Origin: Paracoccaceae bacterium
GTDB taxonomy: Bacteria; Pseudomonadota; Alphaproteobacteria; Rhodobacterales; Rhodobacteraceae
DNA length: 64,000 nt
Assembly (NCBI GenBank): GCA_024742455.1
Contig: JANSYL010000002.1
Location: 62,001 to 126,000 of the forward strand
Direction: 5' to 3'
Every line of letters starts with the position of its first letter. Position 1 is the first letter of the stretch. Below the pieces are notes generated by a model, which saw only the letters and a program-made list of their open reading frames with translations, was not told the origin of the DNA and did not search any database. This document shows positions 1 through 64,000 of the stretch, in pieces. Position numbers and translations under genes: made by a program.

Positions 1-43
1 GGCCCGATGCGCCCATCACGGCGATCCCGATGCTGTCTGCCAT
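1..43 (-). CDS. dapB: dapB N-terminus (partial): 4-hydroxy-tetrahydrodipicolinate reductase
   Basis: Only the first 14 codons are present, reading off the left edge. They translate as MADSIGIAVMGASG, a short lead into the first beta strand and glycine-rich turn of a Rossmann fold. This is how dapB products (NAD(P)H-dependent reductase of lysine/diaminopimelate synthesis) begin. AGGAGG sits 5 bases before the ATG, so the start is secure. The gene diverges from rbfA. With so few residues another Rossmann enzyme cannot be excluded; dapB is the best match by sequence. Confidence 0.55.
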   Translation of the reverse strand, partial: MADSIGIAVMGASG

Positions 44-150
44 ACCGTCCTCCTTGCATATCGCCCTCCTAGCCCAGCGCGGGCGGCGCGAAAAGGCGTC
101 GCTTGCGAGCGGCCCCGGCATCGCTTACCTGCCACGAACAGGAGATTTGC

Positions 151-564
151 ATGTCAAAGAACCGGCATCACGACGGCCCCGGGCCATCCCAACGCCAGCT
201 TCGCGTGGGCGAACTGATCCGCCGCAGCCTCGCGGAGGTGCTGGCGCGTGGCGATGTGCATGACCCAGACCTCAACGCGATGTCGATCACCGTGGGCGAG
301 GTGCGCACCTCGCCGGATCTCAAGATCGCGACGGTCTACGTCATGCCGCTTGGCGGTGGCGACAGGGCCGAGGCGATCCAGGCGCTCAAGCGCAACAAGG
401 GCGAGCTTCGGCGCGCCCTGATGAAGGACATCACGCTGAAATACGCGCCCGATCTGCGGTTCCTGGTCGATGAAACCTTCGACCGGATGGACGAGACCCG
501 GCGCATGTTCGACCAGGACGCGGTGCGCCGCGACCTCGAACGCGATGGGGAGGACGGCGAATGA
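151..564 (+). CDS. rbfA: RbfA, 30S ribosome-binding factor
   Basis: A protein of 137 residues with the single KH-type fold of RbfA. The [14 protein letters not shown] helix at residues 18-31 and the central [18 protein letters not shown] strand are typical. RbfA binds the free 30S subunit near the 5' end of 16S rRNA and helps late maturation and cold adaptation. An earlier in-frame ATG at 103 exists, but the ATG at 151 has GGAG 6 bases before it and gives the usual N-terminus. The stop overlaps the ATG of the next gene (ATGA), and truB follows, the usual rbfA-truB neighbourhood. Confidence 0.95.
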
Positions 565-1301
565 TCCGCATTTTCGCCCTTCTGATTGCAGCGCTTGCCG
601 CGCCGATGGCCCAGGCCTGCGAACAGGTCGATTTCGACGGCGCGCCCTTCACCACCTGCCGGGTCGACCTGAGCGAGACCCGCGTGGCCCTGTTCCTGCG
701 CGATACGGAGGGAGAGGTTTACGGCTCCTTCGACCGGATCGAGGCCGCCCTTCCCGAAGGCCGGCGCCTCGGGCTCGCCATGAATGCCGGGATGTATCAT
801 TCCGACCGCCGCCCCGTGGGCCTCTATATCGAGGATGGCAAGGAAGAGATGCGCGTCATCACCTCGGACGGGCCGGGCAATTTCGGGCTGTTGCCGAACG
901 GGGTGTTGTGCCTGTCGGACGGGCACGCCTCCCTGATCGAAAGCCGCGCCTATGCCGCATCACCGCCCGATTGCACCCATGCCACGCAATCGGGGCCGAT
1001 GCTGGTGATCGACGGCGACCTGCATCCAAGGTTCATCCCCGGCGGCACCAGCCGCAATATCCGCAATGGCGTGGGCGTCGATGAAACCGGCACGGTCCTG
1101 CACCTCGTGATCTCAGACGCGCCGGTCAATTTCCACCATTTCGCCCGCTTTTTCCGCGACCATCTGGGCGTGCCGAATGCGCTCTATTTCGACGGTCGGG
1201 TGTCTCGGCTTTATGCGCCCGATATCGGGCGCGCCGATATCGGCCTGCCGCTCGGCCCGATCATCGGCACGGTGGTTGACGCGCCGGGGGCAGACGGCTA
1301 G
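561..1301 (+). CDS. Secreted phosphodiester-glycosidase-like protein (DUF2233/NAGPA family)
   Basis: A protein of 246 residues starting with a clear signal peptide ([19 protein letters not shown], then CEQVDF), so it is exported. The body shows family motifs: NAGMYH near residue 75, SGPMLVIDG near 142, and [12 protein letters not shown] near 155. The family includes N-acetylglucosamine-1-phosphodiester alpha-N-acetylglucosaminidase; the bacterial members are mostly uncharacterised and are thought to act on cell-wall or polysaccharide phosphodiesters. It is translationally coupled to rbfA by a 4-base overlap and lies 34 bp before truB, so it probably shares their transcript although no functional link is known. 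Confidence 0.8.
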
Positions 1302-1335
1302 GCGCAGGCCCCGTTTCCGACAAGGGGGAAGGTCC

Positions 1336-2241
1336 ATGGCGCGGCGCAAGAAGGGCCGGGATATCTCGGGCTGGCTGGTGATCGACAAACCCGCCGGTGT
1401 CACCTCGACCACTGTGGTCAACCGCGTCCGGCGCGCCTTCGACGCGAAGAAGGCGGGCCATGCCGGCACGCTCGACCCCGATGCCAAGGGCATCCTTCCG
1501 GTGGCCTTCGGCGAGGCAACGAAAACCATTCCCTACCTCGAACCCGCGCTGAAAGCCTATGACTTCACGATGCGGTTCGGGGCGGCCACCGACAGCGATG
1601 ATGCCTCGGGCGCGGTGATCGAAACCCGTGACGCAAGGCCCACCGATGATGCGATCCGCGCGGCCCTGCCTGCCTTCACCGGCGATATCGAACAGGTGCC
1701 GCCCCGCGTCTCGGCGGTGAAACTTGATGGCGCGCGCGCCTATGATCTGGCGCGCGAAGGGGCCGCGTTCGAGCTGAAATCCCGTCCCCTCTACGTGGAT
1801 GAACTGACGCTCACCGACCGCCCCGATGCCGACCATGCCCGCCTGATGTTCGTCTGCGGCTCGGGCGGCTATGTCCGGTCCATCGCCCGCGACCTGGGCG
1901 ACGTGCTGGGCTGCCTCGGCCATGTCACCAGCCTCCGACGCAGCTGGGTGGGACCGTTTGACGAGGACCATGCCGTGACGCTGGAAACCGTGGAACAGGC
2001 GACCGGCACGGACGCGCTGGACGCCCTTCTGCGCCCCGTCGCGATGGGCCTTTTCGACCTGCCCGAGCTCAAGACCACCGCTGAAGGCGCGGCACGGATG
2101 AAGAACGGGCAGGCGGGCGATGTGCTGCCGGGGGGGGCGGATTACGGCGACCTCGCCTGGGCCTCGTTCAACGGGCAGCCGGTGGCGGTCGGCCGGGCGC
2201 GGGGGGGCACACTGCAGCCCGAGCGCGTGTTCAACCTGTGA
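1336..2241 (+). CDS. truB: TruB, tRNA pseudouridine-55 synthase
   Basis: A 301-residue enzyme that makes pseudouridine 55 in the T-loop of tRNA. The catalytic motif [12 protein letters not shown] is at residues 41-52, with the nucleophilic Asp at 47. [12 protein letters not shown] near the N-terminus and [13 protein letters not shown] in the middle are family signatures. The ATG at 1336 follows GGGGGAAGG, while the open frame further upstream overlaps the secreted protein gene and is not family sequence. The stop overlaps the GTG of the next gene. Confidence 0.96.
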
Positions 2242-2750
2242 TTACCCGTACCCATCAAAAGGGCGACGCGGCCAGCATCGCGGAATATTCCGAATGCGAA
2301 ACCTACCGCTATACCCTCACACGGGTCTGGGATGCAGACGGGCGGCGGGCGCTGTTCATCATGCTCAACCCCTCCACCGCGACCGAGTTGCAGAACGACC
2401 CGACGGTCGAACGCTGCGAACGCAGGGCGCGGACACTCGGGTTCGGCGCCTTCCGCGTCCTCAACATCTTCGCCTATCGCGCCACCGACCCGCGCGACAT
2501 GCGCGCCGCCCGCGATCCGATAGGCCCCGACAATGACGCCGCGATCCTCGGCAGCCTGCCCTGGGCAGATCAGGTGATCTGCGCCTGGGGCACCCATGGC
2601 GCGCATCTGGGGCGCGGCCCGGCGGTGGCGGCCCTGCTGCGCGGCGCGGAAATCCCTCTGTTTCACCTGGGCCTGTCGAAGGACGGCCACCCGAAGCACC
2701 CGCTCTATATCGGCTACCGGGTCCGGCCCCTGCCCTGGACCGCCGATTGA
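2238..2750 (+). CDS. DUF1643 domain protein
   Basis: A 170-residue cytoplasmic protein that starts with GTG inside the truB stop (GTGA). It matches the DUF1643 family: [13 protein letters not shown] near residue 36, [29 protein letters not shown], and the end motif KHPLYI. The biochemical function is not established. Members are found in phages and bacteria and resemble small nucleotide- or nucleic-acid-processing proteins, but that is inference. Coupling to truB suggests co-expression. The reading frame is intact and of normal family length. Confidence 0.85.
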
Positions 2751-2799
2751 CGCCCCCGGCCCGGCGCGGCAGGCTGCGGCGCAAAGCGGAGGGGGCACC

Positions 2800-3690
2800 A
2801 TGCCGATCGAGGGGTTTCAGTCATCAAGGATCGACACCGGCGAGGTAACGCTTGCGGTGCAGCGCGGGGGGGCAGGCGTGCCGCTGGTGCTGCTGCACGG
2901 GTTCCCGCAAACTCACATGACGTGGAAAAAGATCGCGCCGGAGCTTGCGCGGGATTTCGACGTCATCATCCCCGACCTGCGTGGCTACGGCGGCAGCGAC
3001 GCACCCGAGGCCGCCCCCGACCACAGCACCTATTCCAAACGCCGCATGGCGAAGGACATCGTCGGCCTGCTCGAAGCGCTCGGCATCGACCGGGCGCATG
3101 TGCTGGGCCATGACAGGGGCGCGCGCGTGGCCTATCGTTTCGCGCTCGACCATCCGGACCGGATCAACCGGCTGGGCATCATCGAGGTGGTGCCCACGGG
3201 GGATTTCTGGGCCGCCTGGGGTGCCGATCTGGCGCTCAAGGCCTATCACTGGACCTTTCTCGCCCAACCCGCACCGCTGCCGGAACGGATGATCGCGGCA
3301 GACGGACCCGGCTATATCGACTGGACACTGGCAAGCTGGACCCATTCCCGGGACCTGTCGCCTTTCAGCGCCGACGCCCTCGACAGCTACCGTGCCATGG
3401 GGGCCGATCCGGCGCGGGTGGCGGCGATGTGCAATGATTACCGATCCGGCGCATTCTACGACCGCGCACTGGATGAGGCCGACCGCGCCGCCGGTCGCCG
3501 GATCGCAGCACCCTTGCGCTTTGTCTGGGCGAAGGGCGGGTTCCCGTCGCAAAGCGGCGACCCGCTGGGCGCGTGGCGACAATGGGCACCGGATGTGACG
3601 GGCGTCGAGATCGCCGACTGCGGCCATTTCGCGATGGAGGAACAGCCTCAGGCGGTGCTAGACGCGGTCCGTCCGCATTTCCTGGGCTGA
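2800..3690 (+). CDS. Alpha/beta hydrolase, fluoroacetate/haloacetate-dehalogenase type
   Basis: A protein of 296 residues with an alpha/beta-hydrolase fold. LLHGFPQTHMTW supplies the oxyanion loop, PDLRGYGGSD follows, and the nucleophile elbow is GHDRGARVAYR with Asp105. This Asp replaces the Ser of esterases and is diagnostic of dehalogenases and epoxide hydrolases. YHWTFLAQPAPLPE supplies the His-Trp pair that binds halide in the fluoroacetate dehalogenase of Rhodopseudomonas palustris, and the general-base His is near 276 (DCGHF). Similarity to that enzyme runs the whole length, so hydrolysis of a 2-haloacid to a hydroxy acid is likely. The substrate is untested. GGAGGGGG precedes the ATG. 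Confidence 0.8.
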   Translation: MPIEGFQSSRIDTGEVTLAVQRGGAGVPLVLLHGFPQTHMTWKKIAPELARDFDVIIPDLRGYGGSDAPEAAPDHSTYSKRRMAKDIVGLLEALGIDRAHVLGHDRGARVAYRFALDHPDRINRLGIIEVVPTGDFWAAWGADLALKAYHWTFLAQPAPLPERMIAADGPGYIDWTLASWTHSRDLSPFSADALDSYRAMGADPARVAAMCNDYRSGAFYDRALDEADRAAGRRIAAPLRFVWAKGGFPSQSGDPLGAWRQWAPDVTGVEIADCGHFAMEEQPQAVLDAVRPHFLG

Positions 3691-3700
3691 GCGCGGCAGA

Positions 3701-5191
3701 TCATGCCAGGGCCACGGCGCCGCTTCCGATGGCGCGCAGCACCACCTGGTCGGCGGTCAGGCCCTCGGCCCCTGCCACATGCAGGATCACCTGCCCGTCC
3801 AGCAGGATATCCGCCCCGCTGCCGTCACCGGCCGCCGCGATCGTGATCTCGGGGTCGGGGGTCAGATCGGGGTCATACATCACCTCGATCACGTCCTCGG
3901 TCGGGTCGAAATCATTCACCGTTCCCGCAACCTCGGCGTTTTCGATCACCTGACCGGCGATGAAGGTATCGGCCCCGTCACCCCCCGTGGCCAAGTCGCC
4001 CAGCCCCAGAACCAGCGTATCGTTGCCATCGCCGCCTGTCAGGGTGTCACCACCATCGGTGTCGAAGGATGCCCCATCCGAGAAACTGCCATCCAGAATG
4101 TCGTCGCCGGCGCCGCCATCCATCTGGTCGGCCCCGAACCCGCCTTGCAGGATATCGTCGCCTTCCCCGCCCAGCAGCGTGTCATCCCCGTCATTGCCGA
4201 ACAGGACATCGTCGCCCGCCCCGCCGGACAGGCTGTCGGCCCCGTCACCGCCGGACAGGAAATCGGCACCGCCGCCGCCCTCCAGCGTATCATCGCCGGT
4301 ATCGCCATGGATCTCGTCGGCCCCGCCAAGACCCGAAAGGCTGTCATCGCCCTCGTCACCCCAGATCGCGTCAGTGCCCTGGGTGCCCGCGATGGCATCA
4401 CCGTTCGGCCCGCCGGTCAGCGCGTCATGCCCGCCCTCACCGAAAACCGGATCAATGGCGCTGCGCACGTCCAGCATGTCCTGCGGGCTGCCGCCATTCA
4501 GCATCTCCGCGCCGTCATAGTCATGGTCATCGGCCCAATCCTCGTCCGGGTCAGGCTCGACCATGCGCACCACCACGTCCTCGGGCGACATCTCGGTCAC
4601 GTCTTCCAGCACGCAGACCGGCACGCCATCTGCGATCACGTAGACGCATCCGGCCTCGGGGTCGGGGTCGAAGCTGATTTCGGGGGCTTCCTCCTCGCTG
4701 CCGGTGAAATCCAGCATCAGCTGGTCGAGACCGGGCTCGAAATCCATCACGCAGGCGATCGGGTCACCCGTTTCCAGAAGCGCCGTTTCGGTGACTTGGA
4801 AGACATCCGCCCCCTCGCCCCCGATGCCGACATCGCCCTCGCCGAGCACGAGGTGATCCTCGCCCTCACCGCCGTCCAGTGTGTCGTGCCCGTCCCCGCC
4901 ATCCAGCCAGTCGTCGCCCTCATCGCCCTTCAGGTGATCGTCGCCACCGCCGCCTGAAACCGTGTCATCGCCTTCGCGCGCGGCGATCTGGTCGTCGTCC
5001 TCGCTACCGAACAGCAGGTCGGCGATCGAGCTGGCCCCGGCTTCGCCCTCGCCCGCCTCTCCGGACAGATCGGCATCGTCGCGGACCCCTTCGGGACCCG
5101 CGTCGGTGTCCTCTTCCTCGCTCTGGGAAACCATCCCATCGGCAAGAAAGCCCACCATGAGCAGTGCGATGATCCCGCCGGCGGCTAGCAT
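3701..5191 (-). CDS. RTX (hemolysin-type calcium-binding repeat) protein with N-terminal membrane segment
   Basis: A very acidic protein of 496 residues. Residues 1-20 (MLAAGGIIALLMVGFLADGM) form a membrane segment or signal anchor, followed by an acidic linker. Two blocks of GGxGxDxL nonapeptides follow, one short (about residues 60-105) and one long (about 255-385). Each block is closed by the same module, a GDxxxGGxGADxF strand then a DFxPxxD strand, so the protein is an internal duplication. Such repeats fold as parallel beta rolls on calcium. The ATG at 5191 has AAAGGAACG before it; a longer frame to 5248 is less likely. Function is unknown, and no type I secretion genes are nearby. Confidence 0.85.
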   Translation of the reverse strand: MLAAGGIIALLMVGFLADGMVSQSEEEDTDAGPEGVRDDADLSGEAGEGEAGASSIADLLFGSEDDDQIAAREGDDTVSGGGGDDHLKGDEGDDWLDGGDGHDTLDGGEGEDHLVLGEGDVGIGGEGADVFQVTETALLETGDPIACVMDFEPGLDQLMLDFTGSEEEAPEISFDPDPEAGCVYVIADGVPVCVLEDVTEMSPEDVVVRMVEPDPDEDWADDHDYDGAEMLNGGSPQDMLDVRSAIDPVFGEGGHDALTGGPNGDAIAGTQGTDAIWGDEGDDSLSGLGGADEIHGDTGDDTLEGGGGADFLSGGDGADSLSGGAGDDVLFGNDGDDTLLGGEGDDILQGGFGADQMDGGAGDDILDGSFSDGASFDTDGGDTLTGGDGNDTLVLGLGDLATGGDGADTFIAGQVIENAEVAGTVNDFDPTEDVIEVMYDPDLTPDPEITIAAAGDGSGADILLDGQVILHVAGAEGLTADQVVLRAIGSGAVALA

Positions 5192-5565
5192 CTTCTCGTT
5201 CCTTTCGTGACGGTCGCAGCGATGGGTGCCTTTCGCACCGTTCATCATCGCCTTCTGCGATACGCCACGCGTGGCTTAGGGTTTCGTGATCGATCGCCCC
5301 ATTTCCGGACCCTGATCGACCGCCCGCGCGAATCTGCCGACAGATTGTGCGCAAAACATGGCACAAAGCCGGTCAACGGCGGTTAACACAGGTCGAATTG
5401 GCCTTGATTTGAAGAGAAAATTCTCCCTTACGGCGCCTCGGCCACAGCGCGGGCCCAGTTTGCCCTTCCCAAGGCGGCTGACCCGATGTATGCGCCGAGC
5501 TTTCGCAAGGGCCTTGCTGGACGACATCCCGGCTTGCGCCGTCATTCAAGCCACAGGAGGCCCCG
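5192..5565. other. Divergent intergenic region between the RTX gene and rpsO
   Basis: No convincing gene is present. A perfect 12-bp palindrome (GCCACGCGTGGC, 5264-5275) lies 73 bp upstream of the RTX start, and a shorter inverted repeat (GGTGC/GCACC, 5225-5239) sits in the likely RTX leader. Both are candidate operator or leader structures. An AT-rich patch at about 5383-5428 is the best place for an rpsO promoter, but I could not fix its -35 and -10 boxes. Confidence 0.35.
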
Positions 5566-5835
5566 ATGTCGATTACGCCAGAAGAAAAGACCCGCCTGAT
5601 GGGCGAATACGCGACCAAACCCGGCGACACCGGGTCGCCCGAGGTGCAGGTCGCGATCCTGACCAGCCGGATCGCCACCCTGACCGAACATTTCAAGACC
5701 CACGCCAAGGACAACCACTCCCGCCGTGGTCTGCTGATGATGGTGGCGCAGCGTCGCAAGCTGCTCGACTACCTCAAGGCCAAGGATGAAGGCCGGTATA
5801 CCGACCTGATCGGTCGCCTGGGCATCCGCCGCTAA
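5566..5835 (+). CDS. rpsO: 30S ribosomal protein S15
   Basis: An 89-residue protein with the full S15 pattern: [55 protein letters not shown] and the C-terminal IGRLGIRR. It binds 16S rRNA helices 20-22 early in 30S assembly. AGGAGG precedes the ATG by 5 bases. In related genomes rpsO is normally followed directly by pnp; here an oppositely oriented gene pair lies between them. Confidence 0.98.
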
Positions 5836-5857
5836 GGCCGCGCCCGGCCCGCAATTG

Positions 5858-5886
5858 AAACGCCCGGCCATTCGGACCGGGCGTTT
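5858..5886. terminator. Bidirectional rho-independent terminator between rpsO and sbtB
   Basis: AAACGCCCGG and CCGGGCGTTT pair perfectly over 10 bp with a 9-base loop. T-rich tails on both strands suit the two convergent genes that end on either side. Confidence 0.85.
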
Positions 5887-5893
5887 TCTGGTT

Positions 5894-6211
5894 TCAGACG
5901 TGGAACTTGTGCGGCCTCAGGATTTCCACCGGCTCGACATAGGCGATGCCGGAATAGTTCTGGAAATAGGTCTCGGCCACCGTGTTCAGGATGCGCTCGG
6001 CCATATTGTGATCGGACACCACCACCTCGATCTTGACGTTGGCCATCACCCCGCTCAGCCCCGCATTGCGGGCCCGGCGCTTGCCCCGGCTGCCTTTGCC
6101 GCCGGCATCGACATAGGTGTAACCGGTCGCGCCGCCCTCCTCCAGCAACGCCGCCACGCCATCCAGAATGCTGCGTTCGGTGATGATCACCAGTTTGGTT
6201 GCGGTATGCAT
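5894..6211 (-). CDS. PII-like regulator of the SbtB type
   Basis: A 105-residue protein with a PII-like ferredoxin fold: ATKLVIITERSILDGVAALL at the start and VVVSDHNMAERILNTVAETYF in the second half. The T-loop region is short and basic (GGKGSRGKRR) and lacks the uridylylated Tyr region of GlnB/GlnK. It also lacks the C-terminal Cys loop seen in some cyanobacterial SbtB proteins. It lies 40 bp downstream of an SbtA-family transporter gene on the same strand. By analogy with cyanobacteria it probably binds adenine nucleotides and gates that transporter; this role is inferred from pairing, not shown by the sequence. Confidence 0.78.
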   Translation of the reverse strand: MHTATKLVIITERSILDGVAALLEEGGATGYTYVDAGGKGSRGKRRARNAGLSGVMANVKIEVVVSDHNMAERILNTVAETYFQNYSGIAYVEPVEILRPHKFHV

Positions 6212-6251
6212 CTGATTGCCCTTTCCTGCGATGATGTCACGCCTGCCCGGG

Positions 6252-7304
6252 TCATGTCCCGATCAACGCATTCGCCAGTGTGATCCAGATCGGAATGGAC
6301 AGGATCGCGATTGGCGTGCCGAGCCCTGTCGAGGTGCCCACATAGGCCGATGGATTTGCCTCGGGCAACGCGCCGCGCAAGGTCGGCGGTCCCGAAATGT
6401 CCGAACTCGACGACGCCATTACCGCAAGCAACACGACGCCGCCTGCCGAGAACCCGGTCATCTGGTGAATGACCAGACCCGCCGCAAAGCCCAGCGCCCC
6501 ATGCACCAGCGGGGCCAGCAGACCATAGGCGACATAGGCATGCGCCACCCGGCGCAGCTCGGACAGGCGCGACCATGCCTCCATCCCCATGATCAGCATC
6601 AGCACCGACAAAAGCCCCCGGAACAGCGGATCATAGAAGCTGTCGAACACGCTGTCGGGCCGGGCGAAGATACCCAGCGCCAGCCCCAAAAGCAGCGCCG
6701 AGATCGCCGCCGATTGAAAGGTTTCCTTCAGGATGCCGCGCAGCATCGGCCAATCGACACCGGACCGTCCGCCGCCCAGCGCGATCGCGCCGCCGCCGTC
6801 CACTTGCGCCTGGGCCGCCTTGCGCTCGGCGCTCATCCGCGCCAGCACGATGGCGGTGACCAGCGCCGCGATATCCATGAACGGATACAGCGCCCCGATG
6901 AAACCTTCATAGGCGATGCCTTCCTCGTCCAGCACCGCCATGCCGGCCGCGAGGGTTGAGGCCGACACCGCCCCGAACAGGCCCGCCGTGGCCATCCCGT
7001 CCATCGTCGACACGCCCTTCAGCCGCGCCAGGCTCTGCGATCCGATCAGCACGATCGCGATCCCGATCAGGGCCGCGGCGATGGCAGGCACCGCCAGTTC
7101 GACCAGGTCGGCCTCGCGCACCGAAATGCCCGCACCCAGACCCACGCGCAGCAACAGCAGCAGGACGATGAACTTGTAGACCGGCTCGGGCACCTCAAGT
7201 TTTGATCCCAGCGCCGCCAGCAGCATGCCGCCGATCAGGAAGGCCAGGGTGGGCTTTTGCATCTGGGCCAACAGGCTCGATGCGATCTCGATCACGATCT
7301 CCAT
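6252..7304 (-). CDS. SbtA-family sodium-dependent bicarbonate transporter
   Basis: A 350-residue integral membrane protein with about ten hydrophobic segments arranged as two similar halves. Family sequence is clear: KPTLAFLIGGMLLAALGSKL in the first helix, FIVLLLLLRVGLGAGIS, GLFGAVSASTLAAGM and GALYPFMDIAALV. Cyanobacterial SbtA is a Na+/HCO3- symporter; proteobacterial homologues are annotated the same way without much testing. The ATG at 7304 follows GAGGGAG and begins the first helix neatly. It is the first gene of a two-gene operon with the PII-like gene downstream. Bicarbonate supply for anaplerosis or carboxylation is the likely use. Confidence 0.82.
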   Translation of the reverse strand: MEIVIEIASSLLAQMQKPTLAFLIGGMLLAALGSKLEVPEPVYKFIVLLLLLRVGLGAGISVREADLVELAVPAIAAALIGIAIVLIGSQSLARLKGVSTMDGMATAGLFGAVSASTLAAGMAVLDEEGIAYEGFIGALYPFMDIAALVTAIVLARMSAERKAAQAQVDGGGAIALGGGRSGVDWPMLRGILKETFQSAAISALLLGLALGIFARPDSVFDSFYDPLFRGLLSVLMLIMGMEAWSRLSELRRVAHAYVAYGLLAPLVHGALGFAAGLVIHQMTGFSAGGVVLLAVMASSSSDISGPPTLRGALPEANPSAYVGTSTGLGTPIAILSIPIWITLANALIGT

Positions 7305-7364
7305 GGTCGCGTGCTCCCTCGGTTTAACCTGGCGGGGATGTAGCGGAGGCAAGGGTTGAGATAA

Positions 7365-7370
7365 ATTATA
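7365..7370 (-). promoter_or_regulatory. Likely -10 element of the sbtA promoter
   Basis: On the minus strand this reads TATAAT, a perfect consensus -10, about 60 bases upstream of the sbtA start in an AT-rich island of about 45 bp. The hexamer at -35 spacing (ACAGAA) is poor, so an activator may be needed. The call rests on the -10 box alone. Confidence 0.4.
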
Positions 7371-7498
7371 ACATTTCTGAGTTTTCGTTCTGTTTTATAG
7401 ATGGGCGGCAACCGGCGCGTCCTGCCGCACCCCGCGCCAAGCCGCTTTCCAAGTGCCCGATCCTGCGCTACACGCGCGACATCTGAGACGGAACGCAT

Positions 7499-7580
7499 CG
7501 ACCCCGGCGTTCAGCATAGGAACAGGGGTCGGCGGCAATGGGGCCGCCATTGACACAGGGCAGACCCGGCAGGGGCCGGG
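7499..7580 (+). promoter_or_regulatory. Structured 5' leader of pnp (three hairpins)
   Basis: Three perfect stems lie one after another just upstream of pnp. They are CGACCCC/GGGGTCG (7499-7531), GGCGGC/GCCGCC (7531-7548) and CCCGGC/GCCGGG with a 4-base loop (7565-7580). In enterobacteria the pnp leader folds into hairpins that RNase III cuts, after which PNPase represses its own mRNA. A similar autoregulatory leader is plausible here, but neither cleavage sites nor conservation can be judged from one sequence. Confidence 0.5.
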
Positions 7581-7605
7581 AGAGCTGCCCGATAGGAAAC
7601 GATAG

Positions 7606-9738
7606 ATGTTCAATATCACCAAGAAAGAGATGCAGTGGGGCGAAGAGACGCTCACACTGGAAACCGGGCGTGTGGCCCGCCAGGCCGATGGGTCCGTGAT
7701 CGCGACACTGGGGGAAACCAGCGTCATGGCGAACGTGACCTTCGCCAAGGAACCGAAACCGGGGCAGGATTTCTTCCCCCTGACGGTTCACTACCAGGAA
7801 AAATACTATGCCGCGGGCAAGGTGCCCGGTGGCTTCTTCAAGCGCGAGGCGCGTCCGACCGAGAAGGAAACGCTGACCGCGCGCCTGATCGACCGTCCGA
7901 TCCGCCCGCTGTTCGTGCCGGGCTTCAAGAACGAAGTGCTGGTGATGTGCACGGTGCTGAGCCACGATCTGGTCAACGATCCCGACATCGTGGCGATGAT
8001 CGCAGCCTCGGCGGCGCTGACCATTTCAGGTGCGCCCTTCACGGGGCCGATCGCAGGGGCCCGCGTGGGCTATGAGGATGGCGAATACATCCTCAACCCC
8101 ACGGTCGACGACATGCAGGACCTGCGCAACAACCCCGATCAGCGCCTCGACCTCGTCGTCGCGGGCACCAAGGACGCCGTCATGATGGTCGAGTCCGAGG
8201 CCTATGAGCTGACCGAGGCTGAAATGCTGGGCGCCGTCACTTTCGCGCATGAACAGATCCAGCCGGTCATCGACCTGATCATCGATCTGGCCGAAGACGC
8301 CGCCAAGGAACCCTTCGACTTCCAGCCCCCCGATTACTCGGCGCTTTACGAGGCCGTGAAATCCGCCGGTGAAAAGCAGATGCGCGATGCCTATGCGATC
8401 ACCGACAAGCTGGAACGTCAGAACGCCGTCTCCGCCGCGAAAGAGGCGATCAAGGCGACCCTGACCGAGGAACAACTGGAAGACCCGAACCTCGGGTCCG
8501 CGCTGAAAAAGCTGGAATCGACTGTTCTGCGCTCGGATGTCGTGAAAAACGGCCGCCGCATCGACGGGCGTGCCCTGGATGAGGTTCGTGACATCGTCTG
8601 CGAAACCAAGGTCCTGCCGCGTACCCATGGCTCGGCACTGTTCACCCGCGGCGAAACCCAGGGGCTGGTCGTGACCACGCTGGGCACGGGCGATGATGAA
8701 CAGATCATCGACGCGCTGCACGGCAATTTCCGTTCGAACTTCCTGTTGCATTACAACTTCCCGCCCTACTCGGTCGGCGAAGCCGGTCGTGTGGGCCCTC
8801 CGGGCCGGCGTGAAATCGGCCACGGGAAACTGGCGTGGCGCGCGCTGCAGGCGGTTCTGCCCGCACCGACCGATTTCCCCTACACCATCCGCGTGGTCTC
8901 CGAGATCACGGAGTCGAATGGTTCGTCCTCGATGGCCTCCGTCTGCGGCGGGTCGCTGTCGATGATGGACGCGGGCGTGCCGCTGAAGGCGCCTGTGGCC
9001 GGTGTGGCCATGGGCCTCGTGCTTGAGGATGACGGCTCCTACGGGATCCTGACCGATATCCTTGGCGACGAGGATCACCTTGGCGACATGGATTTCAAGG
9101 TCGCGGGCACCGAGAACGGGATCACCTCGCTTCAGATGGACATCAAGGTCGCGGGCATCACGCCCGAGATCATGGAAAAAGCCCTGGCCCAGGCCAAGGC
9201 GGGCCGTCTCCACATCCTGGGTGAGATGTCCAAGGCGATCACCGGCGCAGGCGAGTTTTCCGTCCATGCCCCCCGGATCGAAACCATGCAGATCCCGACC
9301 GACAAGATCCGTGAGGTCATCGGCTCGGGCGGCAAGGTCATCCGCGAGATCGTCGAGGTGTCGGGCGCCAAGGTCGACATCAACGACGACGGCATCATCA
9401 AGATCGCCTCGCCCAACGGCGAAGCCATCCAGAAAGCTTACGACATGATCCACTCGATCGTGGCCGAGCCTGAGGAAGGCCAGGTCTACAAGGGCAAGGT
9501 CGTCAAGATCGTCGATTTCGGCGCCTTCGTGAACTTCTTCGGCAAGCGCGACGGGCTGGTGCATGTCAGCCAGATCGAGAACCGCCGCCTGAACCACCCC
9601 TCCGACGTCCTGAAAGAGGGCCAGGAAGTGTGGGTCAAGCTTCTGGGCTTCGACGACCGCGGCAAGGTGCGCCTTGCGATGAAGATGGTCGATCAGGAGA
9701 CCGGCAAGGAAATCGAAAGCGAGGCGGCCACGGACTGA
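7606..9738 (+). CDS. pnp: Polynucleotide phosphorylase (PNPase)
   Basis: A 710-residue protein of normal family length. It has two RNase PH domains (about residues 10-145 and 325-540), an intervening helical domain, a KH domain with its GSGG loop ([15 protein letters not shown] near 570) and a C-terminal S1 domain ([20 protein letters not shown] near 625). It degrades RNA 3' to 5' with phosphate and is a degradosome partner. The catalytic second PH domain has [18 protein letters not shown] and [16 protein letters not shown]. Start ATG follows GGAAACGATAG. It would normally follow rpsO directly. Confidence 0.98.
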
Positions 9739-9767
9739 GGCCGCCCAGTTTTCGCACGGAGATCCGG

Positions 9768-9792
9768 AAGCCCGGCCCCAAGGGTCGGGCTT
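9768..9792 (+). terminator. Rho-independent terminator of pnp
   Basis: AAGCCCG pairs with CGGGCTT around an 11-base loop, and TTTCC follows. It lies 30 bp after the pnp stop. Confidence 0.7.
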
Positions 9793-9910
9793 TCCTTACG
9801 TCTATGTGAACGCCCGCGTCCGCCGGGGGACTTGTCCACACCCCCTCGACCGGGGCAAAACACCGACAGATCGACTCGGCCATCTGCCGGGGACCACGAG
9901 GACGACCGCC

Positions 9911-10534
9911 ATGCTGACCCGCCGCCATTTCATCATCACCAGTGCAACGCTGTTTTCCGGTGCCATCGCGGCGCCTGCCATCGCGCAGGACAATGTCGAG
10001 TTCGACATGAGCGTGACGCGCCCCGACCCCGACCCCAATTCGAACAACCCTTGGGGTCTGCATCCGCGCTTCATGCCCACCCGGGTGCAGCACAATCCCG
10101 GCATGCGCGCGGGCGATATCCATGTCGATGCGGTGGCGAAATACCTCTACCATATCGGCGATGACGGCACCGCGATGCGCTACGGCGTGGCCATCGGGCG
10201 GCGCGGTCTTTACGTGCCGGGCACCTTCCGGATCGGGCGCAAGGCGGAATGGCCGTCCTGGACGCCGACCGCCAACATGATCGCCCGCGAACCCGAGATC
10301 TACGCGCAATTCGCCGATGGCGTGCCCGGCGGTCCGGAAAACCCGCTCGGCGCGCGGGCCTTCTATCTCTATACCGGCGGGCGCGACACCTACCTGCGCA
10401 TCCACGGCACACCGCAGCCCTGGTCGATCGGCACCTCGGCCTCGTCGGGCTGCGTGCGGATGGTCAACGCGCATGTCATCGACCTCTACGAAAACGTCCA
10501 GGTCGGCGCGACGGCGCATCTCTACCCCGCCTGA
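9911..10534 (+). CDS. Exported L,D-transpeptidase (YkuD domain)
   Basis: A 207-residue protein. The N-terminus MLTRRHFIITSATLFSGAIA is a Tat-like or twin-Arg signal ending AIAQ, so it acts in the periplasm. The YkuD catalytic motif is complete: His165 in IHGTPQPWSIG and the nucleophile Cys181 in SSGCVRM. Enzymes of this family form 3-3 crosslinks in peptidoglycan or attach proteins to it. The true start is 9911; the frame is open further upstream but has no family sequence. It converges on the peroxiredoxin gene. Confidence 0.9.
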   Translation: MLTRRHFIITSATLFSGAIAAPAIAQDNVEFDMSVTRPDPDPNSNNPWGLHPRFMPTRVQHNPGMRAGDIHVDAVAKYLYHIGDDGTAMRYGVAIGRRGLYVPGTFRIGRKAEWPSWTPTANMIAREPEIYAQFADGVPGGPENPLGARAFYLYTGGRDTYLRIHGTPQPWSIGTSASSGCVRMVNAHVIDLYENVQVGATAHLYPA

Positions 10535-10551
10535 AGATGTGAAAACTGAAA

Positions 10552-10575
10552 ACGCCCCGGAGATGGCCGGGGCGT
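10552..10575. terminator. Bidirectional terminator between the L,D-transpeptidase and peroxiredoxin genes
   Basis: ACGCCCCGG and CCGGGGCGT pair perfectly over 9 bp with a 6-base loop. The A-rich left flank (GAAAACTGAA) gives a U-tract on the minus strand, so it serves the peroxiredoxin gene best. Confidence 0.75.
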
Positions 10576-10606
10576 CATTCGTTGCGCAGAACCGGGGCTC
10601 ACCCGC

Positions 10607-11260
10607 TCACGACAGCAGCTTCGCCATCCGCAGGTAGGGCAGCTTGGTGTCGATTGCGCCGTATTTGGCAATCGCATCCGCATCGCTGACCGCGACCGGC
10701 ACCACCACGTCCTGCCCCGGCACCCAATCGGCGGGCGTCGCCACGTTTTCCCTGGCCGAGGTCTGCAACGCATCCACGGCGCGCAGCACTTCGGCGAAAT
10801 TCCGGCCTACCGTCATCGGGTAGGTCATGCTGAGCTTCAGCGTCTTGTCCGGCCCGATGATGAAGACCGACCGCACCGTGGCACTGTCGGCGGGCGTGCG
10901 ACCGTCGGGCAGATACGCCTCGGCGGGCAGCATGTCGAAGGCTTTCGACACTTCCAGCCCGGCATCGGCGATGATCGGGAACCCGGCCCTGGCCCCGCCC
11001 ACCGTTTCGATATCGCCCTTCCATTTCACGTGATCCTCGACCCCGTCGACGGACACGCCGATCACCTTGACGCCGCGCTTTTCCCATTCATCGGCAAGCC
11101 GGGCCACCGCGCCGAACTCGGTGGTGCAAACCGGCGTGAAATCCTTGGGGTGGGAAAACAGGATCGCCCAGTTGTCGCCCACGAAATCATGCAGGGTGAA
11201 ACTGCCCTGGTCGGTTTCGACGGTCAGGTTCGGGATGGTGTCATTGATGCGCAAGGCCAT
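10607..11260 (-). CDS. 1-Cys peroxiredoxin (Prx6 type)
   Basis: A 217-residue thiol peroxidase. The peroxidatic Cys45 sits in HPKDFTPVCTTEFG, the Prx6-class active site, and the long C-terminal extension (ENVATPADWVPGQDVVVP) is typical of this class. It reduces hydrogen peroxide and alkyl hydroperoxides in the cytoplasm. No resolving Cys is visible, so reduction by glutathione or another thiol is expected. AAAGGGGCTGAC precedes the ATG at 11260. It diverges from the aldehyde dehydrogenase gene with a 224-bp shared upstream region. Confidence 0.93.
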   Translation of the reverse strand: MALRINDTIPNLTVETDQGSFTLHDFVGDNWAILFSHPKDFTPVCTTEFGAVARLADEWEKRGVKVIGVSVDGVEDHVKWKGDIETVGGARAGFPIIADAGLEVSKAFDMLPAEAYLPDGRTPADSATVRSVFIIGPDKTLKLSMTYPMTVGRNFAEVLRAVDALQTSARENVATPADWVPGQDVVVPVAVSDADAIAKYGAIDTKLPYLRMAKLLS

Positions 11261-11484
11261 GTCAGCCCCTTTCGGTAAAATTCTCGGACACCTCCCAGAT
11301 AGGCAATGACGGGTCCGGTTGCACGGGGGCGGCTGGCCGGAACGGGCGAAAAAGACCACCGGTCCAGCGCCACCCCCTGCCCGGCGAAACGGGCGTTCGC
11401 GACACTGCGACGGGGCGGAACACTGGGCCTTGCACGCACCGGTCCCGCCTGTCACCGTCACGCCGGATTCAGGGAGACGAGACC

Positions 11485-12918
11485 ATGCAACACAGCACGG
11501 AATTCTATATCAACGGCGCCTGGACGCCTCCGGCCACCCCCCGACCCTTCGATGTTATCGACCCCTCGACCGAAGAGGTCTGTGCCCGGATCTCGCTGGG
11601 CGACCAGGCCGATACCGACGCCGCCGTTACCGCCGCCAAGGCCGCCTTCGAGGGCTGGTCGCAGACCACGCCCGCCGAGCGCATCGCCTATGTTGAAAAG
11701 CTTCTGACCGCCTACGAGGCGCGGGCCGAGGACCTCGCGCGGGCGATCAGCATGGAAATGGGCGCCCCCATCGACCTGTCGCGCCAGCAACAGGTCACCT
11801 CGGGCACCTGGCACATGAACGGATTCCTGCGCGCCGCGCGCGATTTCCAATGGGAACACCCGCTGGGTGACTGGGCCCCGGGCGAGATGATCCTGCACGA
11901 ACCCATCGGGGTCTGCGCGCTGATCACGCCCTGGAACTGGCCGATGAACCAGATCGTGCTCAAGGTGGTGCCGGCGCTTCTGGCGGGGTGCACGATGGTG
12001 CTGAAACCCTCGGAAATCGCGCCGCTGTCGGGCGTCGTCTTTGCCGAGATCATCGATGAAATCGGCCTGCCTAGGGGCGTGTTCAACATGGTCAACGGCG
12101 ATGGCGCGGGCGTGGGCAGCCAGCTGTCGGCGCACCCCGATGTCGACATGGTGTCCTTTACCGGGTCCACGCGGGCCGGGCGGCTGATCACCAAGGCAGG
12201 CGCTGACACGATCAAGCGCGTCAGCCTCGAACTGGGTGGCAAGGGCGCCAACGTCATCTTCGCCGATGCCGATGAAAAGGCCGTCAAAAGCGGGGTTATC
12301 CGCTGCTTCCGTAACACCGGCCAATCCTGCAACGCCCCCTCGCGCATGCTGGTCGAACGCAGCCGCTATGACCAGGCCGTCGAACAGGCCGCCGAAACCG
12401 CCGCCAAGATCACCGTTGGACCCGCCAGCGAGGAAGGCCGCCATATCGGCCCCGCCGTCAGCGAGGCGCAGTTCGACAAGATCCAGGGGTTGATCCAGAC
12501 CGGCATCGACGAAGGCGCGCGGCTGGTTGCGGGCGGCACCGGACGGCCCGAGAACCTGAACCGGGGCTTCTACATCCGCCCGACCGTCTTTGCCGACGTG
12601 ACGCCGGACATGACGATCTACCGCGAGGAGATTTTCGGCCCGGTCCTGTCGATCCTGCCCTTCGACACGGAGGATGAGGCTGTCCGCATCGCCAATGACA
12701 CCGAATACGGTCTGACCAATTACATTCAGACCGAAGATACCGAGAAACGCCGCCGCGTGGCGCGGCGGGTGCGTTCGGGCATGGTCGAAACCAATGGCAA
12801 GGGCTTTGCCCAGGGCTCGCCCTTCGGCGGCTACAAGCAATCGGGCAACGGGCGCGAGGGCGGCACCTTCGGCCTGCACGAATTCCTCGAGACCAAGGCC
12901 GTCAGCGGCTGGGATTGA
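11485..12918 (+). CDS. NAD(P)-dependent aldehyde dehydrogenase
   Basis: A 477-residue cytoplasmic enzyme with all ALDH-superfamily signatures. The nucleotide-binding motif FTGSTRAGRLI is near residue 217, the general-base Glu249 is in LELGGKGAN, and the nucleophile Cys282 is in NTGQSCNAPS. PWNWPMNQI and FGGYKQSGNGREGG are also present. It oxidises an aldehyde to the acid; the substrate cannot be told from sequence and no pathway partners are adjacent. The start follows GGGAGACGAGACC. Normal length, no defect seen. Confidence 0.93.
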   Translation: MQHSTEFYINGAWTPPATPRPFDVIDPSTEEVCARISLGDQADTDAAVTAAKAAFEGWSQTTPAERIAYVEKLLTAYEARAEDLARAISMEMGAPIDLSRQQQVTSGTWHMNGFLRAARDFQWEHPLGDWAPGEMILHEPIGVCALITPWNWPMNQIVLKVVPALLAGCTMVLKPSEIAPLSGVVFAEIIDEIGLPRGVFNMVNGDGAGVGSQLSAHPDVDMVSFTGSTRAGRLITKAGADTIKRVSLELGGKGANVIFADADEKAVKSGVIRCFRNTGQSCNAPSRMLVERSRYDQAVEQAAETAAKITVGPASEEGRHIGPAVSEAQFDKIQGLIQTGIDEGARLVAGGTGRPENLNRGFYIRPTVFADVTPDMTIYREEIFGPVLSILPFDTEDEAVRIANDTEYGLTNYIQTEDTEKRRRVARRVRSGMVETNGKGFAQGSPFGGYKQSGNGREGGTFGLHEFLETKAVSGWD

Positions 12919-13070
12919 CCGGACATGGGCGGCGGGTCATCGCCGCCGCCCGCCTTGCCGGTTTCGCTGCAAACTCGGGCACGCGCGAAAAACGACTGGT
13001 AACGCCCGCCCCATAGGCTAAATGCCCGATATCGCGTTTTCGGGCGCTTCAGCTATGGCAGGGCAGATGC

Positions 13071-13835
13071 ATGACCCCCCAGGCCAAAACCCCGCACGCC
13101 TCGGTCGTGCTGATCCTTGGCAGCGGCCCCAACGCGGTGGCCGCGCGCGACTGGCCCCGGGCGCCCTTCGACCGGATCGTGGCGATCAATAATGCCCATC
13201 TTCTGCGGCCTGACTGGGACGTCTCGATCTTCCCCGAGGATTTTCCGGCCGACCGCCGCGCCCGTCCCCGCAGGGACCAGCGGCTTGTCGAGGCGGCCGA
13301 TTTCGTGCCCGCGCAGAACCGGTTCGGCGGCTTCGTCTATGCCGGGGGAACCATGGCTTTCACCGCGGGCTACTGGGTGCTCGATGCGCTGCGCCCGAAG
13401 GTGATGGCCTTTCTGGGCTGTGACATGGTCTACCCCGACAAGGGCAGGACCCATTTCTACGGCACCGGCACCGCCGATCCCCTGCGTGACGACATCACCC
13501 TGCAATCGCTCGAGGCGAAATCGGCCCGCCTCGCACTTCTGGCCGCCGAACAGGGCTGCGCCTGTGTGAACCTGTCGGCCGATGACAGTCGGCTGGTCTT
13601 CCCGAGGGCCACGCCGATGGATGTCGGCGGCATGGTCCCTTTGACGCCCGATCGGCCCAGCCTGCAAGCCGCGCTCAGCACCGAGACGGAACTGGGCTAT
13701 CACGTGCCCTCGGGCAAATACTGGCAAGAGGCGGATCGCTTTGACGCGGACAAGCTTGCCGCGATAGACGCGCTCTGGCTCGATGCCTTTGCCGCGACAG
13801 GGCGCGCCGACGCGCCAAAACGGTGCGTCGCCTGA
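13071..13835 (+). CDS. Conserved-type hypothetical protein with N-terminal GSGPN loop
   Basis: A protein of 254 residues that I do not recognise with confidence. It begins with a hydrophobic strand and glycine loop (VVLILGSGPNAV, residues 12-23). Then come RIVAINNAHLLRPDW, a GGTMAFTAGYWVLDAL helix, and FLGCDMVYPDKGRTHFYGTG near 120. This layout (an N-terminal loop, then an AINNA strand and a GCDM...THFYG block) recalls sugar-nucleotide or sialyltransferase-like folds that work on surface glycans, but that is only a resemblance. No signal peptide. It stands alone, converging on the pseudouridine synthase gene. Confidence 0.6.
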   Translation: MTPQAKTPHASVVLILGSGPNAVAARDWPRAPFDRIVAINNAHLLRPDWDVSIFPEDFPADRRARPRRDQRLVEAADFVPAQNRFGGFVYAGGTMAFTAGYWVLDALRPKVMAFLGCDMVYPDKGRTHFYGTGTADPLRDDITLQSLEAKSARLALLAAEQGCACVNLSADDSRLVFPRATPMDVGGMVPLTPDRPSLQAALSTETELGYHVPSGKYWQEADRFDADKLAAIDALWLDAFAATGRADAPKRCVA

Positions 13836-13838
13836 CCC

Positions 13839-14543
13839 CTAGAACGGCGCAGGCGCCCGAAAGCTCATGCCGCGCCCGCCCTCCGGGTGGCGCAGCTTCA
13901 GGCTTTCGGCATGCAACATCAGACGCGGAAACTCCAGGGCCGAGCCCGTCGCATAGAACGGATCCCCCAGGATCGGATGCCCGATCTCCTTCATGTGGAC
14001 CCGCAACTGGTGCGACCGCCCGGTTTTCGGCATCAGCCGCACCCGGGTTGTCCCTTCCTCGACCCGCACCCGGCGCCAATCGGTCTGGGCCGGTTTGCCG
14101 GTCTCGAAATTCACATGCTGGCGCGGGCGGTTCGGCCAGTCGACGATCAGGGGCAGGTCTATATGCCCCTCCTTCTCGGCCATCTCGCCCCAGACCCGGG
14201 CCAGATAGACCTTTTTTACCTGCCGTTTCTCGAACTGCAGCCCCAGGTGCCGCTGCGCCTGCGGGGTGCGGGCAAAAACCATGACGCCCGAGGTGTCCAT
14301 ATCAAGCCGGTGCACCAGGAGCGCCTCGGGGAACGCCGCCTGCAGCCGTGCCATCAGGCAATCGGACAGGTGATCGCCCTTTCCCGGCACCGACAACAGA
14401 CCTGCGGGCTTGTTCACGACGATCAGCGCGTGATCCTCATGGATCAGGTCCAGCGGCGTATCAGGCGGGGCATAGATGAAATCCGGGTTCGGCCCGGGCG
14501 CATCGTTCAAGTCAGGCTCAATGGCCGGGGTTCGATGCGTCAA
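13839..14543 (-). CDS. RluA-family pseudouridine synthase
   Basis: About 234 residues. The catalytic motif HRLDMDTSGVMVFA contains the nucleophilic Asp, and VVNKPAGLLSVPG near the start plus TGRSHQLRVHMKEIGHPILGD near the end are RluA-family signatures. No S4 domain is present. It modifies uridine in rRNA or tRNA; which site is unclear. No ATG fits. A TTG at 14543 has GAAGGCGG before it and overlaps the end of the DUF1244 gene by 26 bases; a TTG at 14510 is the alternative. The overlap implies translational coupling. Confidence 0.85.
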   Translation of the reverse strand: MTHRTPAIEPDLNDAPGPNPDFIYAPPDTPLDLIHEDHALIVVNKPAGLLSVPGKGDHLSDCLMARLQAAFPEALLVHRLDMDTSGVMVFARTPQAQRHLGLQFEKRQVKKVYLARVWGEMAEKEGHIDLPLIVDWPNRPRQHVNFETGKPAQTDWRRVRVEEGTTRVRLMPKTGRSHQLRVHMKEIGHPILGDPFYATGSALEFPRLMLHAESLKLRHPEGGRGMSFRAPAPF

Positions 14544-14814
14544 AGGCCGCCTTCTGCGCCGCGCTCGCCTCGGTCTGATACTTCGCCTTCCAATCGTCAT
14601 AGGGCATGCCGTAGACGATCTCGCGCGCGTCCTCCTTCGACATCTCGACCCCCTTCTCCGCCGCCGCCTCACCGTACCAGCGGCTCAGGCAGTTCCGGCA
14701 GAATCCCGTCAGGTTCATCATGTCGATATTCTGCACATCCGTCCGCTCGCCCAGATGCTGCAGCAGGCGGCGAAAGGTGGCGGCTTCCAGTTCCAGGCGG
14801 GTCTGATCATCCAT
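14518..14814 (-). CDS. DUF1244 protein
   Basis: A 98-residue cytoplasmic protein of the DUF1244 (SMc04008-like) family, found widely in proteobacteria. Characteristic parts are FRRLLQHLGERTDVQNIDMM, NLTGFCRNCLSRWY with its Cys-x-x-Cys, and YGMPYDDWKAKYQ. Its role is unknown. GGGAGCCGCGCG precedes the ATG. It is the middle gene of a likely operon: N-formylglutamate amidohydrolase upstream (24 bp gap) and RluA-type synthase downstream (overlap). Confidence 0.9.
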   Translation of the reverse strand: MDDQTRLELEAATFRRLLQHLGERTDVQNIDMMNLTGFCRNCLSRWYGEAAAEKGVEMSKEDAREIVYGMPYDDWKAKYQTEASAAQKAAFDASNPGH

Positions 14815-14838
14815 CGCGCGGCTCCCTTGGCTGATGGA

Positions 14839-15591
14839 TCAGACCTGTGCAATCCGCAGCGCCGCGTCAAGCATCGGTGCAAGCCTGAGGCCCCAGGCGC
14901 GCTGATCCCCGGGCGTTTCGATCAGGTCGTTGCGGACCTCGATCAACACATGCGGGCGGCCCGGCTGCACCCCGTGCCGGTCCAGCGCATCGCCCGGCAG
15001 GTGCCCGGAATAGGGCTGGTTGTCGCCCACGCAGAGGTCGTCTTCGGCATTCAGCCGCGCCAGAAGCGGCAGCGCCAGCCGCGTGTCGCCAGCGTAAAGC
15101 ACGCCGACATGCCAGGGCCGGGGTGCGCGCCCGCGCAATTGCCGGGTAAAGCTGTGGATCGCGACCACCGCCGGGGCGCGCCGCGCCGCGATCAACCGCC
15201 CGACTGCGGCATGGTAGGGCCGGTGATAAAGCGTCAGCCGACGCTCAAGCTCGGCCGCATCGACATGCCGGTTCGCGGGAATGATCGATCCGTCATAAAC
15301 CCGCATCAGCAGCGTCGGGTCATCCTCCCCCCGGTTGGGGTCGATCACCAGCCGCGAGAAACTGGCCGATACCAGCGGGCTGTCCAGCGCCTCGGCCAGC
15401 GCCCGCGCCACGCCCAGAGCGCCGGGATCATAGGCGATATGGCGGGCCATGTCCTCGGGCGGCAGGCCCAGATCGCCCCCGGCGATATCCTCGGGCACCC
15501 GGTTCGTCGCGTGATCGCAGGTGATCACCCAGCGCCCCTGCCGCGCCTCGCCCTCGATCTCGAATGCCGCCTGACGCAGCTCCGCCGTCAT
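14839..15591 (-). CDS. N-formylglutamate amidohydrolase family protein
   Basis: A 250-residue protein of the N-formylglutamate amidohydrolase family (hutG type). It has the metal-site region WVITCDHATNRVPEDI near residue 24, FSRLVIDPNR near 80, VVAIHSFTRQLRGR near 138 and VLIEVRNDLI near 205. Members hydrolyse N-formyl- or related N-acyl-glutamate, but many act on unknown amides. No hut genes are nearby, so a histidine-degradation role is unsupported. The start at 15591 (MTAELRQAAFEIEG) is chosen over longer options because the upstream residues are low-complexity and unrelated. Confidence 0.85.
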   Translation of the reverse strand: MTAELRQAAFEIEGEARQGRWVITCDHATNRVPEDIAGGDLGLPPEDMARHIAYDPGALGVARALAEALDSPLVSASFSRLVIDPNRGEDDPTLLMRVYDGSIIPANRHVDAAELERRLTLYHRPYHAAVGRLIAARRAPAVVAIHSFTRQLRGRAPRPWHVGVLYAGDTRLALPLLARLNAEDDLCVGDNQPYSGHLPGDALDRHGVQPGRPHVLIEVRNDLIETPGDQRAWGLRLAPMLDAALRIAQV

Positions 15592-15751
15592 TCCCGTGTT
15601 ACCTTTTGGTGATCCGCCAAAAGGGAATAGGCGCTCGGCCATTGCTTGGCCAGAGCCGCTGCGCGGTTGCCGGGGGCCGGTGGGTGCGGCATAGTTTTTC
15701 AAAGGCGGGCCCAGACCTGCCGGTCACGGGGCACCCAGGGGGCAGATCACC

Positions 15752-17196
<1,445 letters not shown>

Positions 17197-17200
<4 letters not shown>

Positions 17201-17442
17201 ACACGGGTCTGGGCGTCGACCCCGACATCCTGATCGTGCTCGCGACGCTGGTGACGATCTTCGCGTTTTCCTCGGCGCTGGCGGGGTGGGTCTCGGGGCG
17301 GCTCGCCGCTGTGGCCACCCTGTCGCTCGGCATCGGCATCGGGCTTTTCGCCTTCGTTCACATGCAACTGCCCGGGGGCCTGACCCCGGTGGCGGTCCCG
17401 CTTGCCTTCATCAATGTCGCCGCGATGATCCTGGGCAACTGA
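17197..17442 (+). CDS. Small membrane protein downstream of pyk
   Basis: An 81-residue protein with hydrophobic segments at about residues 10-34 and 36-55 and a third moderately hydrophobic stretch at the C-terminus. It is therefore an inner-membrane protein of two or three helices. It is coupled to pyk by a 4-base overlap. I do not recognise a family and propose no function. The coupling makes it a real gene rather than a chance frame. Confidence 0.7.
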
Positions 17443-17559
17443 CGCCCCTCTGGACAGGCCCGCGAAACCCGCCTATACGCCGCGCTTCCAACGGTGCGTC
17501 CGGCCGAAACGGCATGCCGAGATGCGCCCGAACCGACCCCGAAGATCGAGGAGACGGAA

Positions 17560-17760
17560 ATGCCGAAGATGAAGACGAAGTCGAGCGCGAAAAAGCGCTT
17601 CAAGGTGACGGGCACCGGCAAGGTTGTCGCGGCACAGGCCGGCAAGCGGCACGGGATGATCAAGCGGACGAACAAGTTCCTCCGCAATGCGCGGGGGACG
17701 ACAGTTCTGTCTGAACCCGATCAGAAGATCGCCAAGTCCTACATGCCCTACGACCGCTGA
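17560..17760 (+). CDS. rpmI: 50S ribosomal protein L35
   Basis: A 66-residue, strongly basic protein with the L35 pattern: [38 protein letters not shown] and the C-terminal YMPYDR. GAGGAGACGGAA supplies the ribosome-binding site. It is followed 12 bp later by rplT. infC, often upstream of this pair, is not here. Confidence 0.97.
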
Positions 17761-17772
17761 GGAGGCCCGGAT

Positions 17773-18132
17773 ATGCCCCGTACCAAAGGTGGAACCGTCA
17801 CCCATCGCCGCCACAAGAAGGTCCTGGACCAGGCCAAGGGTTATTACGGCGCACGCAGCCGCAATTTCCGCACCGCCACCCAGGCCGTCGACAAGGCCAA
17901 CCAATACGCCACACGCGACCGCAAGGCGCGCAAGCGCACCTTCCGCGCCCTGTGGATCCAGCGCATCAACGCCGCCGTGCGGATGCATGACGAAAGCCTG
18001 ACCTATTCGCGCTTCATCAACGGCCTGGCAAAAGCCGGGATCGAGGTGGACCGCAAGGTTCTGGCCGACCTGGCCGTGCATGAACCCGACGCGTTCGGCA
18101 TGATCGTGGCCCAGGCCAAAGCCGCACTCTGA
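17773..18132 (+). CDS. rplT: 50S ribosomal protein L20
   Basis: A 119-residue protein with the standard L20 sequence: [38 protein letters not shown] and [18 protein letters not shown]. It is needed early in 50S assembly and binds 23S rRNA. GGAGGCCCGGAT precedes the ATG. It forms an operon with rpmI and ends at a clear terminator. Confidence 0.98.
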
Positions 18133-18155
18133 GCGCAGCGCTACGCAGCAACGAC

Positions 18156-18177
18156 ACGGCCGCCTTCGGGCGGTCGT
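18156..18177 (+). terminator. Rho-independent terminator of rpmI-rplT
   Basis: A 9-bp stem (ACGGCCGCC with GGCGGTCGT, one G-T pair) is capped by a TTCG tetraloop and followed by TTTCATTT. It lies 23 bp after rplT. Confidence 0.8.
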
Positions 18178-18238
18178 TTTCATTTCCGCACTCTGCACAG
18201 GGCGGCTAGGGTGGCGCAAAGCGGATGCGAAGGCCCCC

Positions 18239-18964
18239 ATGACCTGGTTCAAAGACTATCTCAGCCGCACCGACGACCGCCTGTTGATGAAATGGACGCA
18301 CTACTTCGACGTCTATGAGCGGGAGTTCACCCGCTTCCGCGCCAGCCCCATTTCCTTCCTCGAAATCGGTGTCTTCAAGGGCGGCTCGATCCCCATGTGG
18401 AAATCCTATTTCCACAACGACGCGCGCCTCACCTTTCTCGATATCGACCCCGATTGTGCCCGCCATGCCGACCCCGGCACCACGGTCGAGATCGGCAAGC
18501 AGGCCGACCCGGAAACTCTGGCCCGCCTCGCCGCCACCCACGGCCCCTTCGACCTGATCCTCGACGATGGCAGCCATGTGAACGCGCACCAGATCGCCAG
18601 TTTCAACGCCCTCTGGCCCCATATCGCCGAGGGCGGGCTTTATGTGGTCGAGGATTGCCACACCTCCTACTGGCCCGGTTTCGGCGGCGGCTATCGGAAC
18701 GAGGCGAGCTTCATCGAATTCGCCAAGCGCAAACTCGACGCGATGCATTCCTGGTATACGGACCAGGACGACCTGTTCCCCTTCGACCCCATCGCCGAAC
18801 AGCTCCACAGCGTGCGCTTCTACGATTCCATCACCGTCTTCGAGAAACGCAAATCCCAGCCCCCCACCGCCGTCACCTCGCAGAACGGCAACGTGCAGCT
18901 GTCGCGCCGCGCGCTGGAAATCCGGGGGCGCAAATCGGCCTTTGCCGGCAAGGACGGGACCTGA
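18239..18964 (+). CDS. Class I SAM-dependent methyltransferase-like protein
   Basis: A 241-residue protein with a Rossmann-type methyltransferase core. [15 protein letters not shown] (residues 40-54) is the SAM-binding motif [10 protein letters not shown] the acidic motif II strand, and [15 protein letters not shown] (about 103) resembles the metal-dependent sugar O-methyltransferases and cephalosporin-hydroxylase-like enzymes. [20 protein letters not shown] completes the pattern. The substrate is unknown; small-sugar or natural-product O-methylation is usual in this group. It is alone between rplT and pheS. Confidence 0.8.
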
Positions 18965-19028
18965 GCCGCGCTTGCAATCGGGCGGCTCTGTGGTAGCTGA
19001 GCCTGCGGTATTTGCAGGAGACGGACCC

Positions 19029-20102
19029 ATGGACGGTTTGGACAGCCTTCGCAGCACGTGGCTTGAGAAAATCGCGGGCGCGGCCGATGAGGCGACGCTT
19101 GAGGAATTCCGGGTCGCTGCCGTCGGCAAGAAGGGCGAGATCAGCCTGAAGATGCGCGAACTGGGCAAGATGTCGCCCGAGGAACGCCAGGTCGCGGGCC
19201 CGGCCCTGAACGCCCTGAAGAACGAGGTGAACGCGGCCCTTGCCGCCAAGAAGGCCGCGCTGGGCGATGCCGCGCTGGATGAACGGCTGCGCGCAGAATG
19301 GCTGGACGTCACCCTGCCGTCCCGACCGCGCCGCCAGGGTACGATCCACCCGGTCAGCCAGGTGACGGAGGAGGTCACCGCGATCTTCGCCGACATGGGC
19401 TTCACCGTGGCCGAAGGCCCGCAGGTCGAGACCGATTTCTACAATTTCGACGCGCTGAACATCCCCGGCCACCACCCCGCCCGGGCCGAGATGGACACGT
19501 TCTACATGCACCGGAAAGAGGGCGACAACCGCCCGCCCCATGTGCTGCGCACCCATACCAGCCCGGTGCAGATCCGGCACATGGAGGCGCATGGCGCCCC
19601 CTGCCGCGTGATCGCGCCCGGCCGCGTCTATCGCGCCGATTACGACCAGACCCACACGCCGATGTTCCACCAGGTCGAAGGCATGGCGATCGACACCGAT
19701 ATCTCGATGGCGAACCTGAAATGGGTGCTGGAGGAGTTCTTCACCGCCTTCTTCGGCACCAAGGTCAGGACCCGCTTCCGCGCCTCGCACTTCCCCTTCA
19801 CCGAACCTTCGGCCGAGGTCGACATCCAGTGTTCCTTCGAAGGCGGCACCGTGAAGGTGGGCGAAGGCGACGGCTGGCTGGAGGTTCTGGGGTCGGGCAT
19901 GATGCATCCGAAGGTCCTGCAGGCCGGCGGGATCGACCCGGATGTCTACCAGGGCTTCGCCTTCGGCATGGGCATCGACCGGATCGCGATGCTGAAATAC
20001 GGCGTGCCGGACCTGCGCGCGATGTTCGAGAGCGACCTGCGGTGGCTGAAACACTACGGGTTTGGGGCGCTGGAGGCGCCTGCGGTGCATAGTGGGGTGT
20101 GA
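19029..20102 (+). CDS. pheS: Phenylalanine-tRNA ligase alpha subunit
   Basis: A 357-residue protein of normal length: an N-terminal coiled-coil arm (about residues 1-90), then the class II aminoacyl-tRNA synthetase core. Motifs include [40 protein letters not shown], the motif 2 region with [10 protein letters not shown], and motif 3 with [16 protein letters not shown]. It pairs with PheT to charge tRNA-Phe. CAGGAGACGGACCC precedes the ATG. pheT normally follows closely, but here two small genes and an inverted-repeat element lie between. Confidence 0.98.
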
Positions 20103-20105
20103 GTG

Positions 20106-20462
20106 ATGAAGAGAGACAACGAGTATCTGAGGGAGATGCTCATAGGCTTCGAAGATGCAGATGATCAGTACATCATGGCCGCAGAGTATATTAGGATGCC
20201 CCCCGAGGAAGCTAAACGGCTCTACCACATCAGACTAGCTAGCGACGCCGGCTTAGTGGTTGAGACAGGAAGCTCCGTCTATCGACTGACAAATCAAGGC
20301 CATGACTACATCGCGGCGATTCGTGATGAAGGTGTTTGGCAGCAGACCCGTGCCGTTGTTGCGGATACTGGTGGCGAAATCACACTCGATTTAATGAAGA
20401 AACTTGCAGTCGGCTTTCTCAAGACAAAAATTGAAAAGCATACCGGTGTCGCGCTGGAATAG
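20106..20462 (+). CDS. DUF2513 protein, probably acquired
   Basis: A 118-residue protein matching DUF2513: MKRDNEYLREMLIGFED at the start, a winged-helix-like middle (HIRLASDAGLVVE, YRLTNQGHDYIAAIRDEGVW), and the C-terminal LMKKLAVGFLKTKI. Family members are common on phages and mobile islands, and their function is unknown. The ATG at 20106 directly follows the pheS stop; a GTG at 20103 is possible. Base composition and codons (many A/T third positions, e.g. AGA, CTA, ATA) differ sharply from the GC-rich neighbours, which indicates horizontal transfer. Confidence 0.85.
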   Translation: MKRDNEYLREMLIGFEDADDQYIMAAEYIRMPPEEAKRLYHIRLASDAGLVVETGSSVYRLTNQGHDYIAAIRDEGVWQQTRAVVADTGGEITLDLMKKLAVGFLKTKIEKHTGVALE

Positions 20463-20488
20463 TTAAGGCTCGGATTAGTAACGAAAGA

Positions 20489-20670
20489 GCAGGGCGAGCG
20501 CCTGCCCGTGGGATGGCGCTGCGGACCCTGCGAGCCTCTCGCTTTATACCCGCCACCTCATTGCTCCAAATGATCGGTGCGCCCAGCCTCCAAAGCGCCA
20601 GCCCGCCGGGACGGCGTCGTCCATTGTCTCTCGGACCAATGGCGAGACAATGAACGACCGCTCGCCCTGC
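20489..20670. repeat. MITE-like element with 12-bp terminal inverted repeats
   Basis: GCAGGGCGAGCG at 20489-20500 is mirrored exactly by CGCTCGCCCTGC at 20659-20670. Inside is a second perfect inverted repeat (CATTGTCTC/GAGACAATG, 20622-20652) and a small stem GCGAG/CTCGC (20530-20542). No protein-coding gene is supported. The symmetry and position beside a foreign gene suggest a non-autonomous mobile repeat. No obvious target-site duplication was seen. Confidence 0.5.
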
Positions 20671-20709
20671 GCGTTTCACGCGCGCACCGGGCGGGTGGAC
20701 GCAAATACT

Positions 20710-20728
20710 GTAGGGCGGGGTTTACCCC
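20710..20728. repeat. Partial GTAGG-GGGG hairpin repeat
   Basis: GTAGGGCGGGGTTTACCCC contains the hairpin GGGG-TTTA-CCCC. It resembles one arm of the pheT/tsaC inverted repeat (GTAGGATGGGGTT at 23497), so both may belong to the same interspersed repeat family. Confidence 0.35.
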
Positions 20729-20811
20729 TCTGTCCCCCGTGCGGCATTGCCCCCCGCCCCGCGGTTGCTCTCGCGCGATGGCGCACCATCTTCCCCGCCA
20801 TGGCCCGCCCG

Positions 20812-21030
20812 ATGTCCAAACGCACCTCCTACCTGATCGTCGGCACCCTCGTCGCGCTGATCGTGACCGCGCATGTATTCATGTGGCTTTCGGACATGGC
20901 CACGGGCGAGAAACTGATGTGGACGATCCTGAACACCATCGGCTGGACGATCATCCTGGCCCCGGTGTTTTTCGTCGACCGCTGGCTTGATGCGATCAAG
21001 GCGCGCAACAGCCGCGACAAGGACGGGTAA
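20812..21030 (+). CDS. Small membrane protein upstream of pheT
   Basis: A protein of 72 residues with two clear membrane helices (TSYLIVGTLVALIVTAHVFMW and a second around MWTILNTIGWTIILAPVFFV) and a short basic tail. I do not recognise a characterised family. The start at 20812 (MSKRTSY) is chosen; an in-frame ATG at 20800 gives four more residues, and neither has a strong ribosome-binding site. It lies 61 bp before pheT and may be co-transcribed with it. Confidence 0.6.
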   Translation: MSKRTSYLIVGTLVALIVTAHVFMWLSDMATGEKLMWTILNTIGWTIILAPVFFVDRWLDAIKARNSRDKDG

Positions 21031-21091
21031 GCCACCTTCCCCCCGCCCGGCAAATGGGTTAGCCCACGCCCGACTTTGACGGAGCGGCGCG

Positions 21092-23500
21092 ATGAAATTC
21101 ACCCTGTCCTGGCTGAAGGATCACCTCGACACCACGGCCTCGGTCGACGAGATCGCCGAGACCCTGACCGATCTGGGCCTCGAGGTCGAAGAGGTCGAGG
21201 ATCGCGCGGCGCGGCTGAAGGATTTCACGCTGGCGAAGGTCATCACCGCCGAACAGCATCCCGATGCCGACCGGTTGCGCGTCTGCCAGGTGGACACCGA
21301 TGAAGGCGTCAAGCAGATCGTCTGCGGCGCGCCCAATGCGCGCGACGGGATCACCGTGGTGCTGGCGAAACCGGGCACCTATGTGCCGGGGATCGACACC
21401 ACCATCGGGGTGGGCAAGATCCGGGGCGTCGAAAGCTTCGGCATGATGGCCTCCGAGCGCGAGCTTGAACTGTCGGATGAACATTCCGGCATCATCGAAC
21501 TGCCCTCGGGCGAGGTCGGGCAAAGCTTCGTCGACTGGCTGGCAGACCATGACCCGGCCAAGGTGGACCCTGTGATCGAGATCGCGATCACGCCCAACCG
21601 TCAGGACGCGCTTGGCGTGCGCGGGATCGCCCGCGACCTGGCCGCGCGCGGGATCGGCACGTTGAAGCCCGAGAAAGCGGTCGACGTTAAGGGCGGCTTC
21701 CCCTGCCCCATCGGTGTGACCATCGATGCCGACACGCTGGATGTCGCGCCGCATTTCGCGGGCCGTGTCATTCGCGGGGTGAAGAACGGCCCGTCGCCGC
21801 AATGGCTGCAGGACCGGCTGCGCGCCATCGGGTTGCGCCCGATCTCGGCGCTGGTGGACGTGACGAATTTCTTCACCTTCGACCAGAACCGCCCCCTGCA
21901 TGTCTTCGATGCGGGCAAGGTCACGGGCGATCTGCGCGTCCACCGCGCCAAGGGAGGCGAGACCCTGCTGGCGCTGGACGACAAGACCTATACCTTCGCA
22001 CCCGGTCAGACGGTGATTTCCGACGCGAACGGGGTCGAAAGCATCGCCGGTGTCATGGGCGGGGCCAAAACCGGCTGCACCGAGGAGACGGTGGATGTCT
22101 TTCTTGAAAGCGCGTGGTGGGACCCGATCCACACCGCCTATACGGGCCGCGACCTGAAGATCAATTCCGACGCCCGGTACCGGTTCGAACGGGGCGTGGA
22201 CCCCGAATATACCCTGCCGGGCCTCGATGCGGCGACGCAGATGATCCTCGACCTCTGCGGCGGCGAGGCATCCGAGGTGGTGGAGGCGGGCGCCCCGATC
22301 ACGACGGCGCGCAGCTACCCCCTGAACACCACGCGGGTGCAATCTCTGGTGGGCATGTCGATCCCCAAGGATCAGCAGGTCGCGCATCTGACGGCGCTCG
22401 GCTTCTCGGCCACCGGCACCGGCGACGTGCTGGAGGTCTGGGTGCCGTCCTGGCGCGGGGATGTGCAGGGTGAGGCGGACCTGGTGGAAGAGGTGGCGCG
22501 GCTTGCGTCGCTGACCAGGCTGGAGCCGCAGCCGATGCGCCGCACCCAGGCGGGCGTGCCCGCACCGGTGCTGACACCGATACAGAAACGCGAACGCGCG
22601 GCGCGGCGGATGATGGCGGCGCTCGGCTACAACGAATGCGTCACCTACAGCTTCATCGACGCGGCGGCCGCGGCCCTGTTCGATGGCGGCGATGACGCGA
22701 CGCGGCTGGAAAACCCGATCTCGTCCGAGATGAGCCACATGCGTCCCTCGCTTCTGCCCGGCCTGTTGCAGGCAGCGGCGCGGAACCAGGCGCGCGGGAT
22801 GATGGACCTGGCGCTGTTCGAGGTCGGCGCGGCGTTTCACGGCGGCGAGCCCGGCGAACAGGGATTGCAGGCCAGCGGCGTGCTGATCGGCCATTCGGGG
22901 CCGCGCGATCCGTTCGGCGGGCGGCGCGCCGTCGATGTCTTCGACGTGAAGGCGGATGCCGAGGCGGTGCTGCAGGCCATCGGTGCGCCCGCCAAGGTGC
23001 AGGTGTTGCGCGGCGCCGAAAGCTGGTGGCACCCGGGCCGCCACGGCAAGGTCTGCCTCGGCCCGCAAAAGGTTCTGGGCGTCTTCGGTGAGCTGCACCC
23101 CAAGGTGCTGGCCGCGATGGACATCAAGGGGCCGGCGATGGCCTTCACCATCTACCCCGCCGAGGTGCCGATGCCGCGCAGCACGGGCGCAAGCCGGGGG
23201 GCGGTGACGATCCCCGATCTGCAGGCCGTGGAACGGGATTTCGCCTTCGTGGTGGATGCCGGGGTCGAGGCCGCGGTTCTGGTGAACGCCGCCGTTGGCG
23301 CCGACAAGGCGCTGATCGAGGATGTGCGGGTGTTCGACGAATTCATCGGCGGGGCCCTGGGCGAGGGGCGAAAATCCATCGCGCTGACGGTGCGAATGCA
23401 GCCCACCGACAAGACCCTGACCGAGGAAGAGATCGAGGCCGTGGGCGCCAAGGTCGTGGCCAAGGTCGAGGCGGCAGCCGGCGGAACGCTGCGGGGGTAG
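21092..23500 (+). CDS. pheT: Phenylalanine-tRNA ligase beta subunit
   Basis: An 802-residue protein with the complete domain order. The start is MKFTLSWLKDHLDTTASVDE, followed by a tRNA-binding OB fold (about residues 45-150) and the B3/B4 editing domain (INSDARYRFERGVDPE near 355). B5, the catalytic-like domain and the ferredoxin-fold anticodon-binding domain complete the order, ending EEEIEAVGAKVVAKVEAAAGGTLRG. It forms the alpha2-beta2 ligase with PheS. The TAG stop lies inside the left arm of an inverted repeat. Confidence 0.98.
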   Translation: MKFTLSWLKDHLDTTASVDEIAETLTDLGLEVEEVEDRAARLKDFTLAKVITAEQHPDADRLRVCQVDTDEGVKQIVCGAPNARDGITVVLAKPGTYVPGIDTTIGVGKIRGVESFGMMASERELELSDEHSGIIELPSGEVGQSFVDWLADHDPAKVDPVIEIAITPNRQDALGVRGIARDLAARGIGTLKPEKAVDVKGGFPCPIGVTIDADTLDVAPHFAGRVIRGVKNGPSPQWLQDRLRAIGLRPISALVDVTNFFTFDQNRPLHVFDAGKVTGDLRVHRAKGGETLLALDDKTYTFAPGQTVISDANGVESIAGVMGGAKTGCTEETVDVFLESAWWDPIHTAYTGRDLKINSDARYRFERGVDPEYTLPGLDAATQMILDLCGGEASEVVEAGAPITTARSYPLNTTRVQSLVGMSIPKDQQVAHLTALGFSATGTGDVLEVWVPSWRGDVQGEADLVEEVARLASLTRLEPQPMRRTQAGVPAPVLTPIQKRERAARRMMAALGYNECVTYSFIDAAAAALFDGGDDATRLENPISSEMSHMRPSLLPGLLQAAARNQARGMMDLALFEVGAAFHGGEPGEQGLQASGVLIGHSGPRDPFGGRRAVDVFDVKADAEAVLQAIGAPAKVQVLRGAESWWHPGRHGKVCLGPQKVLGVFGELHPKVLAAMDIKGPAMAFTIYPAEVPMPRSTGASRGAVTIPDLQAVERDFAFVVDAGVEAAVLVNAAVGADKALIEDVRVFDEFIGGALGEGRKSIALTVRMQPTDKTLTEEEIEAVGAKVVAKVEAAAGGTLRG

Positions 23501-23563
23501 GATGGGGTTCGGCCCCATCTTTCGGTCAACCCGGATGGCGCATGGGGTGAAACCCCATCCTAC
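23497..23563. repeat. Inverted repeat containing the pheT and tsaC stop codons
   Basis: GTAGGATGGGGTT (23497-23509) is mirrored exactly by AACCCCATCCTAC (23551-23563). Each arm also forms its own hairpin (23501-23519 and 23542-23558), so two alternative folds are possible. The TAG of pheT lies in the left arm and the TAG of tsaC in the right arm. It probably acts as a shared 3'-end structure for these convergent genes. Confidence 0.75.
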
Positions 23564-24504
23564 GCGGAAGCCCGCCTCAACCGGTCATTGATCGCCCGGC
23601 CCAGACCCACGTCTGGCACCTCGGCCACGTGAATGACCGGCGCCCCCCGCGCCTTGGCCAGCGCATCGGCGGCATGAAGATGGCGGAACAGGGTTGCGGC
23701 GGCTTCGGTCAGATCCCCTGCCCCGGACAGGTTGAAATCCGCATCCCCCGGCCCGAAGCCGATGGTCACCGCCCCTTCGGGCACAGCGCCGCCATAGCGT
23801 AGCGCCACGGATGGCGCATAGTGGCTGGCCAGTTGTCCCGGCGCGCGGATGCGTTCGGGGGTGGTGTCGTCGGCAAGCGGGCCCATCATCGCCTCCAGCA
23901 CCTCGCGCGCGATTCCGCCCTCGCGCAGCAGGCGCGGCGGCGGACCGGGGTCGAGAATGGTCGATTCGACGCCCACGCCGCAGGGTCCGGCATCCAGAAC
24001 GGCGGCGACTTGGTCACCAAGCCCAGCCACCACATGGCCCGCCTCTGTAGGGCTGACGCGACCCGAAGGGTTGGCGGAGGGCGCCGCGATGGGTCCGCCG
24101 AAAGCAGCGAGGACCGCCTGCATCGCCGGATGCGCGGGGATACGCAGCGCCACGGTGGGCAGACCGGCCGTCACCAGCGCCGACAGCCCGTGGCCCGGTT
24201 TCAGCGACAGAACAAGGGTCAGCGGGCCGGGCCAGAAAGCACGCGCCAGCGCAATCGCCTCAGATCCCAGAACCGCGATCTGCCCCGCCATGTCCAGATC
24301 GGGCACATGGACGATCAGCGGATTGAAACTGGGCCGCCCCTTCGCCTCGAACACCCGCGCAACGGCGGTGTCGTTCCGTGCATCGGCAGCAAGGCCGTAG
24401 ACCGTCTCGGTCGGCAGCCCCACCAGCGCACCGGCCTGAAGCAGCGCCGCCGCGCGCGCGGCACCCTTTGCATCATCGCGCAGGATTTCGGGGCTTTGGG
24501 ACAT
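23560..24504 (-). CDS. tsaC: Threonylcarbamoyl-AMP synthase (Sua5 type)
   Basis: A protein of 314 residues with an N-terminal YrdC domain and a C-terminal Sua5 domain, so it is the long form of the enzyme. It makes L-threonylcarbamoyl-AMP from threonine, bicarbonate and ATP for t6A37 in tRNA. Motifs are GALVGLPTETVYGLAADA (about residue 26), KGRPSFNPLIVHV, GGPIAAPSANPSGRVSPT, and the linker RAPGQLASHYAP. The start at 24504 matches the family N-terminus; upstream frame sequence is unrelated. The gene converges on pheT. Confidence 0.93.
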   Translation of the reverse strand: MSQSPEILRDDAKGAARAAALLQAGALVGLPTETVYGLAADARNDTAVARVFEAKGRPSFNPLIVHVPDLDMAGQIAVLGSEAIALARAFWPGPLTLVLSLKPGHGLSALVTAGLPTVALRIPAHPAMQAVLAAFGGPIAAPSANPSGRVSPTEAGHVVAGLGDQVAAVLDAGPCGVGVESTILDPGPPPRLLREGGIAREVLEAMMGPLADDTTPERIRAPGQLASHYAPSVALRYGGAVPEGAVTIGFGPGDADFNLSGAGDLTEAAATLFRHLHAADALAKARGAPVIHVAEVPDVGLGRAINDRLRRASA

Positions 24505-24654
24505 GGCTTCCGTGACGTAACGTAGGCGTTGATCGCAGGGCGGTTGCCCCGCCATGTGATCCCTGAAGACGAGACGCCTTAGCGGGAATGGCGGCTGCAC
24601 GCAAACCGCCGCCGCCGGGGCCAGCGCGACGACCGACACCGGGGAGGGGTGAGG

Positions 24655-26358
24655 ATGCCGTATAAAGCGCCGACGAGCGAGATCGCGTTCACGTTGGAGC
24701 ATGTCGTCGGCTTTGGCCGCGTGCAGGCGACCGGCCGGTTTTCCGAGGCCACATCGGACGTGGTCCATGCGATTCTGGGCGAGGCGGGCCGCATCTGTGA
24801 GGATGTGCTCGCGCCGCTCAACCGCGCGGGCGACCTCAGCCCCGCGCGGCTGGAAAACGGCGTCGTCCGCACGTCGCCGGGTTTCGATGACGGGTATCGC
24901 GCGATCGCCGAGGGCGGGTTCGTTGGCATCTCAGCCGACCCCGAATACGGTGGCATGGGCCTGCCGCATACGGTCACGACAGCGGTGAACGAGATGATGG
25001 GCTCAGCCTGCCTGGCGCTGGAGCTGTGCCCCCTGATGACGCAGGGCCAGATCGAGGCGCTGGAGCATCATGGCTCGGATGAATTGAAAGCGCTCTACCT
25101 GCCCAAGCTGATTTCCGGCGAATGGACCGGGACGATGAACCTGACCGAGCCGCAGGCGGGGTCGGATGTCGGCGCTCTGACGTCGAAGGCGGTGCCCAAT
25201 GGCGACGGGACCTACGCGATCACCGGGCAGAAGATCTACATCTCCTGGGGCGACAACGATTTTTCCGAAAATGTCTGTCACCTCGTGCTGGCACGGCTGC
25301 CCGACGGGGTGCCGGGGACCAAGGGGATCAGCCTGTTCCTGGTGCCCAAGAAGCTGCCCGATGAAAACGGCAAGCCGGGCGTGATGAACAAGCTGAAGGT
25401 CGTGAGCCTGGAACACAAGATGGGCCTTCACGGATCGCCCACGGCGGTCATGCAATACGAGGGCGCGACCGGCTGGCTGGTGGGCGAACCCCATTCCGGG
25501 ATGGCCGCGATGTTCACGATGATGAACAACGCGCGGCTTGGCGTCGGCGTGCAGGGCGTGTCGGTGGCTGAGGCCGCGTATCAGCAGGCCGTCGATTACG
25601 CCAATGAACGCAAACAGGGCCGCAGCGCAGTGGACGGCGGCACCGGCACGATCCTCGATCATGCCGATGTGCGTCGGATGCTGACGGGGATGAAGGCCGA
25701 AACCTTCGCCGCGCGGGCGCTGGCGCTGGACCTGGCGGTTTCTATCGACCTTGCCAAGACCGGGGATGCGGCCGCGAAGGCGCGCGCCGCCTTCCTGACG
25801 CCGATCTGCAAATCCTACGGCACCGATACCGGCATCAATGTCGCCAATGAAGGCATCCAGGTGCATGGCGGCATGGGCTTCATCGAGGAAACGGGTGCGG
25901 CGCAGTTCCTGCGCGATGTGCGGGTGACGGCGATCTACGAAGGCACCAACGGAATCCAGGCTATGGACCTTGTGGGCCGCAAGCTGGCCGATGGCGGCGC
26001 GGCGGCCGTCGGCCTGCTGGACGAGGTCGACACCGTCGCGGCGGACGCGGGCGGGATCGAGGGGGAGGCGCTGGCCAAGGACGCCAAGGCGCTGCGCGAG
26101 GCGACCGAACGCATGGTGGCGCTGGACCTGAATAACCGGTTCGCAGGCGCGGTGCCGTTCCAGCGCGCCTTTGCGCTGGTTCTGGGCGGCATGTATCACC
26201 TGCGCGCCAGCCTCGCCGAGGGCAAGACCGGCCCCCGCGCCAATCTCGCCCGCGCCTTCCTGACCCGCCCCATGGCCGCCGTGCCGGGCCTCCTCGCCGA
26301 GGCCAAACGGGGCTCGGACGATCTGTACACCCTCAGCGCGGAAGACTTCGTGGCGTGA
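24655..26358 (+). CDS. Acyl-CoA dehydrogenase, DmdC-like
   Basis: A 567-residue flavoprotein with the extended acyl-CoA dehydrogenase layout: N-terminal helical domain, a beta domain with MNLTEPQAGSDVGALTSKA, and a C-terminal FAD domain with HGGMGFIEETGAAQFLRDVRV and YEGTNGIQAMDL. The extra C-terminal module and overall sequence are closest to the 3-methylmercaptopropionyl-CoA dehydrogenases (DmdC) of roseobacters, which degrade the DMSP product MMPA. Paralogues with other acyl-CoA substrates exist, so the substrate is uncertain. No other dmd gene is in the window. GGGGAGGGG precedes the ATG. Confidence 0.85.
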   Translation: MPYKAPTSEIAFTLEHVVGFGRVQATGRFSEATSDVVHAILGEAGRICEDVLAPLNRAGDLSPARLENGVVRTSPGFDDGYRAIAEGGFVGISADPEYGGMGLPHTVTTAVNEMMGSACLALELCPLMTQGQIEALEHHGSDELKALYLPKLISGEWTGTMNLTEPQAGSDVGALTSKAVPNGDGTYAITGQKIYISWGDNDFSENVCHLVLARLPDGVPGTKGISLFLVPKKLPDENGKPGVMNKLKVVSLEHKMGLHGSPTAVMQYEGATGWLVGEPHSGMAAMFTMMNNARLGVGVQGVSVAEAAYQQAVDYANERKQGRSAVDGGTGTILDHADVRRMLTGMKAETFAARALALDLAVSIDLAKTGDAAAKARAAFLTPICKSYGTDTGINVANEGIQVHGGMGFIEETGAAQFLRDVRVTAIYEGTNGIQAMDLVGRKLADGGAAAVGLLDEVDTVAADAGGIEGEALAKDAKALREATERMVALDLNNRFAGAVPFQRAFALVLGGMYHLRASLAEGKTGPRANLARAFLTRPMAAVPGLLAEAKRGSDDLYTLSAEDFVA

Positions 26359-27383
26359 TCACTACCCCCTTCGAAGATCCCCCCGCCCCCGGCGAGGCCG
26401 TGGAGGTGGCCGATGGTGTGCTGTGGCTGCAGATCCCGCTGCCGATGGTGCTTGGCCATGTGAACGCCTACGCGCTGCGCGACGGGGACGGCTGGACGCT
26501 GGTCGATACCGGTCTCGACACGAAAAAGACCCGTGCGATCTGGGAAACGGCGCTCGCCGGGCCGCTCAGTGGGGTGCCGGTCCGGCGGTTGATCGTGACC
26601 CATCACCACCCCGACCATGTGGGACTGGCGGGCTGGTTTCAGGCGCGCGGGGCAGAGCTTGCGATGACCCGCGTGGCCTGGCTGACTGCGCGAATGCTGA
26701 CGCTGGACGTGCAGGACCGGCCCAATGCCGAGACGCTGGCCTTCTGGCAAAGCGCGGGTATGGATCCGGAGACGCTGGCGAAACGAGCCGGGGAACGCCC
26801 CTTCAATTTCGCCGATACCTGCACGCCCATGCCGCTCGGCTTTACCCGGTTGAGCGACGGCGAGGTCATCGAGGTAGGCGGACGGCGCTGGACGATTCGC
26901 TTCGGTCAGGGCCACGCCCCCGACCACGCGACCTTCTGGGCCGAGGATGACAGCCTGGTGATCGGTGGCGACCAGTTGCTGGCGACGATTTCGCCGAATC
27001 TGGGCGTCTATGCCACCGAACCCGAGGCCGACCCGGTGGGCGAATGGCTGGACAGCTGCAATGGGTTGGCCCCCCATGCCCGCGACAGCCAGTTGGTCCT
27101 GCCGGGTCACAAGCTGCCCTATCGCGGTCTGCCCGACCGGATGCGGCAACTGATCGACAACCACGACGGCGCGCTGGATCGATTGCGCACCCATCTGGCC
27201 AAAGGCTCCTGCACGGCTGCGCAATGTTTTCCGCCGCTTTTCAAGCGCGAGATCGACGCGGGCACCTATGGTCTGGCCCTTGTCGAGGCGGTGGCGCATC
27301 TGAACCATCTGCACCGGCTGGGCGAGGTGTCGCGCTGCAGGCAGGCAGATGGGGCGTGGCAATGGTCGCTCGTCCCGGATTGA
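26355..27383 (+). CDS. MBL-fold metallo-hydrolase
   Basis: A 342-residue metallo-beta-lactamase-fold hydrolase. The metal motif is H83-x-H85-x-D87-H88 in THHHPDHVGLAGW. WTLVDTGLDTKKTRAIW precedes it, and further ligands come from GHAPDHATFW and VLPGHKLPYRGL. A C-terminal winged-helix extension with LNHLHRLGEVSR is typical of the LACTB2/glyoxalase-II-like group. It is coupled to the acyl-CoA dehydrogenase by a GTGA overlap, so a thioester or lactone hydrolase acting in the same catabolic route is a reasonable guess, not shown. Confidence 0.85.
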   Translation: MITTPFEDPPAPGEAVEVADGVLWLQIPLPMVLGHVNAYALRDGDGWTLVDTGLDTKKTRAIWETALAGPLSGVPVRRLIVTHHHPDHVGLAGWFQARGAELAMTRVAWLTARMLTLDVQDRPNAETLAFWQSAGMDPETLAKRAGERPFNFADTCTPMPLGFTRLSDGEVIEVGGRRWTIRFGQGHAPDHATFWAEDDSLVIGGDQLLATISPNLGVYATEPEADPVGEWLDSCNGLAPHARDSQLVLPGHKLPYRGLPDRMRQLIDNHDGALDRLRTHLAKGSCTAAQCFPPLFKREIDAGTYGLALVEAVAHLNHLHRLGEVSRCRQADGAWQWSLVPD

Positions 27384-27475
27384 GCGATTTCGGCGGTTTT
27401 GCGGGGCTGACAGGGCGCTGGGAATCCGCTAGGTCGCGGTCAAGTTGCACTGCATCGCGAATATGGGGGCGCCCG

Positions 27476-27616
27476 ATGGCGAAGAACGAACACAAGCCAG
27501 GTGAAATGGACATCACCGAGCAGGAAAAAACCTTCGACGGCTTCGTCCGGTGGTCGGTCAATATCGGCATCATCTGCATCGTGATCGTCGTGTTTCTGGC
27601 GATTTTCGCGACATGA
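27476..27616 (+). CDS. aa3-type cytochrome c oxidase subunit IV
   Basis: A tiny protein of 46 residues. A hydrophilic head (MAKNEHKPGEMDITEQEKTF) is followed by DGFVRWSVNIG and one membrane helix (IICIVIVVFLAIFA). This is the alphaproteobacterial bacterial-type subunit IV pattern. It sits in the membrane with the aa3 oxidase, whose main subunits are not in this window. GGGGGC precedes the ATG. The stop overlaps the ATG of the lipoprotein gene (ATGA). Confidence 0.85.
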   Translation: MAKNEHKPGEMDITEQEKTFDGFVRWSVNIGIICIVIVVFLAIFAT

Positions 27617-28263
27617 TGCGCCGGGTCCGCCTGGCCGCAATGGCCGGGATCGTGCTGGCCCTGGCCGCCTGCCAGGCCCAACCTGTCTGGGCGCCCGATG
27701 AGGCGGTTCAGGCCGCGGCGTTCCGCGCCGATGTGCCGCCCACCGTCACCCTGATGACGATGGTCAACAACCAGAACGGTTCTGGGGGGCATTCGGCTCT
27801 GATGATCGACGGCGCGCAGCGGGTTTTGTTCGATCCGGCGGGCAGCTGGTACAACCCCGCCGTGCCGGAACGCAACGACGTGCTGTTCGGGATGACGCCC
27901 CCGGCGCTGGACCTTTATACCGATTACCACGCGCGCGAGACCTATCACATCGTCGTTCAGGAGCTGGAGGTGGCGCCCGAAGTGGCGAATTACCTGATCC
28001 AGCAGGTTCAGGCCAATGGCGCGGTGCCGATGGCACAATGCGCGTTGTCGATTTCGACGATCCTGTCCCGCGCGCCGGGGTTCGAGGGCAACATCCGGCG
28101 TGGGTGGTATCCGCTCAGCCTGCTGGACCAGTTCGCCGCACTGCCCGGCGTGCGAACATCGCGCATCTATGACGACGATTCCGACGACAACCTGGAACTT
28201 TTGCAGGCCCAGGCCCGCGCCGCACAAAGCCGCGAGATCGCGGCGCAACTGGGTGGCGACTGA
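27613..28263 (+). CDS. Putative lipoprotein coupled to oxidase subunit IV
   Basis: A protein of 216 residues. The lipoprotein signal is MRRVRLAAMAGIVLALAAC, with lipobox LAAC and the lipid-bearing Cys at 20 counted from the first ATG. The mature part contains TLMTMVNNQNGSGGHSALMIDGAQRVLFDPAGSW split by short loops, and DYHARETYHIVVQELEV. The GGHSALMI...LFDP pattern recalls NlpC/P60-like or papain-fold cores, but I cannot identify a full catalytic set. Function unknown; likely periplasmic. Coupled to the upstream gene by the 4-base overlap. Confidence 0.75.
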   Translation: MMRRVRLAAMAGIVLALAACQAQPVWAPDEAVQAAAFRADVPPTVTLMTMVNNQNGSGGHSALMIDGAQRVLFDPAGSWYNPAVPERNDVLFGMTPPALDLYTDYHARETYHIVVQELEVAPEVANYLIQQVQANGAVPMAQCALSISTILSRAPGFEGNIRRGWYPLSLLDQFAALPGVRTSRIYDDDSDDNLELLQAQARAAQSREIAAQLGGD

Positions 28264-28291
28264 CCCGATTTGACCGGCGCCGGGCGGCGAG

Positions 28292-29224
28292 TCAGCCGCC
28301 CGGATACTCGTCCAGATAGGCGTCGATCGCCGCGCGTGCGCGCACCAGATTCGCCGCGTCGGCAGGGGCTTCGGTGAAACGCCGGTGCAGATCGACGCCG
28401 ATGAAGAAGGGCAGCACCGTCGACTGTTCAGTCTCGGGCAGAACCCCGCTGGACAGGAACGCCGCAACCTCCTCACCGCGCAGCCCGGCGCGTGTCGGGT
28501 CGGCGGGGGCGGGGTCGTGTAGGGTCTGCCAGACGAGGAAGCGGGCGACATCCCGCGCAACGGCCAGCCAGACCTCCCCCTGCATGTCCAGCCCGTAGAT
28601 CACCCCGTCATGGTAATGGCAGTTGATGCCCACGTAATCGCCATGGGTCGCGGCCTGGCGCACAGGCAGGCCGCGCAGCCGCGGCGCCTGGGCTGTCAGA
28701 CTGGCCCGCAACCGGGCAAGGCGGCCCCGGTCTACGGGCCTCAGGGGCAGCGCCTGCGGGTCGGCCAGTTTCTGCAGCCATTTGCGCGGGCCGAACCCGA
28801 TTTCGCGCACCCGTGCATCGGTCAGGCGGTGCAGCCAGCGACCGGCATGCTGCAGAAGACGCGCCCGGTTCTCGGGCGCTGCAGCGGCGATGGCGTCGGA
28901 CAGCCTTACACCGGGGGCATGGCTCAGCAGGATCAGCCCCTCCTCCGGCCAGGCCTGAAGACAGCGGTTGGCCCGGCAATCGCCATCCCCGAAAATCTCG
29001 GACACTCGGTCCAGCTCCGCCTGCATCCCGTGCACCGTATCGGCGGCCCCGTCGCCAAGCACGCGTTTCAGGATCACCAGCGCGCCGCGCTGTTCTGCCT
29101 CGAACAGCCAGGAGGACGCCGTCAGCCGCAACGGCAGGCCGAGGGCGATCTCATCCGCCACGCCCAGCCGGGCGAGCCGTTTGGCCATATCCTTCATCGC
29201 CGCGCGGGCTTTGGCTGCATCCAT
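28292..29224 (-). CDS. Aminoglycoside-phosphotransferase-like (APH) kinase
   Basis: A 310-residue protein with a protein-kinase-like APH fold. LVILKRVLG carries the ATP-binding Lys, and the catalytic loop is THGDYVGINCHYHDG, followed by the metal-binding strand YGLDMQGE. The latter takes the place of the usual D-x-D region. Family members phosphorylate small molecules such as choline, homoserine, fructosamine or sugars; the substrate here cannot be assigned. The start MDAAKARAAMKDM at 29224 is preferred because upstream codons overlap the rpsU terminator. No partner genes are evident. Confidence 0.72.
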   Translation of the reverse strand: MDAAKARAAMKDMAKRLARLGVADEIALGLPLRLTASSWLFEAEQRGALVILKRVLGDGAADTVHGMQAELDRVSEIFGDGDCRANRCLQAWPEEGLILLSHAPGVRLSDAIAAAAPENRARLLQHAGRWLHRLTDARVREIGFGPRKWLQKLADPQALPLRPVDRGRLARLRASLTAQAPRLRGLPVRQAATHGDYVGINCHYHDGVIYGLDMQGEVWLAVARDVARFLVWQTLHDPAPADPTRAGLRGEEVAAFLSSGVLPETEQSTVLPFFIGVDLHRRFTEAPADAANLVRARAAIDAYLDEYPGG

Positions 29225-29258
29225 CGGGTTCCGGCCTCGGGCCTGAAGCAAAACAAAA

Positions 29259-29281
29259 CCCCCGGGCGCAGGGCACGGGGG
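29259..29281 (-). terminator. Rho-independent terminator of rpsU
   Basis: On the minus strand CCCCCG pairs with CGGGGG around an 11-base loop and is followed by TTTTG and further T residues. It lies 35 bp after the rpsU stop and inside the leader of the APH gene. Confidence 0.8.
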
Positions 29282-29315
29282 CTTTTTTCTCACATGGCTC
29301 GCTGAGCCGACCGCG

Positions 29316-29522
29316 TCAAAGGAGCCCTTCGCGCTGCGCCTTCTTGCGCGCCAGCTTACGGGCCCGGCGAATGGCCTCCGCCTTCTCGCGCGCCTTCTTC
29401 TCCGAGGGTTTTTCGTAATGCTGCTTGAGCTTCATTTCCCGAAAAACGCCTTCACGCTGAAGTTTCTTCTTCAACGCGCGGAGCGCTTGGTCGACATTGT
29501 TGTCGCGAACACTGACCTGCAT
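29316..29522 (-). CDS. rpsU: 30S ribosomal protein S21
   Basis: A 68-residue, very basic protein with the S21 sequence: [40 protein letters not shown] and a [19 protein letters not shown] tail. It acts in initiation on the 30S subunit. GGAAGGTGGTGACACCAGG provides the ribosome-binding site. It is a single-gene unit with its own promoter and terminator. Confidence 0.98.
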
Positions 29523-29574
29523 CCTGGTGTCACCACCTTCCTAAGTTAGAGTTGCATTCGAAGCAGGAGGTGGC

Positions 29575-29603
29575 CGTATAGCAAAGCCCCCCTAGCTTGT
29601 CCA
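29575..29603 (-). promoter_or_regulatory. Sigma-70 type promoter of rpsU
   Basis: On the minus strand the -35 box TGGACA (29598-29603) and -10 box TATACG (29575-29580) are separated by exactly 17 bases. Transcription would begin near 29568, giving a leader of about 46 bases before the S21 start. Confidence 0.65.
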
Positions 29604-29636
29604 CCACGGGGGCACGGTTGCGAAAAGGGGTGCAGG

Positions 29637-30317
29637 ATGGCGCAAACGAAAGACGAAATGATCGACGCGGCACTGATGCATGTGCCCTTCGATGGCTGGT
29701 CGGAGGCGACGTTCCGCGCCGCCGCCGCCGATGCCGATATCGCGCTGCCCGAGGCGCAGGCGCTGTTCCCGCGCGGTGCCGTCGACCTGGCGCTGGCCTT
29801 TCACGCACGCGGCGATGCAGCCCTGGCCGAGGCGCTGGCCGGCACTGACATGATGGCCCTGCGCATCCGCGACCGGATCACGCTGGCCGTGCGCAAGCGG
29901 CTTGAGATCGTGGAAGACCACAAGGAGGCGGTACGGCGCGGCATGACGCTGTTCTCGCTGCCCGTTCATGCCGCCGACGGGTCCCGCGCGCTGTGGCAGA
30001 CGGCGGACGCGATCTGGACGGCGGCGGGCGACACATCGGACGACCTCAACTGGTACACCAAGCGCGTGACGCTTTCAGGGGTCTATGCCTCGACGGTGCT
30101 CTACTGGCTGGGCGACCAGAGCGCGGGCCACGCCGAGACCTGGGCATTCCTCGACCGCCGGATCGAGGACGTGATGCGTTTTGAAAAGGTGAAGGCCGAC
30201 CTGCGCGGCAACCGGTTCCTGAAACCTCTGATGGCGGGGCCGGAATGGCTGGCCGGACAGGTCAGCAAACCCGGCACCGGGGCCGCGTCGGGGCTGCCGG
30301 GGCGCTGGCGGCGGTGA
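29637..30317 (+). CDS. COQ9 family protein
   Basis: A 226-residue protein with the TetR-like N-terminal fold and lipid-binding C-terminal helices of COQ9. KDEMIDAALMHVPFDGWSEAT opens the protein, ALFPRGAVDLALAFH follows, and the diagnostic TSDDLNWYTKRVTLSGVYAS and STVLYWLGDQS lie near residues 125-150. COQ9 presents ubiquinone precursors to hydroxylation enzymes in the coenzyme Q pathway. The ATG at 29637 has GCAGG before it. It diverges from rpsU. Confidence 0.92.
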   Translation: MAQTKDEMIDAALMHVPFDGWSEATFRAAAADADIALPEAQALFPRGAVDLALAFHARGDAALAEALAGTDMMALRIRDRITLAVRKRLEIVEDHKEAVRRGMTLFSLPVHAADGSRALWQTADAIWTAAGDTSDDLNWYTKRVTLSGVYASTVLYWLGDQSAGHAETWAFLDRRIEDVMRFEKVKADLRGNRFLKPLMAGPEWLAGQVSKPGTGAASGLPGRWRR

Positions 30318-30379
30318 ACGCCCGGTTGCGCTGGCGCGGCTGAGGGGCCATCACGGACCGGAATTCTGTGAGGTTCCCG

Positions 30380-31375
30380 ATGCCAACGCCCCTGCCAGAC
30401 ACCATGCGCGCCATCGAGATCACGGCCCCCGGCGGGCCCGAGGTGCTGCGCCCCACGGTGCGGCCCGTGCCGCGCCCGGCCGCGGGCCAGATCCTGATCG
30501 CCGTCAATCATGCCGGGGTGAACCGCCCCGACGCGCTGCAAAGGGCCGGCGCCTATGACCCGCCGCCCGGCGCGTCGGACCTGCCGGGGCTGGAAGCGGC
30601 AGGCCGAGTGGCGGCCCTCAGTCCGGGTGTTGACGGCTGGGCCCTTGGCGACCCGGTCTGCGCCTTGCTGCCGGGCGGCGGGTATGCCGAATACGCCGTC
30701 ACGCAGGCCGATCACGCGCTGCCCGTGCCGCAGGGCCTGTCGATGGCGCAGGCGGCGGCGCTGCCCGAAACCTTTTTCACCGTCTGGACCAACGTCTTCC
30801 TGCGCGGCGCGCTCAAGGCGGGGGAGCGTTTCCTGGTGCATGGCGGATCATCCGGGATCGGCACCACCGCGATCCAGCTCGCGCATCATTTCGGCGCGCG
30901 GGTCTTCGCGACGGCGGGCTCGGACGAGAAATGCGCCGCCTGTGAACATCTGGGCGCGGAGCGCGCGATCAACTATCGCGACGCAGATTTCGTCGAGGTT
31001 CTCAAGGCCGAGGGCGGGGCGCATCTCATCCTCGACATGGTCGGCGGCGATTACCTGCCGCGCAACGTCCGGGCGCTGGCCGAGGACGGGCGCCTTGTGC
31101 AGATCGCCTTTCTGCAAGGACCCAAGGTGGAACTCAACTTCGCGCAGGTCATGGTGAAGCGGCTGACCATCACCGGCTCGACCCTGCGCCCGCAATCAGA
31201 TGCCGCCAAGGCAGCCATCGCCGCCGATCTGCGCGCGCAGGTCTGGCCGTTGCTGGATGCCGGACGGATTGCGCCGGTAATGGATCAGACATTTGATCTG
31301 CAGGACGCAGCCGCCGCTCATGCCCGCATGGAGAGCAGCGCGCATATCGGAAAGATCGTGCTTAAAGTGTCATGA
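30380..31375 (+). CDS. NAD(P)H-quinone oxidoreductase (zinc-type alcohol dehydrogenase superfamily)
   Basis: A 331-residue protein of the PIG3/quinone-oxidoreductase branch of the medium-chain dehydrogenases. VNHAGVNRPDALQRAGAYDPP and DLPGLEAAGRV form the GroES-like domain. VHGGSSGIGTTAIQLA is the NADPH loop, and HIGKIVLKV the end. No structural zinc Cys cluster is present, as expected for this group. It reduces quinones or enones with NADPH. The ATG at 30380 follows TGAGG; a GTG at 30368 is less likely. It follows coq9, but a shared quinone pathway is only a guess. Confidence 0.9.
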   Translation: MPTPLPDTMRAIEITAPGGPEVLRPTVRPVPRPAAGQILIAVNHAGVNRPDALQRAGAYDPPPGASDLPGLEAAGRVAALSPGVDGWALGDPVCALLPGGGYAEYAVTQADHALPVPQGLSMAQAAALPETFFTVWTNVFLRGALKAGERFLVHGGSSGIGTTAIQLAHHFGARVFATAGSDEKCAACEHLGAERAINYRDADFVEVLKAEGGAHLILDMVGGDYLPRNVRALAEDGRLVQIAFLQGPKVELNFAQVMVKRLTITGSTLRPQSDAAKAAIAADLRAQVWPLLDAGRIAPVMDQTFDLQDAAAAHARMESSAHIGKIVLKVS

Positions 31376-31456
31376 CCGACCACGCTCTGGCACGGAGGTG
31401 CCGCAGAATCGCCGATGTTTCACAATAGAATCTGATCCACCCATTGGGAGGGTCTC

Positions 31457-32212
31457 ATGGTCGATGCGTTGCCTTTCATCATACCTCTGGGCTTGCTGGT
31501 GCTGGCCCAATTCATCAAGTTGCCCCGCATCAAAGGTATGCTTGGCGAAGGGGTTGTGCGTGCGGCCTTTCGACGAAAACTAGACCCCGATGTCTATCGC
31601 TGTCTCCATGATCTGACCTTTGACACGCCCCGTGGCACGACGCAGATCGACCATATTGTGGTCTCACGGTTCGGGGTCTTCGTGATCGAGACCAAGAACA
31701 TGGCTGGCTGGATATTCGGCAGCCCCGAACAGGCCCGATGGACCCAGGTGTTGCACCGTAAGAAGACCACATTTCAGAATCCGATCCGTCAGAATTATGG
31801 GCATCTGAAAACGGTTCAGTCCGTTTTGAACCTGGACGAGGCATGCCTTCACAACGTGGTGGCTTTTGTGGGTGACGCGTGCGCGAAAACACCATTTCCC
31901 GATACGGTTCTTTGGAGCGCGCGCGCCCTTGTCCGCTTCATTCGGAGCAGAACCACGCCGGTCATTTCGCCGTCAGAGGTCGATCACATGGTGGCCCGAC
32001 TGGAGGCTGCGCGCTTGGAAAACGGGCGCATGACGCGTCGCGCCCATGTGCGACAGGTTCGCGCCCGCGTTGCAGCGCGAGGGCCATCCGGCACAGCATG
32101 TCCCAACTGCGGAGGAAAAATGGTTGCACGCACCAGCCGGAAAACCGGAGAACACTTCATGGGCTGCGAAAGCTTCCCACGCTGTCGGGGCATGCGGCGG
32201 GCCGCAGCTTAG
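31457..32212 (+). CDS. NERD-domain protein with C-terminal zinc ribbon
   Basis: A 251-residue protein. An N-terminal membrane helix (LPFIIPLGLLVLAQFI) is followed by a NERD domain (about residues 28-140) with the nuclease-like pattern GEGVVRAAFRRKL, TQIDHIVVSRFGVFVIETKN, where Asp and Glu-x-Lys fit a restriction-fold active site. The C-terminus has a topoisomerase-type zinc ribbon (CPNCGGKMV and GCESFPRCRG). Such proteins are thought to process DNA but are poorly studied. Base composition is lower in GC than the neighbours, suggesting acquisition. GGGAGGG precedes the ATG. Confidence 0.85.
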   Translation: MVDALPFIIPLGLLVLAQFIKLPRIKGMLGEGVVRAAFRRKLDPDVYRCLHDLTFDTPRGTTQIDHIVVSRFGVFVIETKNMAGWIFGSPEQARWTQVLHRKKTTFQNPIRQNYGHLKTVQSVLNLDEACLHNVVAFVGDACAKTPFPDTVLWSARALVRFIRSRTTPVISPSEVDHMVARLEAARLENGRMTRRAHVRQVRARVAARGPSGTACPNCGGKMVARTSRKTGEHFMGCESFPRCRGMRRAAA

Positions 32213-32259
32213 ATAAGCAAGAGGTGCACGTTCTCCTGTCGGGTGTTCTGCAGAAGAAC

Positions 32260-32871
32260 TCAGCCCTTTCCGAACGCCTGCCACCCGGCGGCATAGCGGG
32301 TCAGACCGGTCACCGCGCAAGCAGCGGCGAAGATGTAGGCCAGCACTGGGAAAGCCTGCGGAAACAGGGCGAAGGCCACGAAGACCGCGATGGTTTCGAA
32401 CCCTTCGGTCAGCCCGCCAAGGTAATAGATCCCTTTCTGAGGGTAATCCCGCGCCTCCAGGCCGCGTTTCGCCGCCACCGTGGAAAACGCCAGGAACGAG
32501 GTGCCGGACATCACGAAACTGGCGATCAGCACCGCACCCGGCACGGCATTGGCCGCCGGATCGGCGAGCACGAAGCCCAGCGGGAAGGCCACGTAGAACA
32601 CGTAATCGAGCGCGATATCCAGAAACGCGCCCCGGTCCGTGGGCTCGGTCAGGCGCGCCACCGCCCCGTCCAGCCCGTCGGCCAGCCGGTTCAGCGCCAG
32701 CCCTGCCAGCGCCCATCCGAACGCCCCGAAGGCGGCGGCGGCGGCGGCGGCCAGGCCGATCAGGCAACCCGTGACGGTGATCTGGTCCGCACGCACGCCG
32801 ATGCGCACCAGCCCCCCTGCCAGGGGGGCCAGAACTCGGCGTTGGAGCGGCAGGAGGGCGGCGTCGATCAA
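32260..32871 (-). CDS. CDP-alcohol phosphatidyltransferase family membrane protein
   Basis: About 203 residues with several membrane helices and the complete CDP-alcohol motif D-G-x-D-G-A-x-A-R-x8-G-x3-D-x3-D (DGLDGAVAR, then GAFLDIALD). It should transfer a phosphatidyl or similar group from a CDP-alcohol to an acceptor alcohol in the inner membrane; the acceptor is unknown. No ATG fits the N-terminus. A TTG at 32871 with GGAG upstream gives LIDAALLPLQRRVLAPL as the start; a TTG at 32931 is the alternative. It lies tail-to-tail with the NERD gene. Confidence 0.82.
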   Translation of the reverse strand: MIDAALLPLQRRVLAPLAGGLVRIGVRADQITVTGCLIGLAAAAAAAFGAFGWALAGLALNRLADGLDGAVARLTEPTDRGAFLDIALDYVFYVAFPLGFVLADPAANAVPGAVLIASFVMSGTSFLAFSTVAAKRGLEARDYPQKGIYYLGGLTEGFETIAVFVAFALFPQAFPVLAYIFAAACAVTGLTRYAAGWQAFGKG

Positions 32872-33059
32872 GGGGCGGGCTCCGGGCGGTATGGTGGCCC
32901 GCAGATAGGCCTGCCGCCGCCGCCCGCGCAACCACCCACGCGGTGTCGTGACCGCCCGTGTGCTGCCCTGCCCGGAAAACTCTGCACCGCCCCCTCTTTT
33001 CTGAATCACCCGCGGCCTTATATATTGGCGCTCAATCCGAAAGGTCCCCGGTCGCCGAC

Positions 33060-33404
33060 ATGACGCATATGCATTGGATGATGGCAGACGAGCCGCCGAA
33101 GGACGACGGCGAGACATCCGTCATCACAAAGACCAAACCGAAAACGCAGCGCCCGCCCATGTACAAGGTGCTGCTGCTCAACGACGACTACACGCCGATG
33201 GAATTCGTCGTGCATGTACTTGAGCGGTTTTTCGGCGTGTCTCATGCCCAGGCGGTCGAGATCATGCTGACCGTCCACGAGAAGGGCGTGGCGGTCGTTG
33301 GTGTGTTTTCCTACGAGATCGCGGAAACGAAAGTGGCGCAGGTGATGGATTTCGCGCGCCGCAACCAGCACCCTCTGCAATGCACGATGGAGAAGGAGGA
33401 GTGA
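33060..33404 (+). CDS. clpS: ClpS, ATP-dependent protease adaptor
   Basis: A 114-residue adaptor that delivers N-degron substrates to ClpAP. The conserved core is complete: [55 protein letters not shown] and [14 protein letters not shown]. The flexible N-terminal tail starts at one of several ATGs; 33060 is taken, and 33078 or 33081 are possible. clpA is not in the window. Confidence 0.95.
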
Positions 33405-33430
33405 TCCTCCACCCCCGTTAGGCCAGCCCG

Positions 33431-34444
33431 ATGACCCATGACCGATGGACCCTGGCCCGCGACGCAGGCGACCTGTCCCTGCCCGCAGGGCGCGTGGCAG
33501 TCTTTCACGCCCGGGCCGAAGCCGATCTTGCCGGTCTGTCCGATGACATCGTCTGCATCCAGGGTTTCAAACCCGATGCCGACCGTCTGACCGCGCGTGG
33601 GTTCGAGGTGGTGCAATCCGCCGAAGGACGGGCGGTGGCGGCCCTTGTCCAGATCGTCAAGTCGCGCGGCGCCACCCTTTCGGCCATTGCCGAGGCGGCG
33701 GCGATGGTGGGACCGGGCGGCATCGTGCTGATCGACGGTCAGAAGGACGAGGGGATCGAGGCGGTCCTGAAACAGATGCGACCGGTGTTCGACATCGACG
33801 ACGTGATGTCCAAGTCCCATGGCAAGCTGATCCGCGCCACCGTCCCCGACCCGGTGCCCGCGGTTCTGCAAGACTGGATCGCCACCCCCGCCGAAACCGA
33901 CGCGGGGTATCTGACCGCACCGGGCGGGTTCTCGGCGGATGGCCCGGATCGTGGCTCGGAACTCCTCGTGGCGCTTCTGCCCCCGCTCAAGGGCCGCGCC
34001 GCCGATTTCGGCGCCGGGTGGGGCTATATCGCCGCCGAAGTGCTGAGCGAACATGACGGCATCGCCACGCTGGACCTGATCGAAGCCGATTTCGCCATGC
34101 TGGAGGCCGCCGAGGCCAATATCGATGACCCCCGCGCGCGGTTTCACTGGACCGATGTCACCCGGCACCGGCCCGACACGCCCTATGACGTGATCCTGTC
34201 GAACCCGCCCTTTCACGCGGGCAAACGCGCAGACCCCGCTCTTGGACGCGCCTTCATCGAGGCGGCGGCGCGCAACCTGGCCCCGGGCGGCAAATTCTAC
34301 ATGGTGGCCAACCGTCACCTGCCCTATGAGGACACGCTGAAGGCCGCGTTCGGCACTGGGCGGCTTCTGGGCGAGTTGGAAGGTTACAAGATCTACGAAG
34401 CGGGCAAGCCCAGGCGGGCGCCCGCCCCGAGCAAGGGCAAGTGA
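33431..34444 (+). CDS. RsmC/RlmG-like rRNA guanine-N2 methyltransferase
   Basis: A 337-residue protein with two methyltransferase-like halves, as in RsmC. The N-terminal half is degenerate, and the C-terminal half keeps a SAM motif (RAADFGAGWGYIAAEVL near residue 187) and the catalytic NPPF (ILSNPPFHAGKRAD near 258). Such enzymes make m2G in 16S rRNA (G1207) or 23S rRNA. Which of the two applies cannot be told here. It is followed 12 bp later by an SDR gene, likely on the same transcript. Confidence 0.87.
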   Translation: MTHDRWTLARDAGDLSLPAGRVAVFHARAEADLAGLSDDIVCIQGFKPDADRLTARGFEVVQSAEGRAVAALVQIVKSRGATLSAIAEAAAMVGPGGIVLIDGQKDEGIEAVLKQMRPVFDIDDVMSKSHGKLIRATVPDPVPAVLQDWIATPAETDAGYLTAPGGFSADGPDRGSELLVALLPPLKGRAADFGAGWGYIAAEVLSEHDGIATLDLIEADFAMLEAAEANIDDPRARFHWTDVTRHRPDTPYDVILSNPPFHAGKRADPALGRAFIEAAARNLAPGGKFYMVANRHLPYEDTLKAAFGTGRLLGELEGYKIYEAGKPRRAPAPSKGK

Positions 34445-34456
34445 GGACGACCCCCG

Positions 34457-35269
34457 ATGAGCCTGTCTATCCAGGGCAAGACCGCGATCATCACCGGCGC
34501 CGCCAATGGCGTGGGCCTCGCGATCGCGCGCCATTTCGTCGACCGAGGCGCCAAGGTGATGTTCGCCGACCGCGACAAGGCGCGGCTGGCCGATGAATGC
34601 GGCGAGATCGACGACGAAAACGGCGAGGTGCGGTATTTCGCAGGCGATCTGCGCGAGAAACTGACCGTGGAGAACCTGATCTCGGCGACGATCGACGCCT
34701 TCGACGGCATCGACATCCTGGTCAATGCAAGCCGCCAGGTTCTGCCGACAGACCCGCTGGACCCCACCGACAGTTCCGTCGAGACGCTTCTCGACCAGAA
34801 CCTGTTCACCGCGCTCAGGCTCAGTCAGGCAGTGGCCAAGCGCATGATCGCGCGCGCGGCCGAAGCCGAACGCGACGAGGACGCGATGATCGGGTCGATC
34901 GTCAACGTGTCCTCCATCGCGGCGCGGCGCACCCATCCCGATCTCATGGGCTATTCGATCAGCGCCGCCGCTCTCGACCAGGCCACCCGCAGCCTCGCTG
35001 TGGCGCTGGCCCCGCACCGGATCCGTGTCAACGGTGTGGCCTTCGGGTCGCTGATGTCGGCCAGCCTGAAGGATTCGCTGAACGAGACAGAGGGCCTGCG
35101 CAGCGAGATCAAGCAATGCACCCCTCTGGGCCGGATCGCCTCGGCCAAGGAGGTGACGGGCGCGGTGCAGTTCCTTGCCTCGGAAGGGGCCAGTTTCGTG
35201 ACCGGCGAGATCATCACGGTGGATGGCGGGCGCACCTTGCTCGACAACGTGACCACGGCGGCGCACTGA
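34457..35269 (+). CDS. SDR-family protein lacking the catalytic lysine
   Basis: A 270-residue short-chain dehydrogenase/reductase fold. The cofactor loop is present (TGAANGVGLAIARHF), and so are the active-site Ser in VNVSSIAARR and Tyr in MGYSISAAALD. The Lys expected four residues after Tyr is Ala, and the usual NNAG is VNASR. The C-terminal ASFVTGEIITVDGG is normal. It may be a poor or altered catalyst, or use another base. It follows the RsmC-like gene, so a role near RNA modification or simple co-transcription are both possible. Confidence 0.85.
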   Translation: MSLSIQGKTAIITGAANGVGLAIARHFVDRGAKVMFADRDKARLADECGEIDDENGEVRYFAGDLREKLTVENLISATIDAFDGIDILVNASRQVLPTDPLDPTDSSVETLLDQNLFTALRLSQAVAKRMIARAAEAERDEDAMIGSIVNVSSIAARRTHPDLMGYSISAAALDQATRSLAVALAPHRIRVNGVAFGSLMSASLKDSLNETEGLRSEIKQCTPLGRIASAKEVTGAVQFLASEGASFVTGEIITVDGGRTLLDNVTTAAH

Positions 35270-35278
35270 TCGGGGGGC

Positions 35279-35887
35279 CTACCCCGCCGCCAACGTGCAA
35301 TTCGGAAACACCGCATCCTCCGGAGACTGCCAGCCATGCCCGACAAGGGCCTGGCCGGGTTCGGCATGGATGGTCACATATTCCCACCCATCGACCGGCA
35401 TGTGGCTGTAATGCACCGACTGCCCCGCGACGAGGGTGAACAGGACGTCCCCCTCGGCGCCCGGCCCACGGTAAAGGCGCAGAGGCGGACCGGTATAGCC
35501 GATGCAGGCCGATTCGTGGGGGTTGGGCACCGGGATGGTGGAAAGCTCCCGAAACCGCGCGGCCAGGGCCTCGGCAAAGGCGTCCGGCGCGGCACCGGAA
35601 TCGACGCGGCAGCCGGCGCTGTCTTCCATCGCCTGGATATCGAACAGAACGGCGGCATCGGCGGGCGACACCCTGCCCTGCATGACCGTGCAGTCGCTGT
35701 TGTCGAACAAGGCGGCACCCAGGGGCGTGGAAAAGCAATGCCCGACCCGGTCCATGATCGCGTTACGCGTCACCCAAAGCGCGACGCAATACGGATCACC
35801 CTGCGCCTGCCCCTTTACCGGCACCACAGCCGCCACAGCGGCCATCGCAAGGGCGCAGCCCCGCACACCCATGCAGAGGCCTGTCAC
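35279..35887 (-). CDS. Exported DUF4453 protein, copy 2
   Basis: A 202-residue exported protein with a signal peptide ending near GQAQG. The DUF4453 module (DPYCVALWVTRNAIMDRVGHC, then TPLGAALFDNSDC) is followed by an SH3-like segment (CIGYTGPPLRLYRG, then MPVDGWEYVTIHAE). Cys residues are paired as expected for a periplasmic protein. The GTG at 35887 has AGGTGG before it and overlaps the stop of the upstream paralogue (GTGA). Function unknown; it is a tandem duplicate of the next entry. Confidence 0.8.
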   Translation of the reverse strand: MTGLCMGVRGCALAMAAVAAVVPVKGQAQGDPYCVALWVTRNAIMDRVGHCFSTPLGAALFDNSDCTVMQGRVSPADAAVLFDIQAMEDSAGCRVDSGAAPDAFAEALAARFRELSTIPVPNPHESACIGYTGPPLRLYRGPGAEGDVLFTLVAGQSVHYSHMPVDGWEYVTIHAEPGQALVGHGWQSPEDAVFPNCTLAAG

Positions 35888-36474
35888 CCCGCCACCTGGC
35901 GGCACGGCATGTTGGGCGAGAAAATCCCGCTCCAGACATAGCCATGGCCCAGCTCGGTGCCGGCCCCGTCGGTGGTGATGACATAGCTCCAGTCACCGAC
36001 CGGCAGGTAGGCGAATATGACCGTCATACCCGGGCCGATCTCGCCCAGAATAGCCGCCGTATCGGATGGTCCGGTGCGCAGCGCAACCGTCGGCCCGTTA
36101 TACCCGATGCACCCGCTTTCGGCGTAATCACGCCCCGGAACGCGCGTCAGCAGGCTGAGCCGCGCCAGCACCGCCGCAGCATCGGGCTCGAGCGCGGTGC
36201 GATTCGTGTCCACAGCACATCCCGCGATCTCTTCCGCCTCGCGCATCAGATCGACGGCCGCCTGATCGAACGCATCCAGCCTCGGTTGCTGTGTCGAACA
36301 ATCGGCATTGTCGAAGACCGACTGGCCGAGCGGCGAGGCAAAACAATACCCCGCCCGGTCGAAGATCAGGTTCCGGTTGGCCCAGACCTCGTCGCAATAG
36401 GCATTCTGTGCTGCGACGAACTGGGGCGAAAGGGCGACTGCGGCGGCGATGACGGCAAGGACAGGACGGAGCAT
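35884..36474 (-). CDS. Exported DUF4453 protein, copy 1
   Basis: A 196-residue protein with signal peptide MLRPVLAVIAAAVALSPQFVA. It has the same layout as the downstream copy: NAYCDEVWANRNLIFDRAGYC, SPLGQSVFDNADC, and an SH3-like end with CIGYNGPTVALRTGPS and LPVGDWSYVITTDG. The two proteins are clear paralogues but diverged, which indicates an old duplication. GAGG lies 5 bases before the ATG. They form a coupled two-gene operon; function is unknown, probably periplasmic ligand binding. Confidence 0.82.
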   Translation of the reverse strand: MLRPVLAVIAAAVALSPQFVAAQNAYCDEVWANRNLIFDRAGYCFASPLGQSVFDNADCSTQQPRLDAFDQAAVDLMREAEEIAGCAVDTNRTALEPDAAAVLARLSLLTRVPGRDYAESGCIGYNGPTVALRTGPSDTAAILGEIGPGMTVIFAYLPVGDWSYVITTDGAGTELGHGYVWSGIFSPNMPCRQVAG

Positions 36475-36542
36475 GCGAACCTCATTTCCACGGACACCGG
36501 CACGGTATAGCGAAACCCGGCGCGCTCAAACGGTGGCTGTCC

Positions 36543-37301
36543 TTACCGCCGGCGGTCGTCTTCGTCGTCATCCTCGTCATCGCTGTCGGGCAGATTGAAC
36601 AGGCTGTCGGCGTCGATCGCTTCCTCGGGTTTCTCTTCGGCGTCGTTGCCGGTCAGCGTGAAGGTCTCCAGCCCCGAGATGCTCGACGGGATCTTGGGTT
36701 CCGGGTCCATTCCGAGGCTCTGCTCGGTCGAGACCAGCTTGCGCCGCTCGTCATCGGTCATGACCTCGCCATCGCGTGCCTTCTTGGCATTGGCCTTCTG
36801 TACGGCGGCATCCAGCTCCGATTGCTTGGTCAGGCCGAGGGCCACGGGATCGACCGGCTGGATGTTGGAGATGTTCCAATGGCTGCGGTCGCGGATCGAC
36901 TGGATCGTGGGCTTGGTGGTGCCGACCAGTTTCGAGATCTGCGCATCGCTGAGTTCGGGGTGGAACTTGACCAGCCACAGGATCGCGGCGGGCCGGTCCT
37001 GCCGCTTGGACAGCGGGGTATAACGCGGGCCGCGGCGCTTTTCCTCACCCACGGCGGCAGGGTTGAATTTCAGCTGCAGCTTGTGCGCCGGGTCCGCCTC
37101 GGCGCGGTCGATTTCTTCCTGCGTCAGCTGGTTGTTGGCGATCGGATCGAACCCCTTGACGCCCGCCGCCACGTCCCCATCGGCGATCCCCTGCACCTCC
37201 AGCTCGTGCAGACCGCAGAAATCGCCGATCTGCCTGAAGCTCAGCGTGGTGTTGTCGACCAGCCAGACGGCGGTGGCTTTTGCCATGATCGGTTTGTTCA
37301 T
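36543..37301 (-). CDS. TrcR (DUF1013) cell-cycle transcriptional regulator
   Basis: A 252-residue protein of the alphaproteobacterial DUF1013 family, called TrcR after its proposed role as a cell-cycle transcription regulator that works with RNA polymerase. The N-terminal half has a helix-turn-helix (ATAVWLVDNTTLSFRQIGDF, then GLHELEVQGIADGD). A second HTH-like stretch follows (DAQISKLVGTTKPTIQSIRD), and the tail is strongly acidic (DSDDEDDDEDDRRR). TAGGAGCGTCAC precedes the ATG. It diverges from the RNase T2 gene. Confidence 0.9.
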   Translation of the reverse strand: MNKPIMAKATAVWLVDNTTLSFRQIGDFCGLHELEVQGIADGDVAAGVKGFDPIANNQLTQEEIDRAEADPAHKLQLKFNPAAVGEEKRRGPRYTPLSKRQDRPAAILWLVKFHPELSDAQISKLVGTTKPTIQSIRDRSHWNISNIQPVDPVALGLTKQSELDAAVQKANAKKARDGEVMTDDERRKLVSTEQSLGMDPEPKIPSSISGLETFTLTGNDAEEKPEEAIDADSLFNLPDSDDEDDDEDDRRR

Positions 37302-37425
37302 GTGACGCTCCTAAAGATAAGCCTGTCCCGGCGCCGGAAATCGGCTGCGGAGGGTGTCCGCGGTTCCTCGATGTCGGGGAAGTTGCGCGGTATATAGGCG
37401 CCCATGTGACGGGAGGGAAGGGAAA

Positions 37426-38061
37426 ATGCGTCTGGTTCTGGCGCTCTGCGCGACCTTGCTGACGGCACCGGCACTTGCCCAGGGCGAGCGCGCGGGCGCG
37501 TTCGATTACTACGTCCTTGCGCTCAGCTGGACACCGACCTGGTGCGCGATCGAAGGCGACGCGCGCGGCGCCGACCAATGCGAGGCCGGGCGCGGTCACG
37601 GCTTCACCCTGCACGGTCTCTGGCCGCAATACGAACAGGGCTGGCCCAGTTTCTGCCCGACCGCCGAACGCGCGCCCTCCCGGTCGATGACCGCTGCCGA
37701 GGCGCCGCTTTACGGCTCCTCCGGGCTGGCCTGGCACCAATGGCGCAAACACGGCACCTGCAGCGGGCTTTCGGCAGATGACTATTACCGCCTCGCGGCG
37801 CTCGCCTATGAACGGATCACCCGTCCCGCGCTTTTGCGCCGACTGGAAAACCCCGTGCGCCTGCCCGCGCAGGTCATCGAAGACGCCTTTCTCGAAGCCA
37901 ATCCCGGCCTAACCGATGCGATGCTCACCACCAGCTGCCGCGACGGCCGTCTGCAGGAGGTGCGCCTGTGCCTGACCCGCGATCTCGAACCGCGCGCCTG
38001 CGCCGCCGATATCGCCCGCGACTGCCCCCTGACCGACGCGCTGTTCGACCCGATGCGATAG
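37426..38061 (+). CDS. Exported ribonuclease of the T2 family
   Basis: A 211-residue protein with signal peptide MRLVLALCATLLTAPALAQ, so periplasmic or secreted. CAS I is HGFTLHGLWPQY with catalytic His63, and CAS II is WHQWRKHGTC with His109. The usual Glu of CAS II is Gln105 here. SWTPTWC and many Cys suggest disulfides. T2 enzymes cut RNA by a 2',3'-cyclic phosphate route and may scavenge external RNA. GGAGGGAAGGGAAA precedes the ATG. Confidence 0.9.
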   Translation: MRLVLALCATLLTAPALAQGERAGAFDYYVLALSWTPTWCAIEGDARGADQCEAGRGHGFTLHGLWPQYEQGWPSFCPTAERAPSRSMTAAEAPLYGSSGLAWHQWRKHGTCSGLSADDYYRLAALAYERITRPALLRRLENPVRLPAQVIEDAFLEANPGLTDAMLTTSCRDGRLQEVRLCLTRDLEPRACAADIARDCPLTDALFDPMR

Positions 38062-38098
38062 CCCCCGCGCGCCCCGGCCCTCTTTGCTTTCCAAAATA

Positions 38099-38158
38099 CC
38101 TCCGCCGGAGGCGCCGGCCCCGCGAGGGGCCGCAAGAAAAACAATGCCGCGAAGCGGC
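38099..38158. repeat. Three consecutive hairpins between RNase T2 and recR genes
   Basis: The palindrome CCTCCGCCGGAGG (38099-38111) is followed by GGCCCC-GCGA-GGGGCC (38116-38131) and GCCGC-GAA-GCGGC (38146-38158). The first, with its AAATACC lead, resembles an interspersed intergenic repeat I associate with this bacterial family. Placed between convergent genes, the set probably shapes both transcript ends. Confidence 0.5.
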
Positions 38159-38173
38159 GCGATTTGGTTGATT

Positions 38174-38773
38174 CTACAGCGCCTTGCGCGCCCGAAGCGC
38201 TGCCGAGATCGTGCCGTCATCGAGGTAATCGAGCTCCCCCCCGATGGGCACGCCCTGCGCCAGTGATGTCACCTCGACCCCCGTCCCCTCCAGCGCCTCG
38301 GCGATGTAATGGGCGGTGGTCTGGCCCTCGACCGTGGCGTTCAGCGCAAGGATAACCTCGCGCACGCCTTCTGCGCCCACGCGGGTCAGCAGTTTCGGGA
38401 TATGCAGGTCCTCGGGGCCCACATCGTCCAGCGCACTCAGCGTGCCGCCCAGCACGTGATAACGGCCTGCAAAGGCCCGGCCCCGTTCCATCGCCCACAG
38501 ATCGGCGACGTCCTCGACCACGCAGATCTGCCCTTTGGCGCGCTTGTCATCAAGGCAGATCGGACACAGGTCGCCGCTGCCGATATTGCCGCAGGCCAGG
38601 CATTCCCGCGCGGTCTCGGCGACGCGGGTCATGGCCTCGGCCAGGGGCCGCATCATCGGCCCCCGCTTCTTGATCAGCTGCAACACCGCGCGCCGCGCCG
38701 ACCGGGGTCCGAGCCCGGGCAGTCGCGCCATCAGGTCGATCAGCGCGTCGATATCGCTGCGTCCGTCGGTCAA
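38174..38773 (-). CDS. recR: RecR, recombination mediator
   Basis: A 199-residue protein of normal length. It has an N-terminal helix-hairpin-helix ([20 protein letters not shown]), a zinc finger ([16 protein letters not shown]) and a Toprim domain ([14 protein letters not shown], then [16 protein letters not shown]). With RecF/RecO it loads RecA at gaps. It lies 7 bp after ybaB and follows dnaX, the classic dnaX-ybaB-recR order. Confidence 0.97.
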
Positions 38774-38780
38774 ACCCGCC

Positions 38781-39125
38781 TCAGAACGGCATCTGCATGC
38801 CCGGGGGCAGGCCCAGACCCTCGGTCAGCTTGCCCATCTCTTCCTGGCTTTTTTCCTGCGCCTTGGCCTGCGCGTCCTTGATCGCGGCCAGGATCAGGTC
38901 CTCGACCACGGTCTTGTCATCCTCGTTGAAGATCGACGGGTCGATATCGAGGCCCGTCAACTCCCCCTTGGCGGTCGCGGTCGCCTTGACCAGCCCTGCC
39001 CCGGCCTCGCCGGTCACGGTCATGCTGGCCAGCGCCTCCTGCATCTCGGCCATCTTGCTCTGCATTTGCTGGGCCTGTTTCATGATATTGGCCATGTCGC
39101 CCAGGCCGCCCAATCCTTTCAGCAT
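38781..39125 (-). CDS. YbaB/EbfC nucleoid-associated protein
   Basis: A 114-residue DNA-binding protein of the YbaB family. [20 protein letters not shown] forms the dimer helix, and [20 protein letters not shown] the beta sheet. [17 protein letters not shown] follows, and the tail is Met/Pro-rich. It dimerises and binds DNA across the nucleoid. Located 20 bp after dnaX and just before recR, the conserved order. Confidence 0.95.
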
Positions 39126-39145
39126 CGCTGTCTTCCTTTGTTACA

Positions 39146-40891
39146 TCAGTCGTCTTCGAACGGGTCCCAATCGGGATCGGTTTCCTCGCTTTCGGGCAGC
39201 GCGTCGAGCCCCGCCTCGGCGGCCAGGCTTTCGCGGCTGCGGATCGCGGTGATCCGGGCGGCGGGAAAGGCGTCGCGCACCGCCTGCATCAGCGGGTGAT
39301 CGGCCAGTTCAGCCTCAAGCGCGGCCTTCTCGGCATCCGCCTGTTCGGCAAGCGTCGGCGCGCCCTCTGCATTCTCGACGCTGATCCCCCAGCGCGCCCC
39401 TGTGGCCTGGGTCAGGAACCGGCCCAGATCGGCCGCCAGGCTGGCCGAGGCACCGTCGGCGGGCCGGAAGGCGATGCGCCCGGGGCTATAGCTGATCAGG
39501 CGGATACCGTGCCGGACCTCGACCAGCAGCTTGATCTGACGCTGCTCTTCCAGGAAGGCCACGACACTTGCGAAAGTGGGAAACCGCGCGAGGCTTGCTT
39601 CGGGCGCCAGCGCAGGGACCGGCTGCGCGCCGCCAGACGGGGCGCGGGGGGGCACAAGCTGCGCCTCGGGCCCGCGGGGGGCGGCGGCGGGCTGCCTTGC
39701 GGGGGCCTGCGCGCGGGGCGGCGGGCTGTCCTGCAGCTTTTTGACAAGATCACCCGGCGTCGGAAGGTCGGCCACATGGGTCAGCCGTATCACCGCCATT
39801 TCGGCCGCCATCATCGCGTTCGGGGCCAGCGATACCTCCTCCAGAGCCTTCAGCAGCATCTGCCACATCCGCGTCAGCACCCGCATCGGGAGTTTCCCGG
39901 CAAGCCCGCGGCCGCGCACCCGTTCCTCGGGCGCGGCGGTCGGGTCATCGGCGGCCTCGGGGGTGATCTTGATCACGCTCAGCCAATGGGTGATCTCGGC
40001 CAGGTCGCGAAGCACCGCCAGGGGATCGGCCCCATCGGCATATTGCGCGCCAAGCTCGGCCAGAGCCGCCGCCGCATCTCCGCCCATGATCGCCTCGAAC
40101 AGGTCCAGCACCCGGCCCCTGTCGGCCAGCCCCAACATCGCGCGCACCTGGTCGGCGGTGGTTTCCCCCGCGCCGTGCGAGATCGCCTGATCCAGCAGGC
40201 TGATCGCGTCCCGCACCGACCCTTCGGCGGCCCGCGTGATCAGCGCCAGCGCATCCTCGGCAATCGTCGCCCCTTCCAGCCCTGCGACCTTCTGCAGATG
40301 CGCGATCATCACCTCGGGCTCTATCCGGCGCAGGTCGAACCGCTGGCAGCGGCTGAGCACCGTGACCGGCACCTTGCGGATCTCGGTCGTGGCGAACAGG
40401 AATTTCACATGCGCGGGCGGTTCTTCCAGCGTCTTCAGAAGCGCGTTGAACGCGCTCGTCGACAGCATGTGAACCTCGTCGATGATGAAGATCTTGTAGC
40501 GCGCGGTGGCGGCGCGATAGCTGACCGTTTCGATGATCGCGTCGCGGATGTTCTGCACCCCGGTATTCGACGCCGCGTCCATCTCCATCACGTCGACATG
40601 GCGTCCCTCGGCAATCGCCACGCAATTCTCGCACATCCCGCAAGGGTCGGTCGTCGGCCCGCCCTGCCCGTCCGGCCCGATACAGTTCAGCCCCTTGGCG
40701 ATGATCCGCGCGGTCGTTGTCTTCCCGGTGCCGCGAATCCCCGTCAGCATGAAGGCCTGCGCGATCCGGTCCGCCTCGAAGGCGTTTTTCAGCGTCCGCA
40801 CCATCGCGTCCTGCCCGATCAGGTCGGCGAAGCTGGCCGGGCGGTATTTGCGCGCCAGAACCTGGTAGCCGCTTTCGGGGGTCTCGGTCAT
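39146..40891 (-). CDS. dnaX: DNA polymerase III subunits gamma/tau
   Basis: A 581-residue clamp-loader ATPase. Walker A is GIRGTGKTTTAR near residue 51, the zinc site includes CGMCENC, and Walker B is IFIIDEVHMLS, with the SRC motif in TVLSRCQRFDLRRI. A Pro/Ala-rich linker (about 385-430) leads to the tau C-terminal region, which is intact to PDWDPFEDD. AGGAGACCACCACCCAA precedes the ATG at 40891; the longer frame overlaps a divergent gene. I saw no obvious A-rich slippery site for a short gamma form. Confidence 0.96.
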   Translation of the reverse strand: MTETPESGYQVLARKYRPASFADLIGQDAMVRTLKNAFEADRIAQAFMLTGIRGTGKTTTARIIAKGLNCIGPDGQGGPTTDPCGMCENCVAIAEGRHVDVMEMDAASNTGVQNIRDAIIETVSYRAATARYKIFIIDEVHMLSTSAFNALLKTLEEPPAHVKFLFATTEIRKVPVTVLSRCQRFDLRRIEPEVMIAHLQKVAGLEGATIAEDALALITRAAEGSVRDAISLLDQAISHGAGETTADQVRAMLGLADRGRVLDLFEAIMGGDAAAALAELGAQYADGADPLAVLRDLAEITHWLSVIKITPEAADDPTAAPEERVRGRGLAGKLPMRVLTRMWQMLLKALEEVSLAPNAMMAAEMAVIRLTHVADLPTPGDLVKKLQDSPPPRAQAPARQPAAAPRGPEAQLVPPRAPSGGAQPVPALAPEASLARFPTFASVVAFLEEQRQIKLLVEVRHGIRLISYSPGRIAFRPADGASASLAADLGRFLTQATGARWGISVENAEGAPTLAEQADAEKAALEAELADHPLMQAVRDAFPAARITAIRSRESLAAEAGLDALPESEETDPDWDPFEDD

Positions 40892-40978
40892 TTGGGTGGT
40901 GGTCTCCTGCCGGAACGCGATAAGTCTATGGGAGGGGGCGAGGGAGGTCCATGGCCCCGACGGCACGGGAGGATCGAA

Positions 40979-41329
40979 ATGGAAGAGCACGAGGAACACC
41001 GCGCGCCCGATTGGCTGGTGTGGGTCCTGGCCGCGTTTTTCGCGGTCATGGCGCTCTGTGCGCTGGCGTTCTGGGCGTCCTCGGCGGTGGTGGCGGCGGG
41101 GGTATCGGGCGTGATATCGGCTGTCGGCCCGGGTGCCATCGCGATCTTCGGCGCGCTGCACATCCCCGCCGCCATCGTCGGTGTGCTGCTGCTGCAATGG
41201 CGCCGCCCGGTGCTGCCGGTGACCTATCGCGTCGCCCTTGAGGCCGGGACCATCTATTTCGGCGGTGCGGTCCTGATCAGCATCTTCTTCAACTATCTCG
41301 CCGTCAGCTTCATGGATCGCTGGCGGTGA
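40979..41329 (+). CDS. Small integral membrane protein (unrecognised)
   Basis: A 116-residue protein with an acidic head (MEEHEEHRAPDW) and three or four membrane helices (LVWVLAAFFAVMALCALAFW, the Gly/Ala-rich SAVGPGAIAIFGALHIPAAI region, and TIYFGGAVLISIFFNYLAV). I know no family for it. GGGAGGATCGAA precedes the ATG. It overlaps the following membrane gene (TGATG), so the pair is an operon divergent from dnaX. Confidence 0.72.
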   Translation: MEEHEEHRAPDWLVWVLAAFFAVMALCALAFWASSAVVAAGVSGVISAVGPGAIAIFGALHIPAAIVGVLLLQWRRPVLPVTYRVALEAGTIYFGGAVLISIFFNYLAVSFMDRWR

Positions 41330-41709
41330 TGCGCCTGTCGCGGTCCTCCATCCTGATTCTCCTCGCGCTCTGGGTCGCGGCGATGGTTCTGTCGGGCCTG
41401 GCCCTGATGGCCGATCCCACGGGTGACGGGTTCACCCGGGGCCTCAACCGCATCATGGGGTTCCTGTCGTGGCAGGCGGCGGGGATGATCCTGGCGCTCG
41501 GGCTCTGGATCGGGGTGCGGCCCCTGCCCAGGGGTGAGCTGCTGCGCTGGCTCGGGCGGGCGCCCGGGTGGTGGGCGATGGGGGTTGCGGCGCTTGTCGT
41601 GCTCTGGATCGCGGTCGGGGTGATCGGATCGCAGATCGGTCAGTCGCGGGCACTGGATACCGAACAGCAGCAACGCCAGCCGGTCACGGCGCCCGCTTCT
41701 GAGTATTGA
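41329..41709 (+). CDS. Small integral membrane protein (unrecognised)
   Basis: A 126-residue protein with three membrane helices (SILILLALWVAAMVLSGLAL, AAGMILALGLWIGV, WWAMGVAALVVLWIAVGVIG) and a hydrophilic, Gln-rich tail. Its ATG overlaps the stop of the preceding gene. I do not recognise the family. It may form a complex with its neighbour, which is inference from coupling and matching topology. Confidence 0.7.
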   Translation: MRLSRSSILILLALWVAAMVLSGLALMADPTGDGFTRGLNRIMGFLSWQAAGMILALGLWIGVRPLPRGELLRWLGRAPGWWAMGVAALVVLWIAVGVIGSQIGQSRALDTEQQQRQPVTAPASEY

Positions 41710-41714
41710 GGGAA

Positions 41715-41794
41715 AGCCTCTCGGCGCTTTTTTCAAAAGCGCCTGTCGGCCGTCGCATCTTTGCTGCTCAAAGATGCGACGTGGGTGAGAGGCT
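41715..41794. terminator. Twin hairpins at the 3' side of ffs
   Basis: Two perfect hairpins lie side by side: GGCGCTTTT-TTC-AAAAGCGCC (41723-41743) and CGTCGCATCTTTG-CTGCT-CAAAGATGCGACG (41751-41781). They sit between the end of the membrane gene and the end of ffs, which converge. An outer 8-bp arm AGCCTCTC (41715-41722) can also pair with GAGAGGCT at the ffs end (41787-41794). Neither hairpin has a long U-tract, so termination strength is uncertain. Confidence 0.6.
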
Positions 41795-41880
41795 GGACAA
41801 CGACCCAAGCGGGGCTCGTTACGGCTGCTTCCTTCCGGACCTGACCGGGTTGGCGAGGCGCTCGCCCGCGCCAACCTCTC
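41787..41880 (-). ncRNA. ffs: 4.5S signal recognition particle RNA
   Basis: The minus strand carries the universal SRP RNA core GGTCAGGTCCGGAAGGAAGC, with its GGAA tetraloop and the asymmetric loops that bind Ffh. The ends GAGAGGTTGG and CCAGCCTCTC pair to close a single long hairpin of about 94 bases, the small bacterial SRP RNA. Its partner Ffh is not in the window. A well-placed promoter begins 7 bases upstream. Confidence 0.93.
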
Positions 41881-41887
41881 ATTCGCC

Positions 41888-41916
41888 AATTTAGGGGTTC
41901 GCGCCGCCGGTCGCAA
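41888..41916 (-). promoter_or_regulatory. Sigma-70 type promoter of ffs
   Basis: On the minus strand the -35 box TTGCGA (41911-41916) and -10 box TAAATT (41888-41893) are 17 bases apart. The first base of the folded RNA (41880) lies 8 bases beyond the -10 box, which fits the expected start. Confidence 0.75.
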
Positions 41917-41988
41917 CCGGGGTCGCAATTGCGATAGACGCAGGTCGTTTTAGGCCTCAGCCTCAGCCAAATTTTCGTGGGTGGCGCC

Positions 41989-42120
41989 ATGCACCGATCC
42001 GACCGCAGTTTCGCTTCCCACGGACGTTTGTCCGGGTCGCCTTATGGCAAGCCGCAAGGCTGGTGGCCGCCCCCGTCTCACCCTCCGCTGACCCAGGATT
42101 TTCAACGGAGAGAGACATGA
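41989..42120 (+). CDS. Possible 43-residue upstream reading frame in a structured leader
   Basis: A short frame starts at ATG 41989 (GGGTGG lies 5 bases before) and ends in a TGA that overlaps the ATG of the dioxygenase gene. It encodes MHRSDRSFASHGRLSGSPYG and then a Trp/Pro-rich stretch (GWWPPPSHPPL). The same DNA contains the hairpins GGAC-GTTT-GTCC (42022-42033) and AGCC-GCAA-GGCT (42050-42061). It may be a leader peptide or translational coupler, or only chance; the peptide matches nothing I know. Confidence 0.25.
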   Translation: MHRSDRSFASHGRLSGSPYGKPQGWWPPPSHPPLTQDFQRRET

Positions 42121-43238
42121 AAGATCATATCGACACACCGGCCATCGCGATGGAAACCGACGCGCTGCGCCTTGTCTGGGCGGATGGGGCGGAAGGCGTC
42201 TTCCCCTATCTCTGGCTGCGCGACAATTGCCCCTCGGCCTTCCACCCGGAAACGCAGGAACGCATCGCCGACATCCTGCAGGTGCCCGAGACACCGATGC
42301 CCGTGGCCGCCGTGATCGACGGCGACAGCCTGCGCATCGACTGGGCGGGCGACGGGCATGTCAGCCGATTCCCTCTCGATTGGTTGTTCGCTTATCGCCC
42401 CGGCTCTGCCAGCCATGACACGGCCGCCTACAACCCCGTGGTCTGGACCGGCGAGATCGGCGCTGACGCGATCCCGCGCTACAGCGCCAGTGATTTCGAC
42501 GACCCCGCCACCTTCGCCGCCTGGATCGAGGATACCGCGCGCTACGGCATTTCCATCGTCTCGGACGTGCCCGGCGTCAGCGGGGCGGGTGCCGATCTGG
42601 CCCGCCGCATCGGGTTCCTGCGCGAGACCAATTTCGGCGTCACCTTCGAGGTGATGAACAAGCCCAACCCGAACAATATCGCCTACACCGCCCATGCCCT
42701 GCCGCTGCATACCGATCTGCCCAATCAGGAACTGACGCCCGGCTACCAGTTCCTGCATTGCCTGGCCAACGAGGCCGAGGGCGGTGGATCGGTCTTTGCC
42801 GACGGCTATGCGCTGGCCGCCAGCCTGCGCGACACCGACCCCGAGGCCTTCGACCTGCTGGCCCGGACCGCGATCCCGTTCCGGTTCCATGACGGCGAAT
42901 GCGATATCCGGTCGAAACATCCGGTGATCGTGCTGGATCATGACGGCAATGTCTCGTCGCTGAACTGGAGCATCCATCTGGGCGCGCCCTTCGACATGCC
43001 CGCCGCGCAGATGATCCCCTATTACCGGGCTTATCGTGCCTTTGCGAAGCTGACGCAGGACCCCGCATTCCAGGTCACGCTGCGGCTGCGGGGCGGCGAT
43101 ATGGCCGTGTTCGACAACCGCCGCATCCTGCACGGGCGCGCGGCCTTCGACCCATCGACCGGGTTCCGGCATCTGCAGGGGTATTACGTCGACCGGGGCG
43201 AGTTCGATTCGATGCGCCGCGTGATCGCAAGGGGCTGA
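42117..43238 (+). CDS. Gamma-butyrobetaine-hydroxylase-like 2-oxoglutarate dioxygenase
   Basis: A 373-residue protein. The N-terminal domain (VFPYLWLRDNCPSAFHP, residues 27-43) is the DUF971-like zinc-binding region of gamma-butyrobetaine hydroxylases. The TauD-type core has the iron triad His198-x-Asp200 in PLHTDLPNQELTPG and a distal His339 in DNRRILHGR, and an Arg follows for 2-oxoglutarate. It should hydroxylate a small substrate such as a betaine using Fe(II), oxygen and 2-oxoglutarate; the exact substrate is unknown. GGAGAGAGAC precedes the ATG. An ABC transporter operon converges on it. Confidence 0.88.
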   Translation: MKDHIDTPAIAMETDALRLVWADGAEGVFPYLWLRDNCPSAFHPETQERIADILQVPETPMPVAAVIDGDSLRIDWAGDGHVSRFPLDWLFAYRPGSASHDTAAYNPVVWTGEIGADAIPRYSASDFDDPATFAAWIEDTARYGISIVSDVPGVSGAGADLARRIGFLRETNFGVTFEVMNKPNPNNIAYTAHALPLHTDLPNQELTPGYQFLHCLANEAEGGGSVFADGYALAASLRDTDPEAFDLLARTAIPFRFHDGECDIRSKHPVIVLDHDGNVSSLNWSIHLGAPFDMPAAQMIPYYRAYRAFAKLTQDPAFQVTLRLRGGDMAVFDNRRILHGRAAFDPSTGFRHLQGYYVDRGEFDSMRRVIARG

Positions 43239-43259
43239 GGCAAAAGGGGCGGCCGCCCG

Positions 43260-44024
43260 TTACTGCGGCCGCTCCGCCCATCCCGCGAAGATGCGTTCCA
43301 GAGCGACGACCACATAGAACAGCAGGATACCAAGCGCGGCGAGCGCCAGCAGAACGGCGAACATCAGGGGGTAATCCCCGCTGATCCGCCCGCTGTCGAA
43401 CAGGTCGCCGAGGCCGCGCCCGTGGGGTGACACGATCTCCATCAGGTTGGTGCCGATGAAGGCCAGCGTCACCGCGACCTTCAGTGCACCGAAGAATTCG
43501 GGCAGGGTCTTTGGCAGGGCGATCTTCCAGAAAATCGTGAAATTCGAAGCCCCTAGCGACCGCAGGATGTCCCGATACTCGGGCTCCAGCGTGGACAATC
43601 CGATGGAGACGGAAACCGCGATCGGGAAGAAGGAGATCATGAACGCGATCAGTACCGTATTGAAGTCGTGCTGACCCACGAAGATCAGCGCGACGATGGG
43701 CACCACGGTCGCTTTCGGGATCGCGTTGAACCCCACGAGGATCGGGTAGAGCCCTTCGCGCGCGAAGCGGGAAAAGCCCATGATCATCCCGATCAGCGTG
43801 CCTACCACCACGGCCAGGCCAAGGCCCACCACCGTGCGCCACAGCGTTTCCCAGGACTTGATCAGGAACAGGTCCCAGAACTGCACGAAACGCGGGATCA
43901 GGTCCGAGGGGCTGGCCATCCGGAAATCGGGCAGGTCGTTGTACCAGACCGCCCATTCCCACAGCGCGATGATGCCGATGATGAAAACCGTCGGGGCCAG
44001 GAATTTGCGCAATCCGTCACTCAT
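43260..44024 (-). CDS. ABC transporter permease (Ssu/Tau/Thi type)
   Basis: A 254-residue inner-membrane permease with about six helices and the BPD_transp_1 EAA loop (YRDILRSLGASNFTIFWKIALP, split around the Gly of the motif). It belongs to the nitrate/sulfonate/taurine/HMP group, which pairs with NMT1-type binding proteins. The start overlaps the stop of the ATPase gene (ATGA), so the two are made together. It is the last gene of the operon and ends 21 bp from the dioxygenase stop. Confidence 0.92.
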   Translation of the reverse strand: MSDGLRKFLAPTVFIIGIIALWEWAVWYNDLPDFRMASPSDLIPRFVQFWDLFLIKSWETLWRTVVGLGLAVVVGTLIGMIMGFSRFAREGLYPILVGFNAIPKATVVPIVALIFVGQHDFNTVLIAFMISFFPIAVSVSIGLSTLEPEYRDILRSLGASNFTIFWKIALPKTLPEFFGALKVAVTLAFIGTNLMEIVSPHGRGLGDLFDSGRISGDYPLMFAVLLALAALGILLFYVVVALERIFAGWAERPQ

Positions 44025-44878
44025 CCCATCGCCCCCGGGATCGGGCCGCGCACCGGTGCTGCGGCAGGTGCGGGATTGGCCGCGGGTTCCGGTGCCGTGC
44101 GGCCCTGCGCCAGCTGGATCTGCCTGCGCAGCTCGGCCAGCATTTCCACCGCTTTCGGGGTGTAGAGATCCTCGAGCGTGCGCTTGCCGGGAATATCGAC
44201 CTCCAGCACGTATTGCGCATGGGCGGGCCGACCCGACAGCACGATCACCTGGTCGGACAGGAACACGGATTCCCTTAAATCATGGGTGATCAGCAGGCAG
44301 GTGAACGGTTCCTCGGCCCTGAGATCATGCATGGTGCACCACAGGTCCTCACGCGTGAAGGCGTCGAGTGCGCCGAAGGGTTCGTCAAGGATCAGGACAT
44401 CGGGCTTGTGAATGATCGACCGGCAGAGCGAGGCGCGCTGCCGCATTCCCCCCGACAGTTCCGAAGGGCGCTTGTCGGCGAACCCGGTCAGGCCCACGAG
44501 GTCCAGCAGGTGATGCGCGCGTTGCGTGGCCTCGGCCTTCGACATCGGCGATCTGACGATTTCGAGCGGCAGGAGCACGTTCTGCAGGATCGTGCGCCAT
44601 TCCAGCAGAACCGGGTTCTGGAACGCCATGCCCACCGTGGGCCGGGGCGAGGAGACCAGTTCGGAATGCAGCCACACCTGCCCCTCATCGGGGCGCATCA
44701 GGCCCGACACCAGTCGCGTCAGCGTGGATTTTCCGCAGCCCGAGGGGCCGACGACCGCGCAGAAACTGTTTTCCGGAATCTGCAGCGAGAGATTGTCGAG
44801 CACGGGCAGGGGGCCCGCCTTCGTGGTGTAGGCATGCGAGACCTCGCGCAGCTCGATCATGTGGGGAGAGGTGGTCAA
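44021..44878 (-). CDS. ABC transporter ATP-binding protein
   Basis: A 285-residue ATPase with all motifs: Walker A GPSGCGKST near residue 44, the signature LSGGMRQRASL, Walker B VLILDEPFGALD, and the H-loop LLITHDLRE. It is the SsuB/TauB/ThiZ type. Beyond the normal end there is a tail of about 30 residues rich in Pro and Ala (APEPAANPAPAAAPVRG), which is unusual. It energises the adjacent permease. It lies 179 bp after the binding-protein gene, separated by a stem-loop. Confidence 0.93.
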   Translation of the reverse strand: MTTSPHMIELREVSHAYTTKAGPLPVLDNLSLQIPENSFCAVVGPSGCGKSTLTRLVSGLMRPDEGQVWLHSELVSSPRPTVGMAFQNPVLLEWRTILQNVLLPLEIVRSPMSKAEATQRAHHLLDLVGLTGFADKRPSELSGGMRQRASLCRSIIHKPDVLILDEPFGALDAFTREDLWCTMHDLRAEEPFTCLLITHDLRESVFLSDQVIVLSGRPAHAQYVLEVDIPGKRTLEDLYTPKAVEMLAELRRQIQLAQGRTAPEPAANPAPAAAPVRGPIPGAMG

Positions 44879-45002
44879 AAGGGCGGCTTTCGATTGGTTA
44901 ACGAAACTTCAGACTTGTTCGATTTCTGCAAGGTCATGGTTAACAGCGGCCGAAAATGCGCATGTCACACCCTGTACACTTCCCGTACACACCCGGTGCA
45001 TA

Positions 45003-45035
45003 CACCGGCCGCATTAACCTTTGGCGCGGCCGGTG
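45003..45035 (-). promoter_or_regulatory. Stem-loop between the binding-protein and ATPase genes
   Basis: CACCGGCCGC and GCGGCCGGTG pair perfectly over 10 bp around a 13-base loop, 22 bases after the binding-protein stop. An overlapping shorter stem CCGGTG/CACCGG (44993-45008) competes with it. In such operons an internal stem-loop often protects or attenuates the transcript so that more binding protein than ATPase is made. No clear U-tract follows on the minus strand, so protection is as likely as termination. Confidence 0.55.
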
Positions 45036-45057
45036 CGATTGTCGCGGGACCCGCGCC

Positions 45058-46071
45058 TTACTCCGGCGCGATCATCAGCACGTCGCTCCCCGGCAAATAG
45101 GCGTCGGTGAAATAGAGCGACGGGTCGATCTCGTTCTGGAACTCGTAGGTCAGCTGCAGCTGTTCCAGCGCCGTGGCCATCCGGTCGGCATCGATGTTGC
45201 CCATGCCGTTGGCGACCACGTAATCGGTCAGCACGTTGCCCTCGATGGCCAGTTCCAGACGGCGGGTTTCAAGCTCAACATCGCCCGCCGGGTTACGGTC
45301 GATCACCGCCGCCGCACCAGCCGCCGGGTCGGCGATGGCGTCCGACCAGCCCTCGGCGATCGCCGCCAGCGCGGCAGTTGCGAGGTCCGGGTTGGCCTCA
45401 AGCCACTCGGTATTGGCGATGATGGCATTGCCGTAAAGCGCCACACCATGATCGGCGAAAAGGATCGTGGTGATATCCTCCTCGGGCACACCGAGGCGCG
45501 CCAGCGACAGGTAGGACGAGAAGTTGAAGCCGGTCACGGCATCCACGTTCCCCTCGGCCAGCATCGGCTCACGGGTGGGGAAGCCCACGGGTTCGACGGT
45601 GATGGTCGACACGTCGATGCCGTTCACCTCGGCCAGGATCGGGAATTGCGCCCAGGCCCCGTCCGGCGGGGGCGCGCCCAGGGTGATCCCCTCAAGGTCG
45701 TCGATCCCCGACACGCCCTGGCTGACGCGGCCCACGATGGAAAAGGGCGGGCTGTCATAGACCATCATCACGGCGATGACGGGGGCACCGGGGTTCTGAT
45801 CGAGGAACCGGATCAGGCTGTTGATATCGGCAAAGCCCATCGGGAAGGCGCCCGATGCGACCTTCGGGATCGCGTCGAGCGACCCCTGGCCGGCAGTGAT
45901 TTCGACCTCCAGCCCGGCCTCGGCGAAATGGCCGTTGTCGATGGCGAGGAAATAGGGCGCGGACGGGCCTTCGAAGCGCCAGTCCAGCGCGAAGTTCATC
46001 GTCTCCTGGGCGGTCAGCGGGGTCGCGGCCAGAATGGCGGCGCCAAGCATCGGAATTGCACGGGTGAACAC
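45058..46071 (-). CDS. NMT1/THI5-like ABC substrate-binding protein
   Basis: A 337-residue periplasmic binding protein with a signal peptide (ending LTAQE). It shows NMT1/THI5-type sequence: NFALDWRFEGPSAPYFLAID, NGHFAEAGLEVEITAGQGS, VASGAFPMGFADINSLI, and GITLGAPPPDGAWAQFPIL. The GTG at 46071 has GAGGAGAGA before it and begins the signal peptide; an upstream ATG gives unrelated residues. The ligand may be a pyrimidine precursor, sulfonate or amine; it cannot be fixed from sequence. First gene of the transporter operon. Confidence 0.9.
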   Translation of the reverse strand: MFTRAIPMLGAAILAATPLTAQETMNFALDWRFEGPSAPYFLAIDNGHFAEAGLEVEITAGQGSLDAIPKVASGAFPMGFADINSLIRFLDQNPGAPVIAVMMVYDSPPFSIVGRVSQGVSGIDDLEGITLGAPPPDGAWAQFPILAEVNGIDVSTITVEPVGFPTREPMLAEGNVDAVTGFNFSSYLSLARLGVPEEDITTILFADHGVALYGNAIIANTEWLEANPDLATAALAAIAEGWSDAIADPAAGAAAVIDRNPAGDVELETRRLELAIEGNVLTDYVVANGMGNIDADRMATALEQLQLTYEFQNEIDPSLYFTDAYLPGSDVLMIAPE

Positions 46072-46241
46072 GGTATATCTCTCCTCTCGGGGCAGCGTGT
46101 CATTCAAACGCCACCACCAGAGGCTGAGCACCCGGGGCGGTCAATCGCCGCCACGAATCCTGCGCCGCCCGGTCGCAGAAACCGGCGCGTTTCTGTGCAT
46201 TCTGCCCAATATTTAATCGCTTGCAGGAGGTCTGCCCGCGA

Positions 46242-48107
46242 TTACATCCGAAACCCGAAGCGGTGAAACCCCGACGGGCGCAGGCCCAGATCGGTCAGGC
46301 CCAGGGCGCTTTGCCCCTCGGTATCGGTGACGGCACCCGGCCCGGTGCAGAACGACACCGGCACACCGCCCAGCGGCACGAAGCGCCAGACCGTCCGGGG
46401 CGCAGGCGCGATCGGGCCGCGCGCTGACTTGAGATAGGCCGCCACGCAGTCGCGCACCGGATCGGATGTTTCCAGAACCGTTTCCGACCATGCTGCCGCC
46501 GCGAAACCGCCGCCGCCGCTGGCGCGGAAATTGTTGGTGGCGACCAGCACCTCGTCGGCATCCGCCAGCGGGCGGCCATCGGCCAGGGTCACGTCCTGTA
46601 CCCGACCGCCGGACCCCGCCCGGCTCAGGTCGATCTTGTAGGACAGGCCGTAGAGGACGTCGAAGTAATAGCTCGAATAGCCTTCTTCCAGCAGGCGCTG
46701 CGGGCCATCGCCCCCCGGCGTGCGCGCGATCGTGCGGAAGATCGAGGCCGAGGTTTCCAGCCAGGCGCGCAGACCGGCACCGGTGACCTTGAGCACGGCG
46801 AGAAAGTTCGGAAACACGTAAAGGTCGGCCGCGTGCCGCAGCCTCAGCGCGCCGGCGGGAATGTCGGTGAAATGCCCCGGCCCGCCGCGTCCGCCCGCCT
46901 TGAAAGGGGCCACCGCCGCCAGGATCGGCAGGTCCTGCAGATGGGGCGTGCCCGCCAGGCGGCGGGCGACCTCGGCGCGCTTGGCCTCGGCCACCACATC
47001 CATCGCGTGCGACCGGCCCAGCATGGCGAAATAGGTGGTCAGCCGGGCCGCGCTGCGGCCCAGAACCCGGCCCGATTGGCGCCGGGTTTCGCGGTGGTCC
47101 TGCAGCAGTTGCGCCCGCAGGGCCGGAAGACGCCGAAGGCTGCGGCGCAGGGCGGCGGTGGCCCCCGCCCGCGTGTCACGGATCGGATGAACATCCGCGA
47201 CGCTGTCCTGCACCGTCCAGCGCCCCCCCGGATCGGCGACGGGCCGCGCGACGGTCAGTCTGATATGGCCCAGATGCGACCCCCAGTAGCCCGGCTGGAT
47301 CAGGGCGGCCCGCATCCTGCCACCGGGCTCGGCGATGACCCGGTGGGTATGGCCCGCCACAACGGCATCCACGCCATCGAGCCCGGCAATGGCCCCGGCG
47401 GCGTTTTCGGCCCCGTCGCCCGGTCGCTCGCCACCGACCCCGCTATGGGCCAGCACCACCAGCAGATCGACATCATCGCGGATACGGGCGATCTCGCGCC
47501 GGGTTGCGGTGACCATGTCCTCCCATATCAGCGCGTCCTTCAGGATCGCCCCGTGCCATTGCGCGATCTGGGGCGGGGCCACGCCGATGATGCCTACGCG
47601 GAACGGATGCTGCCGTCCCGCCCGGTCGGTGACGGTCCGGCGCAGCACCACGTGGCCGGGCAGGAAATCGCCCCCGTCGGCAAGCCGGGCATTGGCCAGC
47701 ACCACCGGAAAGCGCGCATCCGCCACCGCCTGTCGCACCACCCCGAGCCCGAAATCGAAATCATGGTTGCCGAGCGTGGCCGCGTCGTAATTCATCGCGT
47801 TCATCGCCGCGATCATCGGATGCGGCTTTGCCCCATCGCCCCGGGAGACGGCGACATCGCCGAGCGGGGCGCCCTGCAACGTGTCCCCGTTGTCAACGAG
47901 CAGGCAGTTTTCCGGGATGACGGCGAGATCGCCGATCCGCGCGGCAATGCCCGCAAGGCCCACCGTGTCGTCCCTCTGGTCGGTGTAGTAATTGAAGGGA
48001 AACAGATGCGCGTGCAGGTCCGTCGTGGCCAGGACGGTCACGTCGGCAATTGCCGTTTCCGTGGCCGATGCAAGTTCGGGCCGGGGAAAATCATACACGC
48101 GGGTCAT
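46242..48107 (-). CDS. 2',3'-cyclic-nucleotide phosphodiesterase/5'-nucleotidase family protein
   Basis: A 621-residue protein of the CpdB/UshA family. The metallophosphoesterase half has TTDLHAHLFPFNYY (residues 29-42), VDNGDTLQGAPLGD, TLGNHDFDFGLGV and VVAGHTHRV, the full set of metal ligands. The C-terminal nucleotidase half has YKIDLSRAGSGG and ATNNFRASGGGGFA. It should hydrolyse cyclic and 3'-nucleotides. Unlike classic CpdB, no signal peptide is visible at the N-terminus (MTRVYDFPRPELASATETAI), which is odd for this usually periplasmic family. Confidence 0.88.
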   Translation of the reverse strand: MTRVYDFPRPELASATETAIADVTVLATTDLHAHLFPFNYYTDQRDDTVGLAGIAARIGDLAVIPENCLLVDNGDTLQGAPLGDVAVSRGDGAKPHPMIAAMNAMNYDAATLGNHDFDFGLGVVRQAVADARFPVVLANARLADGGDFLPGHVVLRRTVTDRAGRQHPFRVGIIGVAPPQIAQWHGAILKDALIWEDMVTATRREIARIRDDVDLLVVLAHSGVGGERPGDGAENAAGAIAGLDGVDAVVAGHTHRVIAEPGGRMRAALIQPGYWGSHLGHIRLTVARPVADPGGRWTVQDSVADVHPIRDTRAGATAALRRSLRRLPALRAQLLQDHRETRRQSGRVLGRSAARLTTYFAMLGRSHAMDVVAEAKRAEVARRLAGTPHLQDLPILAAVAPFKAGGRGGPGHFTDIPAGALRLRHAADLYVFPNFLAVLKVTGAGLRAWLETSASIFRTIARTPGGDGPQRLLEEGYSSYYFDVLYGLSYKIDLSRAGSGGRVQDVTLADGRPLADADEVLVATNNFRASGGGGFAAAAWSETVLETSDPVRDCVAAYLKSARGPIAPAPRTVWRFVPLGGVPVSFCTGPGAVTDTEGQSALGLTDLGLRPSGFHRFGFRM

Positions 48108-48256
48108 TGTGTTAGCTGGTCGTTGCGCCTAGCCAGTATTCAGGGGGCGGGTCGTGCGGAACAACCCGCGCGTGTGGGCGCAGGGTCATTTCAAAGGCAA
48201 TCATTGTCGCTGTGCCCCATCGGCCATACCCATGGCCAGGACGGAGATTGGGGGTC

Positions 48257-49234
48257 ATGCGCAACGCGGAATCTGTCACCTTCGGCGGCTCTGACCTTGA
48301 CCGGATGGCACATCGGCGCGCGGCACCGGAGCTGTCGGCGCCCGGCCCCGGCGAACGGGCCGAGACCTGCGTGATCTGGCGCGGCAAGGCGCTGTGCCGG
48401 GGCGGGGCCGAGGGCGGGCCGCTGAGCCTTCTGCGCCTGCCGATGGAGCACCCGATGCTGAAGGCAGACCCGACACCGCCTGCCTTTCTGGGCAAGCTTG
48501 AAGATACCCTGATCTTTGCCAAGGACCTGTCGGCCTGGCAACCGGTCGAGCCGGTGGATGAGGCGCAGATCGGCGCCTTTGCCGACCGGTCGACGCAGCA
48601 TCATCCGCTGGCGCCCGAGGACAGCGGATTTTTCGAACTGCGCAGCATGATGACCCGGCTTGCCCCGCGCGATGCGGAACTTGCCGTGACCGCGCGCGCC
48701 CTGTTCGTCTGGCACCGCAATCACCGGTTCTGCGCCCGCTGCGGACAGGCAAGCGACGTTGCAGATGCCGGGTGGAAACGGCTGTGCCCCGCCTGCGGCA
48801 CGCAGCATTTCCCCCGCACCGACCCGGTGGTCATCATGCTGATCACCCGGGGCGACCGGGTGCTGGTGGGCCGGTCGCCCGGCTGGCCGGACCGGATGTA
48901 TTCCCTGCTGGCCGGATTCGTGGAACCGGGTGAAACGGTCGAGGCGGCGGTGCGCCGCGAGGTGTTCGAGGAATCCGCGATCCGGGTGGGTGAGGTCACC
49001 TATCTGGCCAGCCAGCCCTGGCCCTATCCGTCCTCGCTGATGATCGGGTGCCATGGCGAGGCCCTGACCGATGAGATCACCGTCGATCCGAACGAACTGG
49101 AGGATGCGATCTGGCTGACCCGGCAGGACCTGCTCGAGGTGTTCGCGGGCACCCACCCGGCCGTCGCGGGCGCCCGCCCCGGCGCCATCGCGCATTTCCT
49201 GCTGGAACGCTGGCTGGCCGACGATCTCGATTGA
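48257..49234 (+). CDS. nudC: NudC, NAD(H) pyrophosphatase / RNA deNADding enzyme
   Basis: A protein of 325 residues. It has an N-terminal NUDIX-like domain, a zinc ribbon (CARCG near 154 and CPACG near 172), and a Nudix box (GFVEPGETVEAAVRREVFEE near 220) with the usual Gly after EE-x replaced by Ala. The NudC-specific SQPWPYPSSLMIG follows. It hydrolyses NADH to NMNH and AMP and removes NAD caps from RNA. The ATG at 48257 follows GGGGGTC; the frame is open upstream but unrelated. Confidence 0.93.
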   Translation: MRNAESVTFGGSDLDRMAHRRAAPELSAPGPGERAETCVIWRGKALCRGGAEGGPLSLLRLPMEHPMLKADPTPPAFLGKLEDTLIFAKDLSAWQPVEPVDEAQIGAFADRSTQHHPLAPEDSGFFELRSMMTRLAPRDAELAVTARALFVWHRNHRFCARCGQASDVADAGWKRLCPACGTQHFPRTDPVVIMLITRGDRVLVGRSPGWPDRMYSLLAGFVEPGETVEAAVRREVFEESAIRVGEVTYLASQPWPYPSSLMIGCHGEALTDEITVDPNELEDAIWLTRQDLLEVFAGTHPAVAGARPGAIAHFLLERWLADDLD

Positions 49235-49314
49235 CCGCACAGGCGCCACGACGCTTGACCGGACGCGCCTGCCGGGCAAGGTGACGGCACGCGCGAACGA
49301 CTACGGAGACAGCC

Positions 49315-49791
49315 ATGGAACTTTCGGTCAGCGAAGATATCGACGCCCCGGCCGCCGCCGTCTGGGACCGCGTGACCGATTTCTCCATGGCCGAGGACAT
49401 GGCGAAAGGCCGGGGGGTGGAGCTGAGCCGTGCCGGAAACTGTACACAGGCGGCGCAGGGCGTCGAGTGGCGGGGCAAGGTGACGGTGCGGGGGAAAACC
49501 CGCAAGATCACCTCGCGCATAAGCCATTTCGCGCCCGAGGACACGCTGGTCGTCGACAGCACGATCGGCGGGATGCGCACTGTCTATACCGTGATCCTCG
49601 TGCCGCTGGCGCCCGAGGTGACGCGCGCCACCGCCACGCTGGAAGTCAGTGCCACCACGCTTACGGCGCGGCTGATCCTGCAGACGATGAAGCTGGCGCG
49701 CGGGCGTCTGGCCGATCGCTTGCAGGGCCTGCTCAGACGGCAGGGCAAGGCGGCAAGGGCCGCGCATGAAAAGGCGATGCGGTCGGCCTAG
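49315..49791 (+). CDS. SRPBCC family protein
   Basis: A 158-residue protein with the START/SRPBCC lipid-binding fold: MELSVSEDIDAPAAAVWDRV at the start, WRGKVTVRGKTRKI in the middle and an amphipathic C-terminal helix (LILQTMKLARGRLADRLQG). Such proteins bind hydrophobic ligands or assist polyketide or toxin functions; no specific role is visible. GGAGACAGCC precedes the ATG. Its TAG overlaps the TAG of the convergent methionine sulfoxide reductase gene. Confidence 0.8.
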   Translation: MELSVSEDIDAPAAAVWDRVTDFSMAEDMAKGRGVELSRAGNCTQAAQGVEWRGKVTVRGKTRKITSRISHFAPEDTLVVDSTIGGMRTVYTVILVPLAPEVTRATATLEVSATTLTARLILQTMKLARGRLADRLQGLLRRQGKAARAAHEKAMRSA

Positions 49792-50243
49792 ACCTGCCTG
49801 AACACGTCATCGAGGATCGCCTGCAGCGCCCCGGCATCGGCTTCGGTGAAGGCATCTGGGCGGTCGCTGTCGATATCGAACACCGCGATCAGGCGGCCAT
49901 GCCCGTCCCGGACCGGCAGCACCAGTTCCGACCGGGTGCTGGCGGCACAGGCGATGTGGCCGGGAAAGGCCTCGACATCGGGGACCAGCTGCACCGTTTC
50001 CGTCCGCGCGCAGGCCCCGCACACGCCCCGGTCAAACGGGATGGTCAGGCACCCGTGCCCGCCCTGGTAGGGCCCGATCTTCAGCAGGCCGGGTGCAACG
50101 ACCCGGTAAAACCCGGTCCAGTCGAACCGGTCATCGGCGTGGTGCACCTCGCAGGCGACCGTGGCCATGAGGGCGACCACATCATCCTCACCGCCGGTCA
50201 GGGCGGTGATGGTCTTGGCGAGGGCGGGGTAATCGGCGGTCAT
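49788..50243 (-). CDS. GAF-domain free methionine-(R)-sulfoxide reductase
   Basis: A 151-residue single GAF domain of the fRMsr type. The motifs WTGFYRV, LKIGPYQGGHGCLTIPFDRGV split over two strands, VCGACARTET and VPDVEAFPGHIACAASTRSELVLPV supply the Cys cluster used to reduce free Met-R-sulfoxide. It is an oxidative-damage repair enzyme of the cytoplasm. The ATG at 50243 (MTADYPALAK) matches the family; an upstream ATG adds 12 unrelated residues. It lies tail-to-tail with the SRPBCC gene. Confidence 0.9.
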   Translation of the reverse strand: MTADYPALAKTITALTGGEDDVVALMATVACEVHHADDRFDWTGFYRVVAPGLLKIGPYQGGHGCLTIPFDRGVCGACARTETVQLVPDVEAFPGHIACAASTRSELVLPVRDGHGRLIAVFDIDSDRPDAFTEADAGALQAILDDVFRQV

Positions 50244-50291
50244 GGCCCGGACCTGCCACAGGGGCGGGTCCGGGTCCACAACACTTCGTCA

Positions 50292-50720
50292 TCAGCGGTT
50301 GTCGTAAGCCGCCGGGCCGAGGTCATCGCCATTGCCGCGCAGCAGGAAGAACACCCCGCCCGCCAGCAGCATCGACTGGAACTGCCAGCCGATCCACGGC
50401 CCGAAATAGATCATCACGATCACACCGGTTACCACGATGGCGATGCCCAGCCCCGCCAGCCGGGTCAGCACATCCCCGAACCAGTTGCGCAAGAGCCCGC
50501 CGAGCAGCAGGGCGATCCCGCCGCCGATCTCGGCCAGCGCGGCCAGCCCGAACACGATCAGGGGCAGACCGTAGGAGTCCGCCTGGGCGGCAAAGCCGGG
50601 GATCTTGAACCAGCCCTGCTGGATCACCACGGCGGCCAGAGGCACGCGGATGACCTAGTCGGCATAGGACGGGGTGGGAAGGCGGCGCGAATAGGACGCC
50701 AGGGTATCAATGGCCGTCAT
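50292..50720 (-). pseudogene. DoxX-family membrane protein interrupted by an amber codon
   Basis: Reading from ATG 50720 (GGAGCC upstream) gives MTAIDTLASYSRRLPTPSYAD, then TAG at 50655-50657, and then VIRVPLAAVVIQQGWFKIPG and four membrane helices to the normal end (FLLRGNGDDLGPAAYDNR). The frame is otherwise intact, so one base change has broken a DoxX-like gene of about 142 codons. Trp (TGG) is the likely original codon by family pattern (YADW). A GTG at 50645 could restart a shortened product of 117 residues. DoxX proteins are small redox-linked membrane proteins. Confidence 0.8.
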
Positions 50721-51005
50721 GGGATCGGCTCCTTTCATGCAAATCGGTCATTCTCGACCCGCACTTAGGCAGCCCGCGCGCCCCGGCAATTGCGCCAAAG
50801 GCGGGTGATCGGGGCCGATCAACCGGCACGTGTGACCCGCGCCTGCCCGCCATGCGAAGGCATACCACGGCACACCGTCATACCTTGTTCAAATCCCTGA
50901 ATTTTCGACATTTTCACGGCGCCGTGAACGACCCGGAGGCCGGGTTTCAGGCCGCCGGCGCGGGGATATCGGCGTCACGCGGTCGCACCACGTGACGGGG
51001 CCGGA

Positions 51006-52217
51006 TCAGACTCGTTCGATGGCAATGGCCGTGCCTTCCCCGCCCCCGATGCAGATCGCCGCGACCCCGCGCTTGAGGTCATAGCGTTCCAACGCGTTCA
51101 GCAGCGTCACCATGATCCTTGCCCCCGAGGCCCCGATAGGGTGGCCCAGCGCGCAGGCCCCGCCATGGACGTTCAGCTTGTCATGGGGCACGCCCAGTTC
51201 ATGCATGAAGGCCATGGGCACGACCGCAAAGGCCTCGTTCACCTCCCACAGGTCGACATCCCCGACGCTCCAGCCGAGCCGGTCGAGCAATTTGCGCGCA
51301 GCAGGCACGGGGGCGGTGGGAAACAGGTTCGGGGCCTGCGCGTGGGACGCATGGCCGAGGACGCGGGCGCGCACCTGCAGCCCCCTGGCCTCTGCCGCAC
51401 GTTCGGTGGCCAGCACCAGCGCCGCCGCCCCGTCCGAGATCGACGAGGAATTGGCCGCCGTCACCGTGCCGCCGTCGCGAAAGGCGGGTTTGAGATGCGG
51501 GATCTTCTCGGGCCGGGCCTTGCCGGGTTGTTCATCGGCGCTGATCGCGGTCCAGCCGTCCTGCACTCCCAGGGCCACCTCCGCCGCGCCGCGCGCCGGC
51601 GACACCGACACCGCCGCGATCTCGCCGTCGAAGCCGCCGTCCTGTTGCGCGGACAGCGCGCGGGTCAGGGACGCGATGGCATAGTCGTCCTGGGCCGCGC
51701 GGGTGAACTGGAACGCCTCGGCGCAATCCTCGGCAAAGGTGCCCATCAGGCGGCCCTTGTCATAGGCGTCTTCCAGCCCGTCGAGAAACATGTGGTCCTG
51801 GGCCTGCGTGTGCCCGATCCGCGCACCGCCCCGCATCGCGGGCATCAGGTAGGGGGCATTGGTCATGCTTTCCATGCCGCCCGCCACGACGATCCCCGCC
51901 TGACCCAGCGCCAGCTGGTCAAAGGCCATCATCGCGGCCTTCATGCCGGACCCGCACATCTTGTTCAGCGTCGTCGCGGGCACCTCTTCGCCCAGACCGG
52001 CGGCAAAGCCCGCCTGCCGCGCCGGGGCCTGCCCCTGACCCGCGGGCAACACGCAGCCCATCAGCAATTCGTCGACATCTGCGGCCTCGGCACCGGCCCG
52101 TTCAAGCGCCGCCCTGATGGCTGCGCCGCCCAGTTGCGGTGCCGCAACCGATTTGAAGTCTCCCTGAAACCCACCCATCGGCGTCCGCGCGCCGCTGGCG
52201 ATCACCACGTTTTCCAT
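51006..52217 (-). CDS. Acetyl-CoA acetyltransferase (thiolase)
   Basis: A 403-residue thiolase. The nucleophile Cys is in TTLNKMCGSGMKAAMMA near residue 88. The middle signature is VNEAFAVVPMAFMHELG, followed by NVHGGACALGHPIGASGAR with the catalytic His. The second Cys region reads AAICIGGGEGTAIAIE. It condenses or cleaves acetoacetyl-CoA or 3-ketoacyl-CoA, in polyhydroxybutyrate formation or fatty-acid breakdown. No phb partners are adjacent. GGGAGGGCCGGATC precedes the ATG. Confidence 0.93.
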   Translation of the reverse strand: MENVVIASGARTPMGGFQGDFKSVAAPQLGGAAIRAALERAGAEAADVDELLMGCVLPAGQGQAPARQAGFAAGLGEEVPATTLNKMCGSGMKAAMMAFDQLALGQAGIVVAGGMESMTNAPYLMPAMRGGARIGHTQAQDHMFLDGLEDAYDKGRLMGTFAEDCAEAFQFTRAAQDDYAIASLTRALSAQQDGGFDGEIAAVSVSPARGAAEVALGVQDGWTAISADEQPGKARPEKIPHLKPAFRDGGTVTAANSSSISDGAAALVLATERAAEARGLQVRARVLGHASHAQAPNLFPTAPVPAARKLLDRLGWSVGDVDLWEVNEAFAVVPMAFMHELGVPHDKLNVHGGACALGHPIGASGARIMVTLLNALERYDLKRGVAAICIGGGEGTAIAIERV

Positions 52218-52311
52218 GATCCGGCCCTCCCGCCCCCTGTGTCGAAACAGATTGGTAAGGCTTCCCCTTTAGGAGGGCCAGCAAAAGCTATTGCGGAGTC
52301 CGGCGGTGGAT

Positions 52312-52656
52312 ATGCGATTCGAACAGGGCGACGGCATCGGTGTCGTGCGCGTGAACGAAACCCGGATCGACGCGGGCGTCGCGATCCAGTTCAAGGACGA
52401 GTTTCGGACGCTGGTGGGCGATAGCCCCGATCCGGTCGTGCTGGACCTTTCCAGGGTGGAATTCCTCGATTCCAGCGGGCTCGGCGCGGTTGTGGCGGCG
52501 CGCAAGCTTCTGGGCAAGGACCGGGTGATGGCCCTGTCGGGGCTGCTTCCGGCGGTCGACAAGGTGATGACGCTGACGCGGATGAACACGGTGTTCCCGA
52601 TTTTCGCCGATATCGATGCGGCACTGGCGGCGCATGTCCGCGACACGGCGGGGTGA
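52312..52656 (+). CDS. STAS-domain anti-sigma-factor antagonist
   Basis: A 114-residue single STAS domain of the SpoIIAA/RsbV type. The phospho-acceptor motif is EFLDSSGLGAVVAAR, with Ser55 as the likely site, preceded by VVLDLSRV. In partner switching it binds the kinase until phosphorylated. ATG 52312 with GGTGG upstream is preferred over a TTG at 52291. Its stop overlaps the GTG of the kinase gene (GTGA). Neither a sigma factor nor a PP2C phosphatase is nearby, so the target is elsewhere. Confidence 0.88.
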   Translation: MRFEQGDGIGVVRVNETRIDAGVAIQFKDEFRTLVGDSPDPVVLDLSRVEFLDSSGLGAVVAARKLLGKDRVMALSGLLPAVDKVMTLTRMNTVFPIFADIDAALAAHVRDTAG

Positions 52657-53117
52657 CAGGCTCGATGACGGCAGTGCAGCTGTCGAACGGATCGCCCATG
52701 CGCCCGACCGTGGTCGCGTTCACCTTCGGCAGTGACCCGGCCGCGTTGCGCCGGACCCTCGACCGGATCGGCAGGGTGGTGTCGGATGCCGGGGCCGCCG
52801 CCCTGGCCGGGGATTGCCGCATCGTGCTGGCCGAGGTGTTCAACAACATCGCCGAACACGCCTATGGCGGCGCGCCGGGGCCGATCACCCTGCGTCTGAC
52901 CTGCGGCCCCGGGCGGCTGAGCTGTGTCGTGACCGACCGGGGCGCGCCGATGCCCGGTTTCCCGCAGCTCGGGCGGCGTTTCCCGGATGTCGACGCCGAA
53001 AAACCGATGGGCCTGCCCGAGGGCGGGTTCGGCTGGGCGCTGGTGCGACAGCTTGCCCGCGACATCCGCTATGACCGGGTCGGCGACCGCAACCTCCTGC
53101 GCTTCGACATCCGCTGA
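52653..53117 (+). CDS. HATPase_c serine kinase of the RsbW/SpoIIAB type
   Basis: A 154-residue GHKL kinase. The N box is VLAEVFNNIAEHAYGG (about residues 53-68), G1 is VVTDRGAPMPGF, and G2 is EGGFGWALVRQL. It lacks histidine-kinase phosphotransfer sequence and matches the anti-sigma kinases. It should phosphorylate the coupled STAS protein and hold a partner when free. GTG 52653 lies within the STAS stop; ATG 52665 is the alternative. A 298-bp gap with no clear gene follows. Confidence 0.88.
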   Translation: MTGSMTAVQLSNGSPMRPTVVAFTFGSDPAALRRTLDRIGRVVSDAGAAALAGDCRIVLAEVFNNIAEHAYGGAPGPITLRLTCGPGRLSCVVTDRGAPMPGFPQLGRRFPDVDAEKPMGLPEGGFGWALVRQLARDIRYDRVGDRNLLRFDIR

Positions 53118-53415
53118 CGCAACGGGGAATGGCCCGATAGACCTGCAGGGGCGCGCGCAGGTGGCCGACGGGTCCGAAATGCCTTTGCATTGCCGCATTC
53201 CCATCGAATTTGCGCCCCGATACGACGCGATACCGGTTCTCGTAGCTGCAGAGCTTCCTCCGGTGCCGCGTTGCAAAGCCCCCACCCAGTGCGCGGCGCC
53301 GGAGACACTGCACCACCCCCCACCACCCAAGGTTGCCGCGCTTGCACTTGCCGGAACACGGCTTAGGGTGCCGCGCCGGACAACAGCCGCGACGCGAGCA
53401 CAAAACGGGGGACCC

Positions 53416-54999
53416 ATGCGCGATTTCCACACACCCGGACGGTCGGTCACGATCACCCGCAACGCCATGTGCGCCACCTCACACCCGCTGGCCGCGCAAA
53501 CCGCCATCGCGATCCTTCAGGATGGCGGCAATGCCGTGGACGCCGCGGTGGGGGCCGCCGTCCTGCTGGGGTTCTGTGAACCGCAGATGACCGGGCTGGG
53601 CGGCGACATGTTCGCCCTGATCAAACCCGCAGGAGGGGGCGAGATGATCGGCATGAACGCCTCGGGGCGCGCCCCCGCGGCGCTGAGCGCCGAGGCACTG
53701 CGCGGTGAGGGGCTGACGACACTCAAGGGTCATGTCGCCTCGGTCACCGTGCCGGGGGCGGTCGACGGGTTCTGCCGCCTGATCGCCGATCACGGGGCCC
53801 TGCCCCTCGACAAGGTGCTCGCCCCCGCGATCGCCCATGCCGATGCCGGGGTCCCCGTGGCCCCGCGTGTTGCCGCCGACTGGGCCGAGGCCGCGGGCCG
53901 CCTGCAGGGCCGCGCCATCGACCATTTCACCGATGCCGGTGCGCCGCTGCCGATGGCCGCCAGTTTCCGCGCGCCCGGCCAGGCCGAGGTTCTGCGCCGG
54001 ATCGCACGCGACGGGCGCGACGGGTTCTACACCGGTGAGGTGGCCGCCGACATGGTCGACAGCCTCAACGCGCTGGGGGGCGTTCACACACTGGACGATT
54101 TCGCCGCCGCCCGCGCCGATTACGTCACGCCGGTAAGCGCCCCCTATCGCGGTGCGACGCTGACCGAGCTTCCCCCCAACGGCCAGGGGGTGACCGCGAT
54201 CCTGCTGACCCAGATCCTTGCGCAGTTCGACCTGGCGTCGATGGACCCGAACGGGGCAGACCGCGCACATCTGGAAATCGAGGCCACCAAACTGGCCTAT
54301 GACGCACGCAACCGGTTCGTGGGCGATGCCGATACCACAACGCGCGCCGATTACATGACATCGCCGGAAACCGCCAAGGCCCTTGCGGCCCTGATCGACC
54401 CGACCCGCGCGATGGCCGACCCCGCGCTGCTGTCCGAACAGGTGCACCGCGACACGATCTACATCACCGTGGTCGATGCCGATGGCATGGCGGTGTCGAT
54501 GATCTATTCGATCTTTTCCACCTTCGGCTCGGGGCTGGCCTCGGACAGGTTCGGTATCCTGTTCCATGACCGCGGCGCGGGCTTCAACCTGACGCCGGGC
54601 CATGCCAACGAGGCACAGGGCGGCAAGCGGCCGATGCACACGATCATCCCGGCCATGCTGACCCTGCCGTCGGGCGACCTGATGCCCTTCGGGGTGATGG
54701 GCGGCCCCTACCAGGCCTGCGGCCATGCGCGGTTCGTGTCCAACGTGGTCGATTACGGCATGGACCCGCAGGCCGCCATCGACGGCCCCCGCTGTTTCCC
54801 CGACCCCGAACTGGGCGGTGTGCGCATCGAACGCAGCTACCCTGAGACGGTAAAGGCCGAGCTCGAGGCGATGGGGCACAGGCTGGTCGACATGCCCCTG
54901 CCCATCGGCGGGGCGCAGGCGATCCTGATCGACCGTGAAAAGGGGGTGCTGATCGGCGGGTCGGACCCGAGGAAGGACGGCCTGGCGATCGGCTACTGA
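53416..54999 (+). CDS. Gamma-glutamyltransferase family hydrolase
   Basis: A 527-residue Ntn-hydrolase proenzyme. The self-cleavage and catalytic Thr347 sits in HRDTIYITVVDADG, and other family parts are GGNAVDAAVGAAVLLG, PQMTGLGGDMF, and PMHTIIPAMLTLPSGD. No signal peptide is present, so this is a cytoplasmic type (as in YwrD-like members) rather than the periplasmic glutathione-degrading Ggt. It may cleave a gamma-glutamyl or related amide substrate. GGGGGACCC precedes the ATG. Normal length with no visible defects. Confidence 0.88.
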   Translation: MRDFHTPGRSVTITRNAMCATSHPLAAQTAIAILQDGGNAVDAAVGAAVLLGFCEPQMTGLGGDMFALIKPAGGGEMIGMNASGRAPAALSAEALRGEGLTTLKGHVASVTVPGAVDGFCRLIADHGALPLDKVLAPAIAHADAGVPVAPRVAADWAEAAGRLQGRAIDHFTDAGAPLPMAASFRAPGQAEVLRRIARDGRDGFYTGEVAADMVDSLNALGGVHTLDDFAAARADYVTPVSAPYRGATLTELPPNGQGVTAILLTQILAQFDLASMDPNGADRAHLEIEATKLAYDARNRFVGDADTTTRADYMTSPETAKALAALIDPTRAMADPALLSEQVHRDTIYITVVDADGMAVSMIYSIFSTFGSGLASDRFGILFHDRGAGFNLTPGHANEAQGGKRPMHTIIPAMLTLPSGDLMPFGVMGGPYQACGHARFVSNVVDYGMDPQAAIDGPRCFPDPELGGVRIERSYPETVKAELEAMGHRLVDMPLPIGGAQAILIDREKGVLIGGSDPRKDGLAIGY

Positions 55000-55014
55000 C
55001 CGGTCGCCGCCACG

Positions 55015-55341
55015 TCAGTTCAGCTGGTAGTCCAGCGGGTAACTGCCGTTGCGGAACTCGCCGAACAGGTCATGGACATCGGGATGGTCCACCGGTTCGC
55101 CGGTTTCGTCCAGCACCAGGTTCTGTTCCGAGACATAGGCCACGTAATAGCTTTGGTCGTTTTCGGCCAGCAGGTGATAAAAGGGCTGTTCCTTGCGGGG
55201 GCGGCTGCCCTCGGGGATCGCGTCATACCATTCCTCGGTATTGGCGAATTCCGGATCGATGTCGAAAACGACCCCGCGAAACGGATGTTTGCGGTGGCGG
55301 ACGACCTGCCCAAGGTTGAATTTAGCCCTGCTTTTCAGCAT
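55015..55341 (-). CDS. hspQ: HspQ, heat-shock protein and Lon specificity factor
   Basis: A 108-residue protein of the HspQ/YccV family: KFNLGQVVRHRKHPFRGVVF, DIDPEFANTEEWYDAIP, PFYHLLAENDQSYYVAYV and SEQNLVLDETGEPVDHPDV. HspQ binds hemimethylated DNA in E. coli and enhances Lon degradation. The start at 55341 (MLKSRAKF) is chosen; an upstream ATG adds eight unrelated residues. It diverges from the AEC transporter gene by 87 bp. Confidence 0.93.
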   Translation of the reverse strand: MLKSRAKFNLGQVVRHRKHPFRGVVFDIDPEFANTEEWYDAIPEGSRPRKEQPFYHLLAENDQSYYVAYVSEQNLVLDETGEPVDHPDVHDLFGEFRNGSYPLDYQLN

Positions 55342-55428
55342 CGCGCAGAACCCCCTTGACCGCATTACCTAGCGCCGACACTGGGGGATTGTCCATCGGG
55401 CGGCGGCGAAAATCGGGGGAAACAATCT

Positions 55429-56322
55429 GTGGAACTGGCCCTGACAGTGGCGGGCATCGTCGCGCCGGTGTTTCTGATCGCCGGGGCGGGGTTCGCATGG
55501 TGCCGGTCGGGCACCCCCTATCCCACCGAATTCGTCACCCGGCTGGCGATGACGCTGGCGGTGCCCTGCCTGATCTTCACCGCCCTGATGGAGACCCAGA
55601 TCGACCCCGCCGCCCTGACCGCGCTGAGCCTGGCGAGCCTTGCGGCCTATGCGCTGGTGCTAGGGCTGAGCTGGGCGGTGGTGGCGATCCTGCGGCTGGA
55701 CCGGCGCAGTTTCGTGGCACCGCTTACCTTCGGCAATACGGGCAATCTGGGCCTGCCGCTGGCGCTTTTCGCCTTCGGCGAGATCGGGCTCGGCTATGCC
55801 GTGGTGGTCTTCGCGGTGATGGCGGTGATGACCTTCACCATCGGCATCTGGCTGGTGTCCGGCACGGGATCGGTCAAGGCGGTGCTGCGGGAGCCCATGG
55901 TGGGCGCGACCCTTCTGGGCACGCTGTTCCTGGTGCAGGGCTGGACGACGCCCGACTGGCTGACCAACACCTTGCAGCTGGCGGGGCAGATGGCGATCCC
56001 GCTCATGCTGCTGACGCTCGGCGTGGCGGTGGCGCGGCTCAAGCCCGGGCGGATCGGGCAGGCGGTCTGGCTGTCGGGGGTGAAGCTTGCGCTCTGCATC
56101 GCGGCTGGCGTGCTGGCGGGCCGGGTCTTCGGGCTCGACCCGGTGGCCTTCGGGGTGCTGGTGCTGCAACTGGCCACGCCGGTTGCCGTCACCTCCTACC
56201 TTCTGGCCGAACGCTATGACGCCGATGCCAACGCGGTTGCGGGGCTGGTGATGGTCTCGACCGCAATGTCGGTCGCCGCATTGCCGATCACGTTGTCGTT
56301 TCTTCTGCCCGGCGCATCCTGA
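55429..56322 (+). CDS. AEC family transporter (auxin-efflux-carrier type)
   Basis: A 297-residue inner-membrane protein with about ten helices. It shows AEC-family features: VAPVFLIAGAGFAWCRSG, FVTRLAMTLAVPCLIFTAL, PLTFGNTGNLGLPLALFAFG with the central Asn-Gly motif, and GVLVLQLATPVAVTSYLLA. Members move organic acids or other small molecules. The start is GTG 55429 with GGGGGAAAC upstream; no ATG fits. Substrate unknown. Confidence 0.88.
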   Translation: MELALTVAGIVAPVFLIAGAGFAWCRSGTPYPTEFVTRLAMTLAVPCLIFTALMETQIDPAALTALSLASLAAYALVLGLSWAVVAILRLDRRSFVAPLTFGNTGNLGLPLALFAFGEIGLGYAVVVFAVMAVMTFTIGIWLVSGTGSVKAVLREPMVGATLLGTLFLVQGWTTPDWLTNTLQLAGQMAIPLMLLTLGVAVARLKPGRIGQAVWLSGVKLALCIAAGVLAGRVFGLDPVAFGVLVLQLATPVAVTSYLLAERYDADANAVAGLVMVSTAMSVAALPITLSFLLPGAS

Positions 56323-56399
56323 CCCCCGTTCCCCCGGACAGAGATTCAGGCTAGACTGCGCCGCAGAAACACCGAGAAACTCGGGGCACGGGCAGGAAC

Positions 56400-56981
56400 A
56401 TGGAACGCAGGACCTTCCTTTTGGGATCCTTCTTGGCGTTGGCCGGATGCGGCAGCGCCGGGTATTACTCGGCGCCCCGGCATCTTGACGATGCCTGCAT
56501 GCTTTTCGCCGAACGGCCCCATTACTTCCGTGCCCTGCAGCGGGCCGAACGCCGGTGGGGCGTGCCGGTGCATGTGCAGATGGCCACGTTCTACCAGGAA
56601 AGCCGGTTCGTGGGCGATGCGCGCCCGCCCTATCGCTACAGCCTTGGCGTGATCCCGATGGGACGCATGAGTTCGGCCTACGGCTATTCGCAGGCGCTGG
56701 ACGGCACATGGGAAGAATATGTCCGCGACACCGGTAACCGGCGCGGGCGGCGCACCGATATCGAGGATGCCGCCGATTTCATGGGCTGGTACATGACGCT
56801 GAGCCGCGAACGCAACGGCATCGCGCTGAGCGATGCGCGCAACCAGTACCTGGCCTATCACGAGGGTCATACCGGGTTCCGGCGCGGCAGCTATAACGGC
56901 AAGCCCTGGCTTCTGCGGGTGGCCGGCGAGGTGGCAACGCGGGCCGACATGTATCAGCTGCAACTGGCAAGCTGCCGCTAG
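56400..56981 (+). CDS. Lytic transglycosylase-like lipoprotein
   Basis: A 193-residue protein with lipobox LAGC and lipid-bearing Cys17 (MERRTFLLGSFLALAGC). The catalytic core has YQESRFVGDARPP with Glu67, SSAYGYSQALDGTWEEYVRDTGNR split by a short loop, and YLAYHEGHTGFRRGSY. This is the SLT-type lysozyme-like fold, which cleaves peptidoglycan to anhydro-muropeptides at the membrane. It stands between the AEC gene and the convergent LolA-like gene. GGCAGGAAC precedes the ATG. Confidence 0.85.
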   Translation: MERRTFLLGSFLALAGCGSAGYYSAPRHLDDACMLFAERPHYFRALQRAERRWGVPVHVQMATFYQESRFVGDARPPYRYSLGVIPMGRMSSAYGYSQALDGTWEEYVRDTGNRRGRRTDIEDAADFMGWYMTLSRERNGIALSDARNQYLAYHEGHTGFRRGSYNGKPWLLRVAGEVATRADMYQLQLASCR

Positions 56982-56985
56982 CGCA

Positions 56986-57600
56986 TCAGTCTTCGGACCG
57001 CATGTTGATCTCGGTGTTGATGCTGAACAGCGCCGGGCGCAGCTCCATCCCGGTTTCCAGCCCGCCGAGCACCACCGTGGTTTCAACCCCGCCGCTGTCG
57101 GTGACCACCCATTGCCTGAGTTCCACCGGATCGCCTGTGAAGACCAGTTCCAGCGTGCCGGTTTCCGGGCGGTCGGGGTCCTGCGCCAGAACCCGCGTCG
57201 CGGTGCCGTCGAAACTGTGATCGGCGACAAGGCCCGAGCGGCTGAAATCCACCTCGGCCGCCAGAACAAGGCTAAGCGGGGTTTCCGACAGGGGGTATTG
57301 CTCGGGCCGGGTGTTCGACCGCCCATCGAAGATCGCCACGCGCTGGCCGCCCGCGATCACCAGCAGGTCATCGCCGTCATAGTCGAACCGCATCCGCCCG
57401 GGCCGGTGCAGATACAGGTCGCCCGTTGACACCGACCCGTCGGAATTGATCTGGGTAAAGGTGGCCTGCGCCGTTTCCAGGGTGTTGATATAGGCCGAAA
57501 GGTCGGCCAGCGGCACGATCTCGGCCTCGGTCTCGTCCTGAGCGAGGGCCGCGGATGGGGCCAGAAGGATCAGGGCCAGCGCCGGAATCACGTGTTTCAT
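56986..57600 (-). CDS. LolA-like outer-membrane lipoprotein carrier
   Basis: A 204-residue periplasmic protein with signal peptide MKHVIPALALILLAPSAALA. The half-open beta-barrel pattern is typical: INTLETAQATFTQINSDGS, LYLHRPGRMRFDYDGDDL, LVIAGGQRVAIFDGRSNT, and QYPLSETPLSLVL. LolA carries lipoproteins from LolCDE to LolB. Its position next to ftsK matches the ftsK-lolA order of many proteobacteria. It lies 78 bp from the end of ftsK on the same strand. Confidence 0.9.
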   Translation of the reverse strand: MKHVIPALALILLAPSAALAQDETEAEIVPLADLSAYINTLETAQATFTQINSDGSVSTGDLYLHRPGRMRFDYDGDDLLVIAGGQRVAIFDGRSNTRPEQYPLSETPLSLVLAAEVDFSRSGLVADHSFDGTATRVLAQDPDRPETGTLELVFTGDPVELRQWVVTDSGGVETTVVLGGLETGMELRPALFSINTEINMRSED

Positions 57601-57677
57601 GCCATATACCTAGCGGTTTCCCGCCCCGATTGAAGTCTGCGTTGCGGCGCACACGCAGATGTCAGCCGCCGCAACAC

Positions 57678-60521
57678 TCAGGCCTGTTCCGGCACCAGGA
57701 TCTCGCGCTTGCCCACATGGTTGGCGGGGGACACGAGCCCGGCCTCCTCCATCTGTTCGACCAGCCTTGCGGCCTTGTTGTAGCCGATCCCCAGCTTGCG
57801 CTGGATATAGGAAGTGGAACATTTCCTGTCCTTCACCACGATCCCCACGGCCTGGTCATAAAGCGCATCCTCGCCGGTGGTGTTGCCGCCGGTGTTCAGG
57901 CCCAGAACCGCGTCGATATCGCTTTCCAGCTCTTCATCGGGGCCGTCCAGCACGCTGGCGGCGTAATCGGGCGGGCCGAAGGATTTCAGGTGCCGCACGA
58001 TCTCCTCGACCTCCTCGTCGCTGACGAAAGGGCCGTGGACGCGGGTGATCTTTGCACCGCCCGCCATGTACAGCATGTCGCCCATGCCCAGCAGCTGCTC
58101 GGCCCCCATCTCGCCCAGGATGGTGCGGCTGTCGACCTTGGAGGTGACGTGGAAACTGATCCGGGTGGGGAAGTTGGCCTTGATCGTGCCGGTGATCACA
58201 TCCACGGACGGGCGCTGCGTGGCCATGATGATGTGGATGCCGCTTGCCCGCGCCATCTGGGCGAGGCGCTGGATGCAGGCCTCGATCTCCTTGCCCGCCA
58301 CCATCATCAGGTCGGCCATCTCGTCGACGATGACGACGATATAGGGCAGCTTCTCCGGCGTCAGTTCCTCGGTCTCGAACACCGGATCACCGGTTTCATC
58401 GTCGAAGCCGGTCTGCACCGTGCGGCTGAACATTTCGCCCTTGGACAGCGCATCAAGAACGCGGGCGTTGTAGCCGTCGATGTTGCGCACGCCCATCTTC
58501 GACATCTTGCGATAGCGTTCCTCCATCTCGCCCACGACCCATTTCAGGGCGACCACGGCCTTTTTCGGGTCGGTCACAACCGGGGACAGAAGATGCGGGA
58601 TGCCGTCATAGACGCTGAGTTCCAGCATCTTCGGGTCGATCATGATCATCCGGCAGTCTTCCGGCGTCAGCTTGTAGATCAGGCTGAGGATCATGGTGTT
58701 GATCGCCACCGATTTCCCCGACCCTGTGGTGCCCGCGATCAGCAGATGGGGCATCTTGGCCAGGTTCGCGATCACAGGGTCACCGCCGATATCCTTGCCC
58801 AGCGCCAGCGGCAGGCGATGATTGCCATCGCCGAAATCGCGGTGGGACAGGATTTCGCGCAGGACAACCTTCTCGCGGTTCTGGTTCGGCAGTTCGATCC
58901 CGATCACCGACCGCCCCGGCACCGTCGAGACACGCGCCGACAGGGCCGACATGGACCGGGCGATATCATCGGCCAGCCCGATGACGCGGCTGGCCTTCAG
59001 CCCCGGCGCCGGTTCCAGTTCGTACATGGTGACCACCGGGCCCGGGCGGACGCTGACGATCTCGCCCTTGACGCCGTAATCGTCCAGCACGTTCTCCAGC
59101 ATCCGCGCGTTTTCCTCGAGCGCCTCATCGCTGAGGTGATGGCGGACCACCGTCGCGGGATTGGCCAGAAGGGTCAGCGGCGGCACCTCGTAGGCGTCTT
59201 TCTCGGGTCCCAGAGGCAGCGAGGGCTGGCTGTCGGCCATGGCCTTGCGCGACGGGGCGGGGCTGCGTTTCTGGGCGTGCTGCACCATGCGGCGGGGCGC
59301 CTCGGGCAGCCGCGCGCGCGGCATCTCGCGGGACGGTTCGGGGGTATAGCCGGCCCTGGGGTCCGGGGTTTCGATGAAGGCATCGACCGGATCCTCGGCA
59401 GGCGGCGGCGGTTTCGGCATCGCACGCCCAAGCGTCAGGCGCGGTTCGCGGCGCGCCGGTGCCGTGGCATCCGGCGCGGGCGCCGGGGCGCGCAGCACGG
59501 GTTCGGCGTCACGGGTGGGCAGGCCCGCCTCGCGCCGCCGCGCGGCGGCTGCGGCGATGGGATCGGTCGGGCGCACACGGCTGCGGATCACATCGGCGAT
59601 CTTGGCGCGCAGGCGGTCCTCGTCAGGCAGGTCCAGATCACCGACATCCGGGTCGGGCCGGGGCACCAGCTCGGGTTCGGGGGCAAGATCGTCGCGGCTG
59701 GCAAGGCGCGGCACCCGGGTGAAAATGCCCGACATCGCGCGCGGGGCGGCGGGGGCGTCCTGCTCGGGCGCAAGCGGGGCGGGCGCATCGCGGCGGATGC
59801 GCGGGCTGCCCGGCTCGGTGCGGTTCGCCGTCCGCCGCGCGGCAAGCCCGCTGGCGGCCGTGGCCGCGCCCCCCCCGGCTTCGCGCATCCCCGTGGCGAC
59901 CATCGCCCCGGCAGCCACGAGGCCGGCCAGAAGAAACCGCCCCGCGATCCGCAACTCGGCCAGCGTGACACCCGCGGCGAACAGAACGACCCCGAGCCCC
60001 GCACCGAAGGCCAGCGCCGCAAGCAGCCGCAACCCCGCCTGGGGCGGCATCGGCAGCGCGCTGAGAAGGGCGCCCAGAACCGTGTCGCCGAACAGGCCGC
60101 CGATCCCGAAACTATGAGTCCAGCCCGCCCCGGGCGGATAACTGGCGGCATAGACCGCAAACAGCGCCACCGCGATGGGCAGGAACAGCAGCCGTGACAT
60201 GGCGCGTTCGGCACCCTGATGGGCGACGAAGCGCACCGCCCAGGCCAGCGCGACCGCCGGAAGGACGAAGGCGGCGTAGCCCGTGATCATCATCGCCACC
60301 GCCGCGATCGAGGCGCCGGTGCGGCCCAGCATGTTTTCGGGCACCGCGTCCGTGGCGGCCCAGAAATTCGGATCGTCGGGGCTGTAGCTGACCAGCAGCG
60401 CCGCAAGTGCTGCCGCAAGCGCCAGGAACACCAGCCCGACCACCTCCTGTCCGCGCCGGACAAGGGCCTCGTGCATGGTGTCATCGAGAAGCGGGTCGCG
60501 CTGTCTTGTCTGGTAGGCCAT
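57678..60521 (-). CDS. ftsK: FtsK, DNA translocase
   Basis: A 947-residue protein. It has an N-terminal membrane domain with four helices (about residues 25-200), a Pro/Arg-rich linker, and the RecA-like motor with Walker [13 protein letters not shown] and [19 protein letters not shown]. The C-terminal winged-helix gamma domain has [20 protein letters not shown], which reads KOPS-type sequences. It pumps the chromosome during division and activates XerCD. The start at 60521 is clean. LolA follows downstream. Confidence 0.97.
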
Positions 60522-60530
60522 CGGGTCTCC

Positions 60531-61712
60531 TTATCCGTAAAGACAGGCTTTGAGCCGTTCGAGGCCCGCGCGCACGTCATCGGCGGGGGCCACCATCGCC
60601 ACGCGGATGCGGTCCTGCCCCGGGGTCAGACCGCCCGTCTCGCGCGCAAGGTAGGCGCCGGGCAAGACCATCACCCCGGTCTCCTGCCAGAGCCGGACCG
60701 CCGCCTGTTCCCCATCGGCCACCGGAAGCCACAGGAAAAACCCCGCCTCGGGTGGCGCAAAGCCGGGGATGTCGCCAAGCACCGCGTCGGCGATGGCGTA
60801 TTTCGCACGGTAAAGCGCACGGTTGTCTTCGACATGGGTCTCGTCGGCCCAGGCCCGCGTCGCCACCGCCTGCAAGGGCAACGGCAGCGGCGCCCCGGCA
60901 TAGGCGCGGAGCGTCTTCATCCGGGCGATGCTTTCGGCACCGCCCGCCACGAAGCCGGACCTGAGCCCCGGCATGTTCGAGCGTTTCGACAGCGAGTTGA
61001 ACAGCAGCACCCGGTCCGGGTCCGCGCCCATCGCATCGGCGACGCTCAGCGCACCGACGGGCGGGGTGTCGCGGTAGATCTCGGAATAGCATTCGTCCGA
61101 GAAGATGCGGAGATCATGTTTCCCGGCCAGGCCGATCACGGTTTCCCAATAGGCGCGGGTCGCCACGGTGCCCTGCGGATTGGCGGGCGAACAGATATAG
61201 GCGATGGCCACCCGGTCCAGCACATCGGGCGGCAGGGCGGCAAGGTCCGGCAGGTCGCCGGTCTCGGGCGTGGCGGGCAGGTACATGGGCTCCGCCCCAA
61301 CGGCCAGCGCCGCCACGGCATAGACCTGGTAGAACGGGTTCGGCATCAAGACGATCGGCCGCCCGCCGCCCTTGGTTTCGGGACAGAGCGCCAGGCAGGC
61401 GTTGAACAGCCCCTCGCGCGTGCCGTTCAGCGGCAGGATCTGCCGGTCCGCCGAGACGTTCACGCCGTAACGCCGCGAAATCCAGGCCGTGATGGCGTTC
61501 TGCAGGGCGTGCGTGCCGTCATTGGGCGGGTAGCGCCCGAACCCCGCGACGGTCGCGGCGATCTCATCGCCGACCCAGGCCGGAAAGGCGTGCTGCGGCT
61601 CGCCAATGGTCATAAGGATCTCGGGCCCGCCCGGCGCTATACCGTCGAGCAGGCGCCGCAGGCGCGGAAACGCGTATTCCGGCAGGTTCGAAAACCGCTC
61701 AGGGAAACCCAT
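60531..61712 (-). CDS. Class I/II aminotransferase, DapC-like
   Basis: A 393-residue PLP enzyme. The PLP-binding Lys is in FNSLSKRSNMPGLRSGFV, and other family motifs are EILMTIGEPQHAFP, NPFYQVYAVAALAVG, ICSPANPQGTVA and FSDECYSEIYRD. It is closest to the N-succinyl-diaminopimelate aminotransferase (DapC) group that works in lysine synthesis; aspartate-type activity is possible. ATG 61712 with GAGG upstream is preferred to an ATG 12 codons earlier. It lies 9 bp before ftsK on the same strand. Confidence 0.85.
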   Translation of the reverse strand: MGFPERFSNLPEYAFPRLRRLLDGIAPGGPEILMTIGEPQHAFPAWVGDEIAATVAGFGRYPPNDGTHALQNAITAWISRRYGVNVSADRQILPLNGTREGLFNACLALCPETKGGGRPIVLMPNPFYQVYAVAALAVGAEPMYLPATPETGDLPDLAALPPDVLDRVAIAYICSPANPQGTVATRAYWETVIGLAGKHDLRIFSDECYSEIYRDTPPVGALSVADAMGADPDRVLLFNSLSKRSNMPGLRSGFVAGGAESIARMKTLRAYAGAPLPLPLQAVATRAWADETHVEDNRALYRAKYAIADAVLGDIPGFAPPEAGFFLWLPVADGEQAAVRLWQETGVMVLPGAYLARETGGLTPGQDRIRVAMVAPADDVRAGLERLKACLYG

Positions 61713-61817
61713 ATCTGCCTCAACCGGGGTCATTGGCGCCCCGTTCATTGGCCTAACCTACCGTGCAGGCGGGCCCCGGTCCAGAAAAACGCGCAAATCG
61801 CGGCGCGGCTGTTGCGT

Positions 61818-63167
61818 TCAGGTCAGGGCGATTTCCGCCGCGCGCCCCAGCCTGAGCAGCCGCCCCTCCTGCCCCGGGGGGGCGAAAAACATCAGGCCCG
61901 TGGCCGGGCTGCCGGTGGGCAGGGTCAGGCTGCACAGGTCCAGAAGATTGCCGATCCGGGTGTTCCTGAGGGTGAGAAGGTTGCGGTCCACGTAGTAATC
62001 GGCATCCGCCATAAGCCGGTCGATCCCGGCCGGCAGGCAGGCGACGGTCGGCAGGATCACGGCGTCAAAAGCGGCGGTTTCGGCCAGCCATTCGGCCCGC
62101 ACCTCCATCAGGCGGCGCCAGGCGGCGACGTAATCGGGGGCGCTGACATCGGCCCCGGCGCGGAACCGGTCGCGGATGCGGGCATAGATGCGGTCTGGCG
62201 CGGCCTCGATCACGTCGCGCCAGATGCCATAAGCCTCACCGGGGATCAGCGCGGCGGCCAGCCGGATCGCCTCGGCGGGCGCGTCGCTGGCAAAGGGTGT
62301 GATCCGCGCCCCGGCGGCGGCAAGACGGTCGCAGGCGCCCTCGAACGCGGCCTTCGGCGCAGGCTCGGCATCGTCGGTGTAGGGTGACAGGATCGCCAGA
62401 TGTCGCCCGGTCAGGTCCGCCCCCGCCAGATCGGGCGCGGGATCGCCGCCCATCGCGGCCACCAGATGCGCGGCATCCTCCACCGTGCGGCACAAGGGGC
62501 CGACCGTATCGAACCGTTCGCAAAGCGGCACCGCGCCGCGCGTGCTGATCCGCCCGTAGCCCGGCTTGAACCCCACCAGGTCGTTGAAGGCCGCAGGGAT
62601 GCGGATGGACCCGCCGGTGTCCGATCCGATGCCTGCCGCCGCCAGCCTCTGCGCGACCGAAGCGGCCGCCCCCGAGGATGACCCGCCCGGGACCCAGGCC
62701 GGATCATGGATGTTGGGCGGCGTGCCCGGCAAGGGGTCGGTCATGTTGCCATAGGCCGGGTTCGTCCCCAGACCGGAAAAGGCCAGTTCCGACAGATGCG
62801 TCTTGCCAAGGCAGACAAGCCCCGCATTGGTGGCCCGGGCCAGCGCCTCGGCATCGCGCGCGGGCACGCGGCCTGCCAGCAACTGGCTGCCCGCCTCGGT
62901 GGCCACGCCCGCGCTGTCGAACAGGTCCTTCCAGCTGATCGGCACGCCATCGAGCAGGCCGCGCCGCACGCCATTCTTTGCCCGGGCGCGCGCCGCTTCG
63001 GCCTCGGCCAGGGCACGGTCGCGGGTTTGGCGGACATAGATGCGCGCGGCATGGGGATGCGCGTCGATGGCATCGAACACCGCATGGACAAGGTCCACCG
63101 GGTCGATATCCCCCGCCCCGATCCCGCGCCCCAGCGCGCAGGCGCTCTGCCCCTGCCAGTTGTCCAT
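61818..63167 (-). CDS. Amidase-signature family hydrolase
   Basis: A 449-residue amidase with the complete Ser-cisSer-Lys triad: Lys80 in PISWKDLFD, the cis-Ser in PGGSSSGAAASVAQ, and the nucleophile near Ser187 in GSDTGGSIRIPAA. No signal peptide. It is not the GatA type by context, since gatB and gatC are absent. It hydrolyses an amide of unknown nature. AAGGGGGCGGAA precedes the ATG at 63167. It diverges from the UbiH-type gene. Confidence 0.88.
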   Translation of the reverse strand: MDNWQGQSACALGRGIGAGDIDPVDLVHAVFDAIDAHPHAARIYVRQTRDRALAEAEAARARAKNGVRRGLLDGVPISWKDLFDSAGVATEAGSQLLAGRVPARDAEALARATNAGLVCLGKTHLSELAFSGLGTNPAYGNMTDPLPGTPPNIHDPAWVPGGSSSGAAASVAQRLAAAGIGSDTGGSIRIPAAFNDLVGFKPGYGRISTRGAVPLCERFDTVGPLCRTVEDAAHLVAAMGGDPAPDLAGADLTGRHLAILSPYTDDAEPAPKAAFEGACDRLAAAGARITPFASDAPAEAIRLAAALIPGEAYGIWRDVIEAAPDRIYARIRDRFRAGADVSAPDYVAAWRRLMEVRAEWLAETAAFDAVILPTVACLPAGIDRLMADADYYVDRNLLTLRNTRIGNLLDLCSLTLPTGSPATGLMFFAPPGQEGRLLRLGRAAEIALT

Positions 63168-63264
63168 TTCCGCCCCCTTCGCGATCCTGCCATCTTGTCG
63201 CGCCGCGACGCTACGCGCCGGGCGGGACGTGGACAATCCCCGGCGGCGGGCCATAGTGCAGGTC

Positions 63265-64000
63265 ATGACCCATGATGCGGATGTCCTGATCGTCGGTGGC
63301 GGGCTGAACGGCCCGGCTCTGGCGCTTGCGCTGGCCCAGACCGGACTGTCGAGCACCGTGATAGATGCCCTGCCCGAGGATGTCCGGTCCGGCGCGGGGT
63401 TCGACGGACGGTCCTACGCGCTGGCGCTGGCCTCGGTGCGGATGATGCGGGCGCTGGGACTCTGGGATGACCTTGCGGATCACGCCCAGCCGATCCTTGA
63501 AATCAAGGCCTCGGACGGGCGCGCGGGCGAAGGGGCCGCGCCCTTCTTCCTGCATTTCGATCATACCGAGCTGGAAGAAGGCCCGATGGGCCAAATGATC
63601 GAAGACCGCTACCTGCGCCGCACCCTGCTGGACGCGATGGCGGCGGAGCCGCGCATCACCCACCGCCCCGGCACCCGCGTGGTGGCCCAGGACACGACCG
63701 GCCCCGCCACGGTGACGCTGGAGGATTGCACCACCCTGACCGGCCGCTTGCTCATCGGGGCCGACGGGCGGCAAAGCGGCACCGCGGCCCGGGCCGGGAT
63801 CAAGCGCACCGGCTGGGATTACGGACAAACCGCGCTGGTCTGCGCCATAGGCCATGAGCTGCCCCATAACGGCATCGCGCATCAGTTCTTCATGCCGCCG
63901 GGTCCGCTGGCGATCCTGCCCCTGCCCGGCAACCGCTGTTCCATCGTCTGGTCCGAAACCCATGCCCGCGCGGCACAGATTTCCGCGCTGGATGACGCCG
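63265..64000 (+). CDS. UbiH/UbiF-type FAD-dependent hydroxylase (partial)
   Basis: The first 245 codons are present, running off the right edge. The FAD-binding loop is DVLIVGGGLNGPALALALAQ near residue 6, followed by FDGRSYALALASVRMM, and the second FAD motif is LLIGADGRQSGTAARAGI near 163. These place it in the ubiquinone-biosynthesis monooxygenases, which hydroxylate the quinone ring. Whether it is UbiH, UbiF or a broad UbiL type cannot be told from the N-terminal part. The ATG at 63265 begins the Rossmann strand properly. Confidence 0.88.
   Translation, partial: MTHDADVLIVGGGLNGPALALALAQTGLSSTVIDALPEDVRSGAGFDGRSYALALASVRMMRALGLWDDLADHAQPILEIKASDGRAGEGAAPFFLHFDHTELEEGPMGQMIEDRYLRRTLLDAMAAEPRITHRPGTRVVAQDTTGPATVTLEDCTTLTGRLLIGADGRQSGTAARAGIKRTGWDYGQTALVCAIGHELPHNGIAHQFFMPPGPLAILPLPGNRCSIVWSETHARAAQISALDDA

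Follow-up and report, generated by a model that had tools for sequence, protein, structure and literature searches.

The window, that is, the whole stretch of 64,000 nucleotides analysed here, comes from a Paracoccaceae bacterium (contig JANSYL010000002.1). It carries a DUF2513 gene between pheS and pheT, followed by a 182-bp element (20489-20670) with two exact inverted repeats.

20103-20462, + strand: DUF2513 gene, between pheS and pheT (Pfam PF10711, E 3.6e-13)
20489-20500, no strand: 5′ 12-bp terminal inverted repeat, GCAGGGCGAGCG
20659-20670, no strand: 3′ 12-bp terminal inverted repeat, CGCTCGCCCTGC, exact reverse complement of the 5′ one
20622-20652, no strand: inner 9-bp inverted repeat, CATTGTCTC (20622-20630) and GAGACAATG (20644-20652)

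The terminal and the inner inverted repeats had been reported in the preliminary description, and both are confirmed letter for letter. Three reading frames overlap the element (20419-20679 on the minus strand, 20577-20990 and 20650-21030 on the plus strand), all of them mechanical calls only. Rfam 15 gives no match at 20380-20780 up to an E-value of 1, and its sole gathering-threshold hit in the window is a bacterial small SRP RNA gene (41784-41880, minus strand; RF00169, 56.6 bits).

By itself, a 12-bp inverted repeat is weak evidence. Inverted pairs of this length with spacers of 80-250 bp occur 16 times in the window, compared with 0 to 8 times in 20 first-order Markov controls. The folding energy of the plus strand of the element is -99.9 kcal/mol, compared with -71.0 +/- 4.5 kcal/mol for 200 shuffles (z -6.45), and the z-score of the minus strand is -4.96. 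The element stands above chance because of its folding energy and, above all, because of its copies in its own and in other genomes. BLAST against its own genome finds nine places, the window copy counted, so the element is not a single genomic copy, and other genomes have many copies of both of its parts. One other copy in the genome (L004) matches over nearly the full length. Of the remaining places, most are confined to query positions 8-140 or a part of them, two to the 3′ part (115-196), and one to 1-43. In other genera, the matches to the first part stop at query position 135 (window 20614), and query positions 136-180 are matched alone, in whole or in part, by separate hits. Because the homology splits at window 20614 both in the own genome and in other genera, the element falls into two modules. 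Judged from these alignments, it is a composite of two unrelated repeats, in which a hairpin (module B) lies within a larger one (module A), close to the 3′ foot of the latter. The earlier suggestion of a MITE or structured repeat thus holds as far as dispersal and structure are concerned, but not for a single element, as B is nested in A and shows no target duplication.

20489-20615, + strand: 5′ part of module A, with stem base (GCAGGGCGAGCG...), variable loop and inner 3′ stem AGCGCCAGCCC...GGGACGG (A model R2; A-only copies align to 20614)
20616-20658, + strand: module B, 43-bp hairpin GTCGTCCATTG...CAATGAACGAC nested in A (B model R1; net +39 bp relative to six A-only copies)
20616-20626, + strand: arm 1 of B (GTCGTCCATTG), pairs with arm 3 or, partly, with arm 2 (99 copies)
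20637-20642, + strand: arm 2 of B (CAATGG; short-helix pairing count)
20648-20658, + strand: arm 3 of B (CAATGAACGAC; long-helix pairing count)
20659-20695 (end approximate), + strand: 3′ part of module A, with outer stem CGCTCGCCCTGC and tail hairpin GCGTTTCACGCGC..CACCGGGCGGG, like the tail after A-only copies of three genomes

The 12-bp inverted ends form the base of the A stem, the inner 9-bp inverted repeat is part of B, and the sequence of A resumes 3′ of B. The A model R2 matches 20490-20648 (+; 86.7 bits, E 3.1e-13), and this match extends into B because the model expects its 3′ stem there. The B model R1 matches 20613-20661 (+; 57.2 bits, E 3.6e-11), a match by construction, the window copy being in the model alignment. 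A second, weak match to the B model (41164-41208, +; 24.1 bits, E 0.0026), about 600 bp from the SRP RNA gene, could be a decayed B copy.

Module A is about 165 bp long. Its stem has 26 pairs with small bulges, its loop of about 75-85 nt contains a conserved CTTTAT stretch, and its small tail hairpin ends in CCGGGCGG or TCGGGCG in most copies. We collected 39 copies from three genomes and aligned 34 of them, leaving out L001, L004, L007, L327, and one L322 copy. Over the 34 copies, the stem is 97.2% paired, compared with 38-46% in slid controls. In addition, six pairs carry changes on both sides, compared with a mean of 1.9 in shuffles (none of 500 reaches six) and 0-4 in slid controls. Within the bacterial family, 87 of 198 genomes have matches to a covariance model of A at E <= 0.01, many of them at least 14; the own genome has 10. 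Module A is a dispersed long-hairpin repeat family of this bacterial family.

The DUF2513 gene has windows of lower GC content (0.505-0.535) than pheS (0.63-0.67) and had been called a foreign gene that may have arrived together with the element. In three further genera (L333, L335, and L336), a homologue occupies the pheS-pheT interval, and in a fourth (L334) it is beside pheT; around a fifth homologue (L337), neither pheS nor pheT is found within the stretch. A homologue is present in 8 of 100 family genomes, the own included, and in several genera the gene recurs, with a patchy distribution, between pheS and pheT. A clear A element lies behind the gene in only one of the five other loci (L336; 104.2 bits, opposite orientation); the match at L335 (11.2 bits, E 0.68) is not counted. 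Since homologues of the gene are found beside pheS or pheT elsewhere and a clear A only at L336, the histories of gene and element may be separate, and their joint arrival is not supported. The window copy of B probably adds a strong stem-loop behind the DUF2513 gene, and nothing more.

Module B is a three-arm hairpin of 41-44 bp, in which arm 1 can pair with arm 3 (long helix) or, in part, with arm 2 (short helix). We collected 151 copies from a choice among the matches listed in family genomes, plus plasmid loci. The terminal pairs were counted in 130 of them, after 11 copies without a recognisable third arm and 10 edge cases or duplicates had been left out. The helices were counted in alignment A2, which comprises the 99 of the 130 copies that have a 3-base spacer and a distinct sequence. 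RNAalifold predicts no structure for B, and the two named helices were counted after this result. In the long helix, 57 cells show changes on both sides, compared with 10-25 in slid controls and 14.9 in shuffles. The shuffle controls take no account of how the copies are related. Ten pairs of this helix have a double change, and one slid control has 11. The short helix is 94.7% paired, compared with 14-53% in slid controls; it has seven cells with double changes, and one slid control has eight. The long helix is well supported, and the short helix shows few double changes. In some copies (L153, L173, and L044), all three arms have changed together.

Across the aligned sequences, the outermost bases of B are seen to vary between copies yet tend to stay complementary. 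The outermost pair of the long helix is G-C, T-A, C-G or A-T, and it is unpaired in 17 of 99 copies. Terminal pair 4 is complementary in 107 of 130 copies (62.9 expected, z 10.7) and terminal pair 5 in 32 (21.4 expected, z 3.8), while complementarity at pairs 6 to 8 is not above chance in the same 130 copies. Among the 31 copies whose 3′ side is CTC/CGC, covariation is seen at pair 4 (z 6.5) and at pair 5 (z 5.4), and pairing ends at 6. The core of these 31 copies is nearly invariant, the terminal covariation notwithstanding. The usual foot of B is CGTCG or NNTCG. Consensus columns 4-7 read C-G-T-C, but in most copies the last three of these bases are paired with arm 3; an RTTCG subclass lacks this tag. 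The first pairs are mostly G-C, the inner loop has 10 nt, and the tail is mostly CCC or host sequence.

The B core CCATTGTCNCTCGGACCAATGGCG, with up to three mismatches, is found in 65 of 198 family genomes, compared with one of 198 for the reversed control pattern. A draw of 289 genomes from the class contains four of the family and 285 outside it. Among these 285, two have the core, both with three mismatches, and the control also matches once. B is present in 25 plasmid records, whose genera we take to be Rhodobacterales throughout, and in eight IMG/VR stretches; phage records give no match to B. Exact matches to the core in genome contigs amount to at least 120 stretches, and among the 80 titles listed, one names an organism outside the group (L183, titled Enemella evansiae, an actinobacterium). 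In this contig, 2,500 bases of L012 recur without a single difference, and L012 comes from a genome (G002) placed in the family of the window. Therefore, the title of L183 is probably wrong or its assembly contaminated. In the own genome, the B model gives 10 rows up to an E-value of 1, five of them below 0.01. Four A+B copies, spread over the four contigs C16, C2, C9, and C13, have a common junction and a GAACGAC/GAACGGC 3′ arm (L001, L004, L006, and L008), and the inside of A appears to be missing in L006 and L008. Further B copies of this genome (L343, L345, and L346) lie in two other repeat contexts.

The hosts of B are diverse. On plasmids, B lies in annotated transposase genes of the IS66 and IS3 families, and it is in frame within the annotated IS66 coding sequence. 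In IS genes, B is found in both orientations with respect to the gene. Pfam families rve, IstB, Mutator, and DDE are found beside other copies in a census that covered 27 B copies (77 reading-frame pieces) and some of the 81 copies of the GTCG class (106 pieces), with 22 "other" copies left out. Families other than transposases beside B include LuxR-type (L114, three mismatches to the core) and PRiA4_ORF3 (L055). In addition, divergent B pairs about 300-1000 bp apart occur at L014, L044, L064, and L098, at least some of them in or near transposase genes. A GTA/prophage-type tail gene (Pfam GTA_TIM, phrog_4271) hosts B in three IMG/VR contigs (L299, L302, and L305), at one and the same position. 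Because the proteins of these contigs are 85-87% identical to that of L302 and B has the same in-frame position in them, B has been kept in frame through divergence.

Intergenic hosts are module A, as in the window, and two further repeats. One of these, GGGGGC..GCCCCC..CCCCC, is also found without B in eight of nine genomes searched, and it has 40 matches in G017, compared with two for a control pattern. Under a simple rule, 50 of 130 B copies lie at one spot of this repeat in one orientation; under a loose rule, six are reversed, one copy being in both lists. Many of these B "copies" may be one old composite, not separate insertions. In the form GGGGGC-NN-TGCCCCC-NN-ACCCCC, the repeat occurs frequently between genes in the family (G017, G168, G002, G163, and others), and its duplicated 3′ arm makes an alternative pairing possible, as in B. 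The third intergenic repeat hosts L107, L118, and L343. On sequence comparison, then, B is shown at unrelated sites (transposase genes, the tail gene, intergenic repeats, and A) whose homologues are without B.

By our filter, 22 of the 130 B copies have a homologous empty site, and one empty homologue was kept per copy. The net gain is 36 bp in 4 pairs, 37 in 8, 38 in 6, 39 in 2, 40 in 1, and 22 in 1, the last pair (L061) being explicable only if a further indel is supposed. The filled copies match the empty host with an identity of 0.68-0.95 at bases -20 to -6 and of 0.73-0.95 from +6 outward, but of only 0.09-0.45 at the five bases between, on each side. Taken together, the net gain and the drop in identity indicate that 41-44 bp replace about 5 bp; the pairs of L069, L101, and L068 fit three or four lost bases. 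The idea that the terminal bases of B are a host-derived target duplication was rejected, as they match the empty host poorly (the same 0.09-0.45) and are complementary, not directly repeated. No target-site duplication is seen at B in the 22 filled/empty pairs or in the tail gene, and no strains that differ by B alone were found.

Most empty homologues are only 75-92% identical, and the replaced 5-mer is therefore well fixed in the tail gene only. There, L302, L299, and L305 have 41 bp where relatives have 5 bp (net +36). Among 30 related loci (L351-L380), a pattern rule finds the 5-base empty site in 20, with the 5-mers CTGAT (11), CTGGT (6), TTCAG (1), TTCTG (1), and TTCGG (1); the other 10 fall outside the rule. 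In the best filled/empty pairs, 39 of 40 flanking bases are identical. The filled gene stays in frame, and the insert is readable straight through. At the window, comparison with six A-only copies (L002, L003, L010, L020, L029, and L033) shows that B replaces CAGG (five copies) or CCGG (L020), and the preceding base is also altered. Insertion of B thus appears to swap about five target bases for the hairpin instead of duplicating the target. Selection for insertion in frame, as in Rickettsia palindromic elements (RPEs), was considered when the first empty sites seemed to give a constant +36, and rejected when the larger set gave 36-40 and no frame preference: the gain is divisible by three in 6 of the 22 pairs, intergenic and A hosts included.

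We consider it probable, with some reserve, that the element is a nested composite, in which A is a dispersed long-hairpin repeat and B is a non-autonomous mobile hairpin of 41-44 bp that replaces about 5 bp of its target. In this scheme, B would move as a folded hairpin, supplied in trans. An enzyme would cut the target with a 5-base stagger, the target overhang would be lost and the hairpin joined in, and the complementary ends of B would be made by fill-in at the hairpin foot. IS elements, plasmids, and prophages may carry B between genera. Since the four A+B copies of the own genome share their junction and 3′ arm, B would have nested in A once, and the composite would then have spread or been inherited as a whole.

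Alternatively, the whole element could be a single MITE, the remnant of an insertion sequence after deletion, with 12-bp ends that a DDE transposase recognises. Its exact inverted ends, its size, the lack of an established gene, and the several dispersed copies would all suit such an origin. We nevertheless regard it as very improbable, as the 12-bp ends form the base of a stem with 26 pairs and the homology is interrupted within the element, where A meets B; tested on the empty sites, a MITE with target duplication is rejected for B, where the duplication is absent. A mobile B of a known kind would be a REP moved from single-stranded DNA by a REP-associated tyrosine transposase (RAYT). The genomic record of the enzyme speaks against it: its domain (Y1_Tnp, PF01797) is found in 18 of 198 family genomes and in only 8 of the 65 B-positive ones, leaving 57 without a match, if the sets of 198 genomes in the two surveys are taken as the same. 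PF01797 is also not matched in the genome of the window (G000) or in the B-rich G017, G168, G080, G140, G163, and G002, some of these assemblies being incomplete. To our knowledge, insertion of IS200/IS605 elements does not delete 5 bp, which further counts against this mechanism. Mobilisation by a RAYT is thus disfavoured and, in our estimate, very improbable, in spite of the size of B, its hairpin, its GTCG-like foot, and its intragenic as well as intergenic copies.

Under a further explanation, A and B would be immobile. As conserved RNA structures acting as terminators, as stabilisers of mRNA, or as processing sites, they would be spread passively by segment duplication and by gene conversion between intergenic repeats. 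The paired changes in the stems fit this explanation, as does the concentration of 50 of 130 B copies in a single intergenic repeat, with an almost uniform orientation. It would leave unexplained why B lies in IS genes on either strand and in the tail gene, with precise empty sites, and a terminator or processing site has no obvious reason to be inside coding sequence; we think it unlikely. For B, another possibility is copying between repeats that form hairpins, either by template switching of a polymerase or by break repair, with no dedicated enzyme involved. The loss of target bases, the lack of duplication, the complementary termini, and the hosts, which often are repeats themselves, are what such copying might produce, but flush borders and a loss near 5 bp at unrelated sites argue for an enzyme with a fixed stagger. 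This explanation, too, seems to us rather improbable.

Going beyond the nested composite, we put forward tentatively, and with more doubt than conviction, that B represents a distinct way of DNA movement. A gene-less hairpin without a REP-type partner transposase would replace five bases, its ends would be renewed complementarily at each event, and IS elements, prophage genes, and larger palindromes would be both the places where B lands and its means of transport. To a specialist, the replacement of 5 bp would be the surprise. Transposase genes are interrupted by B, a prophage-type tail gene contains it, and its frequency is high enough to mislead repeat annotation and gene calling in Rhodobacterales.

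The closest published class to B is that of the CGTC-tagged REPs, which include dRS3 of Neisseria and RPE-4 and RPE-6 of Rickettsia in the description by Di Nocera et al. (2013, PMC3733652). According to that description, their stems of 8-9 bp almost always start with A-T pairs, their loops have 4-5 nt, and their tails are mostly CCA. Like these REPs as described there, B is a short palindrome found mainly in Alphaproteobacteria, both between and within genes, with no dedicated transposase known, and one B subclass has a CGTC-like foot. B departs from them in its inner loop of 10 nt, in its first pairs, which are mostly G-C, in the duplicated third arm, and in mostly lacking a CCA tail; the published stem, loop, and tail rules are thus not followed by B. 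The main text of that paper names neither Paracoccus nor Ruegeria, and Rhodobacter, Paracoccus, and Roseobacter are absent from the main text of a 2025 survey of REPs (PMC12306157). In the open-licence literature, a search for the B core string in four spellings found no paper, and topic searches showed no matching description among the papers listed. How palindromic repeats spread without a RAYT is stated as an open question for the CGTC class (PMC3733652). With its precise empty sites, the replacement of about 5 bp, and B-rich genomes without a Y1 domain, B makes such spread testable.

B also resembles the GTAG REPs and BIMEs, being a small hairpin dispersed in and between genomes that forms mosaics with other repeats. 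It differs from the GTAG REPs that have a RAYT in the 57 of 65 B-positive genomes without a Y1 domain, in the 5-bp replacement, and in its three arms, and its foot, usually CGTCG or NNTCG, shows no unpaired GTAG tetranucleotide. RPEs are about 150 bp long and often in frame, according to a 2024 review (PMC10969869). Like them, B lies inside protein-coding genes and is in frame in the tail gene and in the annotated IS66 transposase. Unlike them, B is far from 150 bp (41-44 bp) and its gain is divisible by three in only 6 of 22 insertions, RPE-4 and RPE-6 being compared by their CGTC description alone. The non-autonomous nature, the inverted ends, and the short non-coding copies dispersed in one genome are shared with MITEs, but B has no target duplication and is far smaller; the size of MITEs is usually quoted as 100-300 bp. 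The byp elements and GC clusters of yeast mitochondria are, like B, hairpins of about 40 bp, some of them inside coding sequence. In contrast to the byp elements, the B in the tail gene can simply be read through in frame.
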